64,000 bases of DNA, taken from the NCBI RefSeq assembly GCF_024609325.1, contig NZ_JANHMQ010000001.1, positions 1,364,001 through 1,428,000 on the forward strand, written 5' to 3'. Each line of letters starts with the position of its first letter. The stretch's first letter is position 1. The translations under genes and the position numbers were made by a program. Source of the stretch: Geothrix fuzhouensis. Its GTDB lineage: Bacteria; Acidobacteriota; Holophagae; Holophagales; Holophagaceae. The notes under the pieces are model-generated. The model searched no databases. It had not been told where the DNA came from and saw nothing but the letters and a program-made list of their open reading frames with translations. This document shows positions 1 to 64,000 of the stretch, in pieces.

Positions 1-1
1 G

Positions 2-484
2 ATCCTCCACTCCATCCACCTCTTCCGGAAGGAGCGGGTGTTATTAGATGCGGACCTTGCAACCCTTTATGGCGTTGAGACGCGGGTCCTCATCCAGGCG
101 GTTAAACGGAATAGCCAGAGATTTCCCGTCGATTTCATGTTCCAACTCAGCGAAGACGAGTGGGCGGACTTGAAATCACAATCTGTGATTTCAAGTTCCT
201 GGGGTGGCAGGCGCACCCCACCCTACGCCTTCACCGAACTGGGTGTGGCCATGCTCTCCAGTGTGCTCAACAGCGAACGTGCCATCCAGGTCAACATCTC
301 CATCATGCGGGCGTTCACCCTGCTGCGTACCATGCTGGCTACGCATGCAGACCTCGCCCGAAAGCTGGAAGCCCTGGAGCGTAAATATGATGGCCAGTTC
401 CGGGTGGTTTTCGAGGCGATCCGGGACCTGATGGAACCCCCACTCCCAGCCAAGAAGCCCATTGGCTTCCGTCCGAAGAAATAA
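2..484 (+). CDS. ORF6N domain protein, 5' end outside window
   Basis: The frame is open to the left edge, so the gene is partial. Residues around position 38 read [12 protein letters not shown], the typical opening of the ORF6N DNA-binding domain of phage-related and KilA-N-associated proteins; the codons before the GTG at 38 continue the domain (HLFRKERV), so that GTG is unlikely to be the start. The domain fills about the first 100 residues ([32 protein letters not shown]), followed by a short coiled coil ([12 protein letters not shown]) and a basic tail ending [10 protein letters not shown]. The next gene is a divergent relative. No other phage gene is nearby, so the cellular role is unknown. 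Confidence 0.8.
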
Positions 485-493
485 GAGATAGCC

Positions 494-988
494 ATGGCCG
501 CTCCCGTCGAAATTCTCTCCCGCCTGCTCTGGGTCAGGGATGCCGCTGCCCTGCCGGACAAGGCCTTGGCGGATCAGCTGGGCCTGGAACTCAAGGACCT
601 GACCGCCCTGGTGGCGGCCCATCCCGATCGCTTCCCCGAGACGCTGGTCTTCCACCTCACAGCCGAGGAACGCCAACACATCCCCGACGCGCCGGTGCTG
701 GCCTTCACCGAGGCCGGGGCGGCCCTGCTGACGGGCCTGGTCCCCACTCATGAGCCGGCCCTGCTGGTCCTCATCCCCGCCTTCGCCGAGGCGCGCCACG
801 TGCTGACCGGACAGGCGGAGCTGTCCCTGCGGGTGACCGCCCTGGAGCAGAAGCTGGAGATGGTCCTGAAGATCATCCAGGGTGAGGAGGTCGAGGGTGT
901 CCCCCCGCAGCGCCCCATCGGCTTCATCACGGAAGAGAACCTTCCGCACGGGCTGAAGAGCCGCCAGCGCGACGCGAAGAAAGGATGA
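494..988 (+). CDS. Divergent ORF6N-like protein
   Basis: A 164-residue protein starting 9 bp after the preceding ORF6N gene. It follows the same plan: a FPETLVFHLTAEE stretch matching [13 protein letters not shown] upstream, LAFTEAGAALLTGL matching [14 protein letters not shown], then a coiled coil (LRVTALEQKLEMVLKII) and a tail with RPIGFITEE that echoes KPIGFRPKK. The N-terminal [12 protein letters not shown] signature has decayed to LPDKALADQLGLE. I read it as a tandem paralogue whose DNA-binding part has diverged. Co-transcribed with the upstream gene and only 7 bp from gpmI. Confidence 0.6.
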   Translation: MAAPVEILSRLLWVRDAAALPDKALADQLGLELKDLTALVAAHPDRFPETLVFHLTAEERQHIPDAPVLAFTEAGAALLTGLVPTHEPALLVLIPAFAEARHVLTGQAELSLRVTALEQKLEMVLKIIQGEEVEGVPPQRPIGFITEENLPHGLKSRQRDAKKG

Positions 989-995
989 ATTTCCC

Positions 996-2519
996 ATGAT
1001 CTCCGGCCCCATCACCCTGCTCATCCTCGATGGTTTCGGCGATGGCCCCCGGAATGCCTTCGATGCCACCTTCGTGGCGGCCATGCCGCGCTTCAACGCG
1101 CTGCGGAAGGCCTACGCGACGACGCAACTCCTCACCAGCGGCGAGGCCGTGGGCCTGCCGGACGGGCAGTTCGGCAACTCGGAAGTGGGCCACATGAACC
1201 TCGGCGCGGGTCGCGTGGTGTGGCAGGAGCTCACTCGCATCGATGCCGCCATCCGACGGGGCACCTTCCGGGAGAACCCCGCCATGGGCGCCCTGCTGGC
1301 CAGTCTCAAGGCTTCGGGCAAGCGCCTGCACCTCATGGGCCTGGTGAGCGACGGCGGCGTCCACAGCCACCAGACCCATCTGGCCGCCCTCGCCCAGTGG
1401 GCCCAGGCGGAGGGCGTGCCGACGACCATCCACGCCATTACCGATGGCCGCGACACCGGCCAGAAGAGCGCCGACGGCTTCCTCCAGTGGCTCACCTTCC
1501 AGCTGCGGGCCTGCCCCCTGGTGACCATCGGTTCCGTCTGTGGGCGCTACACAGCCATGGACCGGGACAAGCGCTGGGACCGCACGGAACAGGCCTGGAG
1601 GCTCTACGTGGATGGCGAAGCCCCCCACCAGGCGCCGGACGCCCTGGCGGCCATCGCCGCCGCCTACGCCCGGGGCGAAACCGACGAGTTCGTGGCTCCG
1701 ACCAAGCTCGAGGCCTTCCACCCCATCGTCGATGGCGACGGCGTGCTGTGGTTCAACTTCCGCGCCGACCGGGCCCGCCAGATGTGCCACGCCCTGGTGC
1801 ATCCCGACTTCGCGGGCTTCGTGCCGAAACACCGCCCCAAGGTGCAGCTCGTGACCTTCACCGCCTATGACATCGAGTTGGCGCCCTACATCTCCGTGGC
1901 CTATCCGCCCCAGAGCCTGGACCACATCCTCGGCGAGCTCATCAGCGAGCAGGGCTGGCGGCAGTTCCGCACGGCCGAGACGGAGAAGTACGCCCACGTC
2001 ACCTACTTCTTCAACGGCGGTCAGGAGGCGCCCTTCGAAGGCGAAGAACGCCGCCTCGTGCCCTCCCCCAAAGTGGCGACCTACGACCTGCAGCCCGAAA
2101 TGAGCCTCGCGGAGGTGAGCCAGGGGCTGGAAGCCGCCATCCGCTCGGACCAGTACCGCCTGCTGGTCTGCAACCTGGCCAACCCGGACATGATCGGCCA
2201 CACCGGCGATCTGGCCGCCTCAGTCACGGCCTGCGAGGCCATCGACGCGGCCGTGGGTCGCATCACGGACGCCACCTTGGCCATGGGGGGCGCCCTCTTC
2301 ATCACCGCCGATCACGGGAACTGCGAGTGCATGCGGGACGAGGCTGGCAACCCCCATACTTCCCACACCTTGAATCCCGTCCCTGCGGTCCTGGTGGCCC
2401 AGGGCTTCGAGGCCCGCCAGCTACGCAGTGGCGGCGCCCTCAGCGACGTGGCGCCCACCCTCCTGAAGCTGATCGGCCTCCCCCAACCCGCCGCCATGGA
2501 TGGGAAGAGCCTCTTCTAG
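996..2519 (+). CDS. gpmI: 2,3-bisphosphoglycerate-independent phosphoglycerate mutase
   Basis: Interconverts 3- and 2-phosphoglycerate in glycolysis and gluconeogenesis; cytosolic, Mn-dependent. 507 residues, normal for the family. The metal/phosphate motifs are present: LLILDGFGD near residue 10, the catalytic serine S62 in QFGNSEVGHMN, MGLVSDGGVHSH, ITDGRDT, GRYTAMDRDKRWDR, NFRADRARQM and ITADHGNCE near the C-terminus. ATG start, 7 bp after the ORF6N-like gene. A housekeeping gene whose fusion to the ORF6N pair is probably only positional. Confidence 0.97.
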   Translation: MISGPITLLILDGFGDGPRNAFDATFVAAMPRFNALRKAYATTQLLTSGEAVGLPDGQFGNSEVGHMNLGAGRVVWQELTRIDAAIRRGTFRENPAMGALLASLKASGKRLHLMGLVSDGGVHSHQTHLAALAQWAQAEGVPTTIHAITDGRDTGQKSADGFLQWLTFQLRACPLVTIGSVCGRYTAMDRDKRWDRTEQAWRLYVDGEAPHQAPDALAAIAAAYARGETDEFVAPTKLEAFHPIVDGDGVLWFNFRADRARQMCHALVHPDFAGFVPKHRPKVQLVTFTAYDIELAPYISVAYPPQSLDHILGELISEQGWRQFRTAETEKYAHVTYFFNGGQEAPFEGEERRLVPSPKVATYDLQPEMSLAEVSQGLEAAIRSDQYRLLVCNLANPDMIGHTGDLAASVTACEAIDAAVGRITDATLAMGGALFITADHGNCECMRDEAGNPHTSHTLNPVPAVLVAQGFEARQLRSGGALSDVAPTLLKLIGLPQPAAMDGKSLF

Positions 2520-2528
2520 CTGAGCCCC

Positions 2529-4145
2529 ATGAGCGACACGCCCCGCCCATCACGCATCACGCCTTCGACCTTCATCAAGGCGATGGGGGCGTTGCTGGCC
2601 GTGTTCAACCTGCTGGCCGTGGCTGCCGCCATCTGGGTGCTGACCCTGAGCTATCGGCACTATGTGGAACGGGCGGAAGCCACCACCCAGAACCTGAGCC
2701 AGGTGCTGGAAGACAACGTGGCCGACACCATCCAGAGGATCGACCTGACCATCCAGTCGATCCAGGATGAAGCCCGCCATGACCCTCGTGGCCAGAGGCT
2801 GGACGCCCTCATCCAGGCCCAGTTCCAACGGGCGGGGATCCTCCATTCCCTCCAGATCGCCAATGCAGCAGGGGCCATCGTCCACGCCGCCCCGGCCTCG
2901 GCCATGGTGGAGGTGGCCGGCCAGCCCCTCTTCCTTCGCTTCAAGGAGGCTCCCGAGGCAGGCCTGCTCATCTCGCGGCCAGTCAGGGGCCCCGACGGGG
3001 CCTGGGCCATCATCCTGGCCCGCCGACTCGAACGCGCCGACGGTGGCTTCCTCGGCGTCGTCATCGCGACCCTCCCGACGGAGCAGCTGACCCGAACCAT
3101 GTCCCGGTTGGATGTGGGCCGATGGGGCTCGGTGTCCCTGCGCGGTGAGGACCTCAGCCTGCTCGCCCGCTACCCCGACTTCGCCGGGCAGCAGCAGAGG
3201 ACTGGCGATACCCGCGTCACCGGCACCTATCTGGAGGCGGTGCGGTCAGATCGCGCCTTCCTGCAGTTCACTGAGAATTCGGTCCTGGACGGCCTCCGCC
3301 GGACCTACACGCTGCGGAGGGCCGAACAACCCCGCTTTTTCATCCTGGTGGGCCTGGCCCAGCGGGAGTACCTCCGGACCTGGCGCCACCAGGTCGCCTT
3401 CGTCGTCTTGGCGCTGCTGGGGGTGGTCACCCTGACGCTGGCGCTGGGCTGGCAGGCCCGGGCCTCCTGGGTCCGCCAACTGGCGGACCAGGAGCGCCTG
3501 GCCGCCCAGGAGGCCCGGTACCGACTGCTGGCCGAGAACGCCACGGATGTCATCTGGTCCATGGATCCCGAGGGCCGCCTCACCTACATCAGCCCCTCCA
3601 TCCTCCGCCAACGCGGCTGGACCGCCGAGGAGTTCATGGCCCTGAGCCCCGAGGAACGAGCGCTGTCCAGGAAAGGCAGCGAGGCGTTCCGGGAACGGAT
3701 GGATAAGGCCCGCCAGCTCCCTCCCGGCTCCCAGCCTTTTGAGCAGGACCTGCTCCAGGCGAACGTGAAGCACAAGGACGGCCGGGAAATCCAGGTGGAG
3801 GCCCAGTGGCGGCTCGTGTGGGGCGAGGATGGCCACCTGCTTGGCTTCCAGGGCGTCACCCGGGACATCACCGAACGGAGGCGCATGGAGGTGGAGCGCG
3901 AGCGCCTGATCCAGGATCTCACCCATGCGCTGGCCGACGTGAAACAGCTCAGCGGCCTGCTCCCCATCTGCAGCCAGTGCAAGAAGGTGCGTGACGACCA
4001 CGGCTACTGGAGCCAGATCGAGACCTACCTGTCCGAACACACGGAAGCCACCTTCACCCATGGCGTCTGCCCCGAATGCGCCCAGAGATTCCGGGACGAG
4101 ATCCAGGCGCGCCGCGCCCAGAAGTCTGAAGGGGAAAGGTCGTGA
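2529..4145 (+). CDS. Membrane PAS sensor with Cys-rich tail, no output domain
   Basis: 538 residues. Transmembrane helix near 17-40, an extracytoplasmic sensor region (about 45-290, Cache/CHASE-like, inferred from layout), second helix about 292-313, PAS domain about 335-455 (YRLLAENATDVIWSMDPEGRLTYISPS, ending FQGVTRDITERR), coiled coil, and a tail at about 480-530 with PICSQCKKVRDDHGYW and GVCPECAQRF. This CxxC...CxxC tail is a recurrent module of PAS proteins and probably binds a metal. There is no kinase, GGDEF or methyl-accepting domain, so signal output must go through a partner. Starts 9 bp after gpmI. Confidence 0.7.
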   Translation: MSDTPRPSRITPSTFIKAMGALLAVFNLLAVAAAIWVLTLSYRHYVERAEATTQNLSQVLEDNVADTIQRIDLTIQSIQDEARHDPRGQRLDALIQAQFQRAGILHSLQIANAAGAIVHAAPASAMVEVAGQPLFLRFKEAPEAGLLISRPVRGPDGAWAIILARRLERADGGFLGVVIATLPTEQLTRTMSRLDVGRWGSVSLRGEDLSLLARYPDFAGQQQRTGDTRVTGTYLEAVRSDRAFLQFTENSVLDGLRRTYTLRRAEQPRFFILVGLAQREYLRTWRHQVAFVVLALLGVVTLTLALGWQARASWVRQLADQERLAAQEARYRLLAENATDVIWSMDPEGRLTYISPSILRQRGWTAEEFMALSPEERALSRKGSEAFRERMDKARQLPPGSQPFEQDLLQANVKHKDGREIQVEAQWRLVWGEDGHLLGFQGVTRDITERRRMEVERERLIQDLTHALADVKQLSGLLPICSQCKKVRDDHGYWSQIETYLSEHTEATFTHGVCPECAQRFRDEIQARRAQKSEGERS

Positions 4146-4219
4146 GCACGGAGCGAAAGCGGAGGGCCACTTTGCCGAAGACGAAGCCCGAAGGGCGAGG
4201 CACCGGAGGTGCCGAGTGA
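4142..4219 (+). CDS. Possible 25-residue basic peptide, coupled on both sides
   Basis: A GTG start overlaps the stop of the PAS sensor (GTGA) and the TGA stop overlaps the GTG start of the next gene (GTGA again). The 25-residue product is rich in Lys, Arg, Gly and Pro (begins STERKRRATLPKTK). It has no recognisable family. It could be a real coupling peptide that lets ribosomes pass through the 70-bp gap, or chance in GC-rich DNA. Confidence 0.25.
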   Translation: MSTERKRRATLPKTKPEGRGTGGAE

Positions 4220-4764
4220 AGATCGCTTTCATCGGTACCCACGGCGTGGGCAAGACCACGCTCTGCTACGAGCTGGCCGCGGCCCTCAAGCGGGAGGGCG
4301 TCCACGTGGACATTGTGAAGGAGGTGGCACGGCTCTCGCCCCTCCCCATCAACCAGAAGACCTCGCTGGAGGCCCAGACCTGGATCTTTTTCACCCAGAT
4401 GGCCGAGGAGATCCGGTCCGGCAGCCAGCATGACGTGGTGGTGTGCGACCGCAGCGTGCTGGACAACTACGCCTACATGATGCTGGCCTTCGGCCGGCAG
4501 CTGCCCATCGAACGCTTCATGCACCACTGGATGAAGACCTACGACCTCCTGTTCAAGGTGCCCTTCTCCGGCCAGCTGGCCGCGGACGGCGTGCGGGATA
4601 CGGATGCCTTCTTCGCCGAATCCATCGACCAGCTGGTGGACAAGCTCCTGGAGGAACGGTCCATCCCCTTTGAGCGCCTAGAGCCCGGAAACCGCCCTGG
4701 CTGGATCCATCGCGTGAAGGAGGTGGTCCTGAGCCACCCCAAGGGCCAGAAGCGGCTGCTCTGA
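4216..4764 (+). CDS. P-loop nucleotide kinase-like protein (AAA_28/NadR-like)
   Basis: 182 residues from a GTG preceded by GGAGGT 6 bp upstream. Walker A is FIGTHGVGKTTL at residues 5-16; VVVCDRSVLDNYAYM near 75-89 is the DRS motif seen in deoxynucleoside kinases and NadR-type ATPases. This supports ATP-dependent phosphorylation of a small substrate, but the substrate cannot be read from the sequence. The protein lacks extra domains. It lies downstream of the PAS sensor and is followed by an 88-bp gap before an acyl-CoA dehydrogenase. Confidence 0.65.
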   Translation: MKIAFIGTHGVGKTTLCYELAAALKREGVHVDIVKEVARLSPLPINQKTSLEAQTWIFFTQMAEEIRSGSQHDVVVCDRSVLDNYAYMMLAFGRQLPIERFMHHWMKTYDLLFKVPFSGQLAADGVRDTDAFFAESIDQLVDKLLEERSIPFERLEPGNRPGWIHRVKEVVLSHPKGQKRLL

Positions 4765-4852
4765 GGGCACCCAACTTGTGACCCAGATCCCCCACTCCCC
4801 GCTGGAGGGGGCCTGACTCCGGGTAGATGATCAGGAGGTCGGGAGGTCCTCT

Positions 4853-6598
4853 ATGACCGAGACCAGCAGCCTTGCCGTGCGCGGCGGCAGTTTCATGTTT
4901 CACCCCGCGGGCACCCTGCCCCAGTTCACCCCCGAGGAGAGCAGCGATGAGGCCCGGGCCATCGCCGAAGCCGCCCGCGACTTCATGAACGGCGAGATCA
5001 TGCCCCGGGACGAGGAGATTGACCGCCTCGACCTGGAGCTCACCCGCGACCTGCTGGCCAAGGCCGGGGACCTGGGCATCCTGGGAATGGAGGTGCCCGA
5101 GGCCTACGGCGGCCTGGACCTGGACAAGAAGACCGCCCTGCTGGTGCTGGAGGAGATGGCCCGGCATGCCAGCTTCTCCACCAGCTACACCGCGCACACC
5201 AGCATCGGCACCATGCCCATCGTCTACTTCGGAAGCCACGAGCAGAAGGCCAAGTACCTGCCCAGGCTGGCCAGCGGCGAATGGTGTGCGGCCTACGCCC
5301 TGACGGAAGCCGGCAGCGGTTCCGACGCCCTGGGGGCCAAGACCACCGCCGTGCTGCAGGGCGGCCACTGGGTGCTGAACGGCACCAAGGCCTGGATCAC
5401 CAACGCCGGCTTCGCCGATGTCTTCGTGATCTTCGCCAAGATCAACGGCAGCCACCTCAGCGCCTTCATCGTTGAGAAGACGGATCCCGGCATCAGCACC
5501 GGCGCCGAGGAAAAGAAGCTGGGCATCAAGGGCAGCTCCACCCGCACCGTGATCCTCGACAACTGCCGCATCCCCGAAGACCGGCTGCTGGGCGGCAAGG
5601 GCAAGGGCGCCCGCATCGCCCTGGGCATCCTGAACGTGGGCCGCTTCAAGTTGGGCGCCAGCTCCGTCGGCGCCGGCAAGCGGGTGCTGGAATACACCTT
5701 GAAATACGCCGGGGAGCGCACTCAATTCGGCAAGCCACTCACCGCCTTCGGCCTCATCCAGCAGAAGCTGGCGAACATGGCCGTACGGATCTTCGTGGGC
5801 GAAAGCATGAGCTTCCGCACCATCGGCTACCTGGACGACGCCCTGGCTCACACCAGCTGGGAGAGCGAGACCGGCGGCGCGGACAAGATGAAGGCCATCG
5901 ACGAGTACGCGGTGGAGGCCTCCATGTCCAAGGTGTGGGGCAGCGAGGCCCTCTTCGCCACGGCCGACGACTCCGTGCAGACCTTCGGCGGCGCCGGCTT
6001 CAGCACCGAGTACCCCGCCGAGAAGATCTACCGCGACTGTCGCATCAACCGCATCTTCGAAGGCACCAACGAGATCAACCGCCTCCTCATCGCCGGTACT
6101 TTCCTGAAGCGCTGCAGCGGCACGGACGGCCTGCCCCTGGCCGAGGCCGCTGGGGCAGCCCTCGCCCTGCCCGCGGACACCCTCCAGGCCACCGTGGCCC
6201 TGGCCAAGGCCCGGGCCCTCAAAGTGATCGCGCTGGCCCAAGCGGAGCACGGCCCGAAGATCCTCGACAACCAGGAGGCCGCGGCCCACATCAGCAACCT
6301 GCTGCTGGAGCTCTATGCCATGGAGTCCGCCGTGGTCCGCGCCGGGAAGATGGCGGCCGCCAACCATCGCTGGGCTGCGCTGGCCCGGGACATGGCCGAG
6401 GCCTACGCCCAGGAGGCCTGGAACCGCGTGCAGTCCGAGGCCCGCATGCTGGCGGGCGAGCTGGCCTCTGGCGAAGCCCTGGAGTCACTCATGGCGGAAC
6501 TGCTCGCCATGCACGCTCCGGCCCCGACCCCTCTGTCGGTCCTGCGAAATCGCATCGCCCTGGCCCTCATGGATCAGGGCCGGTACCCCATCGGCTGA
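4853..6598 (+). CDS. Acyl-CoA dehydrogenase
   Basis: FAD-dependent alpha,beta-dehydrogenation of an acyl-CoA in fatty-acid beta-oxidation, passing electrons to electron-transfer flavoprotein. 581 residues, longer than the 380-residue short-chain forms, with an added C-terminal helical region as in VLCAD/ACAD9-type enzymes. Motifs: CAAYALTEAGSGSDA, WITNAGFADVF (FAD/substrate), KLGIKGSSTRTV, and RIFEGTNEINR, whose Glu (about residue 403) is the catalytic base position of most family members. It is a close paralogue of the enzyme at 7432-9216; ubiE/menG lies between them on the other strand. Confidence 0.93.
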   Translation: MTETSSLAVRGGSFMFHPAGTLPQFTPEESSDEARAIAEAARDFMNGEIMPRDEEIDRLDLELTRDLLAKAGDLGILGMEVPEAYGGLDLDKKTALLVLEEMARHASFSTSYTAHTSIGTMPIVYFGSHEQKAKYLPRLASGEWCAAYALTEAGSGSDALGAKTTAVLQGGHWVLNGTKAWITNAGFADVFVIFAKINGSHLSAFIVEKTDPGISTGAEEKKLGIKGSSTRTVILDNCRIPEDRLLGGKGKGARIALGILNVGRFKLGASSVGAGKRVLEYTLKYAGERTQFGKPLTAFGLIQQKLANMAVRIFVGESMSFRTIGYLDDALAHTSWESETGGADKMKAIDEYAVEASMSKVWGSEALFATADDSVQTFGGAGFSTEYPAEKIYRDCRINRIFEGTNEINRLLIAGTFLKRCSGTDGLPLAEAAGAALALPADTLQATVALAKARALKVIALAQAEHGPKILDNQEAAAHISNLLLELYAMESAVVRAGKMAAANHRWAALARDMAEAYAQEAWNRVQSEARMLAGELASGEALESLMAELLAMHAPAPTPLSVLRNRIALALMDQGRYPIG

Positions 6599-6599
6599 C

Positions 6600-7295
6600 C
6601 TATCGCTTGGTTCCCGTGTGCAGGGCGACGATGCCACCCGTGAGGTTCGTCCAGCCTGGGTTCTGGAAGCCCGCCTGCGCCAGTTCGGCGGCCAGGGCCG
6701 GCTGGTCCGGGAAGGCCCGGATGCTCTCCGGCAGGTAGGTGTAAGCCGAGGCATCGCCACTGATCCAGGCGCCGACGCGGGGCAGCACCCGGTGGCTGTA
6801 CCAGTCATAGAAGGCCTTCAGCCAGGGAAACACGGGGGTGCTGAACTCCAGGATGGTGAGCTGGCCCCCGGGCTTCAACACGCGCAGGAACTCAGCATAG
6901 GCAAGGGTCCGAGCCTCCACGTTGCGGATGCCGTAGCAGATGGTGACCCCGTCAAAGCTGGCGTCCCGGAAAGGCAGCCGCTGGGCGTCCGCGTCGCTGG
7001 AGGCCCAGATCCGCTCCGTCAGCCCCTTCCTCCGGAACTTGGTGGGGCCCAGGCGCAGCATGGCGTGGGTGAAGTCCGTGCTGACCACCTCGGCACCCCG
7101 GCGGGCCAGCGCCACGCTGGAGTCCCCGGTACCCGCCGCCACGTCCAGGAACCGCTTCCCCGGCGCGGCGCCAGAGCAGCGGGCCATGCGCCACCACCAC
7201 CAGAAATCCACGCCGCCGGAGAGCACATGGTTCAGGACGTCGTATCTCCCGGCAATGGCCGAGAACATCTGCTGCACTTGCCTGCCTTCCGGCAT
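6600..7295 (-). CDS. ubiE: Demethylmenaquinone/ubiquinone methyltransferase UbiE/MenG
   Basis: SAM-dependent C-methylation in quinone synthesis, the last step of menaquinone formation. 231 residues from the ATG at 7295, which has GGAGG 4 bp upstream; an upstream in-frame ATG at 7319 lacks such a site. Motifs: VQQMFSAIAGRYDVLNHVLS (family signature), FLDVAAGTGDSSVALA (SAM motif I), ICYGIRNVE and LKPGGQLTILEFSTP. Stops 1 bp from the end of the convergent acyl-CoA dehydrogenase. Menaquinone rather than ubiquinone as product is inferred from the anaerobic respiratory context. Confidence 0.92.
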   Translation of the reverse strand: MPEGRQVQQMFSAIAGRYDVLNHVLSGGVDFWWWWRMARCSGAAPGKRFLDVAAGTGDSSVALARRGAEVVSTDFTHAMLRLGPTKFRRKGLTERIWASSDADAQRLPFRDASFDGVTICYGIRNVEARTLAYAEFLRVLKPGGQLTILEFSTPVFPWLKAFYDWYSHRVLPRVGAWISGDASAYTYLPESIRAFPDQPALAAELAQAGFQNPGWTNLTGGIVALHTGTKR

Positions 7296-7431
7296 CCAAC
7301 CTCCGCTCCGACCTTCCATTGAACCAGAGACGGCGCCTACCTTGGGTATCCCCGGCATTGACCAGAGGTAGAGGCTAGTCAAGAACCGTAGTGCCGCCCA
7401 TCGTGATCCCTACCCAATCTGGAGGACAGAG

Positions 7432-9216
7432 ATGAGCACCACCGCTGTAGAGCAGGTCAAGGGAGGCAGTTTCCTGCTGACCCCCATCGGGGCCATGCCC
7501 CAGTTCACCCCTGAGGAATTTGGCGACGACGCCAAGGAATTCGCGCGTGCCGCCAGGGACTTCATCCAGGGCGAGGTGCTGCCCAGGGACGAGGAGATCG
7601 ACAAGCTCAACCTCCCCCTCACCATCGAGCTCATGAAGAAGGCCGGCGAGTTGGGCCTGCTGGGCCTGGAGATCCCGGAAGCCTACGAAGGCATGGACGT
7701 AGACAAGCGGTCCGCCATGCTCGTCCTCGAGGAGATGAGCAAGCAGGGCAGCTTTGCGGTCAGCTACAGCGCCAACACCGGCATCGGCACCCTGCCCATC
7801 GTGTACTTCGGCACCGAGGCCCAGAAGAAGGCCTACCTGCCCAAGCTCGCCACCGGCGAGTGGCTGGCGGCCTATGCGCTCACCGAGGCCGGCAGCGGTT
7901 CCGATGCCCTGAGCGCCAAAGCCACCGCCGTACTCGACGGCGATCACTGGGTGCTGAACGGCACCAAGATGTGGATCACCAACGCCGGTTTCGCCGATGT
8001 CTTCATCATTTTCGCCAAGGTGGACGGCAAAGATTTCAGCGCCTTCATCGTCGAGAAGACCGACCCCGGCATCAGCACGGGCGCCGAGGAGAAGAAGCTA
8101 GGCATCAAGGGCAGCTCCACCCGCACCGTGATCCTCGAGAACTGCCGGATCCCCAAGGACCGCCTCCTGGGCGAGCTGGGCAAGGGCCACAAGATCGCCT
8201 TCGGCATCCTGAACATCGGTCGCTTCAAGCTGGGCGTGGGCAGCCAGGGCGGCATGAAGCGCATCCTCGAATACGCCATCAAGTACACCTCGGAGCGCCA
8301 ACAGTTCGGCAAGTCCATCAATTCCTTCGGCCTCATCCAGCAGAAGCTGGCGGACATGGCCACCAAGATCTTCGTCTGTGAAGCCCTGAACTTCCGCACC
8401 ACCGGCTACATCGACGAAGCCCTCCACGCCACCAACTGGGACAGCCCCACCGCCGGCGCCGACAAGATGGCCGCCATCGACGAGTACACCATCGAGTGCA
8501 GCATCTCCAAGGTATGGGCCAGCGAGGCCCTGTTCTGGGTGGCGGACGAGGCCGTTCAGGCCTTCGGTGGCTACGGCTTCAGCGCCGAGTACCCGCCGGA
8601 GAAGGCCCTGCGCGACTGCCGCATCAATCGCATCTTCGAAGGCACCAACGAGATCAACCGCCTCCTCATCGCGGGCACCCTGCTCAAGCGCGCCATGAAG
8701 GGCGACCTGCCCCTCATGCAGTTCGGCCAGCAGGTGGCCAAGGAGATCTCGAACCCGATCAAGCCCGAAACCTTCACCGGCCCCCTGGCGCGCCTGAAGC
8801 ACGGGGTTGAGCTGAGCAAGCGCCAGTGCATGCTGGCCGCGGGTCTGGCCGTGCAGGTGCTGGGCCAGAAGCTCATCGACAACCAGGAAGTCATGGCCCG
8901 CATGAGCAACATGCTCATGGAGATCTACGCCATGGAAAGTGCTGTGGTGCGCGCCGAGCGTATGGTGGAGTCGGGCCACCGCTGGGCCCAGGTGGCCCGC
9001 GACATGACCGAGCTCTACGTGAACGAGAGCTGGCACAAGGTCCATGGCGACGCCCGCATGCTCTGCGCGGACGTGGTCGAAGGCGAGGCCCTGCGTCATG
9101 CCCTGGCCGGCGTGAAGGCCTTCACCGAATTCCACCCCACCAGCAGCGCCCGCTTGCGGGGACGCATCGCCTCGGAACTGATCCAGAAGGGAAGCTATCC
9201 GGTCGAGGTGATCTGA
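7432..9216 (+). CDS. Acyl-CoA dehydrogenase (second paralogue)
   Basis: 594 residues, same architecture as the enzyme at 4853: shared KGGSFLLTPIGAMPQFTPEE-type start, AAYALTEAGSGSDALSAK, WITNAGFADVFIIFAKVDG, and RIFEGTNEINR with the catalytic-base Glu again at residue 403. The sequences stay alignable to the C-terminus but differ in the last 150 residues, suggesting separate chain-length ranges. ATG start with GGAGGACAGAG just upstream. It is monocistronic and followed by a strong terminator. Confidence 0.93.
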   Translation: MSTTAVEQVKGGSFLLTPIGAMPQFTPEEFGDDAKEFARAARDFIQGEVLPRDEEIDKLNLPLTIELMKKAGELGLLGLEIPEAYEGMDVDKRSAMLVLEEMSKQGSFAVSYSANTGIGTLPIVYFGTEAQKKAYLPKLATGEWLAAYALTEAGSGSDALSAKATAVLDGDHWVLNGTKMWITNAGFADVFIIFAKVDGKDFSAFIVEKTDPGISTGAEEKKLGIKGSSTRTVILENCRIPKDRLLGELGKGHKIAFGILNIGRFKLGVGSQGGMKRILEYAIKYTSERQQFGKSINSFGLIQQKLADMATKIFVCEALNFRTTGYIDEALHATNWDSPTAGADKMAAIDEYTIECSISKVWASEALFWVADEAVQAFGGYGFSAEYPPEKALRDCRINRIFEGTNEINRLLIAGTLLKRAMKGDLPLMQFGQQVAKEISNPIKPETFTGPLARLKHGVELSKRQCMLAAGLAVQVLGQKLIDNQEVMARMSNMLMEIYAMESAVVRAERMVESGHRWAQVARDMTELYVNESWHKVHGDARMLCADVVEGEALRHALAGVKAFTEFHPTSSARLRGRIASELIQKGSYPVEVI

Positions 9217-9251
9217 CACCAGCGCCACCGCTACGCGGCAACGCCGATAGA

Positions 9252-9284
9252 AACAGAATGGGCCCCGACGGGGCCCATTCTGTT
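9252..9284. terminator. Bidirectional intrinsic terminator
   Basis: A perfect 15-bp stem (AACAGAATGGGCCCC and its complement) with a 3-nt loop, placed between the convergent ends of the acyl-CoA dehydrogenase and the FecR/DUF6600 gene. A/T pairs at the base give short U runs on either strand. Confidence 0.85.
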
Positions 9285-9296
9285 AGCTAGGGATGG

Positions 9297-11294
9297 TTAA
9301 CGCCGGATCTCGCGACCACCGCCTCGACTTTCGCCTCGCCCTTCACCGCCGGACGGCCGGGAGGGCGCGGGCGCGGGACGGGACTCGGGGGCGGGGCGGG
9401 ACTCGGGAGCTGCTTCCCGGCGTTCCTCGCGGGGTGGGTCGACCCGCGGCGCGGGGCGGTACTCCCGCTCTGCGGGTCGAGGGGTAGGGTCCGGGCGACG
9501 TTGTTCCTCCCGCTCGACGCGCGGCCGTGGTTCCACGGGGCGTTCCCGGGGGACGGGATCGTAGCGGCGTTCAGGGGCAGGCCGGGACTCGTAACTCCGC
9601 TCGCGGGGCGCGGGATCCTGGCGTCGCTCCTCCACCCGGGGCCGGGTTTCCATGGGCCGCTCCCTCGGGGCCGGATCCGGACGACGGTCCTCGACCCGTC
9701 CGCGGGGTTCGGTGCTGCGGACACCAGGGGTCGGATCGGCCTTGCGCTCCTGGGGCGAAGGCAATTCACGGGCACGGTCGCGCGGGCGATTCTCGAAGCC
9801 TCGCTCACGGGGCGACGCGGGGGGAGTGACGGACCGTTCGGTCCCCTGGACGCGCCGACCGCGGTCCTCGAAAGGCACCCGCGCGGGGCCGGCGGCGGGG
9901 GCGCCGGGTCGCGCGCCTGCAGCGGCCGCTGGCGACACCTCTCGGCGGATGATGGTCCGGCCCGTGGTGGCTTGGGCCTGGCGCTCATAGGTCGCCAGGC
10001 GTTGGCGGTTCACATCGCGCTGGAAGGCCGTCTGCATCTGGCCCGGATTGCGGAATTCGGTGTGGGACACAACCAGGGGTGACCGTTGCCACGGCGCCCG
10101 CAGATCGCGGCCGCCGCCGCCGGTCCAGGTGGTGCTGCCGGTCGCGCCGTTGAAGCTGCGGATGACATTGACGTCCGAGTAGATGTGCCCCCGGACGTTC
10201 CCCACATTGATGTAGTTCACGGACACCACGTTCCAGGCGTAGCCGCCGCCCCAGGCACCGTAGCCCCAGTGGCAGGGCGTGTTGTAGTAGCCGAGCGGCG
10301 CCCAGCCGTAGTAGCCGGGCGTGTAGTTCCAGGCCACCCAGGCGGGGCTGTAGTTGATGCCGGGGATCCAGAACCAACCCACGCCAAGGCTCCAGTGCCA
10401 GCGGCCATGGTGGTAGGCCACGTAGGCCCAAGGTTCGTCGGAAATCCAGGTCATGCCGCCCGAGTAGGGAGCCCAGCGGCCCTCATAGTAGGGGCGCCAA
10501 TCCTCGCCGACGCCATTGGGCTGCCAGACCCAGCCGAATTCCGAAGACTCGACCCAACGCCCGCTGCTATCAAGCTCGTCGGAGTAATAACGGAGTTCCG
10601 AGGGCACCCGGTCCCAACTCTCGCCGCGTCGTACCACCAAGGCCCGCTCGCTCCAACGGTCGAAGTCGTCGCCTTCGTAGGTATTGAAGCCGCGCACTCG
10701 ATCCAGGCCATCTTGGGGGCTGTAGACCGTGAGGCGCTCGCCGGCGGCGATGCGGGTCCGGTCCCGGTCATTGGCGAAATCCACCCGGCCGGTGTGAACC
10801 TTGAGCCGCACAACCTTGTCACGCTCGGCCTCTACGGTGAAGGAACCCTTGTCAAAGCAGGTGGCCGTGCCTGAAGGGGTGTCGACCCGGAACCGGCTAT
10901 CGGACTGGCCGCCCAGCAACACCCGCAGGCGGCCGTAGTCCAGCCGCAGCAGAACCTGCTTCTCACCCTGTTGATTCGTGAAGAGGGCCGCCACGGTGAA
11001 GCGGGTGGCACCGCCGAAGGCGATGCGGGTGCCGTCGCCCAGTTGCAGAACGCCACGACCGCGGCTTTCCACGACATCACCCTCTGCAATGGGAGTGCCG
11101 CGACTCAGGGTCTCGTCCAGGCTGCCCTTGTGGATACGAACGTCCCCCTCCAGCATGCGAACCATGGCGTAGCGCTCCGGGGCCTCGCCCTGGTACGTCT
11201 CATCGTCAGCAGGAGCCTGGGGCGCGGCGCTCACAAGGGCCGCTGGCAACAGCAGCGCCGCGGCAAATCGGGAATGAGTGAAGGACGTGTTCAT
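9297..11294 (-). CDS. Secreted FecR/DUF6600 protein with Arg/Pro/Glu-rich tail
   Basis: 665 residues with an N-terminal signal peptide (FAAALLLPAALVSAAPQ). Residues about 40-200 form a FecR-like domain (VRMLEGDVRIHKGS, GRGVLQLGDGTRIAFGG). Residues about 205-370 are a Trp/Tyr/Gly-rich DUF6600 region (SSEFGWVWQPNGVGEDWRPY, WAYVAYHHGRWHW). The last 250 residues are low-complexity repeats of Arg, Pro and Glu (RERPMETRPRVEERR type), presumably disordered. GGAGGT precedes the ATG. Exported and probably periplasmic or surface-bound; no function is established. It is not a sigma-regulator like true FecR, since it lacks the cytoplasmic part. Confidence 0.75.
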   Translation of the reverse strand: MNTSFTHSRFAAALLLPAALVSAAPQAPADDETYQGEAPERYAMVRMLEGDVRIHKGSLDETLSRGTPIAEGDVVESRGRGVLQLGDGTRIAFGGATRFTVAALFTNQQGEKQVLLRLDYGRLRVLLGGQSDSRFRVDTPSGTATCFDKGSFTVEAERDKVVRLKVHTGRVDFANDRDRTRIAAGERLTVYSPQDGLDRVRGFNTYEGDDFDRWSERALVVRRGESWDRVPSELRYYSDELDSSGRWVESSEFGWVWQPNGVGEDWRPYYEGRWAPYSGGMTWISDEPWAYVAYHHGRWHWSLGVGWFWIPGINYSPAWVAWNYTPGYYGWAPLGYYNTPCHWGYGAWGGGYAWNVVSVNYINVGNVRGHIYSDVNVIRSFNGATGSTTWTGGGGRDLRAPWQRSPLVVSHTEFRNPGQMQTAFQRDVNRQRLATYERQAQATTGRTIIRREVSPAAAAGARPGAPAAGPARVPFEDRGRRVQGTERSVTPPASPRERGFENRPRDRARELPSPQERKADPTPGVRSTEPRGRVEDRRPDPAPRERPMETRPRVEERRQDPAPRERSYESRPAPERRYDPVPRERPVEPRPRVEREEQRRPDPTPRPAEREYRPAPRVDPPREERREAAPESRPAPESRPAPAPSRPSGGEGRGESRGGGREIRR

Positions 11295-11394
11295 GGGACC
11301 TCCGGTGAATTGGATGCCGGCGCCTACAAGGTCGGTTCCGGGTTGGTACTGAGCCAGGGTCGTGCCAGTTTCGTAAGTCTTCAGATTTCAGTTT

Positions 11395-12105
11395 TCAGTC
11401 TTTAGGGAAGGGCGCGAGGGCCGTGCCCACCTTGGGCGGATCAGGGCGGGGCCCCAGGGCCGCCAGACGGGGGAGCAACCCGATCCACGGGATGGACCAC
11501 TGACGGGGGGCGCCCTTTTCCACATCTCCCGCAGCTACCTCGAGTCGGTCCGGGAGGAAGCGCACCCGCACATCCCGGCCCGGCGGCAAGGGCAAGTGGA
11601 TCAGCCGCCCTGTGGCGGGATGCACCACGGTCAGGAAACCCTCCCCATCTTCAAGCACCCAGAGCAGACCCCGGAGGAAGGGTCTGAAATCATCCGCACC
11701 CCAGCGGAGCCCCCCCAGACCCTGAGTCAGCGGAGAATCCACCGGGAACCCCCAGGCCCCCCAGGCCGCAGCCAGGGGGACGCCGCCATCCCGCCAAGCC
11801 CGTAGGGGGCGCCCCGGCAACCCTGCCTGCAGCAGGATGAGACCCCGGGCGTCGCTGATCCGCAGGGTGCCATCCCCGGTCAGATGCACGGTCATGGGAC
11901 CTTGCGACGCGGGGGGAAGCCCTGGCACCTCAGCCGGGGGAACCCACGGTTCTGCCTGCCAGGCGAGGGGCGTGGCTTGCTCCCAGGGCAAGGGCTGGTG
12001 GCCCCGGGCCGCCCCAGCCTGAGCCGGAGGTGGAACCGGCGGAGGAAGCGCGGGTGGGACGGCGGCCAGCGCCGCGCCGGTCAGGAAGAGGGCGCCCAGC
12101 CGCAC
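11395..12105 (-). CDS. Secreted protein of unknown function
   Basis: 236 residues. The GTG at 12105 lies inside the 3' end of tatD with GGAGG upstream, and the product begins RLGALFLTGAALAAVPPA, a good signal peptide, then a Pro/Ala-rich linker and a beta-rich domain (MTVHLTGDGTLRISDARGLILLQAG, LRWGADDFRPFLRGLLWVLEDG, VVHPATGRLIHLPLPP). It has no Cys and no motif I recognise. Overlap with tatD (25 bp) implies co-transcription. Confidence 0.6.
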   Translation of the reverse strand: MRLGALFLTGAALAAVPPALPPPVPPPAQAGAARGHQPLPWEQATPLAWQAEPWVPPAEVPGLPPASQGPMTVHLTGDGTLRISDARGLILLQAGLPGRPLRAWRDGGVPLAAAWGAWGFPVDSPLTQGLGGLRWGADDFRPFLRGLLWVLEDGEGFLTVVHPATGRLIHLPLPPGRDVRVRFLPDRLEVAAGDVEKGAPRQWSIPWIGLLPRLAALGPRPDPPKVGTALAPFPKD

Positions 12106-12860
12106 AGGGCCTCCAGGTTGCGGGTGGTCAGTTCGGCCAGCTGCAGGGACGAGATCCCCCGCAGGCCAGCCACGGCCTCGGCGGTAAACCGCACGAAGCC
12201 CGGCTCGTTCGGCTTGCCCCGATAGGGCACTGGTGCCAGGAAGGGCGCGTCGGTCTCCACAAGGATGCGATCCGCCGGGGCCCAGGCCGCCACCTCCCGC
12301 ACGGCCTCGGCCTTCTTGAAGGTGGTGATGCCGGAGAAGCTCAGGTAGAAACCCAGATCCAGGGCCTTCAGTGCGAAGGGCCGGTCTTCGCTGAAGCAAT
12401 GGATGATGCCCCGGACGGCCTCGGCGCCCTCTTCCGCCAGGATGCTCAACGTGGCCTCCGGCGCGGACCGGGTGTGGATCATGAGCGGCTTGCCCAGGGT
12501 CTTCGCCAGGCGGATCTGGGCCCGGAAAACGGCCTCCTGCTCCTCTCGCGAGCTCAAGTCGTAGTGCCAATCCAGACCAGTCTCGCCCACGAAGCGCGCC
12601 GCGGGGTCTGCCGCCAGGGCCGCCAGGGCCGCGCCCGTATCATGAGACCAAGTCTTGGCCTCATGAGGATGCACGCCCAGACTGGCCTGGACTCCTGGAA
12701 GCCGCCGCGCGAGTTCCAGAACCGTGCGTGAATCTTCCAAATCGGTGCCAACGGCGATGAACCCCGTCACGCCTTCGGCTCGAGCCCTGGCGAGGGTTGA
12801 CTCCACCTGGCCCTCGGGCAGATGGGTTCCGGTGAGATGGCAGTGGGCGTCCACAAGCAT
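12081..12860 (-). CDS. tatD: TatD family metal-dependent hydrolase
   Basis: TIM-barrel metal-dependent hydrolase; family members show 3'-5' exonuclease/DNase activity. 259 residues, normal length. Metal-binding motifs: VDAHCHL at the N-terminus, FVGETGLDWHYD, PLMIHTRSA, IIHCFSED and ILVETDAPFLAPVPYRGK. The ATG at 12860 is preferred; an upstream in-frame TTG adds eight non-conserved residues. The 3' end overlaps the next gene. Confidence 0.92.
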   Translation of the reverse strand: MLVDAHCHLTGTHLPEGQVESTLARARAEGVTGFIAVGTDLEDSRTVLELARRLPGVQASLGVHPHEAKTWSHDTGAALAALAADPAARFVGETGLDWHYDLSSREEQEAVFRAQIRLAKTLGKPLMIHTRSAPEATLSILAEEGAEAVRGIIHCFSEDRPFALKALDLGFYLSFSGITTFKKAEAVREVAAWAPADRILVETDAPFLAPVPYRGKPNEPGFVRFTAEAVAGLRGISSLQLAELTTRNLEALCGWAPSS

Positions 12861-12943
12861 GCTTTCATAGTCCCATGCTCCCAAGGATCACGGTACGTGC
12901 TCCCCGCGCCGATGGTTCTCCTTAAGACGGATCCTCTCTGCCT

Positions 12944-15900
12944 ATGCGTTCACTCTGCCCCATGCTGGTCTGGCTCTGGCTGGGCCTCACTGGCCTCCTC
13001 CCGCCCCTCGCGGGGCAACAGCCCGCGTTCCGCCGGTTCGGATTGCGGGACGGTCTGCCGCAGAGCCAGGTGACCTCCCTGATCGAGGATCAGCGCGGTT
13101 TCCTGTGGGTGGGCACCAACACTGGCGGCGTCGCCCGCTTGGGGGCCTCGGGCTTCCGGACGTTCGCTGGCCCCCAGGGACTCAAGGCCCTCTTCATCTA
13201 TGCCCTGATGGAATCGCCCTCGGGAAGCATCTGGGTGGGCAGTCAGGAGGGCGTTTCCGAGATCCGTGGGGAGACGGTCCTGAATTACGGCCTCGCCGAA
13301 GGGGGCGGCGTCTTCGAGGGTCTGGCCCTCGCCCTGGACGACCAGGATCGTGTGCTGGTGGGCAACCGCCAGGGGCTGTTCCGATTGCAGGACGGAAGTT
13401 TTTCCCCGGTCCAACTGCCTGCGCCCTGGCCTGGCGGGCCGATCCGACGCCTGGCCCGGGACCATGCCAAGGGCGTCTGGATTCTGGGTAAGGGCGGTAC
13501 CGTGGCCCGCTGGGACCCGCAGGGCCTCCGCATGTATTCCCTGTCCCCGAGCCACCCGGGCGGTCGCGTCCGCGACCTCCAGGTGGATTCCCGAGGACAG
13601 GCTTGGGTACTGCTTGATGGGGCGCTGCTGCGCATGAACCAGGGCCGGTGGGTGAATGAGCCTCTGGCCGGCCTCCCTCGCATGCCCCGCATGGTGAGCC
13701 TCCGGTTCAACCCTCGAGGCGAAGGGTTTCAGATCTCGCTGGGGGGCGACGGTGTGCTGGTGCGGGAACCCGACGGGAGCACCCATATCCTCACCGCGGA
13801 AACCGGCCTTCCGCGCGATCGGATCTTCGTCGCCATGCGCGATCGCCGTGGCGTGCTCTGGGTCGGGTCCGATGGCGATGGCCTCGCCGCCCAGGCACTC
13901 CCGGAACTGCTGACCCTGGATGGGTCCAACGCGATCCTGGGCAAGGATCTGGCCGCGGTGTCGGGGATTCTCGAACTCGCCCCCGACCGGTACATGTTGG
14001 CCGCCAGCACGGGGATCTACCTGGTGGAAGAGGGCCGGAACATCATTGGCCACTGGACCCAGCGCGAGGGCCTGCCCGCCACCGAGACCTGGGGCCTCCT
14101 CCCGGATGGAGCGGGCGGAGTCTGGGTGGGCACGGATCGCGGACTCGCCCGCTGGAGGAACGGACGGGTGGCACCGGCTGGCCCCGCGGCGATGGCGAAG
14201 GCCGCCGTACTCACCCTGGTCCGCGATGGAACGGACATCTTGGCGGGCACCGACCAGGGTCTGTTCGAGCTGGATGGCCAGGGTCGCCTCCTGGCCCACC
14301 ACCGCCTGCCGCTTGAGACAGGCAATGAGACCGTCTCGAACATCCTGCGATACGAAGGCCGCCTCCTGCTGGCCACGGGCTACGGCCTCTGGGAGCTGGC
14401 TGACGGAAAGCTCCAGCGTGCCTTCCCGGACGCGCCCTTCGCCAACTCCACGGTGACGGCCATGGCCACCGATGCGCGGGGGCGGCTCTGGATCGGAACC
14501 ATGAAGGGCCTCCATCTGTGGCGGGATGGCCTATGGTCGAGCTTCGGACTCAACGAGGGCCTGCCGGACGAAGGGATCAATTTCATCGCCGATGTGGGGC
14601 GTGGACGCATGGCCTTCGGCCACAACAAGGGCGTCACCCTGCTGGAGGGCCGTAATCTCCACCACCTGAGCCGCAGCCAGGGCCTGATCTCAGAGGAGAC
14701 CAACCACGACGGCTTCCTGCTGGATTCCAAGGGGCGCCTCTGGATCGGCATGATCGGCGGTGTCTGCATCCTCCAGGGCGCCCAGGGCTTCCACAACACG
14801 CCCCTGCGGCCACCCACGCTCCTCGACGTGCGCTGGCCCGGGGGATCCCAGGCCCTTCCCGCAGTCGCGCAAGTCCCTCCGCGCCCGGAGTTCCTCGACT
14901 TCAGTTTCGACACGGGCGACCCGCTGGTGCCCTCCCAGCTCCACTACCAGGCCTATCTCCAGGGTGTGGACGAAGGCTGGCAGCCCGTGAACCAGGGCCT
15001 CACGCTCCAGTACCGGAATCTCAAGGCTGGCCATTACGAGTTCCAGCTTCGGGCCTCCAGCGATGGCGTGACCTGGGCGGAGGCGGCGCCCGTCTCGATC
15101 GTGGTAAGCCCCGCCTGGTACGAGCGCTGGCTGGTGCGGATCCTGTTCGGCCTGGCCCTGCTGGGCCTGCTCGCCTGGGCCCTCTGGTGGCGCGGCCACA
15201 GCCTGGCCCTCCGCTCCCGCGAGCTCGAAGAGACCATTGAAAGCCGGACCCTCATGCTCGACCGGCAGAACCGCGCCTTGGAACAGGCCCACCAGCAGAT
15301 CAAGCGCAGCCTCGAAAGCCGGCTGAAGCTGCTGGACATGGTCACCCATGACCTCCGCTCTCCCCTCACCACGATCCTCCTCACCCTCGACCGCCTGCGC
15401 GAATTGGTGCCCAGCGCCAATCTGAACCTTCTGGACGTGATGGAGCGGGAGGCGAACCGCATCGAAACCCTCGTACGGAATCTGCTTGACCAGAGTCGTT
15501 CGGAGGCGTTGCTCCAAAGTCTCAAGCTGGTACCCACCATCCCCGCGGAAATCACGGAAGGGTTCGAGGATGTCTTGCGCCTCAAGGCCGAGGCCAAGGG
15601 TCTCGCCTTTCACCTGGAGGTCTCTGCGGAGGCTGGGCGGACGAGCATCCTGGCTGACGCAGCCACCCTCCACCAGGTCATGCTGAATCTCTTCGAGAAC
15701 GCCCTGAAGTTCACGCCACGCGGTGGCCAGGTGGGCATCAGGTCCTCCGTGGACCAGGGCGCCGGAACCTGGCACCTGGAAGTCTGGGATACGGGCCGAG
15801 GATTGGATGCCTCCAAGCTCCAGGAACTGCTCCAGCCCTTCCGCCAGACTCAGGCTGGCGACGCGGCTCGCGGCTGGGGCCTGGGTCTTTCCATCTGCCA

Positions 15901-15997
15901 GAGCATCATCGACGCCCATCGCGGGGAGCTGAGGATTGACAGCGAACTCGGCCGGGGCGCCCGGTTCCTGGTCGAACTCCCCCTGCAGGGGGCCTGA
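12944..15997 (+). CDS. Reg_prop/Y_Y_Y sensor histidine kinase
   Basis: 1017 residues. Signal peptide (LVWLWLGLTGLLPPLAG), then about 700 residues of periplasmic beta-propeller repeats (LIEDQRGFLWVGTNTGGVARL, DRRGVLWVGSDGDGL, DARGRLWIGTMKGLHLW), a Y_Y_Y domain (about 655-725), one transmembrane helix (RILFGLALLGLLAWALWW), coiled coil, HisKA with phospho-acceptor H802 in MVTHDLRSPLTT, and HATPase_c (NLFENALKFTP, DTGRGLD, GWGLGLSICQSI). Unlike the hybrid forms common in Bacteroidetes it has no receiver or AraC domain, and no response regulator gene adjoins it. Divergent from tatD with 83 bp between starts. Confidence 0.9.
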   Translation: MRSLCPMLVWLWLGLTGLLPPLAGQQPAFRRFGLRDGLPQSQVTSLIEDQRGFLWVGTNTGGVARLGASGFRTFAGPQGLKALFIYALMESPSGSIWVGSQEGVSEIRGETVLNYGLAEGGGVFEGLALALDDQDRVLVGNRQGLFRLQDGSFSPVQLPAPWPGGPIRRLARDHAKGVWILGKGGTVARWDPQGLRMYSLSPSHPGGRVRDLQVDSRGQAWVLLDGALLRMNQGRWVNEPLAGLPRMPRMVSLRFNPRGEGFQISLGGDGVLVREPDGSTHILTAETGLPRDRIFVAMRDRRGVLWVGSDGDGLAAQALPELLTLDGSNAILGKDLAAVSGILELAPDRYMLAASTGIYLVEEGRNIIGHWTQREGLPATETWGLLPDGAGGVWVGTDRGLARWRNGRVAPAGPAAMAKAAVLTLVRDGTDILAGTDQGLFELDGQGRLLAHHRLPLETGNETVSNILRYEGRLLLATGYGLWELADGKLQRAFPDAPFANSTVTAMATDARGRLWIGTMKGLHLWRDGLWSSFGLNEGLPDEGINFIADVGRGRMAFGHNKGVTLLEGRNLHHLSRSQGLISEETNHDGFLLDSKGRLWIGMIGGVCILQGAQGFHNTPLRPPTLLDVRWPGGSQALPAVAQVPPRPEFLDFSFDTGDPLVPSQLHYQAYLQGVDEGWQPVNQGLTLQYRNLKAGHYEFQLRASSDGVTWAEAAPVSIVVSPAWYERWLVRILFGLALLGLLAWALWWRGHSLALRSRELEETIESRTLMLDRQNRALEQAHQQIKRSLESRLKLLDMVTHDLRSPLTTILLTLDRLRELVPSANLNLLDVMEREANRIETLVRNLLDQSRSEALLQSLKLVPTIPAEITEGFEDVLRLKAEAKGLAFHLEVSAEAGRTSILADAATLHQVMLNLFENALKFTPRGGQVGIRSSVDQGAGTWHLEVWDTGRGLDASKLQELLQPFRQTQAGDAARGWGLGLSICQSIIDAHRGELRIDSELGRGARFLVELPLQGA

Positions 15998-16073
15998 GTC
16001 CTCTGTGACCGAGGGCATAATCCGCCTGCGGGGCCGTACCATTCCGCGCATCCTGGGTGGACCTGGAGCTTCC

Positions 16074-17120
16074 GTGCCCTCCTCTTTTTCCATGCCCAGC
16101 AACAACCAGCCCCCCCGCATGCTACGACTGCGGGATGGCCTCAAGGATGGGCTCGGCCGGAACATCACCTACTTGCGGGTCTCAGTGACCGAGCAGTGCA
16201 ACCTGGCCTGCGTGTACTGCAAGCCGCGCACCGGGGCCCTGGAGCGAGCTGAACTTCCCGCCATGAGCCGGAACGAAGTGGTGCAGGCCGTCCAGGTCTT
16301 CACCAGCCTGGGCATTCGGAAGGTGCGGCTCACCGGCGGCGAGCCCTTGATGCGCCGCGACCTGGAGACCATCGTCGCGGGCATCAGTCCGGAGGTGGAA
16401 GGCCGCGTCCACCTCACCACCAACGGCTTCCACCTGGCCCGGCGCGCGCGCGGACTGCGCGATGCGGGTCTGTGTGGCGTAAACGTGAGCCTGGACGCCG
16501 CTGAGCGCGGCGCCTTCGAGCGCCTCACCCGCAAGGATGGGTTTTCCCGGGTGCTGGCCGGGATCGAGGCAGCCCGATCCGCCGGCCTCAAGACCAAGCT
16601 CAATGCGGTGGTGCTGCGGGGCTGGAATGAGGACCAGATCGTCCCTCTGGCGCGCCTCGCCCAGACCGAGGGCATCCAGGTCCGCTTCATCGAGTTCATG
16701 CCCTACCAAGGCAACGGCTGGGGCAAGGACCAGTTCATGCCCGCCAGCGAGATCCTGGCCACCGTCCAGGCGGGCCTTGGCGCCCCCTTGGAGGAGGAGC
16801 CCGTGGTCGGCCTGGAAGAAGGCCCCGCGCGGATCTTCCGCCTGCCCGATAGTGACGGCAAGGTGGGCGTCATCTCCACCCTCAGCGCCGACTTCTGCGA
16901 TCGCTGCAACCGCGTGCGCCTCACCAGCCGCGGCGAACTGCAGGCCTGCCTCTTCGGGAACCGGCCCGTGGATCTGCTGGAACCTCTGCGGAACCACGCT
17001 TCTCACGAGGACCTCGCCAGGCTCATCCGCCAGGCCCTCACCGAAAAGCTGGATTGCCATCCCATGCGCCGCGGTGAGAACCCCCATCTGGCAAGCGGCA
17101 TGTGGCAGGTGGGCGGGTGA
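16074..17120 (+). CDS. moaA: GTP 3',8-cyclase MoaA
   Basis: Radical SAM enzyme of the first step of molybdopterin synthesis (GTP to 3',8-cyclo-dihydro-GTP). The N-terminal cluster motif is CNLACVYC, the second cluster motif is CDRCNRVRLTSRGELQACLF, LTGGEPLMRRDL binds SAM, and the protein ends in the conserved Gly-Gly (MWQVGG). The GTG at 16074 has GGAG 5 bp upstream; ATGs at 16092 and 16119 lack a ribosome site, so the start is uncertain by 15 residues. Overlaps mobA by 4 bp. Placed upstream of a molybdoenzyme operon. Confidence 0.93.
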   Translation: MPSSFSMPSNNQPPRMLRLRDGLKDGLGRNITYLRVSVTEQCNLACVYCKPRTGALERAELPAMSRNEVVQAVQVFTSLGIRKVRLTGGEPLMRRDLETIVAGISPEVEGRVHLTTNGFHLARRARGLRDAGLCGVNVSLDAAERGAFERLTRKDGFSRVLAGIEAARSAGLKTKLNAVVLRGWNEDQIVPLARLAQTEGIQVRFIEFMPYQGNGWGKDQFMPASEILATVQAGLGAPLEEEPVVGLEEGPARIFRLPDSDGKVGVISTLSADFCDRCNRVRLTSRGELQACLFGNRPVDLLEPLRNHASHEDLARLIRQALTEKLDCHPMRRGENPHLASGMWQVGG

Positions 17121-17692
17121 CTTCCAGCACCACCGGGTTATTGCTGCTGAGCGGCGGCCAGAGCCGCAGGATGGGTGAGGCCAAGCATGCCCTGGCCCAT
17201 CCCGCTGGCGGTTCCTGGGGAGGGCGGCTCGTCCAGGTGTTCGGGACCGTGTTCCCAGGGGCGCCGGTGCAGGTGCTGGGCGATCCCTTGCCGGACCACC
17301 CGGAACTCACGGTGGTCGAGGATTCCCGCCAAGGACCCGCGCGGGCGCTCCAGACTTGGGCCGCGCAGGAGGCGCCTGCCGTCCTCCGCTGGTGGGTGGT
17401 GGCCTGCGATCAGGTACGGTGGACGCCCGTGAGCCTTGAAGCCTGGGCACGCCGCGCCCAAGTCGCTGATCCCCAGGCCCTCCGCTGGGTCGTCGCGCAG
17501 CACGCCGGCCACCTCCAGCCCTTGGGTGGCTGGCTGCCTTCGATCCTCCGCCCGCAGGTGGCCGCCTCGGCTCCATGCTCCCTCACCGCCTTGGCCGAGG
17601 CCCTGCCCCACCTCCTCCTGCCCTGCGACGGGCCCGAATGGAGGGATGTGGACACGCCCGAGGAACGGCGCGCGTTCGAAGACGAAACCTAG
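17117..17692 (+). CDS. mobA: MobA-like molybdenum cofactor guanylyltransferase
   Basis: Predicted to attach GMP to molybdopterin, giving the MGD cofactor used by DMSO-reductase family enzymes. 191 residues. The nucleotidyltransferase motif is LLLLSGGQSRRMGEAKHAL near the N-terminus, followed by VVACDQV, with the metal-binding Asp. The usual MGxxDK is shortened to MGEAK. The GTG start overlaps the moaA stop (GTGA). The stop overlaps the convergent ferredoxin gene by 4 bp. Confidence 0.8.
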   Translation: MTSSTTGLLLLSGGQSRRMGEAKHALAHPAGGSWGGRLVQVFGTVFPGAPVQVLGDPLPDHPELTVVEDSRQGPARALQTWAAQEAPAVLRWWVVACDQVRWTPVSLEAWARRAQVADPQALRWVVAQHAGHLQPLGGWLPSILRPQVAASAPCSLTALAEALPHLLLPCDGPEWRDVDTPEERRAFEDET

Positions 17693-18066
17693 CCGAGCCG
17701 CTTGCGCACCAGGCGTTCCACGGGCACGCCGCCCTTGAGGTGGCTCTCGATGATCTCGGGCACGTCCGCGGGAGTGACGTGGGCGTACCAGATGCCGTCG
17801 GGGTACACGAGCACAGCGGGTCCGATGGCGCAGAAGCCCACCGAGCCGCAGTGGATGCACTGCACCTCGCCCTCCCGGTTGCCCTTGAAGAAGAGCAGCT
17901 TCTCGTCGATCAGCTGGGCCTTGAAGGCCTCCAGCACGGCCTCCGAGCCGTTGGCGGCGCAGCTCTTTCCCGTGCAGACCAGCACCTGCCGCTTCAACGC
18001 GGGCCCCATCACGGGTGTCACCGCGGCATCCTGCTCGGGGGTGGGAAGGGGACGGGACGAATCCAT
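17689..18066 (-). CDS. Thioredoxin-like [2Fe-2S] ferredoxin
   Basis: 125 residues. QVLVCTGKSCAANGSEAV supplies two cysteines and CIHCGSVGFCAIGPAVLVYPDG the rest, the pattern of thioredoxin-fold 2Fe-2S ferredoxins (Shethna-like and the NuoE/HoxE fold). Ends with HVTPADVPEIIESHL, typical of the family. An ATG at 18066 with GAGG 6 bp upstream is preferred. A small cytosolic electron carrier; partner unknown. Divergent from the respiratory operon. Confidence 0.85.
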   Translation of the reverse strand: MDSSRPLPTPEQDAAVTPVMGPALKRQVLVCTGKSCAANGSEAVLEAFKAQLIDEKLLFFKGNREGEVQCIHCGSVGFCAIGPAVLVYPDGIWYAHVTPADVPEIIESHLKGGVPVERLVRKRLG

Positions 18067-18181
18067 GGGAGGCCTCACGAAATCACACAATAACAGCCCT
18101 TACCGAGGCCCGGCAGAACGTTACAGATCCATGCCAATTGAAGGTTTTGAATCAAATTACTTGGTGGTTATTTAATTATTA

Positions 18182-18195
18182 GTGACGACAGTCAC
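18182..18195. promoter_or_regulatory. Crp/Fnr-type palindrome upstream of the respiratory operon
   Basis: GTGAC-GACA-GTCAC, i.e. GTGA-N6-TCAC, matches the Crp-class consensus. It sits in an AT-rich 286-bp gap between the divergent ferredoxin and cytochrome genes, 158 bp before the cytochrome start. About 30 bp upstream is a second small palindrome (TTTGA-A-TCAAA at 18146-18156). Which promoter it serves is unresolved. Confidence 0.5.
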
Positions 18196-18352
18196 GATCG
18201 ACTTGACCCTGTTATCCACCAGTTCATCCTCTATTCAGCGGCGCTCGTAACGCGCCCGTAGCAAGCTTCCACAGGATCCCCGGGATCCAGTGCCTTCGGC
18301 CTGCCCGGCCGGGCGCCATCCCATTCCACTCAACGCAGAAAGGATGTGCTTC

Positions 18353-18673
18353 ATGCGGAACTCCCTGAAACTTTTCGCCGTGATCGCCACGCTCTCGGCT
18401 TCGCTGGCCGCGCAGGGCGGTAGCGACACCAAGGGCAAGTTCTTCTTCAAGAAGACCTGCAAGGCCTGCCACACCCCCGGCAGCGCCGCCAAGGAGATCA
18501 CCCCGCTCTCCAAGACCCAGGCGCAGTGGAAGGCCTACTTCGCCGCCGGCAAGCACAAGAAGGGCAGCGAGAAGATCGACTCAGTCATCAAGCCCGAGCA
18601 GGTCAAGGATGTGCAGACCTTCCTGGTGAACCACGCTTCCGACTCCCCGCAGCCCGAAACCTGCGGCGGCTGA
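18353..18673 (+). CDS. Small periplasmic c-type cytochrome
   Basis: 106 residues. Signal peptide MRNSLKLFAVIATLSASLAA, then one haem c motif CKACH at residues 36-40. The mature protein has no methionine, so the usual distal Met ligand is absent; His residues in AGKHKKG and VNHASD are the only alternatives. It also has a C-terminal Cys (PETCGG). The ATG at 18353 has AAAGGA 8 bp upstream. First gene before a porin and a molybdoenzyme, so a periplasmic electron-carrier role is likely. Confidence 0.85.
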   Translation: MRNSLKLFAVIATLSASLAAQGGSDTKGKFFFKKTCKACHTPGSAAKEITPLSKTQAQWKAYFAAGKHKKGSEKIDSVIKPEQVKDVQTFLVNHASDSPQPETCGG

Positions 18674-18742
18674 GCCAGCTTCACCCTTCCCCTCCAACCC
18701 CTACCCCCTACCCCTGAACCTCCCACCTCGGAGACTCACACC

Positions 18743-20422
18743 ATGAACTCCCGAATCGCGCTCACCCTCGTCGCCATGCTGGCGCCCGCGGCCCTTAGCG
18801 CCCAGTCGAACCAGGATCTGCAGAAACAGATCGAGCAGCTGAAAGTCGAGCTGAAGGCCGTTGAAGAAAAGGCCGCCGCCGCGCAGGAAGTCGATACCCG
18901 CCTGGTCAAGGTCGAGACCAAGGTCGCTGGCGACAACATCCAGTGGGGCGGTGAACTCCGCACCCGCTTCGATAGCACCCAGGAGCACTTCAAGCCCTAC
19001 AACCAGTTCATGGGGTTCATGCAGAACACCCCCAGCGCCTCCAACCCGTATCCCTTCGCGCCGATTACCCAGCCGGTGGGTGCGCAGGATTGGAGCAACT
19101 CTGTCCAGTGGTCCACCCGGCTTCGCCTGAACATGGGCATCACCATCAACGAGAACGCCAAGATCATGGGCCGGCTCGTGATGTACAAGGTCCATGGCGG
19201 GGCGGATGTGCCCACCTTCAACGGTTCGCCCAACACCATCAGCACCTCCTTCTCGGCCGGCCAGACTCCCGCCACGGACGCCCTCCTGGTGGAACGCGCC
19301 AGCCTGGTCTACCACTTCAACTCGGTCGCCAGCATCCTCTCCATCGGCCGCCAGAACACCTCCGATGGCCCGCCCTTTGAAGTCCGCGAAGGCGGCGAGC
19401 GCCAGGCCACCCCGCAGGCCCTGGCCGTGAATGCCACCATCGACGGTATCGGCTGGAAGTTCCAGCTCGATAAGCTCGGCCTCCCTGAAGGCACCCTGTT
19501 GGGCTTCTGCTACGGCGTGGGCTACGAGAGTGGCTTCGGCGGCGGCGGCAGTGTCAAGTCCAACCAGACCATCGTGGGCATGAACTTTACCAACTTCGAC
19601 GGAACGAATCCCTCCGCCATCACCCCCGTCGTGGGCAACATCGGGCACCTGAAGGACACCACGGTGCTGGGCGCCATGTTCGACATGCCCCTGCTCTTCC
19701 AGATCGGCGAGTCCGTCCAGAGCGCGAACTTCTACCTGGGCTACAACCGAATGGGCAACATGACCGACATCCCCTTCGGCAACACCATCAATTTCCCGAT
19801 TCCTGGCCAGACCCCCTCGACCCAGTACGTCACCGCCACCGCCAACCTCGGTGACATCGATCAGTACACCGCCACCTGGAAGCACAAGATCGGTGACACC
19901 TTCACCTATTTCGTGAGCGGCGGGTACCTCAAGAGCCATCCGAATGGCCAGGTCTCCCAGTACGGCGCCTATTGGAGTTTCGCCCCCGGAACCCTCACGC
20001 AGCTGTCCGGCTTCGGCGGCCTGATGGGTGATCCCACCAAGAGCGAAACCGCCACGGCCTACTACGCCGGCATGCGCTATGACCCCACCTCGACCTTCGG
20101 CGTGGGCGTGGAGTTCAACCACGGTTCCCCGCGCTGGTGGACCTACACCCCCGCCACCGGCGAGTACACCGACAAGCTCGGCGCCCGCGGCGATGTGTGG
20201 GAAGGCTACATCCACTGGAAGTTCGCCCACAACGCCGCACTCCGGATCGGCTACATCGACTACAAGTACACCACCGCGATGAGTGGCTGGCAGATCGGCC
20301 CCTCCGCGCAGCCCGGCCAGAACTGGGAGTCCGCCATGAACCTGGGCAACAACCCCGTGCTCCAGTACGCCTACCCGGCCACGGTCAAGAATTTCTACAC
20401 TTCCCTCGAAGTGCGTTTCTAG
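18743..20422 (+). CDS. Outer-membrane porin, DUF3373-like
   Basis: 559 residues. Signal peptide (IALTLVAMLAPAALSAQ), then a coiled coil (NQDLQKQIEQLKVELKAVEEK, residues 22-45) as in periplasm-facing trimer segments, then a long beta-strand region rich in aromatic and Gly residues ending in Phe (SLEVRF), the outer-membrane sorting signal. Repeated aromatic-girdle strands (WGGELRTRFDS, YFVSGGYLKS, WEGYIHWKF) support a barrel. Lies in the respiratory operon, so it may admit the electron acceptor or release product. Confidence 0.75.
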   Translation: MNSRIALTLVAMLAPAALSAQSNQDLQKQIEQLKVELKAVEEKAAAAQEVDTRLVKVETKVAGDNIQWGGELRTRFDSTQEHFKPYNQFMGFMQNTPSASNPYPFAPITQPVGAQDWSNSVQWSTRLRLNMGITINENAKIMGRLVMYKVHGGADVPTFNGSPNTISTSFSAGQTPATDALLVERASLVYHFNSVASILSIGRQNTSDGPPFEVREGGERQATPQALAVNATIDGIGWKFQLDKLGLPEGTLLGFCYGVGYESGFGGGGSVKSNQTIVGMNFTNFDGTNPSAITPVVGNIGHLKDTTVLGAMFDMPLLFQIGESVQSANFYLGYNRMGNMTDIPFGNTINFPIPGQTPSTQYVTATANLGDIDQYTATWKHKIGDTFTYFVSGGYLKSHPNGQVSQYGAYWSFAPGTLTQLSGFGGLMGDPTKSETATAYYAGMRYDPTSTFGVGVEFNHGSPRWWTYTPATGEYTDKLGARGDVWEGYIHWKFAHNAALRIGYIDYKYTTAMSGWQIGPSAQPGQNWESAMNLGNNPVLQYAYPATVKNFYTSLEVRF

Positions 20423-20435
20423 CTGCAAAAGCACT

Positions 20436-20463
20436 CGGGCCGGGGGGGCAACCCTCCGGCCCG
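20436..20463 (+). promoter_or_regulatory. Intercistronic hairpin between porin and psrA-like gene
   Basis: CGGGCCGG pairs with CCGGCCCG around a 12-nt loop, 14 bp after the porin stop. No U run follows, so it is more likely an mRNA-stability or partial-termination element that lets the porin be made in excess. Confidence 0.5.
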
Positions 20464-20502
20464 GCTCTTACAACCTTCCTCGTATCACCAAGGGAGACCA
20501 CG

Positions 20503-22689
20503 ATGGGTACGATTCGCATGGATCGCCGGCTGTTCCTGAAAAGCGCGGGCGCCACCGCCGGGGCCGTCGCCGCCACACAGGTGGGATGCCTCAAATACTT
20601 CAAGAAGGGGCGCAGCTCCGCCGCAGAAACGAAGGAGATCCCGACGACCTGCGAGTTGTGTCCGAACAAGTGCTCCGCCATTGCCGTGGTGGAGGGAGGC
20701 TTCGTCAAGAAGCTGAACCCCAATCCCGAGAACCCGAAATCCCGTGACATGCTGTGTGCCCGCGGCAACGCGGCCATCAAGCAGGTCTACGATCCGGATC
20801 GCCTCAAGCAGCCCATGATCCGCGTGGGCGCCCGGGGCGAGGGCAAGTGGAAGCCCGTAAGCTGGGACGAGGCCTTCGACTTCGCCGCCAAGAAACTTTC
20901 CGATGTGAAGGGCAAGTACGGGCCGGAAGCATCCCTCTGGTCCTCCACCGAAGGCTTCCAGGAAGTCTTCTTCAAGAACCTGGGCCTGGCCTTCGGATCG
21001 CCCAACCTCGTGCGCCATCCCACCCTGTGCCTGGCCTCGGTCAACCTGGCCTACAGCGCCACCTTCGGCACCGTGCCGAGCTTCGACCTGCTGAACAGCA
21101 AGTTCGTCATCATGTCCGGCGCAAACCGCTTCGAGAGCATCATCACGCCCGACACGATGGACCTCATCGGCGGCGTGATGGAACGCAAGGCCAAGCTGGT
21201 CTACCTCGATCCCCGCTTCACCGTCACCGCCGCCAAGGCTGACGAGTGGTACCCCATCAAGCCCGGCACTGACCTGGCCTTCATCCTTGCCATGATCCAC
21301 GTGATCATCGCGGAGAACCGCCACAGCAAGGACTTTGTCGCTGCCTACACCACCGGTTTCGACCAACTCGCCGAGCACGTGAAGCAGTACACGCCGGAGT
21401 GGGCCGAGAAGGAGACGGAGATCCCGGCCAAGGACATCACCCGCATCGCGCGCGAGTTCGCCGATGCCGGTGCCCGGGCCCTCTACTACGCCGGCCGCCG
21501 GTCCTCGTGGTACCAGAACGACTTCCAGATGCGCCGCGCCCAGGCCATCCTCAACGCGATCGTTGGCAACTGGGACCAGATGGGCGGCATGGTGCCCAAC
21601 GCCAAGCTCCCCAAGGGCGAATTCCTGTTCATGCCCTGGGACGAGCCCAAGGCGCCGCGGGTCGACGAGGTCCAGAAGGAGTTCCCCCTGGCCGCCGCCA
21701 GTGACGGCGTCTACCTGAAGCTGCGCGAGAACGTACTGAGCGGGAAGCCCTACCCCGTCAAGGCCTGGATGGTCTACAAGCAGGACCCCATGAACTCCCT
21801 GCCCGACCAGTCCAAGACCCTGAAGATGATCGAGCAGATGGACTTCATCGGCGTCATTGATGTGCAGATGAGCGACATGGCCTGGTATGCCGATGTGGTC
21901 TTCCCAGAAAGCGCCTACCTGGAGCGCACCGATCCCGTGGAGGTCATGCCGGGCATCTGGCCCGCCGTGGTCTACCGCCAGCAGGTGGTGAAGCCCATCC
22001 ACGACACGAAGCCCAACCTGGAGATCATCCAGGGGCTGGCCAAGCGCCTGGGCCTCGGCGACTACTTCGACTACACCATCGAGCAGTGGGTGGATGCGGA
22101 ATTCAAGGACCTGCCCATCCCCATGGCCGCCGAGCACATGAAGAAGCACGGCGTCTGGGCCGCCACCGGCCAGCCCAGCTACGGCAAGACCCTGACGCCC
22201 GACCACCGCTTCGTCACCAAGACCGGCAAGATCGAGATCTTCTCCGAGCGCCTGCAAGAGGCGGGCTACGACCCGCTGCCCGTCTACACGGCGCCGGTGC
22301 AACCACCCGGTGACCGCTTCCGCCTGATCCTCGGCCGCGTGGGCTACTTCACCCACGCCAACCAGTCGAACAACGTCTGGCTGCACGAGTTCATGAAGGA
22401 GAACGACCTCTGGATCAACCCCAAGCCCGCGGAACGGATGGGCATCCGGGACGGCGCCTACGTGACCGTCACCAGCAGCGTGGGCAGCGTGAAGCTCAAG
22501 GCCCGCGTCACAGAGGAAATCCGCCCGGACTGCGTATTCATGCTTCACGGCTTCGGCAAGAAATCGAAGATGCAGAGCCTAGTCTACAACGTGGGCGCCA
22601 GTGACGCGGTGATCCTCGAGACGGCCTGGGACAAGGTGTCCGGCAACGCCGCCTTCCACGAAACCTTCGTCAAAGTCGCGAACGCCTGA
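20503..22689 (+). CDS. PsrA/PhsA-like molybdopterin oxidoreductase, catalytic subunit
   Basis: 728 residues. N-terminal Tat signal with DRRLFLKSAG at residues 7-16 directs export of the folded enzyme. C50, C53, C57 and C85 bind one 4Fe-4S cluster (CELCPNKC...MLCARG). C176 in RHPTLCLAS fits the Mo-ligand cysteine of the Psr/Phs/Arr/Ttr branch rather than the Ser of DmsA. Motifs for MGD binding (KLVYLDPRFTVTAAKADEW, AWMVYKQDPMNSLPDQ) follow. Start ATG after AGGGAG. Forms an operon with the FeS and membrane subunits. Thiosulfate, polysulfide, tetrathionate and arsenate reductases share this layout; substrate not assigned. Confidence 0.9.
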   Translation: MGTIRMDRRLFLKSAGATAGAVAATQVGCLKYFKKGRSSAAETKEIPTTCELCPNKCSAIAVVEGGFVKKLNPNPENPKSRDMLCARGNAAIKQVYDPDRLKQPMIRVGARGEGKWKPVSWDEAFDFAAKKLSDVKGKYGPEASLWSSTEGFQEVFFKNLGLAFGSPNLVRHPTLCLASVNLAYSATFGTVPSFDLLNSKFVIMSGANRFESIITPDTMDLIGGVMERKAKLVYLDPRFTVTAAKADEWYPIKPGTDLAFILAMIHVIIAENRHSKDFVAAYTTGFDQLAEHVKQYTPEWAEKETEIPAKDITRIAREFADAGARALYYAGRRSSWYQNDFQMRRAQAILNAIVGNWDQMGGMVPNAKLPKGEFLFMPWDEPKAPRVDEVQKEFPLAAASDGVYLKLRENVLSGKPYPVKAWMVYKQDPMNSLPDQSKTLKMIEQMDFIGVIDVQMSDMAWYADVVFPESAYLERTDPVEVMPGIWPAVVYRQQVVKPIHDTKPNLEIIQGLAKRLGLGDYFDYTIEQWVDAEFKDLPIPMAAEHMKKHGVWAATGQPSYGKTLTPDHRFVTKTGKIEIFSERLQEAGYDPLPVYTAPVQPPGDRFRLILGRVGYFTHANQSNNVWLHEFMKENDLWINPKPAERMGIRDGAYVTVTSSVGSVKLKARVTEEIRPDCVFMLHGFGKKSKMQSLVYNVGASDAVILETAWDKVSGNAAFHETFVKVANA

Positions 22690-22700
22690 GGGGGTGAACC

Positions 22701-23252
22701 ATGGCCATGAAGAAGAAACGCTACGCCCTCGTCATCGACTCCAGGAAATGCATCAACTGCAAAGCCTGCGTCGTCGCGTGCAAGGCCGAGAACAACGTCC
22801 CCATCGGGAACTTCAGGAACCGGATCAACGAAGAGCGGAAGGGTGAGTATCCCAAGCTCAGCATCAACTTCGAACCTGAGCAGTGCCACCACTGCGCGGA
22901 GCCTTCCTGCGTGCGCGTGTGCCCCACCGGCGCCTCGTGGCAGCGCAAGGACGGCATAGTCCTCGTCAACTACGACGAATGCATCGGCTGTCGCTACTGC
23001 ATGGTCGCCTGCCCCTATGACGCCCGCTACTTCAACGAGGAGCAGGGCGTGGTGGACAAGTGCACCCTGTGCAGCCACCGCGTGGACAAGGGCGACACCC
23101 CTGCCTGCGTCGAGACTTGCCCCTCCAAGGTGCGCGTCTTCGGCGACCTGGAGGACACCTCCAGCCGGATCCACGAGCTGCTCTCCACGCGGCGATACCG
23201 CGTGAAGGAACCCCAGACGGGCAACGGCCCCCAACTCTATTACCTGCTTTAG
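22701..23252 (+). CDS. PsrB/NrfC-like 4x[4Fe-4S] electron-transfer subunit
   Basis: 183 residues with four cluster motifs: CINCKACVVAC, CHHCAEPSCVRVC, CIGCRYCMVAC and CTLCSH...CVETC. It carries electrons from the membrane subunit to the catalytic subunit. It has no signal peptide, as expected for a partner exported together with the Tat subunit. Starts 11 bp after the catalytic gene and precedes the NrfD-type gene by 9 bp. Confidence 0.93.
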   Translation: MAMKKKRYALVIDSRKCINCKACVVACKAENNVPIGNFRNRINEERKGEYPKLSINFEPEQCHHCAEPSCVRVCPTGASWQRKDGIVLVNYDECIGCRYCMVACPYDARYFNEEQGVVDKCTLCSHRVDKGDTPACVETCPSKVRVFGDLEDTSSRIHELLSTRRYRVKEPQTGNGPQLYYLL

Positions 23253-23261
23253 GAGCCAGCC

Positions 23262-24242
23262 ATGCACGAGTTCAATTGGGGCCTCCTCATCGTGATCTAC
23301 CTCTTCCTGGGCGGGCTATCCGCCGGGCTCTTCTTCGCCGCCGGTCTCGCGGACTACATGACCGTCGACGACAAACCGGTCTACGCCCGCGTGGCCCGCA
23401 TGGGGGCCTTCCTGGCGCCCTGGCCTGTGGCAATCGGTTCCGGCCTGCTCATCCTCGATCTGGGGAACTGGTACCGCTTCTACAAGCTGTTCATCCACTT
23501 CCGGTGGGAGAGTCCGATGTCCATCGGGTCCTACCTCCTCACCATCTTCACCGTGATCGCCTTCCTCTATCTCTTCGCGTGGCTCACCGCCGATGAGCGC
23601 CAGTGGCTGTTCAGCAAAGTGCCCGCCACCTGGAAGCAGGTGCACCGGCTGAATGTGGACATCTCGTCCTGGCGCGGAAAGATCGCCATGGTGGGCTTCC
23701 CCTTCTCCATCGGCGTGGGCATCTACACCGGCGTGCTGCTCGGAGCCGTCTCCGCGCGGCCCTTCTGGAACACCAACCTGGTGGCCCAGATGTTCCTGTT
23801 CTCCGCCCTTTCCAGCGGGGCCGCGGCTTTGATGTTGGCCATGGTCCTGAACAAGAAGTCCCCCGCCGAGAAGCACGAGATCAAGTTCCTGGTCACCCTG
23901 GACGTAGTGTTCATCTCGCTGGAACTGTTCATCATCCTGCCCTACCTGATCCACGGGCAGCTGTCCTCCCTCGCGGTGAAGCAGGCCCTGAGCCTCATCC
24001 TGGGCGGCCCCTACACCTTTGTCTTCTGGGGTCCCTTCCTCGTCATGGGCCTCCTGGTGCCCCTGGCCATCGAGGTCTACGAGCTCGCCCCCAACATCTT
24101 CAAAGGCCATGAGTTCCACGGCAGCCGCAATCTGGCGCTCACTGCCGCGGGCCTGGTCCTGATCGGTGGCTTCCTGCTCCGCTACATCTTCGTCTACGCC
24201 GGCCAGGTGAGCAGCTTCCACCAGATGGGGATGCTGAACTGA
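23262..24242 (+). CDS. PsrC/NrfD-like quinol-oxidising membrane subunit
   Basis: 326 residues with about eight or nine hydrophobic helices, starting FNWGLLIVIYLFLGGLSAGLF, the NrfD family opening. It would oxidise menaquinol and pass electrons to the FeS subunit. Helices of the form AQMFLFSALSSGAAALMLAM and LFIILPYLIHGQL fit PsrC. The three-subunit set is complete. Followed by a hairpin element before the chaperone gene. Confidence 0.88.
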   Translation: MHEFNWGLLIVIYLFLGGLSAGLFFAAGLADYMTVDDKPVYARVARMGAFLAPWPVAIGSGLLILDLGNWYRFYKLFIHFRWESPMSIGSYLLTIFTVIAFLYLFAWLTADERQWLFSKVPATWKQVHRLNVDISSWRGKIAMVGFPFSIGVGIYTGVLLGAVSARPFWNTNLVAQMFLFSALSSGAAALMLAMVLNKKSPAEKHEIKFLVTLDVVFISLELFIILPYLIHGQLSSLAVKQALSLILGGPYTFVFWGPFLVMGLLVPLAIEVYELAPNIFKGHEFHGSRNLALTAAGLVLIGGFLLRYIFVYAGQVSSFHQMGMLN

Positions 24243-24276
24243 TTTAGGCTCCAGGAAAAACCAACTGATCACCACC

Positions 24277-24364
24277 AAGACACCAAGCCACCAAGAACTG
24301 CATTTGCCTTTGCCTTTCTTGGTGTCTTGGTGTCTTCTCTGTACCCGCTTTGCCGGTACAGAGA
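24277..24364. repeat. Two adjacent inverted repeats of CACCAAGA type
   Basis: AAGACACCAAG-CCACCAAGAA (24277-24297) pairs at 20 of 21 positions with the inverted copy at 24316-24336 around an 18-nt loop; each arm is made of 8-bp units (CACCAAGN). A second perfect hairpin follows at once: TCTCTGTACC (24336-24345) and GGTACAGAGA (24355-24364). It lies in the 188-bp gap between the NrfD-like gene and the chaperone gene. Confidence 0.75.
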
Positions 24365-24430
24365 CAAACTGATTCATGGTGGTAAATCTTTCTACCCGCT
24401 GATTCTGCGTGTTTCAGGAGGAACCTCGAC

Positions 24431-25018
24431 ATGCCCCTCGCGCTCCAGGCGGACCTCGCCCAGATTCTTGCCGAAGCTTTCCTGGAGCCCGATGCGGACC
24501 TCAAGGAGGGGCTGCAGCAGCTGCTGGAGAGTGGCCCCAGTCCCTCCTTGGCCTCGCCCCTGGCCCGGATGGTGGAACACACCCTCTCGGCCCAGGACCA
24601 GCCCGTGGAGTACGCCCGGCTTTTCCATCACGCCAAGGACACGGACACCATTCACCTGTTCGAATCCGTCCAGGCCCGGGGCCACCACATGGCCCCCGAA
24701 GTGCTGGAGCCCCTCAAGGCCATCTACGATGAGGCCGACATCTCCATCCAGGAGGACCTGGCTGTCCCGCCCGACCACCTTGGTCTGGAACTCGCCTGCC
24801 TGAGCTACCTTCTGGGCCAGATCATCGAAGGTGACCTGGCGGAGCGAACCCGGTTGGTGGAGCTGGCCCAGCGCCTACTCCGGGAGCACCTGCGTCCCTT
24901 CGTGACGGTGGTGGCGGAGCAGCTGCCCCAAGTACCGGCGCACCCGTACTACCTGGCCGCCGGAGAACTGGCCGGCGCGCTCTTACTGGAAACGGAGAAG
25001 GCGCTGGCGGAATTTTAG
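24431..25018 (+). CDS. TorD/DmsD-family molybdoenzyme chaperone
   Basis: 195 residues, all-helical. The pattern PVEYARLFHHAKDTDTIHLFESVQARG is the TorD/NarJ-like motif region (YARLF), followed by YDEADISIQEDLAVPPDHLGLELACLSYL, matching the PxDHLxxEL signature of the TorD group. It binds the Tat signal of the catalytic subunit until the cofactor is inserted. Its place after psrABC-like genes supports this. GGAGG lies upstream of the ATG. Confidence 0.88.
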   Translation: MPLALQADLAQILAEAFLEPDADLKEGLQQLLESGPSPSLASPLARMVEHTLSAQDQPVEYARLFHHAKDTDTIHLFESVQARGHHMAPEVLEPLKAIYDEADISIQEDLAVPPDHLGLELACLSYLLGQIIEGDLAERTRLVELAQRLLREHLRPFVTVVAEQLPQVPAHPYYLAAGELAGALLLETEKALAEF

Positions 25019-25065
25019 CCAACCCCCTGCTGGACAAAGGCTTGCTTCGCACCCAGCATGGAACC

Positions 25066-26445
25066 ATGAGCGTCCCCACGACCATCCTCTTGGTGGATGA
25101 CGAGCCGGGTATCCGGCGGTCCCTGGGCGAAGCCCTCAAGGACGAGGGCTACCACGTCGTGAAGGCCGAGCGAGGCGAGCAGGCCATCGACCTGCTCCAC
25201 AACCCCGATGGCGAGGGCATCCAGCTCATGCTGCTCGATGTCTGGCTGCCGGGTCAGGACGGCCTGGAGACGTTGAAGCAGGCCAAGCAGGTGCGTCCCG
25301 ACCTGCCCGTGGTGATGATCTCCGGGCACGCGAGCATCGACACCGCGCTGCAAGCCACCAAGCTGGGCGCCTTCGACTTCCTCGAGAAACCCATCGACCT
25401 CGACCGCCTGCTGCTGGTGACGGGCAACGCCCTGCGCCAGTCGAAGCTGGAGCGGGAGAACCGCCGGCTGCATGCCGAGGTCGAGGGCGGGCGCTTCTTC
25501 CTGGCTGACAGTCCCGCCATGAAGCGGCTCATGGCCGACGTGGCCCTGGTGGCGCCCACGGAAGGCCGCGTGCTGCTCACCGGCGAGAACGGCAGCGGCA
25601 AGGAGGAGGTCGCACGCCTCATCTATGAGCAGAGCACCCGCAAGGACGCGCCCTTCGTCGAGGTGAACTGCGCGGCCATCCCCGAAGAGCTCATTGAAAG
25701 CGAGCTGTTCGGCCACCAGAAGGGCGCCTTCACCGGCGCCGTCCGCGACCAGAAGGGCAAGTTCCGCGAGGCCGACGGCGGCACGCTGTTCCTCGACGAA
25801 GTGGGCGACATGTCGCTCAAAACCCAGGCCAAGGTCCTGCGCGCCCTCCAGGAGGGCCGCGTGGAGCCCGTGGGCGGAGGCGGCGCCGTGGGCGTGGACG
25901 TGCGCGTCATCGCCGCCACCAACAAGGATCTGGCCGGCGAGATCACCAAGGGTCGGTTTCGCGAGGATCTCTACTTCCGGCTCGCGGTGGTGCCCCTGCG
26001 CATCCCCCCCCTGCGCGAACGCCCAGAAGACATCCTGCCCCTGGCGGAGGCCTTCATCAGCCGCATCGGCCGCCAGTACGGCCGCCCGCCCAAGCACCTG
26101 GGCCCCGAGGCCAAGGACACCCTGCTGCGCCACGATTGGCCCGGCAACGTGCGCGAGTTGAAGAACCTCATGGAACGGGCCGTCATCCTCGGCCGCGGCG
26201 CCGAGATCGGCCCCCGTGATCTGGGTGCCTTGGCGACGCGGCACCTGGCGGAACAGGATCCCTTCTCCTTCCCCGAGTTCCCCAGCCTCAAAGAGGCCCG
26301 CGACTGGTTCGAGGCCCAGTATCTCCAGCGCGAGATGCGCCTGCAGAACGGCAACATGACCCGCGTGGCCGAGCGCGTGGGCGTAGACCGCTCCAACCTC
26401 TACAAGCGCCTCAAGGCCCTGGGCATCGAACCCAGGGAAAGCTAG
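25066..26445 (+). CDS. Sigma-54 dependent response regulator (NtrC/NtrX type)
   Basis: 459 residues. Receiver domain 5-125 with phospho-acceptor Asp in MLLDVWLPG and the switch Lys in [11 protein letters not shown]+ domain with Walker [15 protein letters not shown], sigma-54 loop GAFTGA intact, Walker [13 protein letters not shown]-terminal Fis-type HTH ([25 protein letters not shown]). Closest by pattern to NtrX. No kinase gene adjoins; an NtrY-like kinase lies at 48797-50872. It follows the chaperone gene by 47 bp and may act on the respiratory operon, but I found no convincing sigma-54 promoter there. Confidence 0.93.
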
Positions 26446-26447
26446 AT

Positions 26448-26684
26448 GATCGCGACCCTGCCCGTCGCGAGGCAGGCTCCACCGGAGCCGGCGAAGCAAT
26501 GCCTGGCGGGGAGCGAATCACGACCGGCGGGGGCGAGCCGTGAGTGAGAAGAAGTGGTTCAAGATCTCGCGACCATGTGGGTCGCGGAGCAGGCTCCGGG
26601 GGAGCCTGCGGAGCGGGGCCCCCACAGGGAGCGAATCACGACGGTCGGAGGCGGGCCGTGAGTGACAAGAAGTGGTTCAAGATC
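26448..26684 (+). repeat. Imperfect 118-bp tandem duplication including a gene start
   Basis: Copy 1 (about 26448-26565) and copy 2 (about 26566-26684) share a GC-rich leader (GGAGCGAATCACGAC region), a ribosome site and the first nine codons of the MerR gene. GTG at 26540 and GTG at 26658 are 118 bp apart, with one mismatch over the 27 coding bases. From copy 1 a 41-codon frame runs to a TGA at 26663-26665, overlapping the real start. The 212 bp between the response regulator and MerR gene hold nothing else. Confidence 0.75.
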
Positions 26685-27059
26685 GGGGAAGCCGCCACCC
26701 TCATTGGCGTGGGCCCCAAGGATCTGCGCTACTGGGAAGACGTCATCCCCGACATCAAACCCAGGCGCAGCAAGGGCAACCTCCGCTACTACCATGTGGA
26801 CGAGCTGCCGCGCCTGAGGCGGATCAAAGCCTGGCTGGCGGAAGGCCTCACCGTGGCCGACTGTGCTGAGCTGCTGGCCCACGGCCACCTCGTCCAGCGC
26901 CTCGACTTGGGCCTCGAGGCCGATGAGCTGCCCGCCGCCCCCGCCGTGCGGGCCAAGCCCACCATCCCGAGGCTCCTCCGCACCAGCTCGGATCTGCAAC
27001 CCATCCTCAAAGCCGTGAAAGCCCTGCACGAACGGCTATCCCGGCCAGTCAAACCTTGA
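26658..27059 (+). CDS. MerR family transcriptional regulator
   Basis: 133 residues from GTG 26658, with GGAGG 6 bp upstream. N-terminal winged [58 protein letters not shown] is the MerR pattern (in the sequence [13 protein letters not shown]). The C-terminal part lacks conserved cysteines, so no metal is suggested; it resembles the small MerR proteins co-transcribed upstream of tRNA genes near ihfA/pheT. It is followed by tRNA-Pro 35 bp downstream. Confidence 0.85.
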
Positions 27060-27094
27060 CCTGAAGCCCTCCCCAGTCTAGAGTCAACAGTTCA

Positions 27095-27170
<76 letters not shown>

Positions 27171-27171
<1 letters not shown>

Positions 27172-27215
27172 AAACACCAGGGGGGGTCCTCGAAAGAGGG
27201 CCCTTCTGGTGTTTT
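27171..27215 (+). terminator. Terminator of tRNA-Pro
   Basis: AAAACACCAG pairs perfectly with CTGGTGTTTT, with an inner GGGTCCTC/GAGGGCCC stem around GAAA. The base ends in TTTT, as expected for an intrinsic terminator directly after the CCA end. Confidence 0.75.
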
Positions 27216-27227
27216 GACCCTTCGGGT

Positions 27228-27900
27228 CGAGAGGAATCGAACCTCCGAGTGGGATCGCCCGAGGCGTGCCTTGATGGCACGCCGAAGCGAGACCGGCGAA
27301 TGGCGCAGCCAGGCGCAGTTCGAATCCCGCCCCGGTGGGCCGTTCCCAAATACGGAGCACGGCCAACCTCCGAGTGGGATCGCCCGAGGCGTGCCTTGAT
27401 GGCACGCCGAAGCGAGACCGGCGACTGGCGCAGCCAGGCGCAGTTCGAATCCCGCCCCGGTGGGCCGTTCCCAAATACGGAGCACGACCCACCTCCGAGT
27501 GGGATCGCGGAGACAACGCGGGGGAGGCTCCGCCTCCCTGAGCCAATTGGCGAAGGGGAGCACCGTGCGAGGCACGGTGCGTCAGGTGGAGTGTCGGGAG
27601 GAAGACCGGCGACTGGCGCAGCCAGGCGCAGTTCGAATCCCGCCTTGGTGGGTCGGCACCAAGTACGGAGCACAGCGAACCTCAGGTCGGGGTACCCGGT
27701 TCAGCAGGCGCCACCCGGGCGCCCGCCAAACCACCCCCTTGGGCCTTCGGCCGAGTGGCACCGCCCGAGGCGTGCCTCTCCACCTGACGCACCCTCCTCA
27801 CGAGGGTTCTCCCCCTTGCTCCGCTCGCGGAAGTGGAGCCTCTGGCAAGCCGAAGCGGAACCGGCGGCGGCAGCCGTACGTGGGTCGAATCCAACTGGGG
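27228..27900 (+). repeat. Tandem 125-bp repeats with tRNA-Pro-derived pieces
   Basis: Units starting ACCTCCGAGTGGGATCGC lie at 27241, 27366 and 27491, exactly 125 bp apart. Each full unit has a hairpin GGCGTGCC-TTGAT-GGCACGCC, then TGGCGCAGCC-AGG-CGCA joined to GTTCGAATCC (27301, 27426, 27614), resembling the D-arm and T-arm of the adjacent tRNA-Pro with the anticodon arm removed. The stretch 27228-27248 is an inverted copy of the tRNA T-arm (19 of 20 bases). The third unit contains a 9-bp hairpin (27560-27580), and a decayed fourth lies at 27750-27895. No gene is supported in 27216-27917. Confidence 0.8.
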
Positions 27901-27917
27901 ATATCCTGGGAACCACG

Positions 27918-28583
27918 ATGGAACCCAGAACCTCAGATACGCGCACCTCGCTGCTCCAGGCCGCCCTGGTGTGCTTCGCCGACCACGGCTTCGACGGCAC
28001 GAGCATGCGGATGATCGCGGAGAAGGCGGGCCGGCCCCTGTCGCTCCTGTCCCACCACTTCGGCAACAAGGAGGGGCTGTACCTGGAGGTGTTCAAGCAC
28101 ATCTTCGAGACCTCCGCGCCGCAGCTCCCGAATCCCACGCTGTCCTCGGGACTGGAGCAGCGGGATCCGCAGGCGGCCATCCGCCTGCTGCGGGAGCAGA
28201 TCCACTTCATGTATCAGCAGGCAGCTCCGGATGCGGCCGCGGCCCGGCCGCTCCAGGACCACCGGGCCCGCCTCTGGGTGAGGGAGTTCCGCTCCCCCCG
28301 GGCCAGCCTCCGTCCGCTCATCCAGCAGTACCTGGGCCCCGCCACCAGTCTGATCCGGGACTGCATCCAGGTGCTCCGCCCCGAGCTGAACGCCGCGCAA
28401 GTGGCCTTCCTCGGCGCCACGATCATGGGCCAGGTGGCCGGCCACGGGACGATGTCGGGCCTCAACAAGGTGCTGTGGGGTGAATTCCCGCCCTTCGGCA
28501 GCCACTTCCAGGAGGCGGAGCTGCTGGTGGATTTCTGCCTGCACGGCCTGAGGACCCGCCCGCAGGCCTCCCGCGAGGGGTGA
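27918..28583 (+). CDS. TetR family regulator
   Basis: 221 residues. TetR_N HTH: LLQAALVCFADHGFDGTSMRMIAEKAGRPLSLLSHHFGNKEGLYLEVF is spread over residues 11-58 and is followed by an all-helical ligand domain of the CecR/AcrR type. The ATG at 27918 is used; the frame is open far upstream through the repeat array, but those residues are repeat-derived. It lies upstream of a second TetR gene and an RND operon. Either may repress the pump. Confidence 0.85.
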   Translation: MEPRTSDTRTSLLQAALVCFADHGFDGTSMRMIAEKAGRPLSLLSHHFGNKEGLYLEVFKHIFETSAPQLPNPTLSSGLEQRDPQAAIRLLREQIHFMYQQAAPDAAAARPLQDHRARLWVREFRSPRASLRPLIQQYLGPATSLIRDCIQVLRPELNAAQVAFLGATIMGQVAGHGTMSGLNKVLWGEFPPFGSHFQEAELLVDFCLHGLRTRPQASREG

Positions 28584-28885
28584 AGCAGCGCCATGCCCGG
28601 CGTCCGTGACGCCGCCCAGGCCTGGCTGGGCGGGCCACGGTGGACCTTCGCCCGGCCGAGGCGGTTCCGGGGCGGCTGGGCGCAGAAGCCGGTGGTCCGT
28701 GGTCAAATTCAATTTTGTCGTACGATTGATCAATTTTAATTATTGTATCAAACAACACAACACGATTTATGAGATGGTACAAATGTAGATATAAAATGTA
28801 TTGTTCGTTTTAAAAATTTAACTTGCCAGTCTTGGTCGAACGTTTGATTCTGTTGATCGGTCGAACGACTAAGCGTGAATGCCCC
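28584..28885 (+). promoter_or_regulatory. AT-rich intergenic control region with possible TetR sites
   Basis: The 302-bp gap between two TetR genes is AT-rich from 28705 to 28830, unlike its surroundings. It contains ATTGATCAAT (28725-28734, perfect palindrome) and two direct copies of GGTCGAACG (28834-28842 and 28859-28867, 25 bp apart). These are candidate operators for the flanking TetR proteins and the pump operon. No gene is seen here. Confidence 0.5.
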
Positions 28886-29545
28886 ATGTGCCCCTCCGAT
28901 GCCACCCCATCCCCCGACACGCGCGATGCCCTGATCGAGGCGGCCCTAGCCTGCTTCGCCAAGTACGGCTATGAAGCCACCTCCATCCGGCTCGTGGCCT
29001 CCATGGCCGGCAAGAACTCATCGCTCATCTCGTACTACTTCAAGAGCAAGGAGGGGCTGTACCGAGAGGTCTTCCGCTACGTGCTGGCCCACTTCGCCGC
29101 CAAGACGGGCGACGGGAGCCTCCAGGACCCCGATCCGGCCCCGGGGGATCCCCAGGATGCGCGGGCGCGCCTCCGCGCCCACATCCAGCGGGTCCTCCAC
29201 CAGGTGGACGCCCACTTCGACGCCTCGGACCCCCTGCGGGAACCGGCCTGCCGCCTGTGGCTGAACGAGTTGCAGGCCCCCCGGCACGAGGTCAGGGACC
29301 TCCTCCTGGCGCGCATGGAGCCCTTCGTGCGGGAGGCCCGCGCCTGCCTCCGCGCCATCCGTCCCGACCTGTCCCCCGAGGAGGTGGACTTCTGGGGGAT
29401 CACCCTCCATGGCAGTTGCATCCACCACGCCCTGATGAACGAGATCAGGCATCTGGCCTGGACCTCGGCCGACCCTTCGCTGTCCCTCGAGGCCATGGCC
29501 GACCGTCTCGCGGATTTCACTTATCACGGCCTCAGTCAGCATTGA
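28886..29545 (+). CDS. TetR family regulator of the RND operon (CecR-like)
   Basis: 219 residues from ATG 28886 (the frame extends 21 codons further upstream, without a conserved match). HTH: ALIEAALACFAKYGYEATSIRLVASMAGKNSSLISYYFKSKEGLYREVFRYV across residues 14-65 (written continuously in the protein). The C-terminal part has the DUF1956-like layout (VREARACLRAIRPDLSPEEVDFWG). It precedes the adaptor gene by 73 bp on the same strand, the usual placing of the local repressor. Paralogous in design to the gene at 27918. Confidence 0.85.
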   Translation: MCPSDATPSPDTRDALIEAALACFAKYGYEATSIRLVASMAGKNSSLISYYFKSKEGLYREVFRYVLAHFAAKTGDGSLQDPDPAPGDPQDARARLRAHIQRVLHQVDAHFDASDPLREPACRLWLNELQAPRHEVRDLLLARMEPFVREARACLRAIRPDLSPEEVDFWGITLHGSCIHHALMNEIRHLAWTSADPSLSLEAMADRLADFTYHGLSQH

Positions 29546-29618
29546 TACTGACGGTCCATCGCTCTTGAATCCCCACTCAGACCACCAGATTTTTCTCAGC
29601 CTTTCCTGGAGCCTTCCC

Positions 29619-30776
29619 ATGCAGACCCCCTATCGAGGTGGAATGATTTTCATCGCCGGCGCCTTGGTGGCAGGTGCGCTGACCATCGGGTGCGGCAAGA
29701 AGGATCAGGCGAAGGCCACCCCTGAAGTGGCGGTGGTGATCCTGCAGCCCGAACGGGTGGCCATCACCTCCGAACTGCCTGGACGGACCTCGGCCTACCT
29801 CGTGGCTGAAGTCCATCCCCAGGTGAACGGCATCGTCCAGCAGCGGCTGTTCACGGAAGGGGCCGATGTGAAGGCGGGCGCGGTCCTCTACCAGATCGAC
29901 CCGAGGCCCTATCAGGCGGCCTATGACACGGCCGCGGCGGCCCTGGCCCGAGCCGAGGCCAACCTCCCCGCCATGCGGAAGCGGGCCGAACGCTTCAAGG
30001 AACTGCTCACCGTCAACGCCGTGGGCCAGCAGGACTACGAGGATGCGGCCGCCGCCTTCAAGCAGGCCGAGGCCGAGGTCCAGGCTCTCAAGGCCGGGGC
30101 CGAATCCGCCCGGATCAACCTCGGCTACACCCGCATCACGGCGCCCATCTCAGGCCGCATCGGCAAGTCCAGTGTGACCCCCGGGGCCCTGGCCGCGGCC
30201 TACCAGGGCCCCCCCTTCACCACCATCCAGCAGCTGGATCAGGTCTACGTGGATTCCCCGCAGTCCAGCGCCACCCTGCTCGGCATCCAGCGGAACATGG
30301 CCGCCAACCGCATCAAGGGCAGCGCAGACTCTGCCCGCGTGAAGCTGCTGCTGGAGGACGGCACCCCGTATCCCCAGTCGGGGCTCCTGAAGTTCTCCGA
30401 TGTCACCGTGGATCCGAGCACAGGCTCGCAGCTTCTTCGCATGGTGTTCCCGAATCCCCACCACATCCTGCTGCCGGGAATGTACGTCCGGGCCATCGTC
30501 GAGGAAGGCGTGGCGGAGCACGCCATCCTCGTGCCTCAGCAAGGCGTCACCCGCGACCCCAAGGGCAACGCCATCGCCATGGTCGTGGACGGCTCCGACA
30601 AGGTCGAGCAGCGCACGCTCAGGGTGGACCGAGCCATCGGATCCAAGTGGCTGGTCCTCGAAGGACTCAACGCCGGCGACCGGGTGATCCTGGAAGGCCT
30701 CCAGAAGGTCCGGCCCGGCGTGGCCGTGAAGGTCGTGCCCTTCGGAGCCAAGCCCGCGCCCGCGGCTGCGAAGTAG
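29619..30776 (+). CDS. RND efflux periplasmic adaptor (AcrA/MexA family)
   Basis: 385 residues. Lipoprotein-like N-terminus (FIAGALVAGALTIGCGKK, Cys after Gly). Barrel-sandwich/lipoyl half motif VHPQVNGIVQQRLFTEGADVKAGAVLYQIDPRPYQAAYD, then a helical hairpin (ALARAEANLPAMRKRAERF), second lipoyl half INLGYTRITAPISGRIGKS, and beta-barrel region. This is the classic AcrA layout; it bridges pump and outer channel. ATG 29619 follows GGAG by 7 bp. Pump gene starts 12 bp after the stop. Confidence 0.95.
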   Translation: MQTPYRGGMIFIAGALVAGALTIGCGKKDQAKATPEVAVVILQPERVAITSELPGRTSAYLVAEVHPQVNGIVQQRLFTEGADVKAGAVLYQIDPRPYQAAYDTAAAALARAEANLPAMRKRAERFKELLTVNAVGQQDYEDAAAAFKQAEAEVQALKAGAESARINLGYTRITAPISGRIGKSSVTPGALAAAYQGPPFTTIQQLDQVYVDSPQSSATLLGIQRNMAANRIKGSADSARVKLLLEDGTPYPQSGLLKFSDVTVDPSTGSQLLRMVFPNPHHILLPGMYVRAIVEEGVAEHAILVPQQGVTRDPKGNAIAMVVDGSDKVEQRTLRVDRAIGSKWLVLEGLNAGDRVILEGLQKVRPGVAVKVVPFGAKPAPAAAK

Positions 30777-30788
30777 AGGAGCCGCACC

Positions 30789-33700
30789 ATGGTCAATTTC
30801 TTCATCGACCGGCCGATCTTCGCCTGGGTGGTGGCCATCATCATCATGCTGGCCGGGGTCCTCGCCATCCGGGCCCTGCCCGTTTCCCAGTACCCCCCCG
30901 TGGCTCCGCCGTCGATCACCGTGGCCGCCTATTACCCGGGAGCCTCGGCGAAGACCGTGGAGAACACCGTCACCCAGATCATCGAACAGAAGATGACCGG
31001 GCTCGACAACCTGCTCTACTTCTCCGCAAGCAGCGACTCTTCGGGCCGGGGCACGGTCACCCTGACCTTCAAGCCGGGCACCGATCCGGACGTGGCCTGG
31101 GCCAAGGTCCAGAACAAGCTGGAAACGGCCAAGCCCCTCATGCCCCAAGCGGTCCAGCAGATGGGCATCCAGGTCACCAAGTCCACCCGGAACTTCTTCA
31201 TGATCGTCGCGATCCGTTCCGAGGACGGCAGCCTCAATTCCGACGATCTGCGCGACTACATGTCCTCCAACATCGAAGCGGTGCTGGCCCGGGTCGAAGG
31301 CGTGGGCGAGGTCATGTCCTTCGGATCCCAGTACGCCATGCGGCTCTGGCTGGACCAGGACAAGCTGGCCAGCTACAGCCTCACGCCCAACGATATCCGG
31401 ACCGCCGTCAGGGCCTACAACGCCCAGATCTCCGCGGGTCAGGCCGGCGGCCTGCCCGCCGTGAAGGGCCAGCAACTGAACGTGACCGTCAACGTCCAGG
31501 AGCTGATGCAGACCCCGGAACAGTTCGGGGACATCCCCCTCCGCATCAATCCTAATGGCTCCACGGTCCATCTCCGGGATGTGGCCCGGATCGAGCTGGG
31601 CACCGAAAACTACGGATCCGAAACCAGCCTCAACGGGAAACCCGTGGCCGGCATGATCGTCCGCCTGGCCTCCGGGGCGAACGCCCTGGACACCTCGAAA
31701 CTCATCAAGGCCAAGATGGACGAGATGGCGAAGTTCTTCCCGGCCGGCGTGAAGGTGGCCTACCCCTACGAAACCACGCCGTTCGTGAGCGTGGCCATCG
31801 AGGAGGTGGTGAAGACCCTGATCGAGGCCGTGGTCCTGGTCTTCCTGGTGATGCTGCTCTTCCTCGGCAACTTCAGGGCCACCCTGATCCCCACCATCGC
31901 CGTTCCGGTGGTGCTGCTGGGAACCTTCGCCGTGATCCAGTACACGGGCATGTCCATCAACATGCTCACCATGTTCGCCATGGTGCTGGCCATCGGCCTG
32001 CTGGTGGACGACGCCATCGTGGTGGTGGAGAACGTCGAACGGATCATGCATGACGAGGGCCTCCCGGTGCAGGAGGCCACCCGCAAGTCCATGGCCCAGA
32101 TCACCGGCGCCCTCATCGGCATCGGCCTGGTGCTGTCGGCCGTGTTCGGCCCCATGGCCTTCTTCGAAGGGTCCACCGGCGTCATCTACCGGCAGTTCTC
32201 CCTCACCCTCATCACCGCCATGCTGCTGTCGGTGGTGGTGGCCCTGATCCTGACCCCCTCCCTCTGCGTCACCTTCCTGAAGTCCGTGCCCAAGGGCCAC
32301 GAGGCGGCGGAGAGCGGCTGGAAGGTCACCCGGCCCTTCTTCATGTGGTTCGACCGGACCTACTACCGGTTCCGCGATATCTTCACCGGCCAGCTGGAGC
32401 GGGTGCTCGGCAAGCGCACTCGTTATGTCGCCATCTATGCGGCGATCGTCTTGGTGACGGGCCTGCTGTTCCTGCGCCTTCCCACGGCCTTCCTGCCGGA
32501 GGAGGACCAGGGAATCCTCATGGCGATGGTCCAGCTTCCAGCGGGGGCGCCCCTGGAGCGGACCGAAGGGGTCATGAAGGAGGTCCAGAAGCACTTCATG
32601 GAAAACGAGAAGGACGCGGTGGATTCCATCATGTCCGTGTCCGGCTTCAGCATGGCTGGCGTGGGGCAGAACAATGGCATGGCCTTCCTCAAGCTGAAGG
32701 ACTGGAAGCAGCGCAACAGCTCGGAGCTCAGGGTTGCCGCCGTGGTGAAGCGCGCCATGGGCAAGCTGATGGCCCGCCGGGATGCCCTGGCCTTCGTGTT
32801 CGCCCCCCCGGCGATCCTCGAGATGGGCAGCGCCACCGGCTTCGATTTCCAGCTGGAGGACCGGGGTGGCGTCGGCCACGCGAAGCTCATGGAGGCCCGC
32901 AACACGCTCCTCGGCATGGCCACCAAGGATCCCAACCTCAAGAGCGTGCGACCCGTCGGAGCGGACGACCAGCCGGAATACAACGTCCAGATCGACCAGG
33001 ACCGGGCTGGCGCCCTGGGGGTTTCGGCCGCGGCCATCGCCGATGCCTTGTCCAGTTCATGGGGTGGCTCCTACGTGAATGACTTCATCAACCAGGGCCG
33101 GGTCAAGCGCGTCTACATGCAGGCCGATGCCCCCTTCCGGATGCAGTTGGAGGACCTGAACAGGATCTATGTCCCCAACAAATCCGGCGGAATGGTGCCT
33201 TTCTCGGCGTTCGCCAAGGGGGCATGGACCCAGGGTTCCCCGAACCTTCAGCGCTACAACGGCTATCCGGCCATCAACATCAATGGGGAGCCGGCGCTCG
33301 GCAAGAGCACCGGGGACGCCATGCGAGCCATGGAGAACATCGCCGCGAAGCTGCCGGCCGGCATCGGCTTCGAGTGGACAGGGCTCTCCTTCCAGGAGCG
33401 TCAGGCGGGATCCCAGGCCCCGGCCCTCTACGCCTTCTCGATCCTGGTCATCTTCCTGTGCCTTGCCGCCCTGTACGAGAGCTGGTCCATCCCCTTCTCG
33501 GTCCTGCTGATCCTCCCCATCGGGGTGTTCGGGGCGGTGGCGGCAACCTGGGGCCGCGGGTTGTCCAGCGATGTCTATTTCCAGATCGGCCTGCTGACCA
33601 CCCTTGGCCTGGCCGCGAAGAACGCCATCCTCATCGTGCAGTTCGCCCAGGAGCTCATCGCCCAGGGCAGCGGGCTCGTCGAGGCGGCCATCGAGGCTTC

Positions 33701-33959
33701 CCGAATGCGATTGCGCCCGATCCTGATGACCTCCCTGGCCTTCACCTTCGGCGTGCTGCCAATGGCCATGACCACCGGCGCGGGAGCCGCGGCCCAGAAC
33801 GCCATCGGAACGGGGGTGGTTGGCGGGATGCTGACGGCCACCTTCATCGCCATCTTCTACATCCCCCTGTCCTTCGTCCTGGTGAGCCAGCTGTTCAAGA
33901 AGAAGGCCCAGGAGCCCGCCCCGGCGCAGGCTGTGGTTTCCGAGGAGGGGCAGCCATGA
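30789..33959 (+). CDS. RND multidrug efflux pump, HAE1 (AcrB) family
   Basis: 1056 residues, the family size. Starts MVNFFIDRPIFAWVVAIIIMLAG; proton-relay aspartates are present in TM4 (GLLVDDAIVVVENVER); large periplasmic loops follow TM1 and TM7; C-terminal TM region AAKNAILIVQFAQELIAQG. Trimeric proton-drug antiporter of the inner membrane. Overlaps the outer-membrane channel gene by 4 bp (ATGA), so all three parts are co-translated. Confidence 0.97.
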   Translation: MVNFFIDRPIFAWVVAIIIMLAGVLAIRALPVSQYPPVAPPSITVAAYYPGASAKTVENTVTQIIEQKMTGLDNLLYFSASSDSSGRGTVTLTFKPGTDPDVAWAKVQNKLETAKPLMPQAVQQMGIQVTKSTRNFFMIVAIRSEDGSLNSDDLRDYMSSNIEAVLARVEGVGEVMSFGSQYAMRLWLDQDKLASYSLTPNDIRTAVRAYNAQISAGQAGGLPAVKGQQLNVTVNVQELMQTPEQFGDIPLRINPNGSTVHLRDVARIELGTENYGSETSLNGKPVAGMIVRLASGANALDTSKLIKAKMDEMAKFFPAGVKVAYPYETTPFVSVAIEEVVKTLIEAVVLVFLVMLLFLGNFRATLIPTIAVPVVLLGTFAVIQYTGMSINMLTMFAMVLAIGLLVDDAIVVVENVERIMHDEGLPVQEATRKSMAQITGALIGIGLVLSAVFGPMAFFEGSTGVIYRQFSLTLITAMLLSVVVALILTPSLCVTFLKSVPKGHEAAESGWKVTRPFFMWFDRTYYRFRDIFTGQLERVLGKRTRYVAIYAAIVLVTGLLFLRLPTAFLPEEDQGILMAMVQLPAGAPLERTEGVMKEVQKHFMENEKDAVDSIMSVSGFSMAGVGQNNGMAFLKLKDWKQRNSSELRVAAVVKRAMGKLMARRDALAFVFAPPAILEMGSATGFDFQLEDRGGVGHAKLMEARNTLLGMATKDPNLKSVRPVGADDQPEYNVQIDQDRAGALGVSAAAIADALSSSWGGSYVNDFINQGRVKRVYMQADAPFRMQLEDLNRIYVPNKSGGMVPFSAFAKGAWTQGSPNLQRYNGYPAININGEPALGKSTGDAMRAMENIAAKLPAGIGFEWTGLSFQERQAGSQAPALYAFSILVIFLCLAALYESWSIPFSVLLILPIGVFGAVAATWGRGLSSDVYFQIGLLTTLGLAAKNAILIVQFAQELIAQGSGLVEAAIEASRMRLRPILMTSLAFTFGVLPMAMTTGAGAAAQNAIGTGVVGGMLTATFIAIFYIPLSFVLVSQLFKKKAQEPAPAQAVVSEEGQP

Positions 33960-35437
33960 TGTCGCCGAAAACCTGTTCCAGCCTTCCCCTCGCCCTGCCC
34001 CTCGCCCTCGCTCTGGCGCTGACCGGCTGCGTCTCCATGGCCCCGAGGTACCGCACCCCCGAGCCGCCCGTGCCCAAGGCCTGGCCAGAAGGACCTTCGT
34101 ACAAGGCCGCAGCCGGCGCCTCGGGACAGGCAGCCACCGACACCGCCTGGCAGGAGTTCTACCTCGATGAACGATTGCGGAAGGTCCTCGACCTCGCCCT
34201 GCGCAACAACCGGGATCTCCGGATCGCGGCGCTGAACACCGAGAAGGCGCGGGCCTACTACCGCATCCAGCGGGCCGAGCTGCTGCCCACGGTCAACGCG
34301 GTCGCCTACGGGAACAAGCAGCGGCTGCCCGCCAGCGTCTCGGGAACTGGGCAGTCCATGGTGGTCGAGCAGTACGCCGCCAACCTGGGCATCACCGCAT
34401 GGGAACTGGATTTCTTCGGACGGGTCCGGAGCTTGAAGAACCGGGCCCTGGAGCAGTACTTCGCCACGGAGCAGGCCCGCAACAGCGCGCAGGTCTCCCT
34501 GCTGGCCGAAGTCGCGAACGTGTACCTCGTCCTCGCGGCCGATCGGGAAGCCTTGAAGCTGGCCCAGGACACCCTCGTGAACCAGGAGGCCGCCTATAAA
34601 CTCGTCCACCGCCGCTTCGAGGTGGGCGCCTCCTCCGAAGTCGACGCCTTCCGCGCGCAGGTCAGCGTGGAGACTGCCCGCGGGGATATGGCCCGCTACA
34701 CCCGCACGGTGGCCATGGACGAGAATGCCTTGCGCCTCCTGGTCGGTTCGACCGTGCCGGCGGACCTGCTTCCGGACGCCCTCGACAGCATCCAGGCCCT
34801 CAAGGACATCGCACCCAGCCTGCCCTCCGAAGTGCTGACGCGACGCCCCGACATCCTCATGGCCGAGAACCAGCTCAAGGCCGCCAATGCCAACATCGGC
34901 GCGGCCCGGGCGGCCTTCTTCCCGCGCATCTCCCTCTCGACGAACCTCGGCTCCATGGACAACCAGCTGTCGGGGCTGTTCAAGTCCGGCTCCTACGCCT
35001 GGGCCTTCACGCCCCAGATCGTCCTTCCGATCTTCGATGCGGGGTCGCGCTGGTCCAACCTCAAGGCTGCCAACGCCGACCGCGACATCTACCTGGCCCA
35101 GTACGAGAAGGCCATCCAGGTGGCCTTCCGGGAAGTGGCCGACGCCCTGGCCCAGCGCGGCACCATTGACGACCAGCTGGCCGCCCAGGTCACGCTCACA
35201 CAGGCACTGGATGGGACCTACCGCCTCGCCCAGGCCCGCTATTCGGCCGGCATCGACAGCTACCTCGGCGTGCTCGACGCCCAGCGCTCTCTTTACGCCG
35301 CGCAGCAGGGCCTCATCGCCCTCCGCCAGGCCAAGGCCAGCAACCTGGTCAACCTTTATAAAGTCCTGGGCGGGGGCTGGCAACGGACGGATCGGTCCCC
35401 CGCGCCAGCCAAAGCCCCTGCCGCGCCCGGTTCCTGA
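33956..35437 (+). CDS. Outer-membrane efflux channel, NodT/OprM family lipoprotein
   Basis: 493 residues. Signal peptide with lipobox LALTGC, then two OEP repeats (about 60-265 and 275-460), with the NodT features AWELDFFGRVRSLKNRALEQY and TRRPDILMAENQLKAANANIGAARAAFFPRISL spread through each half. Forms the trimeric TolC-like tunnel for the preceding pump. Ends with a Pro/Ala tail. Followed by a strong terminator. Confidence 0.95.
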   Translation: MMSPKTCSSLPLALPLALALALTGCVSMAPRYRTPEPPVPKAWPEGPSYKAAAGASGQAATDTAWQEFYLDERLRKVLDLALRNNRDLRIAALNTEKARAYYRIQRAELLPTVNAVAYGNKQRLPASVSGTGQSMVVEQYAANLGITAWELDFFGRVRSLKNRALEQYFATEQARNSAQVSLLAEVANVYLVLAADREALKLAQDTLVNQEAAYKLVHRRFEVGASSEVDAFRAQVSVETARGDMARYTRTVAMDENALRLLVGSTVPADLLPDALDSIQALKDIAPSLPSEVLTRRPDILMAENQLKAANANIGAARAAFFPRISLSTNLGSMDNQLSGLFKSGSYAWAFTPQIVLPIFDAGSRWSNLKAANADRDIYLAQYEKAIQVAFREVADALAQRGTIDDQLAAQVTLTQALDGTYRLAQARYSAGIDSYLGVLDAQRSLYAAQQGLIALRQAKASNLVNLYKVLGGGWQRTDRSPAPAKAPAAPGS

Positions 35438-35450
35438 TCGGATCGTGCCC

Positions 35451-35501
35451 AGGTCAAAGGCCCCCACTTTCCCATCCGGGAAGCGAGGGGGCCTTTGACC
35501 T
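35451..35501. terminator. Bidirectional intrinsic terminator
   Basis: AGGTCAAAGGCCCCC (35451-35465) pairs perfectly with GGGGGCCTTTGACCT (35487-35501), a 15-bp stem, with TTTCCC/GGGAAG pairing inside the loop. It separates the convergent efflux operon and trpB2. Confidence 0.85.
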
Positions 35502-35516
35502 CGAGCCTGGACGCCT

Positions 35517-36890
35517 TTACCGCGCTGCAGGTCTCGGCAGTCCTTCCAGGCAGGCCAGGCTGCGGGCCATCTCCGCGTCGGAGAGGGCATGGTCGGCGAG
35601 CTTGCCGTCGAGGAAGTCCGCGTAGCCACTCAAGTCCATGAGACCGTGGCCGCTGAGGTTGAAGAGGATGACGCGCTCCTTGCCCTCCTCACGGGCCTGC
35701 TCCGCTTCCCGGATGACCTGGGCGATGGCGTGGCTGGATTCCGGCGCGGGGATGATGCCCTCGGTGCGGGCGAAGCGCACGGCCGCGTCGAAGCACTCCA
35801 GCTGCTGGATGGCCACGGCCCGGGTGAGGCCCTCCACCACCGTCTGGCTCACCAGGGGCGCCATGCCGTGGTAGCGCAGGCCGCCGGCGTGGATGCCCGG
35901 GGGCATGAAGGTGTGGCCGAGGCTGTGCATGGCCATCAGGGGCGTCATCTTCGCCACGTCGCCGTGGTCGTACACGTAGGGCGCGCGGGTGAGCGTGGGG
36001 CACGAGGCCGGCTCCACGGCGATGATGTCGATGTCGGCCCCGGCGATCTTCTCCTTCACGAAGGGGAAGCTGAGGCCCGCGAAGTTGCTGCCGCCGCCCA
36101 CGCAGGCGATGACCTTGTCGATCTTCTTCTCGCCCAGGGCCGCCAGCTGTTTCTGGGCCTCCAGGCCGATGATGGTCTGGTGCAGCAGCACATGATTCAG
36201 CACGCTGCCCAGGGTGTAGCGCGTCTGGCCGGTGGGATCGCTGACGGCCGCCTCCACGGCCTCGCTGATGGCGATGCCCAGCGAGCCCCGGCAGTCGGGA
36301 TCCTCCGCGAGGATGGCGCGCCCTGCCGCCGTCTCGGGGCTGGGGCTGGCCACGCAGTCCGCGCCCCAGGTGCGCATCATCATCTTGCGGAATGGCTTCT
36401 GGTCGAAGCTCACGCGCACCATGTAGACCTTGCACGCCAGGCCGAACTGCCCGCAGGCGAAGGCGATGGAGCTGCCCCACTGGCCCGCGCCCGTCTCCGA
36501 GGTGATGCGGCGGATGCCGGCCACCTTGTTGTAGTAGGCCTGCGCGATGGCGGTGTTCACCTTGTGGCTGCCCGCGGGGCTCACGCTCTCGTTCTTGTAG
36601 TAGATGCGGGCCGGCGTCTTCAATGCCGCCTCCAGGGCCCGGGCCCGGTGCAGGGGCGTGGGACGGTAGCGCAGCAGGATCTCCAGCACCTCGTCGGGAA
36701 TCGTGATCCAGCGCTCCTGGCTCATCTCCTGCTCGATGAGGTTCATGGGGAACACGGCCGCCAGGGCCTCAGGATTCACGGGGTTCCCATCCGGGCCCAG
36801 GGGCGGCAAAGGCGCGTGGGGCAGGTCCGCCGCGAGGTTGTACCACTGGCGGGGGATCTCCTGGTCGGCAAGGAGGGTGCGGCTTGACAC
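35517..36890 (-). CDS. trpB2: Tryptophan synthase beta chain, TrpB2 type
   Basis: 457 residues, PLP-dependent condensation of indole with serine. The length and the N-terminal PRQWYNLAADLP mark the TrpB2 subgroup, which often works without TrpA. PLP lysine is in AGSHKVNTA; ETGAGQWGSS and the phosphate-binding GGGSNFAG motif are present. GTG start with AGGAG 6 bp upstream. No trpA is in the window; it lies 27 bp after trpR, forming an operon. It may salvage indole rather than complete biosynthesis. Confidence 0.92.
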   Translation of the reverse strand: MSSRTLLADQEIPRQWYNLAADLPHAPLPPLGPDGNPVNPEALAAVFPMNLIEQEMSQERWITIPDEVLEILLRYRPTPLHRARALEAALKTPARIYYKNESVSPAGSHKVNTAIAQAYYNKVAGIRRITSETGAGQWGSSIAFACGQFGLACKVYMVRVSFDQKPFRKMMMRTWGADCVASPSPETAAGRAILAEDPDCRGSLGIAISEAVEAAVSDPTGQTRYTLGSVLNHVLLHQTIIGLEAQKQLAALGEKKIDKVIACVGGGSNFAGLSFPFVKEKIAGADIDIIAVEPASCPTLTRAPYVYDHGDVAKMTPLMAMHSLGHTFMPPGIHAGGLRYHGMAPLVSQTVVEGLTRAVAIQQLECFDAAVRFARTEGIIPAPESSHAIAQVIREAEQAREEGKERVILFNLSGHGLMDLSGYADFLDGKLADHALSDAEMARSLACLEGLPRPAAR

Positions 36891-36917
36891 GGGGAACTCC
36901 TGGAAACGGAACGGGAC

Positions 36918-37208
36918 TCAGCCCTGGCGCCGATGGCGGTCCAGCATGGCCCGCAGGGCCGAGCCGGGTTTCTTCAGCTCCCGGGAGCCCCGGGTGATCT
37001 TGCACAGGCTCAGCCCCAGTTCCGTCGCGATGGCCCGCTGGCTCTGCCCCGCGTCCAGCCGCTTCACCAGCTCCCAGCGGGAGCTGATGCCGTGGATCTC
37101 CGAAGGGGTGAGCAGTTCCCGCAGGAACCCTTCGACCAGACGCGGATCCCGCACCCCATCGAAGAGCGAGGCCAGTTCAGGCAGGCGATCCAGACTGTTT
37201 CTATGCAT
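36918..37208 (-). CDS. trpR: Trp repressor TrpR
   Basis: 96 residues. LLTPSEIHGISSRWELVKRL then SQRAIATELGLSLCKITRGSRELK align with the E. coli TrpR MLTPDEREALGTRVRIV and [24 protein letters not shown], the helix-turn-helix at about 55-78. The ATG at 37208 has no ribosome site; the stop is 27 bp before trpB2. A tryptophan-sensing repressor next to a tryptophan gene is functionally coherent. The YerC-type TrpR relatives are less likely because of the ITRGS signature. Confidence 0.88.
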   Translation of the reverse strand: MHRNSLDRLPELASLFDGVRDPRLVEGFLRELLTPSEIHGISSRWELVKRLDAGQSQRAIATELGLSLCKITRGSRELKKPGSALRAMLDRHRRQG

Positions 37209-37217
37209 AGAAACAGT
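37194..37217. promoter_or_regulatory. Perfect 24-bp palindrome over the trpR start: likely TrpR operator
   Basis: The half-site is ACTGTTTCTATG and its exact complement follows with no spacer. It covers the ATG and first codons of trpR. On the minus strand TTGACG (37243-37238), 17 bp, then TGAACT (37220-37215) form a possible promoter, which puts the transcript start near the ATG itself. This would give a leaderless trpR message, consistent with the missing ribosome site, and autorepression by the product. Confidence 0.65.
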
Positions 37218-37239
37218 TCATCAGGGGATGGCGGCCTCG

Positions 37240-37959
37240 TCAATGGCCTTTCACCATCGGCACGAACCGCACCGGCAGCACCTCCTGGCGTTTCATCCCC
37301 GTGGGCGTCTTCCGCAGCAGATACAGCTCCTGGGCCCCCCACCGGGAACCCACGGGGATGATCATCCGCCCGCCTTCCTTGAGCTGATCCACCAGGGCCT
37401 GGGGCACATCTTCCGGGGCGCAGGTGACGATGATGGCGTCGAAGGGGGCGGCCTCGGGCCAGCCGTGGTAGCCATCCCCGGCGCGGACCTTCACGTTGGC
37501 GTAGCCGAGCCGCCTGAGATCCGCCATAGCCCGCTGGGCCAGGGGCTCCACGATCTCCATGGTGTAGACCTCCGCCACCAGGCAAGCCAGCACCGCGGCC
37601 TGATAGCCCGAACCTGTGCCGATTTCCAGCACGCGATCCCCGGGCTTGGGAGCCAGGGCCGCCGTCATGAAAGCCACGATGTAGGGTTGGGAAATGGTCT
37701 GCCCATAGCCAATGGGCAGGGGCCAGTCGTCGTAGGCCTCGCCACGCTGCCCGACCGGGACGAACTCATGCCGAGGCACGCGGGCCATGGCCTCAAGCAC
37801 GCGGGGGTCCGAGATGCCCCGGGCCACGATCTGCTCGCGCACCATGCGCGCCCGCGCGGCGGTGGTCGCCACCTCTTCCGCAGGAGCGGCAGGACGGGCG
37901 GGTTCCGGGTTGCAGCCCCCCAGGATGACCATCAAGGCCACTCCCAGATGCTTTCGCAT
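37240..37959 (-). CDS. pcm: Protein-L-isoaspartate O-methyltransferase with lipoprotein-like signal
   Basis: 239 residues. MRKHLGVALMVILGGCNPEP is a short charged start, hydrophobic stretch and LGGC lipobox. The rest is typical Pcm: ARARMVREQIVARGISDPRVLEAMARVPRHEFVP (spread over residues 35-68), GQTISQPYIVAFMT, SAM motif VLEIGTGSGYQAAVLA. It repairs isoaspartyl damage with SAM as donor. SAM is cytosolic, so an exported enzyme would be odd; either it is retained or its role is different. The ATG is not obviously misassigned because the next in-frame Met is after residue 35. Confidence 0.85.
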   Translation of the reverse strand: MRKHLGVALMVILGGCNPEPARPAAPAEEVATTAARARMVREQIVARGISDPRVLEAMARVPRHEFVPVGQRGEAYDDWPLPIGYGQTISQPYIVAFMTAALAPKPGDRVLEIGTGSGYQAAVLACLVAEVYTMEIVEPLAQRAMADLRRLGYANVKVRAGDGYHGWPEAAPFDAIIVTCAPEDVPQALVDQLKEGGRMIIPVGSRWGAQELYLLRKTPTGMKRQEVLPVRFVPMVKGH

Positions 37960-38042
37960 GGTTCGAGGGTACCCCTTTCAGGGGTTCACGCCACCGCGCC
38001 TTCCTGGCGAACCAGGAAGGCGCGTAAAGGGAACCATTTGGA

Positions 38043-40478
38043 TCAGGGCCGAAAACCCAGGGTGAGGTCGAGCTGCCCGGCCAGGCCGCCGGTCCAGGTC
38101 CGCAGGCACCAGGTTTGGATCAGGGCCTTGGCCTTGGCAGCCCCCGGGAAGGCCTGGCTGAAGGTCACCGCCATGACTTGGCCGGAGGCATTTACCTTGA
38201 GTTCCAGCTCCGTGCCGGAGGGGAGGCTGGCCAGGGCGGCGGCCAGGGCAGGATCTTTCAACCGGGCCTCGATCTCACCCCGCAGGCTGCGCGGATCCGA
38301 CGTGCCCGTGATGCCCGAGAAGGCCAGGATGCGCAGGGCGGGCTGGGTTGCGAGCCCAGTGGTGGTCTGAGCGGGGGAGCCGGCAGAGGGCTGCATCTTG
38401 GGTTCCACGCGAACACCCTGGCGGGATTCCCGGCGGGCCGCCCGGTCCTGGGCCATGACTTCCACCACGGCCGTGGGCGCCGAAGCGTACTTCATCCTCG
38501 GGGCCGGCGCGTAGGCCACGGCCTGGGCATTCAGGCCGCCCACCGCCGCGTCGGACACGCCTTCGGGCAATGGCAGGGGCTGGGTGACGGTGGTGCTGGC
38601 ACCGCCCGCGTTGCGCACCAGCGTATCCACCGCGACGAAGGAGGTGTAGGCCGTGAGCAGGTTGTAGGAAAGGCCGAGCTGCGTCACTTCCGCCTGGCGA
38701 TCTTTGTCCTGGCCGAACTGGTCGTAGTCCGACAGGGCCTGGATGCGCTGGCGGGCCCAGAGATGACGCAGGGCGCCGTGGTCGCGGTCCTTCACCTTCC
38801 CCACCTCGAACGTCTGGCTCCAGGGGCCACTGCCGCTGACACCGGACAGCGTAACGGTACCCTTGGCCTCACCGGTCCACTTGCCGAGGCAGATCACGGG
38901 CCGATCCGCCAGTACGTCCGGCAGCTGCAGGGGCTCGAGATCCTGGATGTGGAAGCCGTTGGTGGTCAGCTTCACGTTCGTGAGCACCGGCGAGGACACG
39001 TAGGCGCGGAAGCGCTCGGCCTCGGCGGCGGCCTGCTCGGGCTGGGTGATGACGAAGGCCTCGCCCTGCCCCGCGTGGGCCATGCCCTCGATGAGGTGCC
39101 GGTTCACGGAGCTGCCGATGCCGAAGGCGAAGAGATTCGCCGAGCCCAGGTTCTGGCGGATGAGGTCGAACACCTGGCCGTCGGCGCTGATGTAGCCATC
39201 CGTGGACACCACGAAGGTGCGCGAGATCCCGGGTACCCGGGGCAGGCCCAGGGCTTTCCGGAGCGCGCTGCCCAGCTCCGTGCCGCCGCCGCCGTGCTGG
39301 GACCCCACGAAGGCGAGGGCCTGCGCCGTGGCCGCGGGCGTAGCGTGCTGCGATCCGCTGGGTGACCAGAAAGCCGACGTGCCCTCGAAGACCATCACGT
39401 TGAAGAGGTCCTGGGGCCGCAGGCCCTGGATCATCTCCTTCATGAGCACCTTGGACACCTCGATGGGGAAGCCCATCTGGCTGCCGGAGACATCCATGAT
39501 GAAGACGAACTCGCGGGGCGGCAGGTCCTTCGGCGTGACCCGCTTGGGCGGCTGGGCCATGAGCAGGAAGGTATTCCCGTCCTTGCCCTGGTCGAGGAGA
39601 AGGCCCGACTGCACGGCGTTCCCAGCCAGCTGGTACTTCACGATGACGTCGCGGTTGCCGCCGTGGGCTTCGCTGGGATCCAGCCGCAGCGTGGCCTCGG
39701 CCTTGCCGTCATAGGCGATGGCGGTCCGGTGCGTGTCGCAGGCCATGCGCTGGATGGGCAGGCCCGCGGACAGCTTCACCTCCAGATCGAAGGTGGTGGC
39801 GGGCTTCTCCCCGGCGTGGGTATAGGGGTTGGCCACCCAGGGCTCGCCCGTGCTCGAATCCGTGCCTGCCTTGCCGGCGTAGCGCGGCCCCACCACGGTG
39901 GGGTAGACGAAGCTGTAGGTGCCTTCCGTTGGCACCAGCAGCTCGGTGTAGGACAACTCCACGCGGATCTCGTCACCGGGCAGGATGTTGGCCACGTTCA
40001 TCTGGAACACGTTGGGCCGCTGTTGCTCCAGCAGCGACGCGCTGCGCCCCTGCTGCTTGGCCTGATCGTAGTCGGCCCGGGCCTGGCCGCGCTCCTTGAT
40101 CTGGGCCTTGAGCACCCGCTCGCCGATGGTCATGGTCATGCCGTAGACCGCGGACCGCGTGGAACCCGGGAACACGTAGAGGGCCTCCAACGGCTTCGTG
40201 CCGGTATTCCGGTAGACCTGGGTCACCTTCACATCGGCGATGACGCCCGCGATGGCCACCTTGGCGGACGTGGACTTCAGCGGCAGCTGGTCCACGGACG
40301 CGTCGTCGCTCTTCACGAAGAAGTAGGGCGACAGGGTGGCATCGGGACTTTCAGCACCCGGAACCTGGACCCGTGGGCTGGACGCGGGCCGGCTGCGGGC
40401 CTGGGCGTCCCCCTGGAAGGAGACGGCCAGGCCTGCGCAGCAGGCGAACAGGGCAGTGGTGGATCGGTGCAGTGCCAT
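38043..40478 (-). CDS. Secreted VIT and vWA domain protein
   Basis: 811 residues with a signal peptide (TALFACCAGLAVSFQGDAQA). VIT domain about 65-195 (VKVTQVYRNTGTKPLEALYVFPG, ERGQARADYDQAKQQGR), vWA domain about 320-480 with MIDAS motif DVSGS in FVFIMDVSGSQMGFP, then beta-rich regions and an Ala/Pro/Gln-rich segment. No LPXTG or PEP-CTERM tail. Related to the MSCRAMM/VIT proteins and eukaryotic inter-alpha-trypsin inhibitor heavy chains; an adhesive or protein-binding role is inferred. GGGAG precedes the ATG. Confidence 0.85.
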   Translation of the reverse strand: MALHRSTTALFACCAGLAVSFQGDAQARSRPASSPRVQVPGAESPDATLSPYFFVKSDDASVDQLPLKSTSAKVAIAGVIADVKVTQVYRNTGTKPLEALYVFPGSTRSAVYGMTMTIGERVLKAQIKERGQARADYDQAKQQGRSASLLEQQRPNVFQMNVANILPGDEIRVELSYTELLVPTEGTYSFVYPTVVGPRYAGKAGTDSSTGEPWVANPYTHAGEKPATTFDLEVKLSAGLPIQRMACDTHRTAIAYDGKAEATLRLDPSEAHGGNRDVIVKYQLAGNAVQSGLLLDQGKDGNTFLLMAQPPKRVTPKDLPPREFVFIMDVSGSQMGFPIEVSKVLMKEMIQGLRPQDLFNVMVFEGTSAFWSPSGSQHATPAATAQALAFVGSQHGGGGTELGSALRKALGLPRVPGISRTFVVSTDGYISADGQVFDLIRQNLGSANLFAFGIGSSVNRHLIEGMAHAGQGEAFVITQPEQAAAEAERFRAYVSSPVLTNVKLTTNGFHIQDLEPLQLPDVLADRPVICLGKWTGEAKGTVTLSGVSGSGPWSQTFEVGKVKDRDHGALRHLWARQRIQALSDYDQFGQDKDRQAEVTQLGLSYNLLTAYTSFVAVDTLVRNAGGASTTVTQPLPLPEGVSDAAVGGLNAQAVAYAPAPRMKYASAPTAVVEVMAQDRAARRESRQGVRVEPKMQPSAGSPAQTTTGLATQPALRILAFSGITGTSDPRSLRGEIEARLKDPALAAALASLPSGTELELKVNASGQVMAVTFSQAFPGAAKAKALIQTWCLRTWTGGLAGQLDLTLGFRP

Positions 40479-40608
40479 GGGAACTCCCGGAGGGGCCGCA
40501 CCGACAGGGCGCGGTTCACGAGGGAATGTCGCGAAGGCGGCCTGCCTTTCAGCGGAGCAGATTATTTTTGGCTCTTCGGGAAATGGCGTGATGGACTGAT
40601 GTACTTGT

Positions 40609-40823
40609 CACCGATTTCAGTGATTGCAGTGATTGCAGTGATGAAAAAGGATGGGCCCTGGCCCGAGGCAGCATGGGTTCCATGGGGGGTGCCATGGCCG
40701 TGCCCTCCTGGGGGAGCGCGACCCTGGCGCCCCCCATGACTTCCGGCGGAGCCGGAAGCGGCCTTCGGCCGGCCCCTGCGAGAAGCATCCGAGGCGCCAT
40801 CAGCGAAATCACTGTAATCGGTG
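40609..40823. repeat. Intergenic 215-bp inverted-repeat element
   Basis: CACCGATTTCAGTGATTGC...GATG (40609-40643, with a 9-bp CAGTGATTG duplication) matches, inverted, the right arm at 40798-40823 at about 22 of 26 positions. The centre is also foldable (CCATGGGGGG and CCCCCCATG, then TTCCGGC/GCCGGAA). It sits in the 462-bp gap between the VIT/vWA gene and the anti-sigma gene. No transposase or other gene is seen there. Confidence 0.55.
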
Positions 40824-40940
40824 GCGAAAAGATCTTGTTCTTTGACGGGCGGGCGAGAGGAGAGCAGCGGTTGCTTTCGGGACGGCGGCTGTCTTGCCGT
40901 GAACCCCTGCTCATCTTTTCTCGGAAAGAGGCGATGAACC

Positions 40941-42011
40941 TTATTTTTTCGCAGGCGGATGGATCCGCGCCCGGAACCCGTCCACGGGGCCCGTCTCCGG
41001 GAGCCGCGCCGGATCCGCGACAGGGTGATCCAGCACATAGAGATCCAGGACGTCACCGGGCGCCAGGCGAAGCTGGAACTGCCAGGGTCCGGTGTCCTCG
41101 GCCGTGGCAGGCTTCAGCACCTCGACGCCGGCAGCCCTGCGCCGGAGCAAGACCACCTGGGCCTCCCGGAAGGCCAGCACGGTGAGGCGGGTGGTGCCGT
41201 CCGCCAACGATTCCAGGGTCCAGATCGGCGCCTGGGGCGCGTGCAGCCCGGGGGTCGGAGGGGCCGCCGCCTTCGCGGCCGCCCGGCGTGGCGGGGCTGA
41301 ACCCTCAGCCGGAGCCAAGGCGGCTGCGGGGGTTGGCTCCGGGGCGGAACTCAGCACTTCCGTCACCGCAAAGGCTCGATTCCGGCCGCCGGCTTCTGCC
41401 TTTCTGGACATCTCGTCCCGGGCTTCCGCCTGCCGTGCCGCCTCCATTCTTACTGCCCCAGCGGCGGAGGGAACCCCCGCCGGGGCGGCCCCCGCCTGGG
41501 CCACGGACGCCGGGCTCTCCATGGCCACCACCGCCACGGCCCGGTGGGAAACGGCCGCTTTCTCGGCCGGAATCGTCGTGATTGACACCGGAGGAGGCGT
41601 CGCCTTGGCCTCGGGAGCGACGGGAACGGCAGCCGACGGTGCCGGGAGGGTCGCCTGGATCGCTGCCGACTTCGCGGCGGGCAGCGGTACCTGGGTTTCG
41701 GGGCTTCGCAGGACCGCCAAGCCGGCCGTGGCCGCCATGATGACCCCAGCCGCCGCCCCGATCACGCCTGGGCGTCGCCAGAAGGGCACAACTTTCGGCG
41801 CTCCTCCTTCAGCGCGCGAGGCCAGGCCCGCCAGCACGTGGGCGCGGGCCGCCGGATCCGCCAGCAGCTCCCGAAGGGCTTCTTCGTCAGCAAGGCTATC
41901 GAACACGTCCTGGTGTTCCAGGGCGGCCTCGAACAACGCCCGCCGTTCCTCCTCGGTGAGGGTGCCGGTGGCGTACCCGCCCAACAATTTCTCGGCCTCG
42001 GCGCGCTTCAT
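40941..42011 (-). CDS. Anti-sigma factor-like membrane protein
   Basis: 356 residues. N-terminal cytosolic part (LLGGYATGTLTEEERRALFEAAL, DEEALRELLADP) resembles the anti-sigma domain of ECF partners, without the zinc motif HxxxCxxC. One transmembrane helix at about 82-100 (GVIGAAAGVIMAATAGLAVL) is followed by a long Ala/Pro-rich linker and a C-terminal domain (WTLESLADGTTRLTVLAFREAQVVLLRR). Overlap with the sigma gene by 4 bp (ATGA) supports coupled translation. Confidence 0.7.
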   Translation of the reverse strand: MKRAEAEKLLGGYATGTLTEEERRALFEAALEHQDVFDSLADEEALRELLADPAARAHVLAGLASRAEGGAPKVVPFWRRPGVIGAAAGVIMAATAGLAVLRSPETQVPLPAAKSAAIQATLPAPSAAVPVAPEAKATPPPVSITTIPAEKAAVSHRAVAVVAMESPASVAQAGAAPAGVPSAAGAVRMEAARQAEARDEMSRKAEAGGRNRAFAVTEVLSSAPEPTPAAALAPAEGSAPPRRAAAKAAAPPTPGLHAPQAPIWTLESLADGTTRLTVLAFREAQVVLLRRRAAGVEVLKPATAEDTGPWQFQLRLAPGDVLDLYVLDHPVADPARLPETGPVDGFRARIHPPAKK

Positions 42012-42601
42012 GGCGCCCCCCTTCCGGCGGAGCTGTCCCAGCGCCCGCCCAGGGATTCCAGCAGCTGCTTCCGGCAGCGGTGATCCCAGGTGTAGACCGT
42101 GTTGAGACTGGCCGCCCCCATGAGGCCCTGGATCTCCGCGAAGGTGCGGCCCTGAAGCTTGAGGCGAAACAGCTCCCGGCAGCGTTCCCCCATCTGGGCG
42201 ATGCCCCCCATGAGCCGCGCCAGCAGCTCCTTGCGCTCCAGCACCATGGCCGGATCCGGCGCGTCCGAGGGCGGCGGGAAAGTATCCACGTCCACGGCGT
42301 CGTACTCGCCCCGGCGGGCGGCCTTGCGCCGCTGGGCCGCCAGCTTGAAGCGCAGGATCTGGAAGGCCAGGGGGACCAGGTCCTCCGCCCGTTCCAGATG
42401 GCCGTACTTCGTGTGGAGCAGCACCAGCACCTCCTGCGCCAGGTCTTCCGCATGGGCGCCTGCACCCCGGGATGCCGCGAAGGCCACGATCCTTTCACGA
42501 AGCCTGGCCAGCACCTCGAGACGACCCGCCGGAACCCCCACGGCCTCACCCTCCCCGCCGGGGAGCGGGAGTGCGGAGGTCAGGGCGAGGTCGGGGTCCA
42601 T
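42008..42601 (-). CDS. ECF RNA polymerase sigma factor
   Basis: 197 residues. Region 2 (AEDLAQEVLVLLHTKY, AFQILRFKLAAQRRKAARRGE) and region 4 (CRELFRLKLQGRTFAEIQGLMG, TVYTWDHRCRKQLLESL) are visible. ATG 42601 lacks a ribosome site; GTG 42541, with GGAGG 8 bp upstream, is a plausible start giving 177 residues. The next gene is its probable anti-sigma factor. The secreted VIT/vWA protein downstream could be a target. Confidence 0.85.
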   Translation of the reverse strand: MDPDLALTSALPLPGGEGEAVGVPAGRLEVLARLRERIVAFAASRGAGAHAEDLAQEVLVLLHTKYGHLERAEDLVPLAFQILRFKLAAQRRKAARRGEYDAVDVDTFPPPSDAPDPAMVLERKELLARLMGGIAQMGERCRELFRLKLQGRTFAEIQGLMGAASLNTVYTWDHRCRKQLLESLGGRWDSSAGRGAP

Positions 42602-42647
42602 GGGAGGGTCGGGGCGCGCTCCATCCTGGCAGGAAAACCGCCGGGAC

Positions 42648-43355
42648 CTACAGGCCGGTGGCCGGCTGGGACTGGGGCTGGGCGGGAGCAGGCGTCGCCG
42701 GAGGGGTGGTCCCCGTTGGGGGCGTGGCCACTGTCGGAGGGGCGGTCACCGTCGGAGTGCCGGCAGGCGCAGCCGCCCCGGTCTTGGCCGTCGGCGCCTC
42801 GCCCACCCTGAAGATGCGTGCCTTGGCGTTCACCTTCGGGCCCCCGAACATCGACACGCCCCCCGTGGCCGACACCAGGGTGTAGAGCCCCGGAGGCAGG
42901 GGCCTGGGCAGGTCCAGAATCCAGAGGCCCTCCGCATTCTGCGTCGCCTTGGGCCGCTCCGCCTCTGGGTAGGGTTCGCATTCGTCATCGATACGCATGG
43001 CCATCCGGATGCGCCCTTTGAGGTAGGCCTTGCCATCTTCGCTGACGAGGGAGGCCAGGCGGACGCCGCCGCTCTTGTCGGGGTTCACCTTGCCCAGGAC
43101 GATCCGGGTGGGCTGCACTGTGGGTGTGTCCTTGGGGAGCTCGAACCACACCTTCACCTTCAGGCCCACGAAGGGCACGGCCATGGACGTGAGGTGGTGG
43201 GGTTCCACCTCGCCTGGAATGGTCTGGTTCCCCTGGGCGTCCAGGAGGGCCACCTCTTGCAGCTTGGGTTTCGTCGTGAAATCCAGGAAGACCGTCTGGC
43301 CAGGCAAGGTCGAACTTCCGGCCAGCAAAAGCAGAGAGAGGGCGAACCATCGCAT
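42648..43355 (-). CDS. Secreted protein of unknown function
   Basis: 235 residues. Signal peptide (WFALSLLLLAGSSTLPG), then a beta-rich region (FLDFTTKPKLQEVALLDAQG, LKVKVWFELPKD, VRLASLVSEDGKAYLKGRI), one Cys, and a Pro/Thr/Ala-rich tail (about 185-235). AGGAG precedes the ATG. Upstream of the ECF sigma gene by 46 bp on the same strand, so it may be in that operon. No family recognised. Confidence 0.6.
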   Translation of the reverse strand: MRWFALSLLLLAGSSTLPGQTVFLDFTTKPKLQEVALLDAQGNQTIPGEVEPHHLTSMAVPFVGLKVKVWFELPKDTPTVQPTRIVLGKVNPDKSGGVRLASLVSEDGKAYLKGRIRMAMRIDDECEPYPEAERPKATQNAEGLWILDLPRPLPPGLYTLVSATGGVSMFGGPKVNAKARIFRVGEAPTAKTGAAAPAGTPTVTAPPTVATPPTGTTPPATPAPAQPQSQPATGL

Positions 43356-43498
43356 GGCGGAAACTCCTGGTTGAAGGACGGGAATCCGAACAGGTTACGG
43401 TGGTTCGGCGGATCTGGACACCGGGTCCGGACGACAAAATGGAATACGCGCCGGTCCTGATCCAATAATGGCCTGTCCTGCCTCCCTCCGAGACTCCC

Positions 43499-44632
43499 AT
43501 GTCCCAGGTACTGTCGAGTTCCGCGGTTCCCCTAGCATCTCTCATCTCCGGTCTGCTGGGCGCTCTGGCTGCAAGCCTGTGGTACAAGCGGCGGCTCCGA
43601 ATGGCGGATCCAATCGATCCCGAGTACCGGAGCCAGTTGGAAGCCCTCACCCGGGCCCAGGCCGCCAGCGAACTCGCCAATGCCGAGCTCCGCCGGGCCC
43701 TGGACCAGATGGAGCAGGTCGCCGGCACGGACCGCCTGACCGGTGCCTGGAACCGCCGCTGGTTCGAGGATGGCGCGACGCAACTCATCGCCCTGTCCGG
43801 CCGCGGGGACGGAGCCCTGAGCCTCATCCTGCTCGACCTGGACCGGTTCAAGCACGTCAACGACACCTTTGGCCACGGGATGGGGGACGAGGTGTTGAAA
43901 TCCATCACGAACACCGTCCGCGGTCAGCTCCGGGCCTCGGACGCCCTGGTGCGCTGGGGTGGGGAGGAGTTCATCGTGCTCTGCCCCTCCACGACCCTGG
44001 CCGGAGCCACCATCCTCGCAGAGAAGATCCGGAAGGCGGTGGAGGCTCACGCCATCCCCCAGGTGGGCCTGGTGACCATCAGCCTCGGGGTGGCGCAGCA
44101 TCAGAAAGCGGAAGGCCTCCATGCCTGGGTCGGCCGGGCGGATGAGGCCCTCTACCGGGCCAAAGAGCGGGGCCGCAACCGCACCGAAGCCTCCCTGAAG
44201 GCGGCGGAGGCCCGCGGCGATGGCGAAGCCTCGATCCTCGCCCTCACCTGGGATCCCGATCTGGCATGCGGCCACCCGGAGATCGACCACCAGCACCAGC
44301 AGCTCTACCGGCTCTCCAACAGCCTGTTGTCCGCCATCACCAGCGGTCGCTATCCCGAGGAGGCGAAACTCCGGATGCAGCTGCTCATCGCTCACGTGGC
44401 CCAGCATTTCCACGACGAGGAGGCCATCCTCGCCCGGGTGGGTTATTCCGGCCTGGCGGCCCACGCGCAGGAGCACGGCCGCCTCCTGGCCAAGGCCAAG
44501 GGGCTCCAACAGGAGATGGGCGGCGTGAGCACGGACTTGCCGGCCCTCCTCGGCTTCCTGGCCCTGGACCTTGTGAAGGGCCACATCATGCTCTGGGACC
44601 GGAGGTTCTTCGGGGAGCTGGCCCAGGATTGA
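43499..44632 (+). CDS. Diguanylate cyclase with C-terminal hemerythrin domain
   Basis: 377 residues. N-terminal hydrophobic segment (about 10-25), short coiled coil, GGDEF domain about 75-235 with active site GGEEF at 154-158 and an inhibitory RxxD site (RASD) five residues before it, so the cyclase should be active and product-inhibited. Residues about 250-370 are bacteriohemerythrin: WDPDLACGHPEIDHQHQQLY, HVAQHFHDEEAIL, HAQEHGRLL and VKGHIMLWDRRFF supply the His/Glu/Asp diiron ligands. It would tie c-di-GMP synthesis to oxygen or NO. Confidence 0.92.
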   Translation: MSQVLSSSAVPLASLISGLLGALAASLWYKRRLRMADPIDPEYRSQLEALTRAQAASELANAELRRALDQMEQVAGTDRLTGAWNRRWFEDGATQLIALSGRGDGALSLILLDLDRFKHVNDTFGHGMGDEVLKSITNTVRGQLRASDALVRWGGEEFIVLCPSTTLAGATILAEKIRKAVEAHAIPQVGLVTISLGVAQHQKAEGLHAWVGRADEALYRAKERGRNRTEASLKAAEARGDGEASILALTWDPDLACGHPEIDHQHQQLYRLSNSLLSAITSGRYPEEAKLRMQLLIAHVAQHFHDEEAILARVGYSGLAAHAQEHGRLLAKAKGLQQEMGGVSTDLPALLGFLALDLVKGHIMLWDRRFFGELAQD

Positions 44633-44660
44633 TCCTGGGCGGGGCAGATACACTGGTGTC

Positions 44661-45410
44661 ATGCCTGAACGCCTGATCCTGCTCACCAACGACGATGGCC
44701 TGTGGGCCCCTGGGCTGGCGGCGCTGGCCCGGGTGGCCTCCCGGTTCGGCCGGGTGGTCACCGTGGCGCCGGACCGCAACCGCTCGGCCATCTCCTCGGC
44801 CCTCAGCCTGCACAACATTCTCCGCCTGCACGAGATCGGGCCCGATCGCCACGCCTGCGACGGCACGCCCGTGGACTGCGTGCTGCTGGGCGTCTGCGAG
44901 GTGCTGGACCGCCGGCCGGACTGGGTGCTTTCGGGCGTCAACCACGGCTTCAACCTGGGTGAGGACGTGTTCTACTCGGGCACCGTGGGCGCAGCTTTCG
45001 AGGGGCGGCTCCAGGGCGCCCGGGCCGCGGCCTTCTCCATCCATCCCCACGGTTCGCTGGAGCAGGCGGAACCCTGGATCGGCCACTTCCTGGAACGCTG
45101 GGAGGCCATGGAGCTGCCGAGCAACCGCATCTGGAACGTGAACTTCCCGAAGGGCGAACCGCAGGGCTTCCGCCTCACGGGCCAGGACAGCCGCGCCTAT
45201 CACGACCTGGTGGAGCGGCGCTCGGATCCCCGGAACACGCCCTACTTCTGGATCGGCGGCGATGCGGGGCCCACCTACGCCAAGGCCCCGGGCAGCGACG
45301 CCGAAGCCGTGTTCGAGGGCTTCGCCAGCGTCACGCCCTTGCGCCTGGACCTGGGCTGCCCCGAAACGCTGGCCCGCCAGACCGACTTCGATTCGACCTT
45401 CAACGGGTAG
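44661..45410 (+). CDS. surE: 5'/3'-nucleotidase SurE
   Basis: 249 residues, phosphatase for nucleoside monophosphates in stationary phase. Metal ligands: LLTNDDGLWAPGL (D11, D12), PDRNRSAISSALSL, and SGVNHGFNLGEDVFYSGTV, where Asn binds the metal. ATG start; lies 4 bp before the acylphosphatase gene. Confidence 0.95.
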   Translation: MPERLILLTNDDGLWAPGLAALARVASRFGRVVTVAPDRNRSAISSALSLHNILRLHEIGPDRHACDGTPVDCVLLGVCEVLDRRPDWVLSGVNHGFNLGEDVFYSGTVGAAFEGRLQGARAAAFSIHPHGSLEQAEPWIGHFLERWEAMELPSNRIWNVNFPKGEPQGFRLTGQDSRAYHDLVERRSDPRNTPYFWIGGDAGPTYAKAPGSDAEAVFEGFASVTPLRLDLGCPETLARQTDFDSTFNG

Positions 45411-45414
45411 TGCG

Positions 45415-45687
45415 ATGACCGTGCGCTTCCATATCCACGGGGCGGTCCAGGGGGTGGGCTACCGCCGCTTTGCCGAACGGGAAGCCCAGGCGCTCCAGCT
45501 CGCGGGCTGGGTGCGCAACGAGCCGGATGGTTCGGTCTCCGGCGAGGTGGAAGGCTCCGAGGCCGCCCTGGCGGTCTTCCGCGCCCGGCTGGCGGAAGGC
45601 CCGGCCTTCGCGGCCGTGGGACGGCTGGACTGGGAGGCCCTGGATGTGCGATCCTCGCTTCCCTCTCCTTTCCAGATCCTCAGGTAG
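45415..45687 (+). CDS. acyP: Acylphosphatase
   Basis: 90 residues. The catalytic Arg is in GAVQGVGYRRFAER (family motif VQGVGYR), and the catalytic Asn in GWVRNEPDGSVSGEVEG. Hydrolyses acyl phosphates. Compact gene in the surE-apt operon, ends 2 bp before apt. Confidence 0.94.
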   Translation: MTVRFHIHGAVQGVGYRRFAEREAQALQLAGWVRNEPDGSVSGEVEGSEAALAVFRARLAEGPAFAAVGRLDWEALDVRSSLPSPFQILR

Positions 45688-45689
45688 CC

Positions 45690-46214
45690 ATGACTCTTAC
45701 GACTCCCCTCAGCGCCTTCGTCCGTGACGTCCCGGACTTCCCCAAAGCCGGGATCCTCTTCCGCGACATCACGCCGCTGCTCTCCCACGCCGAGGCCTTC
45801 AGCGAGGCTGTGGCGGCCATGGCCCAGCCCGTGCTCACCCTCCAGCCCACCCATGTGCTGGGACTGGAATCCCGCGGCTTCATCTTCGGCAGCGCCCTGG
45901 CCCAGAAGCTGGGCGTGGGCTTCGTGCCCGCCCGCAAGCCCGGCAAGCTGCCCATGGCCACGCACAAGGAAGCCTATGGCCTGGAATACGGCGCGGATGC
46001 GCTGGAGATCCACATGGACGCCTTCGGCCCCGGCGACCGAGTGCTCATCGTGGATGACGTCATGGCGACCGGTGGCACCGCCGCGGCCGCTCAGCGCCTC
46101 GTGCAGAAGACCGGCGCCCAGCCCGTGGCCCTCACCGTCTTCATCGAACTGACCTCCCTGCCCGGCCGCGAAAAGGTCGAGGGCTTGCCCGTCTTCAGCG
46201 TCCTGCGGTACTGA
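45690..46214 (+). CDS. apt: Adenine phosphoribosyltransferase
   Basis: 174 residues, purine salvage (adenine + PRPP to AMP). Starts with FVRDVPDFPKAGILFRDITPLL, has ESRGFIFGSALA and the PRPP motif VLIVDDVMATGGTA. Third gene of the surE-acyP-apt operon and convergent with the Crp/Fnr regulator gene, 9 bp apart. Confidence 0.96.
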   Translation: MTLTTPLSAFVRDVPDFPKAGILFRDITPLLSHAEAFSEAVAAMAQPVLTLQPTHVLGLESRGFIFGSALAQKLGVGFVPARKPGKLPMATHKEAYGLEYGADALEIHMDAFGPGDRVLIVDDVMATGGTAAAAQRLVQKTGAQPVALTVFIELTSLPGREKVEGLPVFSVLRY

Positions 46215-46223
46215 GGCCGGCCT

Positions 46224-46880
46224 TCACTCGTCCAGACTCCCCAGGATCCGGATCTTCGGCCCCTCCACCGCGATGAGCCCCGTATCCATCAGCTGCCGCA
46301 GGTGGCGGCTGAAGGTCTCCGGCGCCATGCCCAGCTGAGCCGCCTGGACCTTCTTCGACACGCGCAACAGGATCTCCCGGTTCGGCGCCCGCCGGGCCTC
46401 TCCCGCCAGCCAGGAACGCAGGCGCCCCGCCGTATCCTGGGCGCGGAGCGTCTGGATCTGGAAGGTGAGCCGGTGGTGCCAGGCGGCGAGGCTCTCCAGC
46501 ATCCGCAGGCAGAGCTCCGCGTCCGAGCGCAGCAGCGCCAGGAAGGGGGCCCGGGGCACCTTGGCCAGCAGCGTCTGCTCCAGGGCCCGCGCCGTGGCGG
46601 GGAAGCCGACGCCCGCGAACAGCGCCGCCTCGGCAAAGGATTGCCCGGGCCGCACGAGGTTCAGCGGCGTCTCCCCGCCGTCGTCCACGGGGCGGAGGAG
46701 CTGGATGGCGCCCTCCAGCACCACGAAGAAGCCCGTGCAGGGTTCGCCAGCCAGGAAGAGGGTCTGGCCGGGATCCAGGGAGCGGATCTCCACCAGCGCC
46801 CCCACCCGGGCGATCTGCGCGGCATCCAGGGTCCGGAAGAGCGGTGCCTTGGACCAGAGACCTTGATAGCGGGTGGCCAT
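46224..46880 (-). CDS. Crp/Fnr family transcriptional regulator
   Basis: 218 residues. cNMP-binding fold about 15-130 (LDPGQTLFLAGEPCTGFFVVLEGAIQLL in the first half; GQSFAEAALFAG) and Crp-type HTH about 145-215 (VSKKVQAAQLGMAPETFSRHLRQLMDTGLI). The conserved N-terminal Cys quartet of FNR is absent, so it is not an oxygen-labile FNR; the layout is of Dnr/NnrR-like or Crp-like proteins. Divergent from the RIC gene with an FNR-like box between, suggesting NO or oxygen sensing, possibly via haem. It may also act at the Crp-like site at 18182. Confidence 0.88.
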   Translation of the reverse strand: MATRYQGLWSKAPLFRTLDAAQIARVGALVEIRSLDPGQTLFLAGEPCTGFFVVLEGAIQLLRPVDDGGETPLNLVRPGQSFAEAALFAGVGFPATARALEQTLLAKVPRAPFLALLRSDAELCLRMLESLAAWHHRLTFQIQTLRAQDTAGRLRSWLAGEARRAPNREILLRVSKKVQAAQLGMAPETFSRHLRQLMDTGLIAVEGPKIRILGSLDE

Positions 46881-46920
46881 GGCCTAATTGTGCGCCCTCC
46901 CGTCCAATTGCGACGGCGTC

Positions 46921-46934
46921 TTGAGATCGGTCAA
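46921..46934. promoter_or_regulatory. FNR/Dnr-type box between the Crp/Fnr and RIC genes
   Basis: TTGA-GATCGG-TCAA with one further matching pair on each side (CTTGA...TCAAG). Equivalent to the FNR/Dnr consensus TTGAT-N4-ATCAA in its outer bases. It lies in the 115-bp divergent gap, 62 bp before the RIC start and 41 bp from the regulator start, so it could control both. Confidence 0.65.
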
Positions 46935-46995
46935 GGCGGCCATGTCCCCGGGGCGGGATCCTGGCCTTGCGTCCGAATGGGCGGAGGAGGGCCTG

Positions 46996-47700
46996 ATGAG
47001 TCAGGAATGGGAGAACCGCAGCGTGGGCGAACTGGTGCTGGAAAAACCCAGCCGTTCGAAGGTCTTCGAGAAGGTGGGACTGGACTACTGCTGCAAGGGC
47101 CAGGATGCCCTGGGCAAGGCCTGTCAGCAGAAGGGGATCGCGCTGGAAGGCGTGGTGGCCGCGCTGCAGGAGATGGAGGCGAAGGCCCCAGAGGACGAGG
47201 ACCGGAGCTGGATGACGGATGTCCCCACGGCCGTGGAGCACATCCTCCGGATCCACCACGACTACACCAAGGAGGCGCTCCCCCGCCTGCTCTTCCTCAC
47301 CGGCAAGGTGGCGAAGGTCCACGGGGACGAGGATCCCCGCCTGCTCGAGCTGGACCGCGCCTTCCAGGTGTTCGCCCAGGAGACCTTCGACCACCTGGCC
47401 AAGGAGGAGCAGATGCTCTTCCCCATGTTCCTGGCCCTGGCCAAGGGCCAACGGTGGCCCATGCCGCCCACGGTGCAGATGCCCATCGCCCGCATGCTCG
47501 AGGAGCACCTGCAGCACGGGGAGAACCTGGAGCTGTTCCGGAACCTCACCGACGGCTTCGTGCCCCCGCCGGGCGCCTGCAACAGCTGGCGCGCCCTGCT
47601 CGATGGCCTGGCTGAGCTGGAATACGACCTGCACCGGCACATCCACAAGGAGAACAGCTGGCTCTACCCCGCCGCCATCGAGCTGGAAGCCAAGCTGTAG
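46996..47700 (+). CDS. ric: Iron-sulfur cluster repair diiron protein (RIC/ScdA/YtfE)
   Basis: 234 residues. N-terminal ScdA_N domain (NRSVGELVLEKPSRSKVFEKVGLDYCCKGQ across residues 6-35, with Cys pair) and a hemerythrin-like C-terminal domain with ligands in VEHILRIHHDY, FDHLAKEEQMLFP, EEHLQHGEN and HRHIHKENSWLYP. It repairs FeS clusters after nitrosative or oxidative damage. ATG after GGAGGAGG. Divergent from the Crp/Fnr regulator with an FNR-type box between, the common control arrangement for this gene. Confidence 0.93.
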   Translation: MSQEWENRSVGELVLEKPSRSKVFEKVGLDYCCKGQDALGKACQQKGIALEGVVAALQEMEAKAPEDEDRSWMTDVPTAVEHILRIHHDYTKEALPRLLFLTGKVAKVHGDEDPRLLELDRAFQVFAQETFDHLAKEEQMLFPMFLALAKGQRWPMPPTVQMPIARMLEEHLQHGENLELFRNLTDGFVPPPGACNSWRALLDGLAELEYDLHRHIHKENSWLYPAAIELEAKL

Positions 47701-47736
47701 GAGGCGCAGTCGCGTTCTCATGAGCGCGGATTCGTA

Positions 47737-48639
47737 TCAGCCCCCGGCCACGGGCAGCCCCATCTCCCGCAGGCTGTCCCGGATGCCGGCCTCCGGCCCC
47801 CGCGGCGTCAGGCCCAGCTCACGCACGAGGCGCGGGTTGAGCACCCGCCGGGACTCCCGCAGGAAGGCCAGGAGGCCTGGGCTCAGGGTGTCCTGGGCTT
47901 CGGCCCAGGTGATCTTCCGGGGAGCAGGTAGGCCGGCCAGGGCCGCCACCCGGGCCGTGAAGGCGGCCATGCTTTCGGGGCAGCCGTCCGCCACGTTGAC
48001 CACGCCTGCCCCCGGCCGCGCCAGGGCCGCCAGACAAGCCGCCACCAGGTCGTCCACATGGATGCGGTTGCCGGGCCCCGAGTCCTCCGCCCTTAGCACC
48101 GGTTCGCCCCGGCGCAGGCGGTCCAAAGGGAGGCGGTGGGGGCCGTAGATGGCCGCTACGCGCAGGATCACGCAGCGGGCACCCCGCGCCTCGCACCAGC
48201 GCCGCGCCTGATCCTCCGCGTGCAGCCGCTGGCGCGCACGCTCCTCCGCCGGCGCGGTCGGGGCGGCCTCGTCCACCGCCACGCCTCCGGTATCCCCGTA
48301 GACGCCGGTGGTGCTCACATACACAAGCACCTGGGGCCGGGCCTCGCCGAGGGCCGCCAGGAAGCGCGCGAACCGCCGGTCCTCGCCGTCCGGCCCCGCC
48401 GGCGGGGCCAGGTAGATCACGGCCGCGAGGTCGGGCGGGACCGGGAAGGCTGAGCCCCCGTCCAGGTCCGCGGGCACCGCCGAGATCCCCTCGCGGGCCA
48501 GCACGGCTAGGGAGGCCGCCGATCTCACCAGAGCCAGTACCGGGCGTTGCCCGAGCAGACGCCGGGCCAGGCGCGTTCCCGTGTAGCCGCACCCCGCGAT
48601 GAGGCAGGTTCCCACCGATCCAACCAGTCCAGGCGCCAT
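47737..48639 (-). CDS. NAD(P)-dependent epimerase/reductase (YeeZ-like SDR)
   Basis: 300 residues. Rossmann motif CLIAGCGYTGTRLARRLL at the N-terminus, VIYLAPP, catalytic-region YVSTTGVYGDTGG, and RVAAIYGPHRLPLDRL. Extended SDR fold; the YxxxK is degenerate, as in YeeZ/Sdr-type atypical members. Substrate unknown; nucleoside-diphosphate-sugar chemistry is a guess. Starts near 48639; the start is not supported by a strong ribosome site. Confidence 0.8.
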   Translation of the reverse strand: MAPGLVGSVGTCLIAGCGYTGTRLARRLLGQRPVLALVRSAASLAVLAREGISAVPADLDGGSAFPVPPDLAAVIYLAPPAGPDGEDRRFARFLAALGEARPQVLVYVSTTGVYGDTGGVAVDEAAPTAPAEERARQRLHAEDQARRWCEARGARCVILRVAAIYGPHRLPLDRLRRGEPVLRAEDSGPGNRIHVDDLVAACLAALARPGAGVVNVADGCPESMAAFTARVAALAGLPAPRKITWAEAQDTLSPGLLAFLRESRRVLNPRLVRELGLTPRGPEAGIRDSLREMGLPVAGG

Positions 48640-48661
48640 CCAGCCAGCATAGCCGCCCGCC

Positions 48662-48796
48662 ATGAGAGGCTGGTCGGGGGCACTGCCCCCTGGCTTGGAG
48701 CCCCCTGTGTCCCCGCTCTTCAAGATGGTGCTGCTGGCCTGGGTGGTGCTGGGACCCGTCGGGCTGTGGCTGCGGCGGCGGAAGCGGAAGGCCTGA
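48662..48796 (+). CDS. Possible 44-residue single-helix membrane protein
   Basis: Between the divergent ends of the epimerase and kinase genes, 44 residues: Pro-rich start, one hydrophobic helix (MVLLAWVVLGPVGLWL) and a strongly basic end RRRKRKA. The layout resembles a small inner-membrane protein or a sorting-signal tail. No family match is known to me, and no ribosome site is obvious; GC-rich DNA can make such frames by chance. Confidence 0.25.
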   Translation: MRGWSGALPPGLEPPVSPLFKMVLLAWVVLGPVGLWLRRRKRKA

Positions 48797-50872
48797 TCAG
48801 GCTTTCGGCGCTCTCGGCAGCACCAGGGTGAACCGGCTGCCGCGTGCCAGGGGCTGGTAGCGGGCGTCGCCGCCGTGGTCCTGGGCGATGCGGCGCACGA
48901 TGGCGAGGCCCAGGCCCGTGCCCTTCCACTTGGTGGAGAAGTAGGGCTCGAAAAGCCGGTCCCGATCCGCTTCGAGCACGCCGGTGCCGTCATCTTCCAC
49001 GTCGAAGCGCAGGTTCCCGTTCTCGCCGGTGAGCGACAGGAACACGGCGCCCTGGCCATCCACGGCCGCCACGGCGTTGTCCACCAGGTTGATGAGGGCC
49101 CGCTTGACCATGTCACCGTCCCAGACGGCGCCCATGGGCTCCAGCTGGAACTGGATGGACCACTTGATGCCTGGGTGGTTTGGCTCGTAGAGGGCCAGCA
49201 CCTGGCGGAGCAGCTCCGCGGGGTCGCAGGGGGAGAACTGGGGCGAGGGCAGCCGGGCGAACCGGCTGAAGCTGTCCACCAGCCGCGACAGGCTGGCCAC
49301 CTCCGTGAGGATGGTTTCCGCGCCTTCCTTGACCGCCTCGAGATCCAGGCGCCCTTCGCGGGTGCGTCGCAGCAGGCGCTGGGCGGTGAGCTGGATGGGC
49401 GTCAGGGGGTTCTTCACCTCGTGGGCCATGCGCCGGGCCACCTCCTGCCAGGCGGCGCGCTTTTCGGCCTGGGCCAGCAGAGAGAGGTCCTCCAGCACCG
49501 CCAGCACACCGCCCCCTTGGACCGGTTCGAGGATGGCCCGCACCGGGCGGCCCTCGCCCTCCCCGCCCAGGCGCAGTTCCTCCTGCACACCCCGCCCGGA
49601 TTCCCGCACGGAGGCCAGCAGCTCGGGCAGGCGGCCCAGCCGCGGCAAGGTGGCCACGGAGTCCCAGCTGTCCTCGGAAGGATCGAAGGATTCGAGGCCC
49701 ATCCAGGTCTTGGCAGCGGCGTTGAAGGTGCGCAGCTCGCCATCCGCCCGCCAGCTCATGACGCCCACGGGCAGGGCCGCCAGGATCTGACCCAGGTAGG
49801 CCCGCTGCTGCTCGATGCGGCTGGCCTGGGCCTCGATGGCGGCCCGACTGGCCTTGAGGTCCCGGATCATGGCGTTGAAGGTGCGGGCCAGGAAGGCCAA
49901 CTCATCCTCGCCCATCTCCGGCAGCTGCACCTCCAGGTCGCCGCTGCCCACCCGCTGGGCGGCCTTGGCCAGGGCCCGGATGGGCTCGCTGAGGGATTTG
50001 GCCAGGGCCAGGCCCGACCACACCGCGAAGAAGAGCGTCAGCATCGTCAGGAAGAGGAAGGTGTTCTGCGGCAGGGTCTGGAGGGTGTCCCGGGCGGCGC
50101 GCATCTGCTGGCTTTCCCGGTAGCGCTGCTCCAGGGCCAGCACGCGGTCCAGGGCCTCCCGCGGCAGGAGGACGCCCACGGCCCAGTTTCCGTCGCCCCG
50201 CGGCACGCTGCGCAGCAGCCAGAGGCCTTCCGCAGTTTCCTGGGTAGCCTCGGCGCCCAGACCGGACAGGTCCGGCGGCTCAAGGCCTTCGCGCAGGTCC
50301 AGGGCCTTCACACCCTCCCCGCCCTTGGTCCCCAGGAAGGCCACCAGGTCCAGGCCCGAAGCCAGCCGGATGGCCGGTGCCTCCGCCGAGGGCGAGTCCA
50401 GCAACTGTCCCGCACCGAAGTCCAGGCGGGCCCTGGCGGCGGCCCGGAGATCCCCGGCGATCTTGTGGCCCTCCCGGATCACCACTTCCGTTTCCGGGCT
50501 GAACCAGCGCTCCACGTTCTTGTTGATGAAGTTCCGGCCTACCAGGTAGAGGATCAGACTCGGCACGATGCCCACGATGAACAGAGTCAGCACCAGGCGT
50601 GTGCGCAGCCGGGCCCCCAGGATGCCGCTGCGGCGCTCGAAGTAGAGCTTCGCCAGGCTGCGGGCCACGATGAAGAGCAGCGTCCCGATGGCCAGCACGT
50701 TGGCCGTTCCTACCGCGATAAGGGCCCAGCGCGTGGGCGCGTCCAGGCCCCCGGCCGCGATGCGGTTCCCCACGGCCTTGTAGGCCAGGACGATCATGAT
50801 GACCACCACGCCCAGGGCCACGGCTACGTAGAGGCGCGTCAGTTCCGGGTGGCGCTTCGGATGGGATGGCAT
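48797..50872 (-). CDS. NtrY-like sensor histidine kinase
   Basis: 691 residues. Helices near 17-37, 52-72 and 88-110; periplasmic sensor part to about 290; helix (TFLFLTMLTLFFAVWSGLALA); HAMP (SLSEPIRALAKAAQRVGSGD), PAS (AYLGQILAALPVGVMSW), HisKA with His in VARRMAHEVKNPLTPI, and HATPase_c (INLVDNAVAAV, GTGLGLAIVRRI). This order is that of NtrY. No response regulator adjoins; the NtrX-like regulator at 25066 is 22 kb away. ATG 50872 is used; the ribosome site is weak. Confidence 0.9.
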   Translation of the reverse strand: MPSHPKRHPELTRLYVAVALGVVVIMIVLAYKAVGNRIAAGGLDAPTRWALIAVGTANVLAIGTLLFIVARSLAKLYFERRSGILGARLRTRLVLTLFIVGIVPSLILYLVGRNFINKNVERWFSPETEVVIREGHKIAGDLRAAARARLDFGAGQLLDSPSAEAPAIRLASGLDLVAFLGTKGGEGVKALDLREGLEPPDLSGLGAEATQETAEGLWLLRSVPRGDGNWAVGVLLPREALDRVLALEQRYRESQQMRAARDTLQTLPQNTFLFLTMLTLFFAVWSGLALAKSLSEPIRALAKAAQRVGSGDLEVQLPEMGEDELAFLARTFNAMIRDLKASRAAIEAQASRIEQQRAYLGQILAALPVGVMSWRADGELRTFNAAAKTWMGLESFDPSEDSWDSVATLPRLGRLPELLASVRESGRGVQEELRLGGEGEGRPVRAILEPVQGGGVLAVLEDLSLLAQAEKRAAWQEVARRMAHEVKNPLTPIQLTAQRLLRRTREGRLDLEAVKEGAETILTEVASLSRLVDSFSRFARLPSPQFSPCDPAELLRQVLALYEPNHPGIKWSIQFQLEPMGAVWDGDMVKRALINLVDNAVAAVDGQGAVFLSLTGENGNLRFDVEDDGTGVLEADRDRLFEPYFSTKWKGTGLGLAIVRRIAQDHGGDARYQPLARGSRFTLVLPRAPKA

Positions 50873-50914
50873 CCCCAGCAGGCTATCCTGGATGCTCAGA
50901 GAAGGGCAGCCGGG

Positions 50915-52138
50915 ATGGATATGGAGACAGCCGCGAGCAGGGCCTTCCTGGCCGACCTCGCCCCGGTGGAGGACGCGGCCTGGGATGAGGTCGAGACCGC
51001 CTCGGGGCGGCGCCCGCGGCTGTCCGCCGAATTCTGGACCTCCCGCCAGCGGCAGGCCGCCAACCTCCACGAGATCTCGTACCGGGCCTGCTACAAGCCC
51101 CAGCTGCCCCGGCACTTCATCGAGCGTCTCACCCTGCCGGGCGAGCGGGTGTACGACCCCTTCAGCGGCCGGGGCACCACCGCCCTGGAAGCGGCCCTCA
51201 TGGGACGCCGGGTGGCCGCCAATGACCTCAACCCTCTCTCCCGCATGCTGGCGGAACCCCGGCTCACCCCGCCGGACCCCACCGACGTGGCCCGGCGTCT
51301 GGCTGACATCCCGCGAACCAGCGGCTCGGATGGCCTGGACCTCGGCATGTTCTTCCATCCGGAGACGGAGGCGGAGATTCGCGGCTTGCGGAGCTGGTGC
51401 CTCGACCGCGCTGCCCGCGGCGAGCTCGATACCGTGGACGCCTGGATCCGCATGGTGGCCACCAACCGCCTCACGGGCCACAGCCCCGGCTTCTTCTCGG
51501 TCTACACCCTGCCGCCCAACCAGGCCGTCAGTGCCGACAAGCAGCGCCAGATCAACGAGAAGCGGAGCCAGGTCCCGCCCTACCGCGACACCCACGCGCT
51601 CATCCTGAAGAAGACGAAGCAGCTGCTTGGGGGCCTGGACTCCCAGTCTCTGCGGAACCTGAGCGAAGCCGCGGAGGATGCCCACTTCCTCACCGGCGAC
51701 GCCCGCACCACGCCGGCCCTTGAGGATGACTCCGTGGCCCTCATCGTCACGTCGCCGCCCTTCCTCGACGTGGTGGACTACGTGGGCGACAACTGGCTGC
51801 GCTGCTGGTTCAACGGTCTGGACGCCGAGGCCATCGGCCGCGGTCTCAGCACCCACCGCACGGTGGAAGCCTGGTCCCAGGCCATGGGCGAGGTCTTCGT
51901 CGAGCTGCACCGCGTCACCCGACCGGGCGGCTTCGTGGCCTTCGAGGTGGGCGAGGTGCGCGGCGGCAAGCTGAAGCTCGACGAGGTCGCCCTGCCCCTG
52001 GGCCTGGCCGCGGGCTTCCGCGCCCATGGCGTGCTGGTGAACACCCAGACCTTCACCAAGACCGCCCACATCTGGGGTGTGGACAACAACGGCAAGGGCA
52101 CCAACAGCAACCGCATCGTGCTGTTCGAAAAGGCCTGA
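50915..52138 (+). CDS. DNA methyltransferase-like protein (N4/N6-MTase fold)
   Basis: 407 residues. SAM motif I is VYDPFSGRGTTALEAALMGRR near residue 85, motif IV is LIVTSPPFLDVVDYVGD near 275 (TSPPF in place of the usual TSPPY), and RVTRPGGFVAFEVGEV follows. The order I then IV fits the alpha or gamma layout rather than the beta class of N4-cytosine enzymes. No restriction endonuclease or specificity subunit is nearby, so it is solitary. It lies divergent from the NtrY-like kinase with 42 bp between starts. Confidence 0.8.
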   Translation: MDMETAASRAFLADLAPVEDAAWDEVETASGRRPRLSAEFWTSRQRQAANLHEISYRACYKPQLPRHFIERLTLPGERVYDPFSGRGTTALEAALMGRRVAANDLNPLSRMLAEPRLTPPDPTDVARRLADIPRTSGSDGLDLGMFFHPETEAEIRGLRSWCLDRAARGELDTVDAWIRMVATNRLTGHSPGFFSVYTLPPNQAVSADKQRQINEKRSQVPPYRDTHALILKKTKQLLGGLDSQSLRNLSEAAEDAHFLTGDARTTPALEDDSVALIVTSPPFLDVVDYVGDNWLRCWFNGLDAEAIGRGLSTHRTVEAWSQAMGEVFVELHRVTRPGGFVAFEVGEVRGGKLKLDEVALPLGLAAGFRAHGVLVNTQTFTKTAHIWGVDNNGKGTNSNRIVLFEKA

Positions 52139-52219
52139 CTGGCCCGACCTATGCAGGCTTGCGGCAACCTGGATAGATCCGACTTTAACCTAATGCACTC
52201 TTCCCAGTGGGAGGTGGAG

Positions 52220-53977
52220 TTGGGTCTCAAAGTCTTGTTGGTCTATCCGGAAATGCCCCCCACTTACTGGAGCATGCGCTACGCCCTCCCCTTCATCGGC
52301 AAGAAGGCCGTGTTCCCGCCCCTCGGGCTGCTCACCGTGGCCGCCATGTTGCCCAAGGAGGCGGAGGTCACCCTGGTGGACCTGAACGTGGAGCCGCTGC
52401 GCGAAACCGCCGTGGCCTGGGCCGACCTGGTGTTCGTCTCCGCCATGATCGTCCAGAAGGAGTCCATGGCTCGGGTCGTCCAGCTCTGCAACGCCCTCGG
52501 GAAACCGGTGGTGGCCGGCGGCCCCTACCCCACCAGTTGCCATGACCAGATCCAGGGCGTGGCCCACTTCGTGCTCAACGAGGCAGAAATCACCCTGCCG
52601 CTGTTCCTCCAGGACTACGCCAAGGGAGAAGCCAAGCCGCTATACACCAGCACGGAACGGCCCGACCTCACGCGCACGCCCCCGCCCCGCTTCGACCTGG
52701 TGCGGCGGAAGGACTACGCCGAGATGGCGCTGCAGTTCTCCCGCGGGTGTCCGTTCGATTGCGAGTTCTGCGACATCATCGAGCTGTTCGGCCGCCGGCC
52801 CCGCACCAAGACACCCGCGCAGTTCCTCCACGAGATGGATCTGCTCTACGAGGAGGGCTGGCGCGGCCCCCTCTTCCTGGTGGATGACAACTTCATCGGC
52901 AACCGCCGCGAGGTCCGGGCGCTGCTGGCCGAGCTGATCCCCTGGCAGCTGCAGCGGCACCATCCCTTCACCTTGTTCACGGAGGCCAGCCTCGACCTGG
53001 CCAGCGACGAGCCCCTGTTGGACCAGATGGTCCAGGCCGGGTTCAACATGGTGTTCCTGGGCATCGAAACGCCCGATCTCTGTGCCTTGAAGGCCGCCGG
53101 CAAGCAGCAGAACCTCAAGGCCGACATGCTCGCCAGCATCCAGAAGATCCAGCGGAAGGGCATGGAGGTCTCCGGCGGCTTCATCGTGGGCTTCGACAGT
53201 GACGCGGGCGACATCTTCGAGCGCCAGGTGCGGTTCATCCAGGAGGCCGCCATTCCCACGGCCATGGTGGGCCTGCTCACCGCCCTGCCCGAGACCCGCC
53301 TCCATCGGCGCCTCCAGGCGGAGGGCCGCCTCACGGGGGAATCCGGCGGGGGGAACAATACCCACGATCTGCGCCTCAACTTCCTGCCGAAGATGGATAC
53401 GCGGAAGCTCATCGACGGCTACAAGCGCATCCTGGCCGAGATCTACCACCCGGATCGCTACTTCGAGCGCTGCCTGAAGCTGCTGAAGACCATGAAGCCG
53501 CCCCGCACGTCGCGCCGGAAGCTCCACGTCATGGAGCTCCGGGCCTTCGTCCGGTCCCTCGTCGTTCAGACCTTCTCGCGCTACGGCTGGTCCTACTGGT
53601 GCTTCCTGGTGAAGGGCTTCTTCGCGCGGCCCCTGATGGTGCCCGAGACCGTCACCCTGGCCGTGAAAGGCCACCACTTCTTCAAGATCACGCGCAGCCT
53701 GCTGGAGCTGGAGCGCTTCAAGGCCGGCCTCCAGGAGCTGTCAGGGGCCTTCGAAGCGCGTCTGCACACTGTCGCGGCCCTGGACGTTCCGCAGCGGCTG
53801 GCCGAGCTGAAGGCCCTCCGGGATCAGGCGCTGGGCCAGGTGCAGGCCCGCTATCAGCGCCTGCCCAGGGATTTCCGCGCCTACGCCGACGAGGCCGTAG
53901 GCGCCTTCCGGGCCACCCTGGAGGACCGCCTCACGCGATTCGCCAGCGAGGTTCCGGCCCAGGGGCGGTTCGCCTGA
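52220..53977 (+). CDS. B12-binding radical SAM protein (DUF4070 group)
   Basis: 585 residues. N-terminal cobalamin-binding fold (LKVLLVYPEMPPTYWSM, FPPLGLLTVAAMLP), radical SAM motif CPFDCEFC (SRGCPFDCEFCDIIELFGRRP), then FLVDDNFIGNRREV and DUF4070. TTG 52220 has a GGGAGGTGG ribosome site directly upstream; the ATGs at 52151 and 52193 do not. The C-terminal 150 residues have amphipathic and helical segments. Group members include hopanoid C-methylases, but product cannot be assigned; no hopanoid genes are near. Confidence 0.85.
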   Translation: MGLKVLLVYPEMPPTYWSMRYALPFIGKKAVFPPLGLLTVAAMLPKEAEVTLVDLNVEPLRETAVAWADLVFVSAMIVQKESMARVVQLCNALGKPVVAGGPYPTSCHDQIQGVAHFVLNEAEITLPLFLQDYAKGEAKPLYTSTERPDLTRTPPPRFDLVRRKDYAEMALQFSRGCPFDCEFCDIIELFGRRPRTKTPAQFLHEMDLLYEEGWRGPLFLVDDNFIGNRREVRALLAELIPWQLQRHHPFTLFTEASLDLASDEPLLDQMVQAGFNMVFLGIETPDLCALKAAGKQQNLKADMLASIQKIQRKGMEVSGGFIVGFDSDAGDIFERQVRFIQEAAIPTAMVGLLTALPETRLHRRLQAEGRLTGESGGGNNTHDLRLNFLPKMDTRKLIDGYKRILAEIYHPDRYFERCLKLLKTMKPPRTSRRKLHVMELRAFVRSLVVQTFSRYGWSYWCFLVKGFFARPLMVPETVTLAVKGHHFFKITRSLLELERFKAGLQELSGAFEARLHTVAALDVPQRLAELKALRDQALGQVQARYQRLPRDFRAYADEAVGAFRATLEDRLTRFASEVPAQGRFA

Positions 53978-54251
53978 CCCGCAGGTTCAGGCCCGCGCCG
54001 CCGCTGTCCGTGCCGCTGGCCCCGCAGCAGCTGTACTTGCCAAGCAAAAACCAGATATTGAATTAAATAAGTGCGCATTGACTTGGTGTCACAACACCCC
54101 ATGTTGGAAGACCGCCCTCGGTGGCATAGGTTTAAACCGTACCTTCAAGGGGGGCCTCCCGGCCGCTTCTTTGGGGTTGGCTGATTTGGCCGAGACATAG
54201 GCCGGTTCACGTTCGATTTCCCCATCCTTTCATCGGACTCCGAGGCCTCCC
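53978..54251. other. Intergenic region before the diiron MBL gene
   Basis: 274 bp, AT-richer than its neighbours between 54040 and 54070. It contains a perfect palindrome GGTTTAAACC (54129-54138) and a TTGACT at 54078-54083, followed by GGTGT-CACA-ACACC. A promoter for the downstream gene is likely, but the start is not assignable. No gene is seen. Confidence 0.4.
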
Positions 54252-54977
54252 ATGACCACCCGCATTGACGAAATCGCCGATGGGATCTTCCGCATCAGTA
54301 CGGCGGTCCCCATCTCCGCCATCCCAGGCGGCTTCACCTTCAACCAGATCCTCATCCGGGACGAAGCGCCGCTGTTGTTCCATACGGGCCTGCGCGGTCT
54401 CTTGGATGCCACCCGGACCGCCATCGAGCGGGTGTTGCCGGTCGACTCGCTGCGCTACCTGGCCTACTCCCACTTCGAGGCCGACGAGTGCGGAGCCATG
54501 AACGACTTCCTCGCGCTCGCGCCGGCCGCGGTCCCCTTGTGCAGCCGGGTGAGCGCCATGGTGTCGATGGGGGACGTGGCCGACCGGCCGCCCCACGCCA
54601 TGGGGGATGGGGAGGAGCTGGACCTGGGGCGCCACCGGATTCAGTGGCTGGACACCCCCCACGTGCCCCACGGGTGGGATGCCGGGCTGCTCTGGGTATC
54701 CACCACTCGCACGCTCTTCTGCGGCGACCTGTTCACCCAGCCCGGCGCGGACCTCCCGCCGATCACCGAAGGGGACATCCTCGGCCCCAGCGAGGCCATG
54801 CGCGCAGGCATGGACTACTACGCCTGCCGGAACAAGGCCCGGGCCACCCTGGCCCGCCTGGCGGACCTGCGGCCCCACACCCTCGCCACCATGCATGGCA
54901 GCTCCTTCCGCGGCGACGGTGCGGCCCTGCTGCAGGCCCTCTCGGTGAGTCTGACGGAGCCAACGGGCGTCCGCTGA
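54252..54977 (+). CDS. MBL-fold diiron protein (ODP/flavodiiron-like, lone domain)
   Basis: 241 residues. H74-x-E76-x-D78-E79 (YSHFEADECG), H137 (TPHVPHGWD), D159 (LFCGDLF) and H215 (TMHGSS) reproduce the metal ligands of flavodiiron proteins and oxygen-binding diiron proteins, with Glu in the place of the usual second His of HxExDH. The flavodoxin domain of NO/O2 reductases is absent. This suggests an oxygen or NO sensor or carrier rather than a stand-alone reductase. Downstream of two strong hairpins is a convergent OmpW gene. Confidence 0.8.
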   Translation: MTTRIDEIADGIFRISTAVPISAIPGGFTFNQILIRDEAPLLFHTGLRGLLDATRTAIERVLPVDSLRYLAYSHFEADECGAMNDFLALAPAAVPLCSRVSAMVSMGDVADRPPHAMGDGEELDLGRHRIQWLDTPHVPHGWDAGLLWVSTTRTLFCGDLFTQPGADLPPITEGDILGPSEAMRAGMDYYACRNKARATLARLADLRPHTLATMHGSSFRGDGAALLQALSVSLTEPTGVR

Positions 54978-55004
54978 ACACGGAGGCGCAGAGCGCCCGC
55001 AGGT

Positions 55005-55074
55005 CCCTGCCACGCCTGCGTGGCAGGGGGAACCCAGGACAGCAAGCCAAGATCCGGCTCAGCCGGATCTTGGC
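55005..55074. terminator. Two hairpins after the diiron MBL gene
   Basis: CCCTGCCACG/CGTGGCAGGG (55005-55014 and 55019-55028, 4-nt loop) and GCCAAGATCCGGCT with its complement (55046-55059 and 55061-55074) form two stable stems in the gap between convergent genes. The second is the likelier terminator; neither has a U run. Confidence 0.6.
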
Positions 55075-55119
55075 GCGGGGGCCCGGGGGTGTGCGCGCAG
55101 CGCGGAACCCCCGGACAGG

Positions 55120-55734
55120 TTAAAACCGATAACCGACGCCCACGCCGTACAGCATGGGGTCTACTTTCACGGTGGTGACCTTGGCGCCGGTGGCGGCGAC
55201 CTTCACATCGCTCCTGATCTGCACGTATTTCACGTCGAGGTTCATGAAGCAGTTCTTGGCCACCTGGAAGTCCACGCCAGCCTGCGCGGCCAGACCCACG
55301 CTGCTCTTGTCCAGGTCCAGCGCGCCATCCGCCAGCTTCACGTCAGAAATGAGGGTCAGGTTCAGACCCGCGCCGACGTAAGGATTCACGGTCCGGCCCG
55401 GAAGGAAGTGCCACTGCGCCGTGAGGGTGGGCGGCAGCTCCTTGAAGGTGCCGATCTTGGTGCCCGACAGGGTGACGTCATGCTTCTGGGGCACCGTGAG
55501 CACCAGCTCCGCGGCGAAGTTCGGCGTGAAGAAGTAGCTGAAGTCCACCTCGGGGATGGTCTTCGAGCTGACGTGGATGGCGTCGGCAGGGAGGCCGGAG
55601 GCCGCGTCGGACTTGTCGGCGGGCTGGAGGGAGACAGCGCGCAGGCGCACCATCCACGGGCCCTCCTGGGCCTGAAGCGGGGCAGAGCTCAGCAACCCGG
55701 CGGCCAGAGCCACCGGCAGGATGAGGGACTTCAT
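55120..55734 (-). CDS. ompW: OmpW family outer-membrane protein
   Basis: 204 residues. Signal peptide MKSLILPVALAAGLLSSAPLQA, then an eight-stranded barrel pattern: WMVRLRAVSLQPADKSD, FSYFFTPNFAAELVLTVPQKHDVTL, TAQWHFL, PYVGAGLNLTL, and a C-terminal GVGVGYRF with terminal Phe. The OmpW family forms small hydrophobic channels. ATG 55734 follows AAGGAGAT. An N-terminal extension in the frame is not part of the protein. Confidence 0.9.
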   Translation of the reverse strand: MKSLILPVALAAGLLSSAPLQAQEGPWMVRLRAVSLQPADKSDAASGLPADAIHVSSKTIPEVDFSYFFTPNFAAELVLTVPQKHDVTLSGTKIGTFKELPPTLTAQWHFLPGRTVNPYVGAGLNLTLISDVKLADGALDLDKSSVGLAAQAGVDFQVAKNCFMNLDVKYVQIRSDVKVAATGAKVTTVKVDPMLYGVGVGYRF

Positions 55735-55835
55735 GGGACATCTCCTTGGCATCGCCCCGGAAGCGGGGCATGGGACACAAAGGCCCCCCCACCCCGCCAT
55801 GGGACGGGGAGCCGGTTTACACGCGATGGATCAGG

Positions 55836-56861
55836 TCAATAGGCAGGGCCGCGGGACACGCTTTCGGCAGTTACCGTGTCCCGGAACTTCAGGTAGACCC
55901 AGAGCTGGTAGCCGATCACCACGGGCAGGAAGCAGAGCACCACGCCCAGCATGATCTTCAACGTCAGCGGACTGGAGGCGGCATTGAAGGCGGTCACCGA
56001 GGCTGCGGGGTCCAGGCTGGAAGGCAGCAGGTTGGGGAACAGCCCCGCCACACCGAAGAGCACCGCGCCCAGGATGAGGGCGGAAGATGCGAACCAGGCC
56101 TTCCACCAGGCGCCCTTGGCGGCGAACACCCTTAGCGAGAGCAGGCCCGCCACCGCCAGCAGCGGCAGGACCAGCAACAGGGGCTTGGCCAGCACGTTCT
56201 GCCAGAGCCGAGTGCTGAACCAGGTCATGGCGAGGAAGGCCACGGCCACCACTGCTTCCACCAGCCACAGCGACGTGGCGAAGCGCCCGGCGCGCGCCTG
56301 CAGCTCGCCCTCGGTGCGGGTGGTCAGCCACAGGGCGCCGTGCACGGCGAAGATCAGCACGAAGAGCACGCCGCCGAGCAGGCCGTAAGGGTTCAGCAGG
56401 GTGAACAGGTTGCCGTGGAAGATGCCCGCGGCATCCAGGGGCAGGCCCGCGAAGATGTTGGCGAAGGCCACGCCCAGCAGCAGCGCGGGCAGGAAGGAGC
56501 CCACCACCAGGCAGGTGTCCCAGGTGGCGCGCCAGGCCTGGCTGTCCTCCTTACCCCGGAACTCGAAGGCCACGCCCCGCAGGATCAGCGCGAAGAGCAG
56601 CAGCATCAGTGGCGTGTAGAGGCCGGAGAACATGATGGCGTAGGCCCGCGGGAAGGCCGCGAAGGTCACGCCGCCCGCCGTGATGAGCCACACCTCGTTG
56701 CCATCCCAGAAGGGGCCCATGGCGTTCACCAGGATCCGCTTCTCGGTTTCATTTTTCGCCAGGAAGGGGAAGAGGGTCCCCAGGCCCAGATCGAAGCCGT
56801 CGAGCATGAAGTAGACGGCCCAGGCCACTCCCCAGATCACGAACCAGATGGTCTCGAGCAT
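55836..56861 (-). CDS. cydB: Cytochrome bd oxidase subunit II CydB
   Basis: 341 residues, membrane subunit with about eight helices. Starts LETIWFVIWGVAWAVYFMLDGFDLGLG, the CydB signature (GFDLG), and contains GPFWDGNEVWLITAGGVTFAAFP. ATG 56861 has GGGAGG 5 bp upstream, a better start than the upstream in-frame GTG. It follows cydA by 11 bp. Confidence 0.95.
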   Translation of the reverse strand: MLETIWFVIWGVAWAVYFMLDGFDLGLGTLFPFLAKNETEKRILVNAMGPFWDGNEVWLITAGGVTFAAFPRAYAIMFSGLYTPLMLLLFALILRGVAFEFRGKEDSQAWRATWDTCLVVGSFLPALLLGVAFANIFAGLPLDAAGIFHGNLFTLLNPYGLLGGVLFVLIFAVHGALWLTTRTEGELQARAGRFATSLWLVEAVVAVAFLAMTWFSTRLWQNVLAKPLLLVLPLLAVAGLLSLRVFAAKGAWWKAWFASSALILGAVLFGVAGLFPNLLPSSLDPAASVTAFNAASSPLTLKIMLGVVLCFLPVVIGYQLWVYLKFRDTVTAESVSRGPAY

Positions 56862-56872
56862 GATCGCCTCCC

Positions 56873-58192
56873 TCACTTCACGACCGCGGGCGCGGCTTCA
56901 GGGCCCTTGCGGGCGAACTTGAACAGCAGGTAGAAGTCCACGGCGCCCAGCAGCGCGTAGACGAGGAAGAAGGCCACCAGCGACGTGCCCACCTGGGACA
57001 GGGCGATGGGCGAGACCGCATCCGAGGTCTTCATCAAGCCGTAGACAATCCACGGCTGGCGGCCCAGTTCCGCGAGGGTCCAGCCCAATTCATTGGCCAG
57101 GTAGGGCAGCGGAATCAGCCAGGGCAGCACGCGCAGGAAGCCCGTGCGCGATTCGATCTGCTCCCGCTTCAACCAGGCGTAAAGCCCCACGGCCAGGAAG
57201 AGGAAGGCCAGGCCCACCATGGCGCGGAAGCTGAGGAACACCGGCAGCACCGGCGGGCGCTCGGAAGCGGGGTAGTCCTTCAGCCCCTTCACCTCGCCGG
57301 CAGTGGAGTAGGTGGCCATCAGGCTGAGGCCGCTGGGCACGGACAGGCTCTGCACGGTGTTGCGCTCGTTCTTCGCGTCGGGCCAGGCGATGAGGTTCAT
57401 GGGCACGTTCCGGCCCGTCTCCCAGTGGGCCTCCATGGCTGCCAGCTTGGTGGGCTGGGCCTTGCCCAGGATCTCGGCGTTCATGTGGCCCTGGGCGATC
57501 TCGAACAGGGCGAAGATCAGCGTCCAGGCGGCGGCGATGCGGAAAGACTTCTTGAAGAAGGCCGTCTCATGCTTGCGGAGCAGGTGCCAGGCCGAGGTGC
57601 CCAGGACGAAGAAGCCGGCCGTGAGGTAGGCGCCGCCCAGGGTGTGGATGAACTCGAGGATGGCGAAGCGCTGGGTGATGACCGCGAGGAAATCCGACAG
57701 CTCCGCGCGGCCGTTGCGCAGCGCGTAGCCCACGGGATGCTGCATCCAGGCGTTGGCCACCAGAATCCAGAAGGCCGAGATATTGGAGGCGATGGCCACC
57801 AGCCAGATCGTCACCGCATGCGACTTCTTCGACAGCTTGTCCCAGCCGAAGTACCACACCGCGATGAAGGTGGATTCCAGGAAGAAGGCAGCCGTAGCCT
57901 CGATGGCCAGCAGCGAACCGAAGATGTCACCCACATAGGCGGAGTAGCGCGACCAGTTCGTGCCGAACTGGAACTCCAGCGTGATGCCCGTGACGATGCC
58001 CACGGCGAAGTTGATGAGGAAGAGCTTGCCCCAGAATTTCGTCATGCGCTTGTAGTCCTCGTCGCCGGTGCGCACGTACTGCGTCTCCATGATGGCGACG
58101 AGCATCGAGAGCCCCAGCGTCAGGGGCACGAACAGGAAGTGGAAATAGGTGGCGACCGCGAATTGCAGGCGCGACAGGGCTAGGACATCCAA
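56873..58192 (-). CDS. cydA: Cytochrome bd oxidase subunit I CydA
   Basis: 439 residues, quinol-oxidising and haem-binding subunit with high oxygen affinity. RLQFAVATYFHFLFVPLTLG holds the haem b595 His19-type ligand, EFIHTLGGAYL the b558 His, and GRQPWIVYGLMKTSDAVSP the C-terminal conserved block. The Q-loop (GHMNAEILGKAQPTKLAAMEAH) is short, as in the CIO-type short-loop subfamily. AAAGGAGG precedes the ATG. Part of the rrf2-cydAB operon. Confidence 0.95.
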   Translation of the reverse strand: MDVLALSRLQFAVATYFHFLFVPLTLGLSMLVAIMETQYVRTGDEDYKRMTKFWGKLFLINFAVGIVTGITLEFQFGTNWSRYSAYVGDIFGSLLAIEATAAFFLESTFIAVWYFGWDKLSKKSHAVTIWLVAIASNISAFWILVANAWMQHPVGYALRNGRAELSDFLAVITQRFAILEFIHTLGGAYLTAGFFVLGTSAWHLLRKHETAFFKKSFRIAAAWTLIFALFEIAQGHMNAEILGKAQPTKLAAMEAHWETGRNVPMNLIAWPDAKNERNTVQSLSVPSGLSLMATYSTAGEVKGLKDYPASERPPVLPVFLSFRAMVGLAFLFLAVGLYAWLKREQIESRTGFLRVLPWLIPLPYLANELGWTLAELGRQPWIVYGLMKTSDAVSPIALSQVGTSLVAFFLVYALLGAVDFYLLFKFARKGPEAAPAVVK

Positions 58193-58227
58193 GGTGTCCT
58201 CCTTTCAGGGGGGTATGAGTGGGAGCG

Positions 58228-58707
58228 CTAGGAGACAGTACAGGCCGACGCGGCCTTCCGGACGGCGGCGTGGCGGGAGAGGTGGGCGGCGAGGTGCGCC
58301 TCGGAATCGCGGGCCAGGGCGTCGAAGCGCACCCCGGCCAGGTGGTCCTCCAGGGCCTTGGTGGCGGCGGCCCAGGCGGCCTGCACGGGGCAGCCGTTCG
58401 ACAGGGGGCAGATGTGCTTGCCGTCGAGGCACTGGTTGAGGAAGATGCCGCCCTCCACCGCCTCGATGACGTCGAGCAGCGAGATCTCCGATGCCGGCCG
58501 TGCCAGGCTGATCCCGCCACCCGTGCCCCGCACCGTATGGAGGATGCCCGCCTTGACGAGGCTGCCCGCCAGCCGGCGCACGAAAGCCACCGGCAGCAGG
58601 CGGAGCTTGGAGATCTCGGCGATGGATACCCGGGCGTCCGCCTCAAGGGCGGCGAGGTGCAGCACGAGCCGCGCCGCGTAATCCGTCTGCCGGGAGATGC
58701 CGATCAT
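58228..58707 (-). CDS. Rrf2 family FeS transcriptional regulator
   Basis: 159 residues. Winged HTH start ISRQTDYAARLVLHLA, recognition region AEISKLRLLPVAFVRRLAGSLVKAG, RGTGGGISLARP, and cluster ligands C93, C100, C106 (spacing x6, x5), near IscR/NsrR but not identical to either. First gene of the cydAB operon, so the regulator probably controls the oxidase and itself. Acts as NO or redox sensor by analogy with NsrR. GAGGT precedes the ATG. Confidence 0.9.
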   Translation of the reverse strand: MIGISRQTDYAARLVLHLAALEADARVSIAEISKLRLLPVAFVRRLAGSLVKAGILHTVRGTGGGISLARPASEISLLDVIEAVEGGIFLNQCLDGKHICPLSNGCPVQAAWAAATKALEDHLAGVRFDALARDSEAHLAAHLSRHAAVRKAASACTVS

Positions 58708-58734
58708 GAAGACCTCGAATGTGACCGATTCGCT

Positions 58735-58779
58735 AACATTACCGATCTGGTAACGTTGGTCAACACCTTGAGGTCAACA
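58735..58779 (-). promoter_or_regulatory. rrf2-cydAB promoter with operator in the spacer
   Basis: On the minus strand TTGACC (58763-58758) and TAATGT (58741-58736) are 16 bp apart. The spacer is an imperfect palindrome, AACATTACC (58735-58743) and GGTAACGTT (58749-58757) with 5 bp between, 8 of 9 pairs. A second TTGACC copy at 58777-58772 makes a direct repeat GGTCAACA (58758-58765, 58772-58779). This geometry fits repression by the Rrf2 product. The region 58780-58887 is AT-rich and holds no gene. Confidence 0.65.
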
Positions 58780-58887
58780 ATTTAAAGGACTAAATCATCT
58801 CTTTTTCTTTAAATTATTTTATTACACCAATTGATTTCATTAAATTTTTGCGGCGAATGAATGCTCCAACCGGGGAGGAGGCCGGCC

Positions 58888-59337
58888 TCAATCCAGCCGC
58901 TGGAACAACAGCGCGTCTTCGCCGTCGGAATAGTACCGGTGCCGCCGTCCGCACAATTCCCAATTACAGGCTTCGTAGAGGCGGAGGGCCGAAGCGTTGG
59001 TGGGCCGCACTTCCAGGAAGAGGTGGACGAGGCCTTCCGCCGCCAGATCGCACTGGCAGGCCTCCAGCAGGACGCGGCCCAGGCCCTGGCCCTGCGCCTC
59101 GGGGGCCACGGCGATGCGCAGCAGCTCCGCCTCCCCCGCGGCGGGCACCCGCGACCAGCGGGCGAAGGCCACCTCGGGGATCACCCACAGGGCCTCGTGG
59201 GGGGACAGGCCCGTCCAGGCATCGCCGAAGACCAGCCGGTCCAGGCGCACGACCCACTCCGGCAGCGGCTCGCCCTCCGCCAGCCGGTGAACCTCACCCT
59301 CCGGCCGCCAGCGGCCGGGCTTCCGCCGCGGCTTCAT
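58888..59337 (-). CDS. rimI: Ribosomal protein N-acetyltransferase RimI
   Basis: 149 residues, GNAT fold. The acetyl-CoA pyrophosphate motif is LLRIAVAPEAQGQGLGRVLLEAC, followed by FLEVRPTNASALRLYEACNWELCGRRHRYY, spread over the C-terminal half. Acetylates N-termini such as S18. The ATG overlaps the tsaB stop (ATGA), a typical tsaB-rimI pair. Confidence 0.9.
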   Translation of the reverse strand: MKPRRKPGRWRPEGEVHRLAEGEPLPEWVVRLDRLVFGDAWTGLSPHEALWVIPEVAFARWSRVPAAGEAELLRIAVAPEAQGQGLGRVLLEACQCDLAAEGLVHLFLEVRPTNASALRLYEACNWELCGRRHRYYSDGEDALLFQRLD

Positions 59338-60032
59338 CGCGCCACGCCCCTCCGCAACGCCTCGGACAGATGGGCGGCGGCGTGGGGGAAGTTCACCTCG
59401 GCGTCGGTCTCCCGCAGGTAGAAGGGCGTCAGCGGGGACTCCGGGGCGCCTTGCGCCACGCGCCGGGCCAGGGCCACCAGGCCCGCCAAGGTGGCGGCGC
59501 CCTCGTCGGCCAGGGAGATTCGCCCCGTGGGCAGTACGGCCTCCGCCCGGGGCGCGAAAGCCTCCGGCGCCCACCAGGGCTCGTCGCCCAGACGCTCGGG
59601 CAGCGTGGTCAGGGGCTGCTTGGCGGCGGCTTCCGTGGGCCCGTCTTCTTCCCAGCGCTGCTGGAAGGCCTCGCTGCGCTGACCGTCCAGCAGAACCCAG
59701 CAGGGCCCGGCCACGCCCGCCTGGCGCAGCGCCTCGGCCCGCAGGGCGAAGGCCGAAAAGCCCCAGGTCGGCAGGCCCGTGACGCCAAAGCCCTCGGCCG
59801 TGGCCACGCCGATGCGCAGGCTGGTGAAGCCGCCGGGGCCCAGACAGGCCGCCACCCCCGACAGGTCCCGCGGGACGGCCCCGGCCTCGGCCATGAGCTC
59901 GTCCAGGGTGGGAATCAGCCGCTCACTGTGCCCCCGGCCCACGCCCGACAGCACCCGCCGGGCCCACACCCGCTCGCCCCGGATCAGGGCCAGGTGCAGG
60001 ATTTCCGTGGTGGTGTCGAGGGCGAGGAGCAT
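59334..60032 (-). CDS. tsaB: tRNA threonylcarbamoyladenosine protein TsaB
   Basis: 232 residues. MLLALDTTTEILHLALI (ASKHA start), RGHSERLIPTLDELMAEAG, and GPGGFTSLRIGVATAEGF are the conserved family blocks. Works with TsaD and TsaE in making t6A37 of tRNAs. The ATG at 60032 gives the family start; a longer in-frame start lacks support. Confidence 0.93.
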   Translation of the reverse strand: MLLALDTTTEILHLALIRGERVWARRVLSGVGRGHSERLIPTLDELMAEAGAVPRDLSGVAACLGPGGFTSLRIGVATAEGFGVTGLPTWGFSAFALRAEALRQAGVAGPCWVLLDGQRSEAFQQRWEEDGPTEAAAKQPLTTLPERLGDEPWWAPEAFAPRAEAVLPTGRISLADEGAATLAGLVALARRVAQGAPESPLTPFYLRETDAEVNFPHAAAHLSEALRRGVAR

Positions 60033-60061
60033 GGGATCAGTGTACAGGTGGGCCTGAGCCG

Positions 60062-60099
60062 AACGCGAAGCGGCGGCCAAATGGCCGCCGCTTCGCGTT
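60062..60099. terminator. Terminator between rpmB and tsaB
   Basis: AACGCGAAGCGGCGGCC with its exact complement, a 17-bp stem closed by an AAAT loop. It follows rpmB on the minus strand and insulates the tsaB-rimI pair. The short A/T base gives only a weak U run. Confidence 0.8.
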
Positions 60100-60110
60100 T
60101 GTGCCTGACG

Positions 60111-60302
60111 TTAGACCGCCTTCAGGACCTTGCCGGCCTGGATGCAGGAGGTGCAGACGCGCAGCCGCTTGGGGGCGCCGCCCACCAGGGCGCGCACGCG
60201 CTGGATGTTCGGGTTCCACCGGCGCTTGGTGACGTTGTTCGAGTGGGAGACGTTGTTCCCGAACTGGGGCTTCTTACCGCAGATTTCGCATTGACGAGAC
60301 AT
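60111..60302 (-). CDS. rpmB: 50S ribosomal protein L28
   Basis: 63 residues. [23 protein letters not shown] is the L28 start region, followed by [16 protein letters not shown] and CTSC form a zinc knuckle (C+ form). ATG after GAGG. Monocistronic. Confidence 0.97.
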
Positions 60303-60437
60303 GGGAACCTCACGAACCAAAGATGAAAACAACCAAGAGAACCAGTGTAGCCGTGCGGGGAGGGAAAGCAAGGGGAAAGCCCTTGCGCTCCACCACTTCA
60401 GGTGGCCAGGATAGCCTCCATCCTACCGGACCCCTGC

Positions 60438-61286
60438 ATGGACCTCGCCCTCTGGGCCCTCGCCTTCACCGTGTTGGACTGGCCGGAACGCCAGAAGGCC
60501 GCGGCCTGGGCGGCCCTCCAGGCCGAAGTCGAGCCCACCCTGACCGCGACGCAGGCCGACACCCTGGCCCACCTGGCGTCCGACCTGCCCCGCCGCCGCC
60601 AGGAGGCCCTGGACCGGGGGGCCCGCCTGCTGCTGCCGGGGGATCCGGGGGTGGACGCCCTGCTGGCGCCCCTGCCCTACCCCGTGGCCCTCTGGGTGCG
60701 GGGGACGCTGCCGCCCGAAGGCGGCCACCGCCTTGCCATCGTGGGCAGCCGGGTGGCCAGCCGGCGCGGGCTGGAGCGCACCCGGGCCTGGGCCAAGGCG
60801 CTCACGGAGGCTGGCGTGGCCGTGCTCTCGGGCCTGGCCCGGGGCATCGATGGCGCCGCCCATGTGGGAGCCCTGGAGGCCACCACCGGCCTGGCCGCGA
60901 CCTGGGGGGTCATGGGTTCGGGGCTGGATCATCCCTATCCCCCGGAACACCGCGTCCTCATGGACCGCATGGTGGCGACCGGGGGCGGGGTCATCACCCC
61001 CTTTCCGCCCGAGGCGCCCCCCCGGAAATGGCACTTCCCCCGGCGCAACTGGCTGCTGGCGGCGTGGTCGGAGGGCGTCCTCGTCACCGAGGCCCGGCTG
61101 CGATCCGGTTCCCTGGTCACGGCCCGCCTCGCCCTCGACCTCGGCCGCGAGCTCTGGGTCTGCCCCGGGTCACCGGAAGATCCTTCCGCCGAGGGTCCAA
61201 ACGCCTTGCTAAGGGAAGGCGCCGCACGCATTTGCCTATCACCTGCCGACCTGCTCGAAGACCTTGGCCCTACCCCGGTCACTTGA
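60438..61286 (+). CDS. dprA: DNA processing protein DprA
   Basis: 282 residues, shorter than the family's 290-380. The Rossmann-like core is complete: LAIVGSRVASRRGLERTRAW, SGLARGIDGAAHVGAL, GSGLDHPYPPEHRVLMDRM, and GSLVTARLALDLGRELWVCPG, the last two conserved blocks. The C-terminal winged-helix domain is missing. Loads RecA on incoming single-stranded DNA in transformation. Start uncertain: ATG 60438 is used, GTG 60402 is also possible. Confidence 0.88.
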   Translation: MDLALWALAFTVLDWPERQKAAAWAALQAEVEPTLTATQADTLAHLASDLPRRRQEALDRGARLLLPGDPGVDALLAPLPYPVALWVRGTLPPEGGHRLAIVGSRVASRRGLERTRAWAKALTEAGVAVLSGLARGIDGAAHVGALEATTGLAATWGVMGSGLDHPYPPEHRVLMDRMVATGGGVITPFPPEAPPRKWHFPRRNWLLAAWSEGVLVTEARLRSGSLVTARLALDLGRELWVCPGSPEDPSAEGPNALLREGAARICLSPADLLEDLGPTPVT

Positions 61287-61324
61287 CAAACCTCTGCCCT
61301 TAGGTTCCATCCTTAGGGGCCGTT

Positions 61325-61355
61325 CAGGGCAGCCAGCGTTTTTCTGGCGGCCCTG
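61325..61355 (+). terminator. Hairpin between dprA and topA
   Basis: CAGGGC-A-GCCAG pairs with CTGGC-G-GCCCTG around a T-rich 7-nt loop (CGTTTTT). It lies in the 150-bp gap after dprA. It may terminate dprA or belong to the topA leader. No other gene is seen. Confidence 0.45.
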
Positions 61356-61436
61356 ATTCGGCGCCTTCTGCCGCCACTCTGTTTGAGACGGAAACATGGT
61401 TTTGACGTGGCGGCTTAGCCCCCTAGGAGTTCCCCC

Positions 61437-63971
61437 GTGGCCAGGAAGCTGAAGCAAGACGATGCGAGTTCACCGAGCCCCGCCGAGCCCGTCGTGAAGG
61501 GCCAGAAGCTCGTGATCGTCGAAAGCCCTTCGAAGGCGAAGACCATCACCAAGTACCTGGGCAAGGGGTACAAGGTCATGGCCTCCGTGGGCCACATCCG
61601 GGATCTGCCCCGCAAGCTGGGGGTGGATATCGAGAACGGCTTCCAGGAAGAATACGAAATCAGCCCGGCCAAAGAGAAGGTGGTCAAGGAGTTACGGGCC
61701 GCCGCCAAGTCCGCCTCCGAGATCGTGCTCGCCACCGACCCTGACCGCGAAGGCGAGGCCATCAGCTGGCACCTGCTGGAGGCCATCAAGCCCCCCAAGA
61801 CCCTGCCCGTGAGCCGGGTCCTGTTCAACGAGATCACCCCCACGGGCATCGCCAAGGCCATGGCGGCGCCCACGGTCATTAATAAGAAGCTGGTGGACGC
61901 CCAGCGGGCCCGCCGCGTGCTCGACCGCCTGGTGGGCTACAAGGTCAGCCAGGTGCTCTGGGACAAGGTGCGCCGGGGCCTGTCGGCCGGCCGCGTCCAG
62001 AGCGTGGCCGCGCGCATCATCGTGGACCGCGAACGCGAGATCCAGGCCTTCAACCCGGTCGAGTACTGGGTGCTGAAGGCCAAGTTCGCCGCCAAGCTGC
62101 CGCCCAGCTTCTGGATGAAGCTGGTCAAGGTGGGCGGCGAGGCCCTGCAGCTGGGCAACAAGGAAACCAAGCGCCGGGTGGCCGATGCCGCCCAGGCCAA
62201 AGACCTCAAGACGAAGCTGGAGAAGGCCGCCTACAAGGTCACCAGCCTGGAAACCAAGGAGAAGAAGCGCAACCCCGCCGCCCCCTTCACCACCGCCAAG
62301 CTGCAGCAGGAATCGGCCCAGAAGCTGAAGATGAGCGTCAGCCGCACCATGCAGAACGCCCAGCGGCTGTATGAAGGCGCGGACTTCGGCGAAGGCCCCG
62401 TGGGCCTCATCACCTACATGCGCACGGATTCGCCCCGCCTGGCCCCTGAGGCCGTGGAGGCCACCCGCGAGTTCATCGCCAAGCGGTACGGCAAGGAGTA
62501 CCTGCCCCCCAAGGCCCGCATCTACCTGGGCAAGGCCGGGGCGCAGGACGCCCACGAAGCCATCCGCCCCACGGACATCACCCGCACCCCCGAGAGCCTG
62601 CGCGGGCACCTGGAGCCGGACCAGTTCCGCCTCTACGCCCTGATCTGGCGGCGGACCATGGCCTGCCAGATGGAGGCCGCCCGCTTCGACGAGACGGTGG
62701 TGCAGACGGAAGCCGAGCTGGGCAAGGACACGGCCCTGTTCGAGGCCAAGGGCGAGATCGAGCGCTTCCCCGGCTGGCTGGCGGTCTACCGCGCCGAGAA
62801 GGCCGAGACCGACGCCGAGTCCATCGCCGACGCCACCAAGGGCGACGAGGAGGACGAGGACGAGGCCCTGCTGCCGGCCCTCAAGCTGGGCGAGGCCCTG
62901 AAGCTGGAGCAGCTCGACGCGGACCAGCAGTTCACCAAGCCCCCCGCCCGCTTCAACGAAGCCACCCTGGTGAAGGAGCTGGAGGAGGACGGCATCGGCC
63001 GCCCCTCCACCTACGCCAGCATCATCAGCACCATCCAGGACCGCGACTACGTGAAGAAGCACGAGGGCCGCTTCCGGCCCACGGAGCTGGGCATGGTGGT
63101 CACGGACCTGCTCATCCAGGGCTTCCCCCGCCTGCTGGACAGCAAGTACACCTCGGGCATGGAGGGCAACCTCGATCTCATCGAGGACGGCAAGCTCACC
63201 TTCAAGAAGGCCATGACGGACTTCTACGGCCCCTTCGAGCAGGCCCTGGCCGCCGCCGGCACCGACATGCAGAACCTGAAGGCCGGCGTGCCCACGGGCG
63301 AGAAGTGCCCCAAGTGCGGTGACCGGAAGAAGCACCCGGGCGTGCTGCTCAAGCGCATCGGCCGCAACGGATTGTTCGTGGGCTGCACCAACTACAGCGC
63401 CGAGGCCGAGAAGGACAAGTGCGACTACACGGCGGACCTCGAGAAGATGGAGGAGCCCGAGGACGCGCCGGAGTGCCCGCTCTGCGGCACCACGCCCATG
63501 AACCTCCGCAAGGGCCAGTGGGGCCCCTTCTGGGCCTGCCCCAACTACCCCAAGTGCAAGGGCATCGTGAAGGCCGATCCCAAGGGCATCCCCGTGCCGC
63601 CGGACGAGCCCATCGGAGAGAAGTGCCCCAACTGCGGCAAGGACTTCGTGAAGCGTCACGGCCGCTACGGCGAGTTCATCTGCTGCATCGACTACCCGAC
63701 CTGCAAGACGGTGAAGAAGGAGATCCTGGCCGTGCCCTGCCCCAAGTGCGGCGGCGGCCTCAGCCCCCGCAAGACGCGCTTCGGCAAGATCTTCTACGGC
63801 TGCGTGAACTACCCCAAGTGCGACTACACCGCCTGGGACAAGCCCGTCCCCGTCACCTGCCCCGCCTGCAAGAACCCCAGCATGGGCGAGAAGACCCGGA
63901 AGCCCAGGGGCAAGGACCCCATCCAGGTCCTCATCTGCCCCAAGTGCGGGCATGAAGAGCCGATGGGATGA
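61437..63971 (+). CDS. topA: DNA topoisomerase I
   Basis: 844 residues. Toprim domain: LVIVESPSKAKTITKYLG and ATDPDREGEAISWHLLEAI; the active-site Tyr is in LITYMRTDSPRLAPEAV. C-terminal third has four to five Zn ribbons (CPKCGDRKKHPG, CPLCGTTPMNL, CPNCGKDFVKRH, CPKCGGGLSPRK, CPACKNPSMGE). Relaxes negative supercoils. GTG start after AGGAG. Full length, ends 29 bp before the window edge. Confidence 0.97.
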   Translation: MARKLKQDDASSPSPAEPVVKGQKLVIVESPSKAKTITKYLGKGYKVMASVGHIRDLPRKLGVDIENGFQEEYEISPAKEKVVKELRAAAKSASEIVLATDPDREGEAISWHLLEAIKPPKTLPVSRVLFNEITPTGIAKAMAAPTVINKKLVDAQRARRVLDRLVGYKVSQVLWDKVRRGLSAGRVQSVAARIIVDREREIQAFNPVEYWVLKAKFAAKLPPSFWMKLVKVGGEALQLGNKETKRRVADAAQAKDLKTKLEKAAYKVTSLETKEKKRNPAAPFTTAKLQQESAQKLKMSVSRTMQNAQRLYEGADFGEGPVGLITYMRTDSPRLAPEAVEATREFIAKRYGKEYLPPKARIYLGKAGAQDAHEAIRPTDITRTPESLRGHLEPDQFRLYALIWRRTMACQMEAARFDETVVQTEAELGKDTALFEAKGEIERFPGWLAVYRAEKAETDAESIADATKGDEEDEDEALLPALKLGEALKLEQLDADQQFTKPPARFNEATLVKELEEDGIGRPSTYASIISTIQDRDYVKKHEGRFRPTELGMVVTDLLIQGFPRLLDSKYTSGMEGNLDLIEDGKLTFKKAMTDFYGPFEQALAAAGTDMQNLKAGVPTGEKCPKCGDRKKHPGVLLKRIGRNGLFVGCTNYSAEAEKDKCDYTADLEKMEEPEDAPECPLCGTTPMNLRKGQWGPFWACPNYPKCKGIVKADPKGIPVPPDEPIGEKCPNCGKDFVKRHGRYGEFICCIDYPTCKTVKKEILAVPCPKCGGGLSPRKTRFGKIFYGCVNYPKCDYTAWDKPVPVTCPACKNPSMGEKTRKPRGKDPIQVLICPKCGHEEPMG

Positions 63972-63972
63972 C

Positions 63973-64000
63973 CTGCTGATTCGTAATCAGCAGATCGCAG
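63973..64000 (+). other. tRNA-Thr(CGU)-like anticodon arm fragment at window end
   Basis: CTGCTGATT-CGT-AATCAGCAG forms a 9-bp perfect stem-loop, and the following GATCGCAG resembles a tRNA variable loop and T-arm start. The loop TTCGTAA would give anticodon CGT. The D-arm and acceptor 5' half are missing (the preceding bases are the topA end), so this is not a full tRNA. It could be an attachment-site remnant or a chance hairpin; the rest lies beyond the edge. Confidence 0.3.

Follow-up and report, generated by a model that had tools for sequence, protein, structure and literature searches.

What do a small cytochrome and an outer-membrane porin do in an operon that otherwise encodes a molybdoenzyme of the PsrABC type? 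The question is raised by six genes on the plus strand (18353-25018) of the window, the stretch of 64,000 nucleotides of Geothrix fuzhouensis DNA that was analysed. CYT (18353..18673) is a small c-type cytochrome, exported and with one haem (CKACH), whose C-terminal tail (HASDSPQPETCGG) is conserved, and POR (18743..20422) is a DUF3373 outer-membrane porin in which a coiled coil (23-64) precedes a beta barrel. The PsrA-like catalytic subunit of 728 aa (20503..22689) has a Tat leader, a [4Fe-4S] motif and C176 at the active-site Cys position. It is followed by a PsrB-like electron-transfer subunit (22701..23252) with four cysteine motifs for [4Fe-4S] clusters, as read from the sequence, a PsrC-like membrane subunit of the NrfD family (23262..24242) and a TorD/NarJ-type chaperone (24431..25018). 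The Pfam matches reach 196 bits for DUF3373 (PF11853, gathering cut-off 26.1), 183 for NrfD, 151 for Molybdopterin, 99 for Fer4_11, 55 for Nitrate_red_del and 25.4 for Cytochrom_C (PF00034, cut-off 21.3). All six genes of the original prediction are in place and, as it had stated, consecutive, but TorD is loosely packed, separated from PsrC by a gap of 188 bp that contains an exact 15-bp inverted repeat. Likewise, moaA (15993..17120, plus strand, start codon not determined; NCBIfam 318 bits, cut-off 284, and synteny) and a MobA-like nucleotidyltransferase gene (17102..17692, plus strand) do lie upstream as described, but not directly, as a [2Fe-2S] thioredoxin-like ferredoxin gene (fdx, 17689..18090, minus strand) stands between them and CYT. 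A pattern scan between fdx and CYT found no sigma-54 promoter pattern. On the right flank, a sigma-54 response regulator (25042..26445) and a MerR-type regulator (26544..27059) are encoded, both on the plus strand. No relatives were found in viral contigs.

In the clade to which the PsrA of the window belongs, CYT, POR, PsrA and PsrB recur together wherever contigs reach, so the arrangement is not due to chance, and the predicted stable link of a cytochrome and a porin to the PsrABC-like complex holds in this clade. No PsrC stands behind PsrB in L075 and L077, although the contig continues there; the contig of L078 ends early, and TorD was not found beside the operon by tblastn in L068, L069, L073 and L075-L080. 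The gene order is POR-CYT-PsrA in L124, L126, L128 and L141 and CYT-PsrABC-POR in L125 and L129, and in L127 POR and CYT are divergently oriented. In the sister groups (11 rows), psrA never has CYT and POR as neighbours.

The distribution in the phylum shows that the two genes have an existence of their own. Among 396 Acidobacteriota genomes, CYT is present in 68, POR in 70 and both in 66. POR accompanies CYT and PsrA at 36 of the 69 CYT places, and at 25 the slot behind CYT-POR is filled by OTR (TIGR04315), an octahaem tetrathionate-reductase-family cytochrome that is unrelated to Psr; at the cut-offs used, no CYT-POR locus has both reductases. CYT-POR is thus a separate pair, and the 25 places with an unrelated octahaem reductase rule out the earlier view that cytochrome and porin were added to a Psr complex. 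As the pair occurs with both enzymes, the periplasmic electron branch that had also been suggested is unlikely in a form dedicated to Psr. The pair may be generic, given a third partner in L302, a 689-aa cytochrome with eight CxxCH motifs and only 35 bits to OTR; genome G152, scored as lacking a reductase in the 69-place count, has the third 8-haem cytochrome. Two of the three POR loci without CYT (L298, L299) carry both OTR-like and Psr genes. On the trees of CYT-POR, a minimum of eight partner switches is needed (77 rows, quick tree), and at least four within Holophagaceae (44 rows, careful tree).

Within Geothrix, the unit behind CYT-POR is exchanged at one and the same locus, being a molybdenum enzyme in some genomes and an eight-haem enzyme in others. 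CYT is found in 42 of 47 Geothrix genomes, beside PsrA in 29, beside OTR in 10 and beside both in none, and three genomes are undecided at a contig end (G017, G299, G417). In L219, CYT-POR-OTR-cytb is bordered at one end by moaA, mobA and fdx and at the other by the sigma-54 regulator (92% identity) and MerR; in L268 and L269, fdx and the sigma-54 regulator (92-93%) flank the OTR-type locus, and in L220 it is surrounded by a kinase gene, mobA, the sigma-54 regulator (89%) and MerR. Wherever the sigma-54 regulator was found in an OTR-type locus (four loci), its identity with that of the window is thus 89-93%. OTR-type Geothrix loci carry their own cytochrome b561. The genome of the window has no OTR at E<=1e-20. 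Eleven Geothrix genomes own both reductases, and none of their 12 OTR genes lies near CYT.

The enzyme of the window has the features of Psr/Phs molybdoenzymes. PsrA (Pfam Molybdopterin, Molydop_binding and Molybdop_Fe4S4) has an RR leader for Tat export, the FS0 [4Fe-4S] motif formed by C50/C53/C57/C85, and C176 at the Mo position, aligned with the Cys in the SLC stretch of Thermus Psr, which we take to be the Mo ligand. PsrB has the corresponding FeS relay with four cubane motifs (Fer4 Pfam matches and sequence motifs). The best PDB match to PsrA is Thermus thermophilus PsrABC (2vpw; 447 bits over residues 6-726), which likewise has FeS and NrfD-type subunits; however, it belongs to another clade, its active-site stretch reads PSVSLCTAPRE instead of RHPTLCLAS, and the window operon also includes CYT and POR. 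The best NCBIfam model is PhsA, and PsrA belongs to the same catalytic family as PhsABC of Salmonella and E. coli plasmids, but it is only about 33-35% identical, and its anchor is NrfD rather than the annotated cytochrome b subunit of PhsABC. It stays below the cut-offs of PhsA (614/694 bits), ArrA (197/1600) and TtrA (93/1750) and its relatives keep both cytochrome and porin, so the outcome named beforehand as a refutation, a catalytic protein firmly inside a characterised PhsA or ArrA clade and relatives lacking both genes, was not observed. In a quickly built tree, in which several branches are long and from which six Geothrix loci were left out, the PsrA clade (28 rows, SH-aLRT 100) stands apart from the two references, Thermus Psr and Salmonella PhsA, with enzymes from Campylobacterota and Geobacteraceae as sister groups. 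The root is unsure because the outgroup, HMM-chosen paralogues, does not form one side of a branch. Rhodanese-like genes, a criterion for SrrA in PMC8528874, were absent from the Pfam-scanned subset of neighbours. A Cys ends the Tat leader in 35 of 45 linked PsrA proteins (by script) versus 3 of 65 unlinked ones, with no fit to the canonical lipobox. The enzyme probably reduces a sulfur compound, which may be tetrathionate, thiosulfate or polysulfide.

Our data point to CYT-POR as a unit for uptake across the outer membrane, working with different enzymes of a probable sulfur respiration in the soil bacterium Geothrix. The operon would comprise two units, the CYT-POR pair and a quinol-linked periplasmic reductase. 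POR, with its invariant arginines, would let small anions through the outer membrane, and CYT, located beside it in the periplasm, would pass on or sense the entering solute by means of its haem and its conserved C-terminal cysteine. PsrC would draw electrons from the quinol pool and PsrB would relay them to PsrA, the molybdenum subunit exported by Tat, which would reduce the sulfur compound. In relatives the octahaem OTR and cytochrome b561 take the place of the Psr unit at this locus. To the core of this reading, namely that a sulfur oxyanion or polysulfide enters through POR, is handled by CYT and is respired by either reductase with electrons from quinol, we give a little better than even credence. 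It also agrees with the earlier hint of an acceptor that must cross the outer membrane. In favour of sulfur are the tetrathionate response of an acidobacterial Otr gene (PMC8528874) and the joint presence of OTR-like and Psr genes in L298 and L299. A shared position in the genome is no proof that the substrate is shared; in vitro, OTR enzymes accept nitrite and hydroxylamine as well.

The AF2 model of POR (pTM 0.71) has a fold of the solute-porin type. After re-alignment, its matches with solute porins reach Z 20-22.7 across 263-311 residues among the matches listed, including OprO (21.8), the anion-selective Omp32 (21.5) and the anion-specific OprP (21.4); porins of differing selectivity tie, and the Foldseek TM-scores by query are low (0.32-0.39). 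Eight of the 15 Arg residues in the barrel are invariant compared with 51 of all 495 positions (P=2.7e-5), and six of the eight fall in modelled strands. These arginines suggest anion selectivity, although conservation of Arg often has other causes; in total the barrel has a slight acidic excess (35 acidic versus 30 basic residues). CYT and POR could also be neighbours of an ordinary Psr operon by ancestry only, POR being an unlinked general porin with no part in the reaction. Many PsrA relatives indeed manage without either gene, the pair being absent from all 45 named loci outside the PsrA clade (four have weak CYT-like matches of 18-33 bits). We nevertheless consider this quite improbable, given that CYT, POR and Psr remain together in different families and whatever the gene order, that the pair is also associated with a different Psr in family f10, L089 and L224 and that DUF3373 adjoins Psr or OTR in 70 of its 73 places in the phylum. 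The almost constant pairing of a monohaem cytochrome with a porin would also suit a minimal outer-membrane conduit that exchanges electrons with iron, humics or sulfur outside the cell. Such a conduit would be a two-gene cousin of Cyc2, in which monohaem cytochrome and porin are fused in a single protein (PMC10734462, PMC6344600), and Geothrix fermentans is reported to respire Fe(III) (PMC6018796). The Mtr/Pcc conduits, which also partner a porin with c-type cytochromes, are described with multihaem cytochromes, whereas the only cytochrome of the window operon has one CxxCH. A single haem cannot span the membrane unless it lies within the pore, some porin partners related to CYT have no haem at all, and the reductases behind the pair are of periplasmic types. 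After the fold searches, which matched solute porins and gave no MtrB-type barrel among the 50 matches listed (the strand number of the model is unsure), the conduit was not our first choice, and we judge it improbable.

The role of CYT is approached through its conserved residues. It has a single CxxCH and matches class I cytochrome c in Pfam (PF00034 exceeds its cut-off, as given above, and PF13442 gives 25.5 bits, below its cut-off of 27). The original prediction called it Met-less, which is correct for the window protein, whose only Met is the initiator, so that the mature protein has no distal Met ligand, but Met after CxxCH is absent in only 34 of 71 distinct relatives. As distal haem ligands, the His in GKHxKG, missing in more distant relatives, and tail H94, missing in 7 of 79 CxxCH-bearing sequences, were discarded, and the AF2 model (pTM 0.49, tail pLDDT 47) is too poor for a choice; it has no fold match at E<=0.001. 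Of 79 distinct sequences with CxxCH, 78 carry a Cys after a DS motif. Together with the loss of Met or of the tail His in part of the sequences, this favours a His/Cys-ligated or thiol-bearing cytochrome that binds and delivers sulfane sulfur at the tail cysteine, a haem counterpart of the Sud/SoxY carriers; His/Cys ligation is typically seen in sulfur cytochromes, for example SoxA, TsdA and DsrJ. However, five of the eight haemless relatives retain the cysteine and the haem-bearing L269 lacks it, and we hold this role to be unlikely. Two haemless relatives (L282, L283) directly adjoin a DUF3373-like porin, and the haem may be dispensable for the core task of the pair. If CYT instead carried electrons from an inner-membrane quinol oxidase to the reductase, POR would merely supply the substrate. 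OTR does require an electron donor, and CYT-POR stands upstream of OTR in 18 of the 20 retrieved CYT loci in which no PsrA of the clade was known. Yet in genomes with both reductases, OTR and cytb occur without CYT in 11 of 12 inspected loci (the twelfth, L261, has OTR alone), and no carrier is missing, an NrfD subunit being part of PsrABC and a cytochrome b561 being encoded in the OTR-type Geothrix loci themselves. We find a carrier role about as improbable as an electron conduit.

Respiratory operons are usually named for their enzyme, whereas here the uptake pair is constant and the enzyme replaceable. The swap is a natural experiment on what two unrelated reductases have in common, and it opens both the substrate of this uncharacterised Psr clade and the function of the DUF3373 porins to tests in cultured bacteria, including Geothrix fermentans DSM 14018 (L106) and G. 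oryzisoli (L105). If our uptake reading is true, sulfur respiration would join iron reduction, for which the genus is chiefly known. Going further, we tentatively suggest, while leaning against it ourselves, that CYT-POR represents a new kind of outer-membrane acquisition unit in anaerobic respiration, in which an arginine-lined anion porin and its dedicated cysteine-bearing monohaem partner capture sulfur oxyanions or polysulfide. Such a unit could be combined with terminal reductases of unrelated chemistry, namely the molybdenum Psr, the octahaem OTR and one or more other 8-haem cytochromes, their genes being exchanged repeatedly behind it at one locus.

In the available text of the literature searched, neither a pairing of DUF3373 with a monohaem cytochrome nor a Psr/OTR exchange is described. 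Porins have been proposed for polysulfide entry beside sulfurtransferase genes (PMC12142623, PMC6896113), and thus for a sulfur acceptor as here, but these have other neighbours, and neither a CYT partner nor a reductase exchange is mentioned in the text available. The psrABC cluster of Ca. Polarisedimenticola svalbardensis MAG AM4 (PMC8528874) is probably contained in our L134, which comes from the same MAG and has a PsrA 50% identical to that of the window with CYT and POR upstream; the text available describes PsrABC only, and the word "porin" is absent from its main text. The same paper reports for an acidobacterial MAG that the Otr gene was up 36-fold with tetrathionate at day 8.

All six genes that the original prediction had placed consecutively at window positions 18353-25018, for a small monohaem c-type cytochrome (CYT), a DUF3373 (PF11853) porin (POR), the PsrABC-like subunits and the TorD chaperone, were found in frame by an ORF and Pfam check. 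The host is a Geothrix (Holophagaceae, Acidobacteriota) with a genome of 3.3 Mb, and the closest named PsrA proteins among the homologues fetched, from which the window genome's own records were possibly excluded, belong to G. oryzisoli SG189 and G. campi SG10 (97% identity). Judged by its parts, the catalytic protein is a predicted member of the Psr/Phs family. It scores 614 bits with the NCBIfam PhsA model, which is under the cut-off of 694, and 447 bits across 721 residues with PDB 2vpw (Thermus, deposited as thiosulfate reductase); it stays far under the NCBIfam cut-offs for ArrA (197 bits), TtrA (93 bits) and DmsA-type enzymes (292 bits). While in plasmid-borne PhsABC a cytochrome b subunit is annotated beside phsA, Pfam assigns an NrfD-type membrane subunit to the window operon. 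The stretch around the active-site Cys (window 21028-21030) reads RHPTLCLAS, compared with PSVSLCTAPRE in Thermus Psr and QCRGPR in the five aligned acidobacterial Psr that are more distant; these differences are a possible sign of a different substrate preference.

In a quick-method tree of 115 PsrA rows, the window protein falls into a clade of 37 rows (SH-aLRT 95). Its sister group is made up of 11 proteins from Campylobacterota and Geobacteraceae, and the branch joining the two has support 100. Thermus PsrA belongs to a separate clade of 28 rows with support 100, and the PhsA proteins of Salmonella and E. coli lie outside both. The window enzyme is a predicted Psr/Phs member whose clade adjoins enzymes of Campylobacterota. 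Gene content tracks this clade. CYT and POR are kept beside clade psrA: among loci with about 50% PsrA identity or more (L045-L080), CYT was present in 34/36, POR in 35/36 and PsrA with PsrB in 36/36, and among the named clade loci (L105-L138 and L141), many from the same genomes, CYT was present in 33/35 and POR in 34/35. Contig ends interrupt all loci missing CYT or POR (L051, L074, L107, L136); in L127 a contig end likewise cuts POR, leaving its 5' portion on the opposite strand. PsrB is not followed by PsrC in L075 and L077, though the contig continues; the contig stops inside PsrB in L078 and before it in L116, L135 and L138. The pair was found in one of 24 more distant loci of the phylum (L081-L104) and in none of the 45 named loci that fall beyond the clade, four of which gave weak CYT-like matches. 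The single distant case, L089, has a PsrA that groups with the Thermus-type rows; together with L224, also of family f10, whose PsrA (40% identity to the query) carries a stop, it sets the pair beside a Psr from outside the window clade.

The CYT-POR pair is the constant part across the phylum. In 396 genomes, some of them MAGs, a profile search located CYT at 69 places in 68 genomes. DUF3373 was present as 73 pieces in 70 genomes, the octahaem tetrathionate-reductase-family cytochrome (OTR) at 65 places, with a gene split in two counted once, and PsrA (E<=1e-80) at 69 places. CYT and POR occur together in 66 genomes (Fisher P about 1e-67, uncorrected for kinship); contig ends cut some loci, and kinship and repeated genomes inflate the counts. 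Within 7 kb, 36 of the 69 CYT places have POR and PsrA; 25 have POR and OTR, and at the cut-offs used none has both reductases. Three have POR and neither reductase, a class shaped by the E-value cut-offs: G370 and G147, both at contig ends, and G152. POR is missing at five CYT places, owing to contig breaks in G299 and G268; G384 contains a stop codon, and the scores are just 33-34 bits in G231 and at the second place in G027. Viewed from POR, 40/73 places are near PsrA, 30/73 near OTR and 3/73 near neither. POR without CYT was seen in four genomes, namely G323, where the contig begins inside POR, and G256, G331 and G355, each of which has an OTR-like gene (146-171 bits), joined in two of the three by Psr-type genes in one cluster (L298, L299). 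Both reductases also occur away from POR, which is near 30/65 OTR and 37/69 PsrA places. Among 20 CYT loci chosen for the lack of a known clade PsrA (L217-L236), OTR lies directly behind POR in 18, Psr in one (L224), and one is cut. Two Geothrix OTR proteins pass the TIGR04315 cut-off of 375 (538 and 557 bits); five from other families reach 275-303 bits, and since this is below the cut-off, they are predicted relatives rather than certified members.

Psr and OTR are exchanged behind the pair at one Geothrix locus. The window order is moaA, mobA, a [2Fe-2S] ferredoxin gene (fdx, minus strand), CYT, POR, PsrABC, TorD, a sigma-54 regulator and MerR; L219 has moaA, mobA, fdx, CYT, POR, OTR, cytochrome b561, the sigma-54 regulator (92%) and MerR (73%). 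Portions of both flanks are present in L268, L269 and L220. CYT is encoded in 42 of 47 Geothrix genomes, beside PsrA in 29, beside OTR in 10, undecided at contig ends in 3 and beside both in none; 11 genomes own both reductases, and OTR is then elsewhere, away from CYT (12/12 cases). On a concatenated CYT-POR tree of 77 distinct rows (51 Psr, 23 OTR, 3 undecided), made by a quick method and with some long branches, there are 9 changes of partner label, and starred branches force at least 8 of them. For 44 Holophagaceae rows, a tree built by a careful method requires 4 switches.

Invariant positions in 31 aligned CYT include CxxCH, P51, T55, W59, H94, D97, S98, P101, T103, C104 and G105. The Cys after the DS motif is present in 78 of 79 distinct CxxCH-bearing sequences, and the tail His is absent in 7 of the 79; five of eight relatives without CxxCH retain the Cys and three do not, two of the eight (L282, L283) being encoded beside a DUF3373-like porin. 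We read the tail as a likely binding site for POR or substrate, with its Cys linked largely to the haem form. The AF2 model of POR (25 rows; mean pLDDT 72, pTM 0.71) comprises a coiled coil (residues 23-64) and a barrel. Its best Foldseek match in the PDB is C. jejuni MOMP (8.3e-17), followed by OmpF/OmpC-type porins, all with low TM-scores; re-alignment to solute porins gave Z 20-22.7 and rmsd 2.9-4.3, with chitoporin at the top and OprO, Omp32 and the phosphate porin OprP among near-tied rows. Of the 15 arginines in the barrel, 8 are invariant (P=2.7e-5) and six of these lie in modelled strands, a pattern that suggests an anion path.

With Psr behind the pair, electrons would flow from quinol through NrfD; with OTR, they would also come from quinol, probably through cytochrome b561. 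From what is known of both families, the common substrate would be a sulfur compound of intermediate oxidation state. Tetrathionate caused a 36-fold induction of an acidobacterial otr gene (PMC8528874). OTR-like and Psr genes in one locus would fit a two-step reduction of tetrathionate to thiosulfate and then sulfide. As a system, the window operon is a variant: its Psr complex comes with a dedicated pair of monohaem protein and porin, which serves OTR as well. L134 comes from Ca. Polarisedimenticola, and the main text of the paper on its psrABC (PMC8528874) does not contain the word porin. A search of open-access literature found neither the pair nor the exchange described.

Other combinations exist. 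In G152 (L302 705-2774), CYT-POR is followed by an apparently membrane-anchored 8-CxxCH cytochrome (689 aa, 35 bits to OTR) and cytochrome b561, a possible third reductase type. In L298 and L299, a DUF3373 porin without CYT shares a cluster with Psr-type genes and an OTR-like cytochrome; the L299 PsrA is split across two reading frames. The haemless CYT relative of the Campylobacterota loci L282 and L283, with the tail HAADSDHPTVAGM, adjoins the DUF3373-like porin, which in L283 scores 269 bits with PF11853. Haemless CYT-like proteins also occur in Pelovirga and a Geobacteraceae MAG (L139 9008-9433, L140 9026-9406, L285, L286). In L139 and L140, where DUF3373 gave no match, the tail is HASDSDDPMNQ[RK]PESCG, with extra cysteines, and the gene lies upstream of a TorD-like gene and psrA; a downstream gene in L140 looks rhodanese-like by eye.

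A Cys located some 21 residues beyond the RR in the Tat leader (window 20503-20600 and relatives) was counted by script in 35/45 catalytic subunits linked to CYT/POR versus 3/65 unlinked ones; it is reminiscent of a lipoprotein site, yet there is no canonical lipobox. The 188-bp gap between psrC and torD (window 24243-24430) contains an exact 15-bp inverted repeat (24273-24287 / 24318-24332) and a second one of 13 bp (24336-24364). As torD follows psrC by about 11 bp in several relatives (L045, L046, L048), this stretch looks like an inserted palindromic element. Further downstream, at window 27240-27508, a 125-bp unit is repeated in tandem (2.2 copies with 97% matches), and the long ORFs overlapping on both strands across it are probably not genes.
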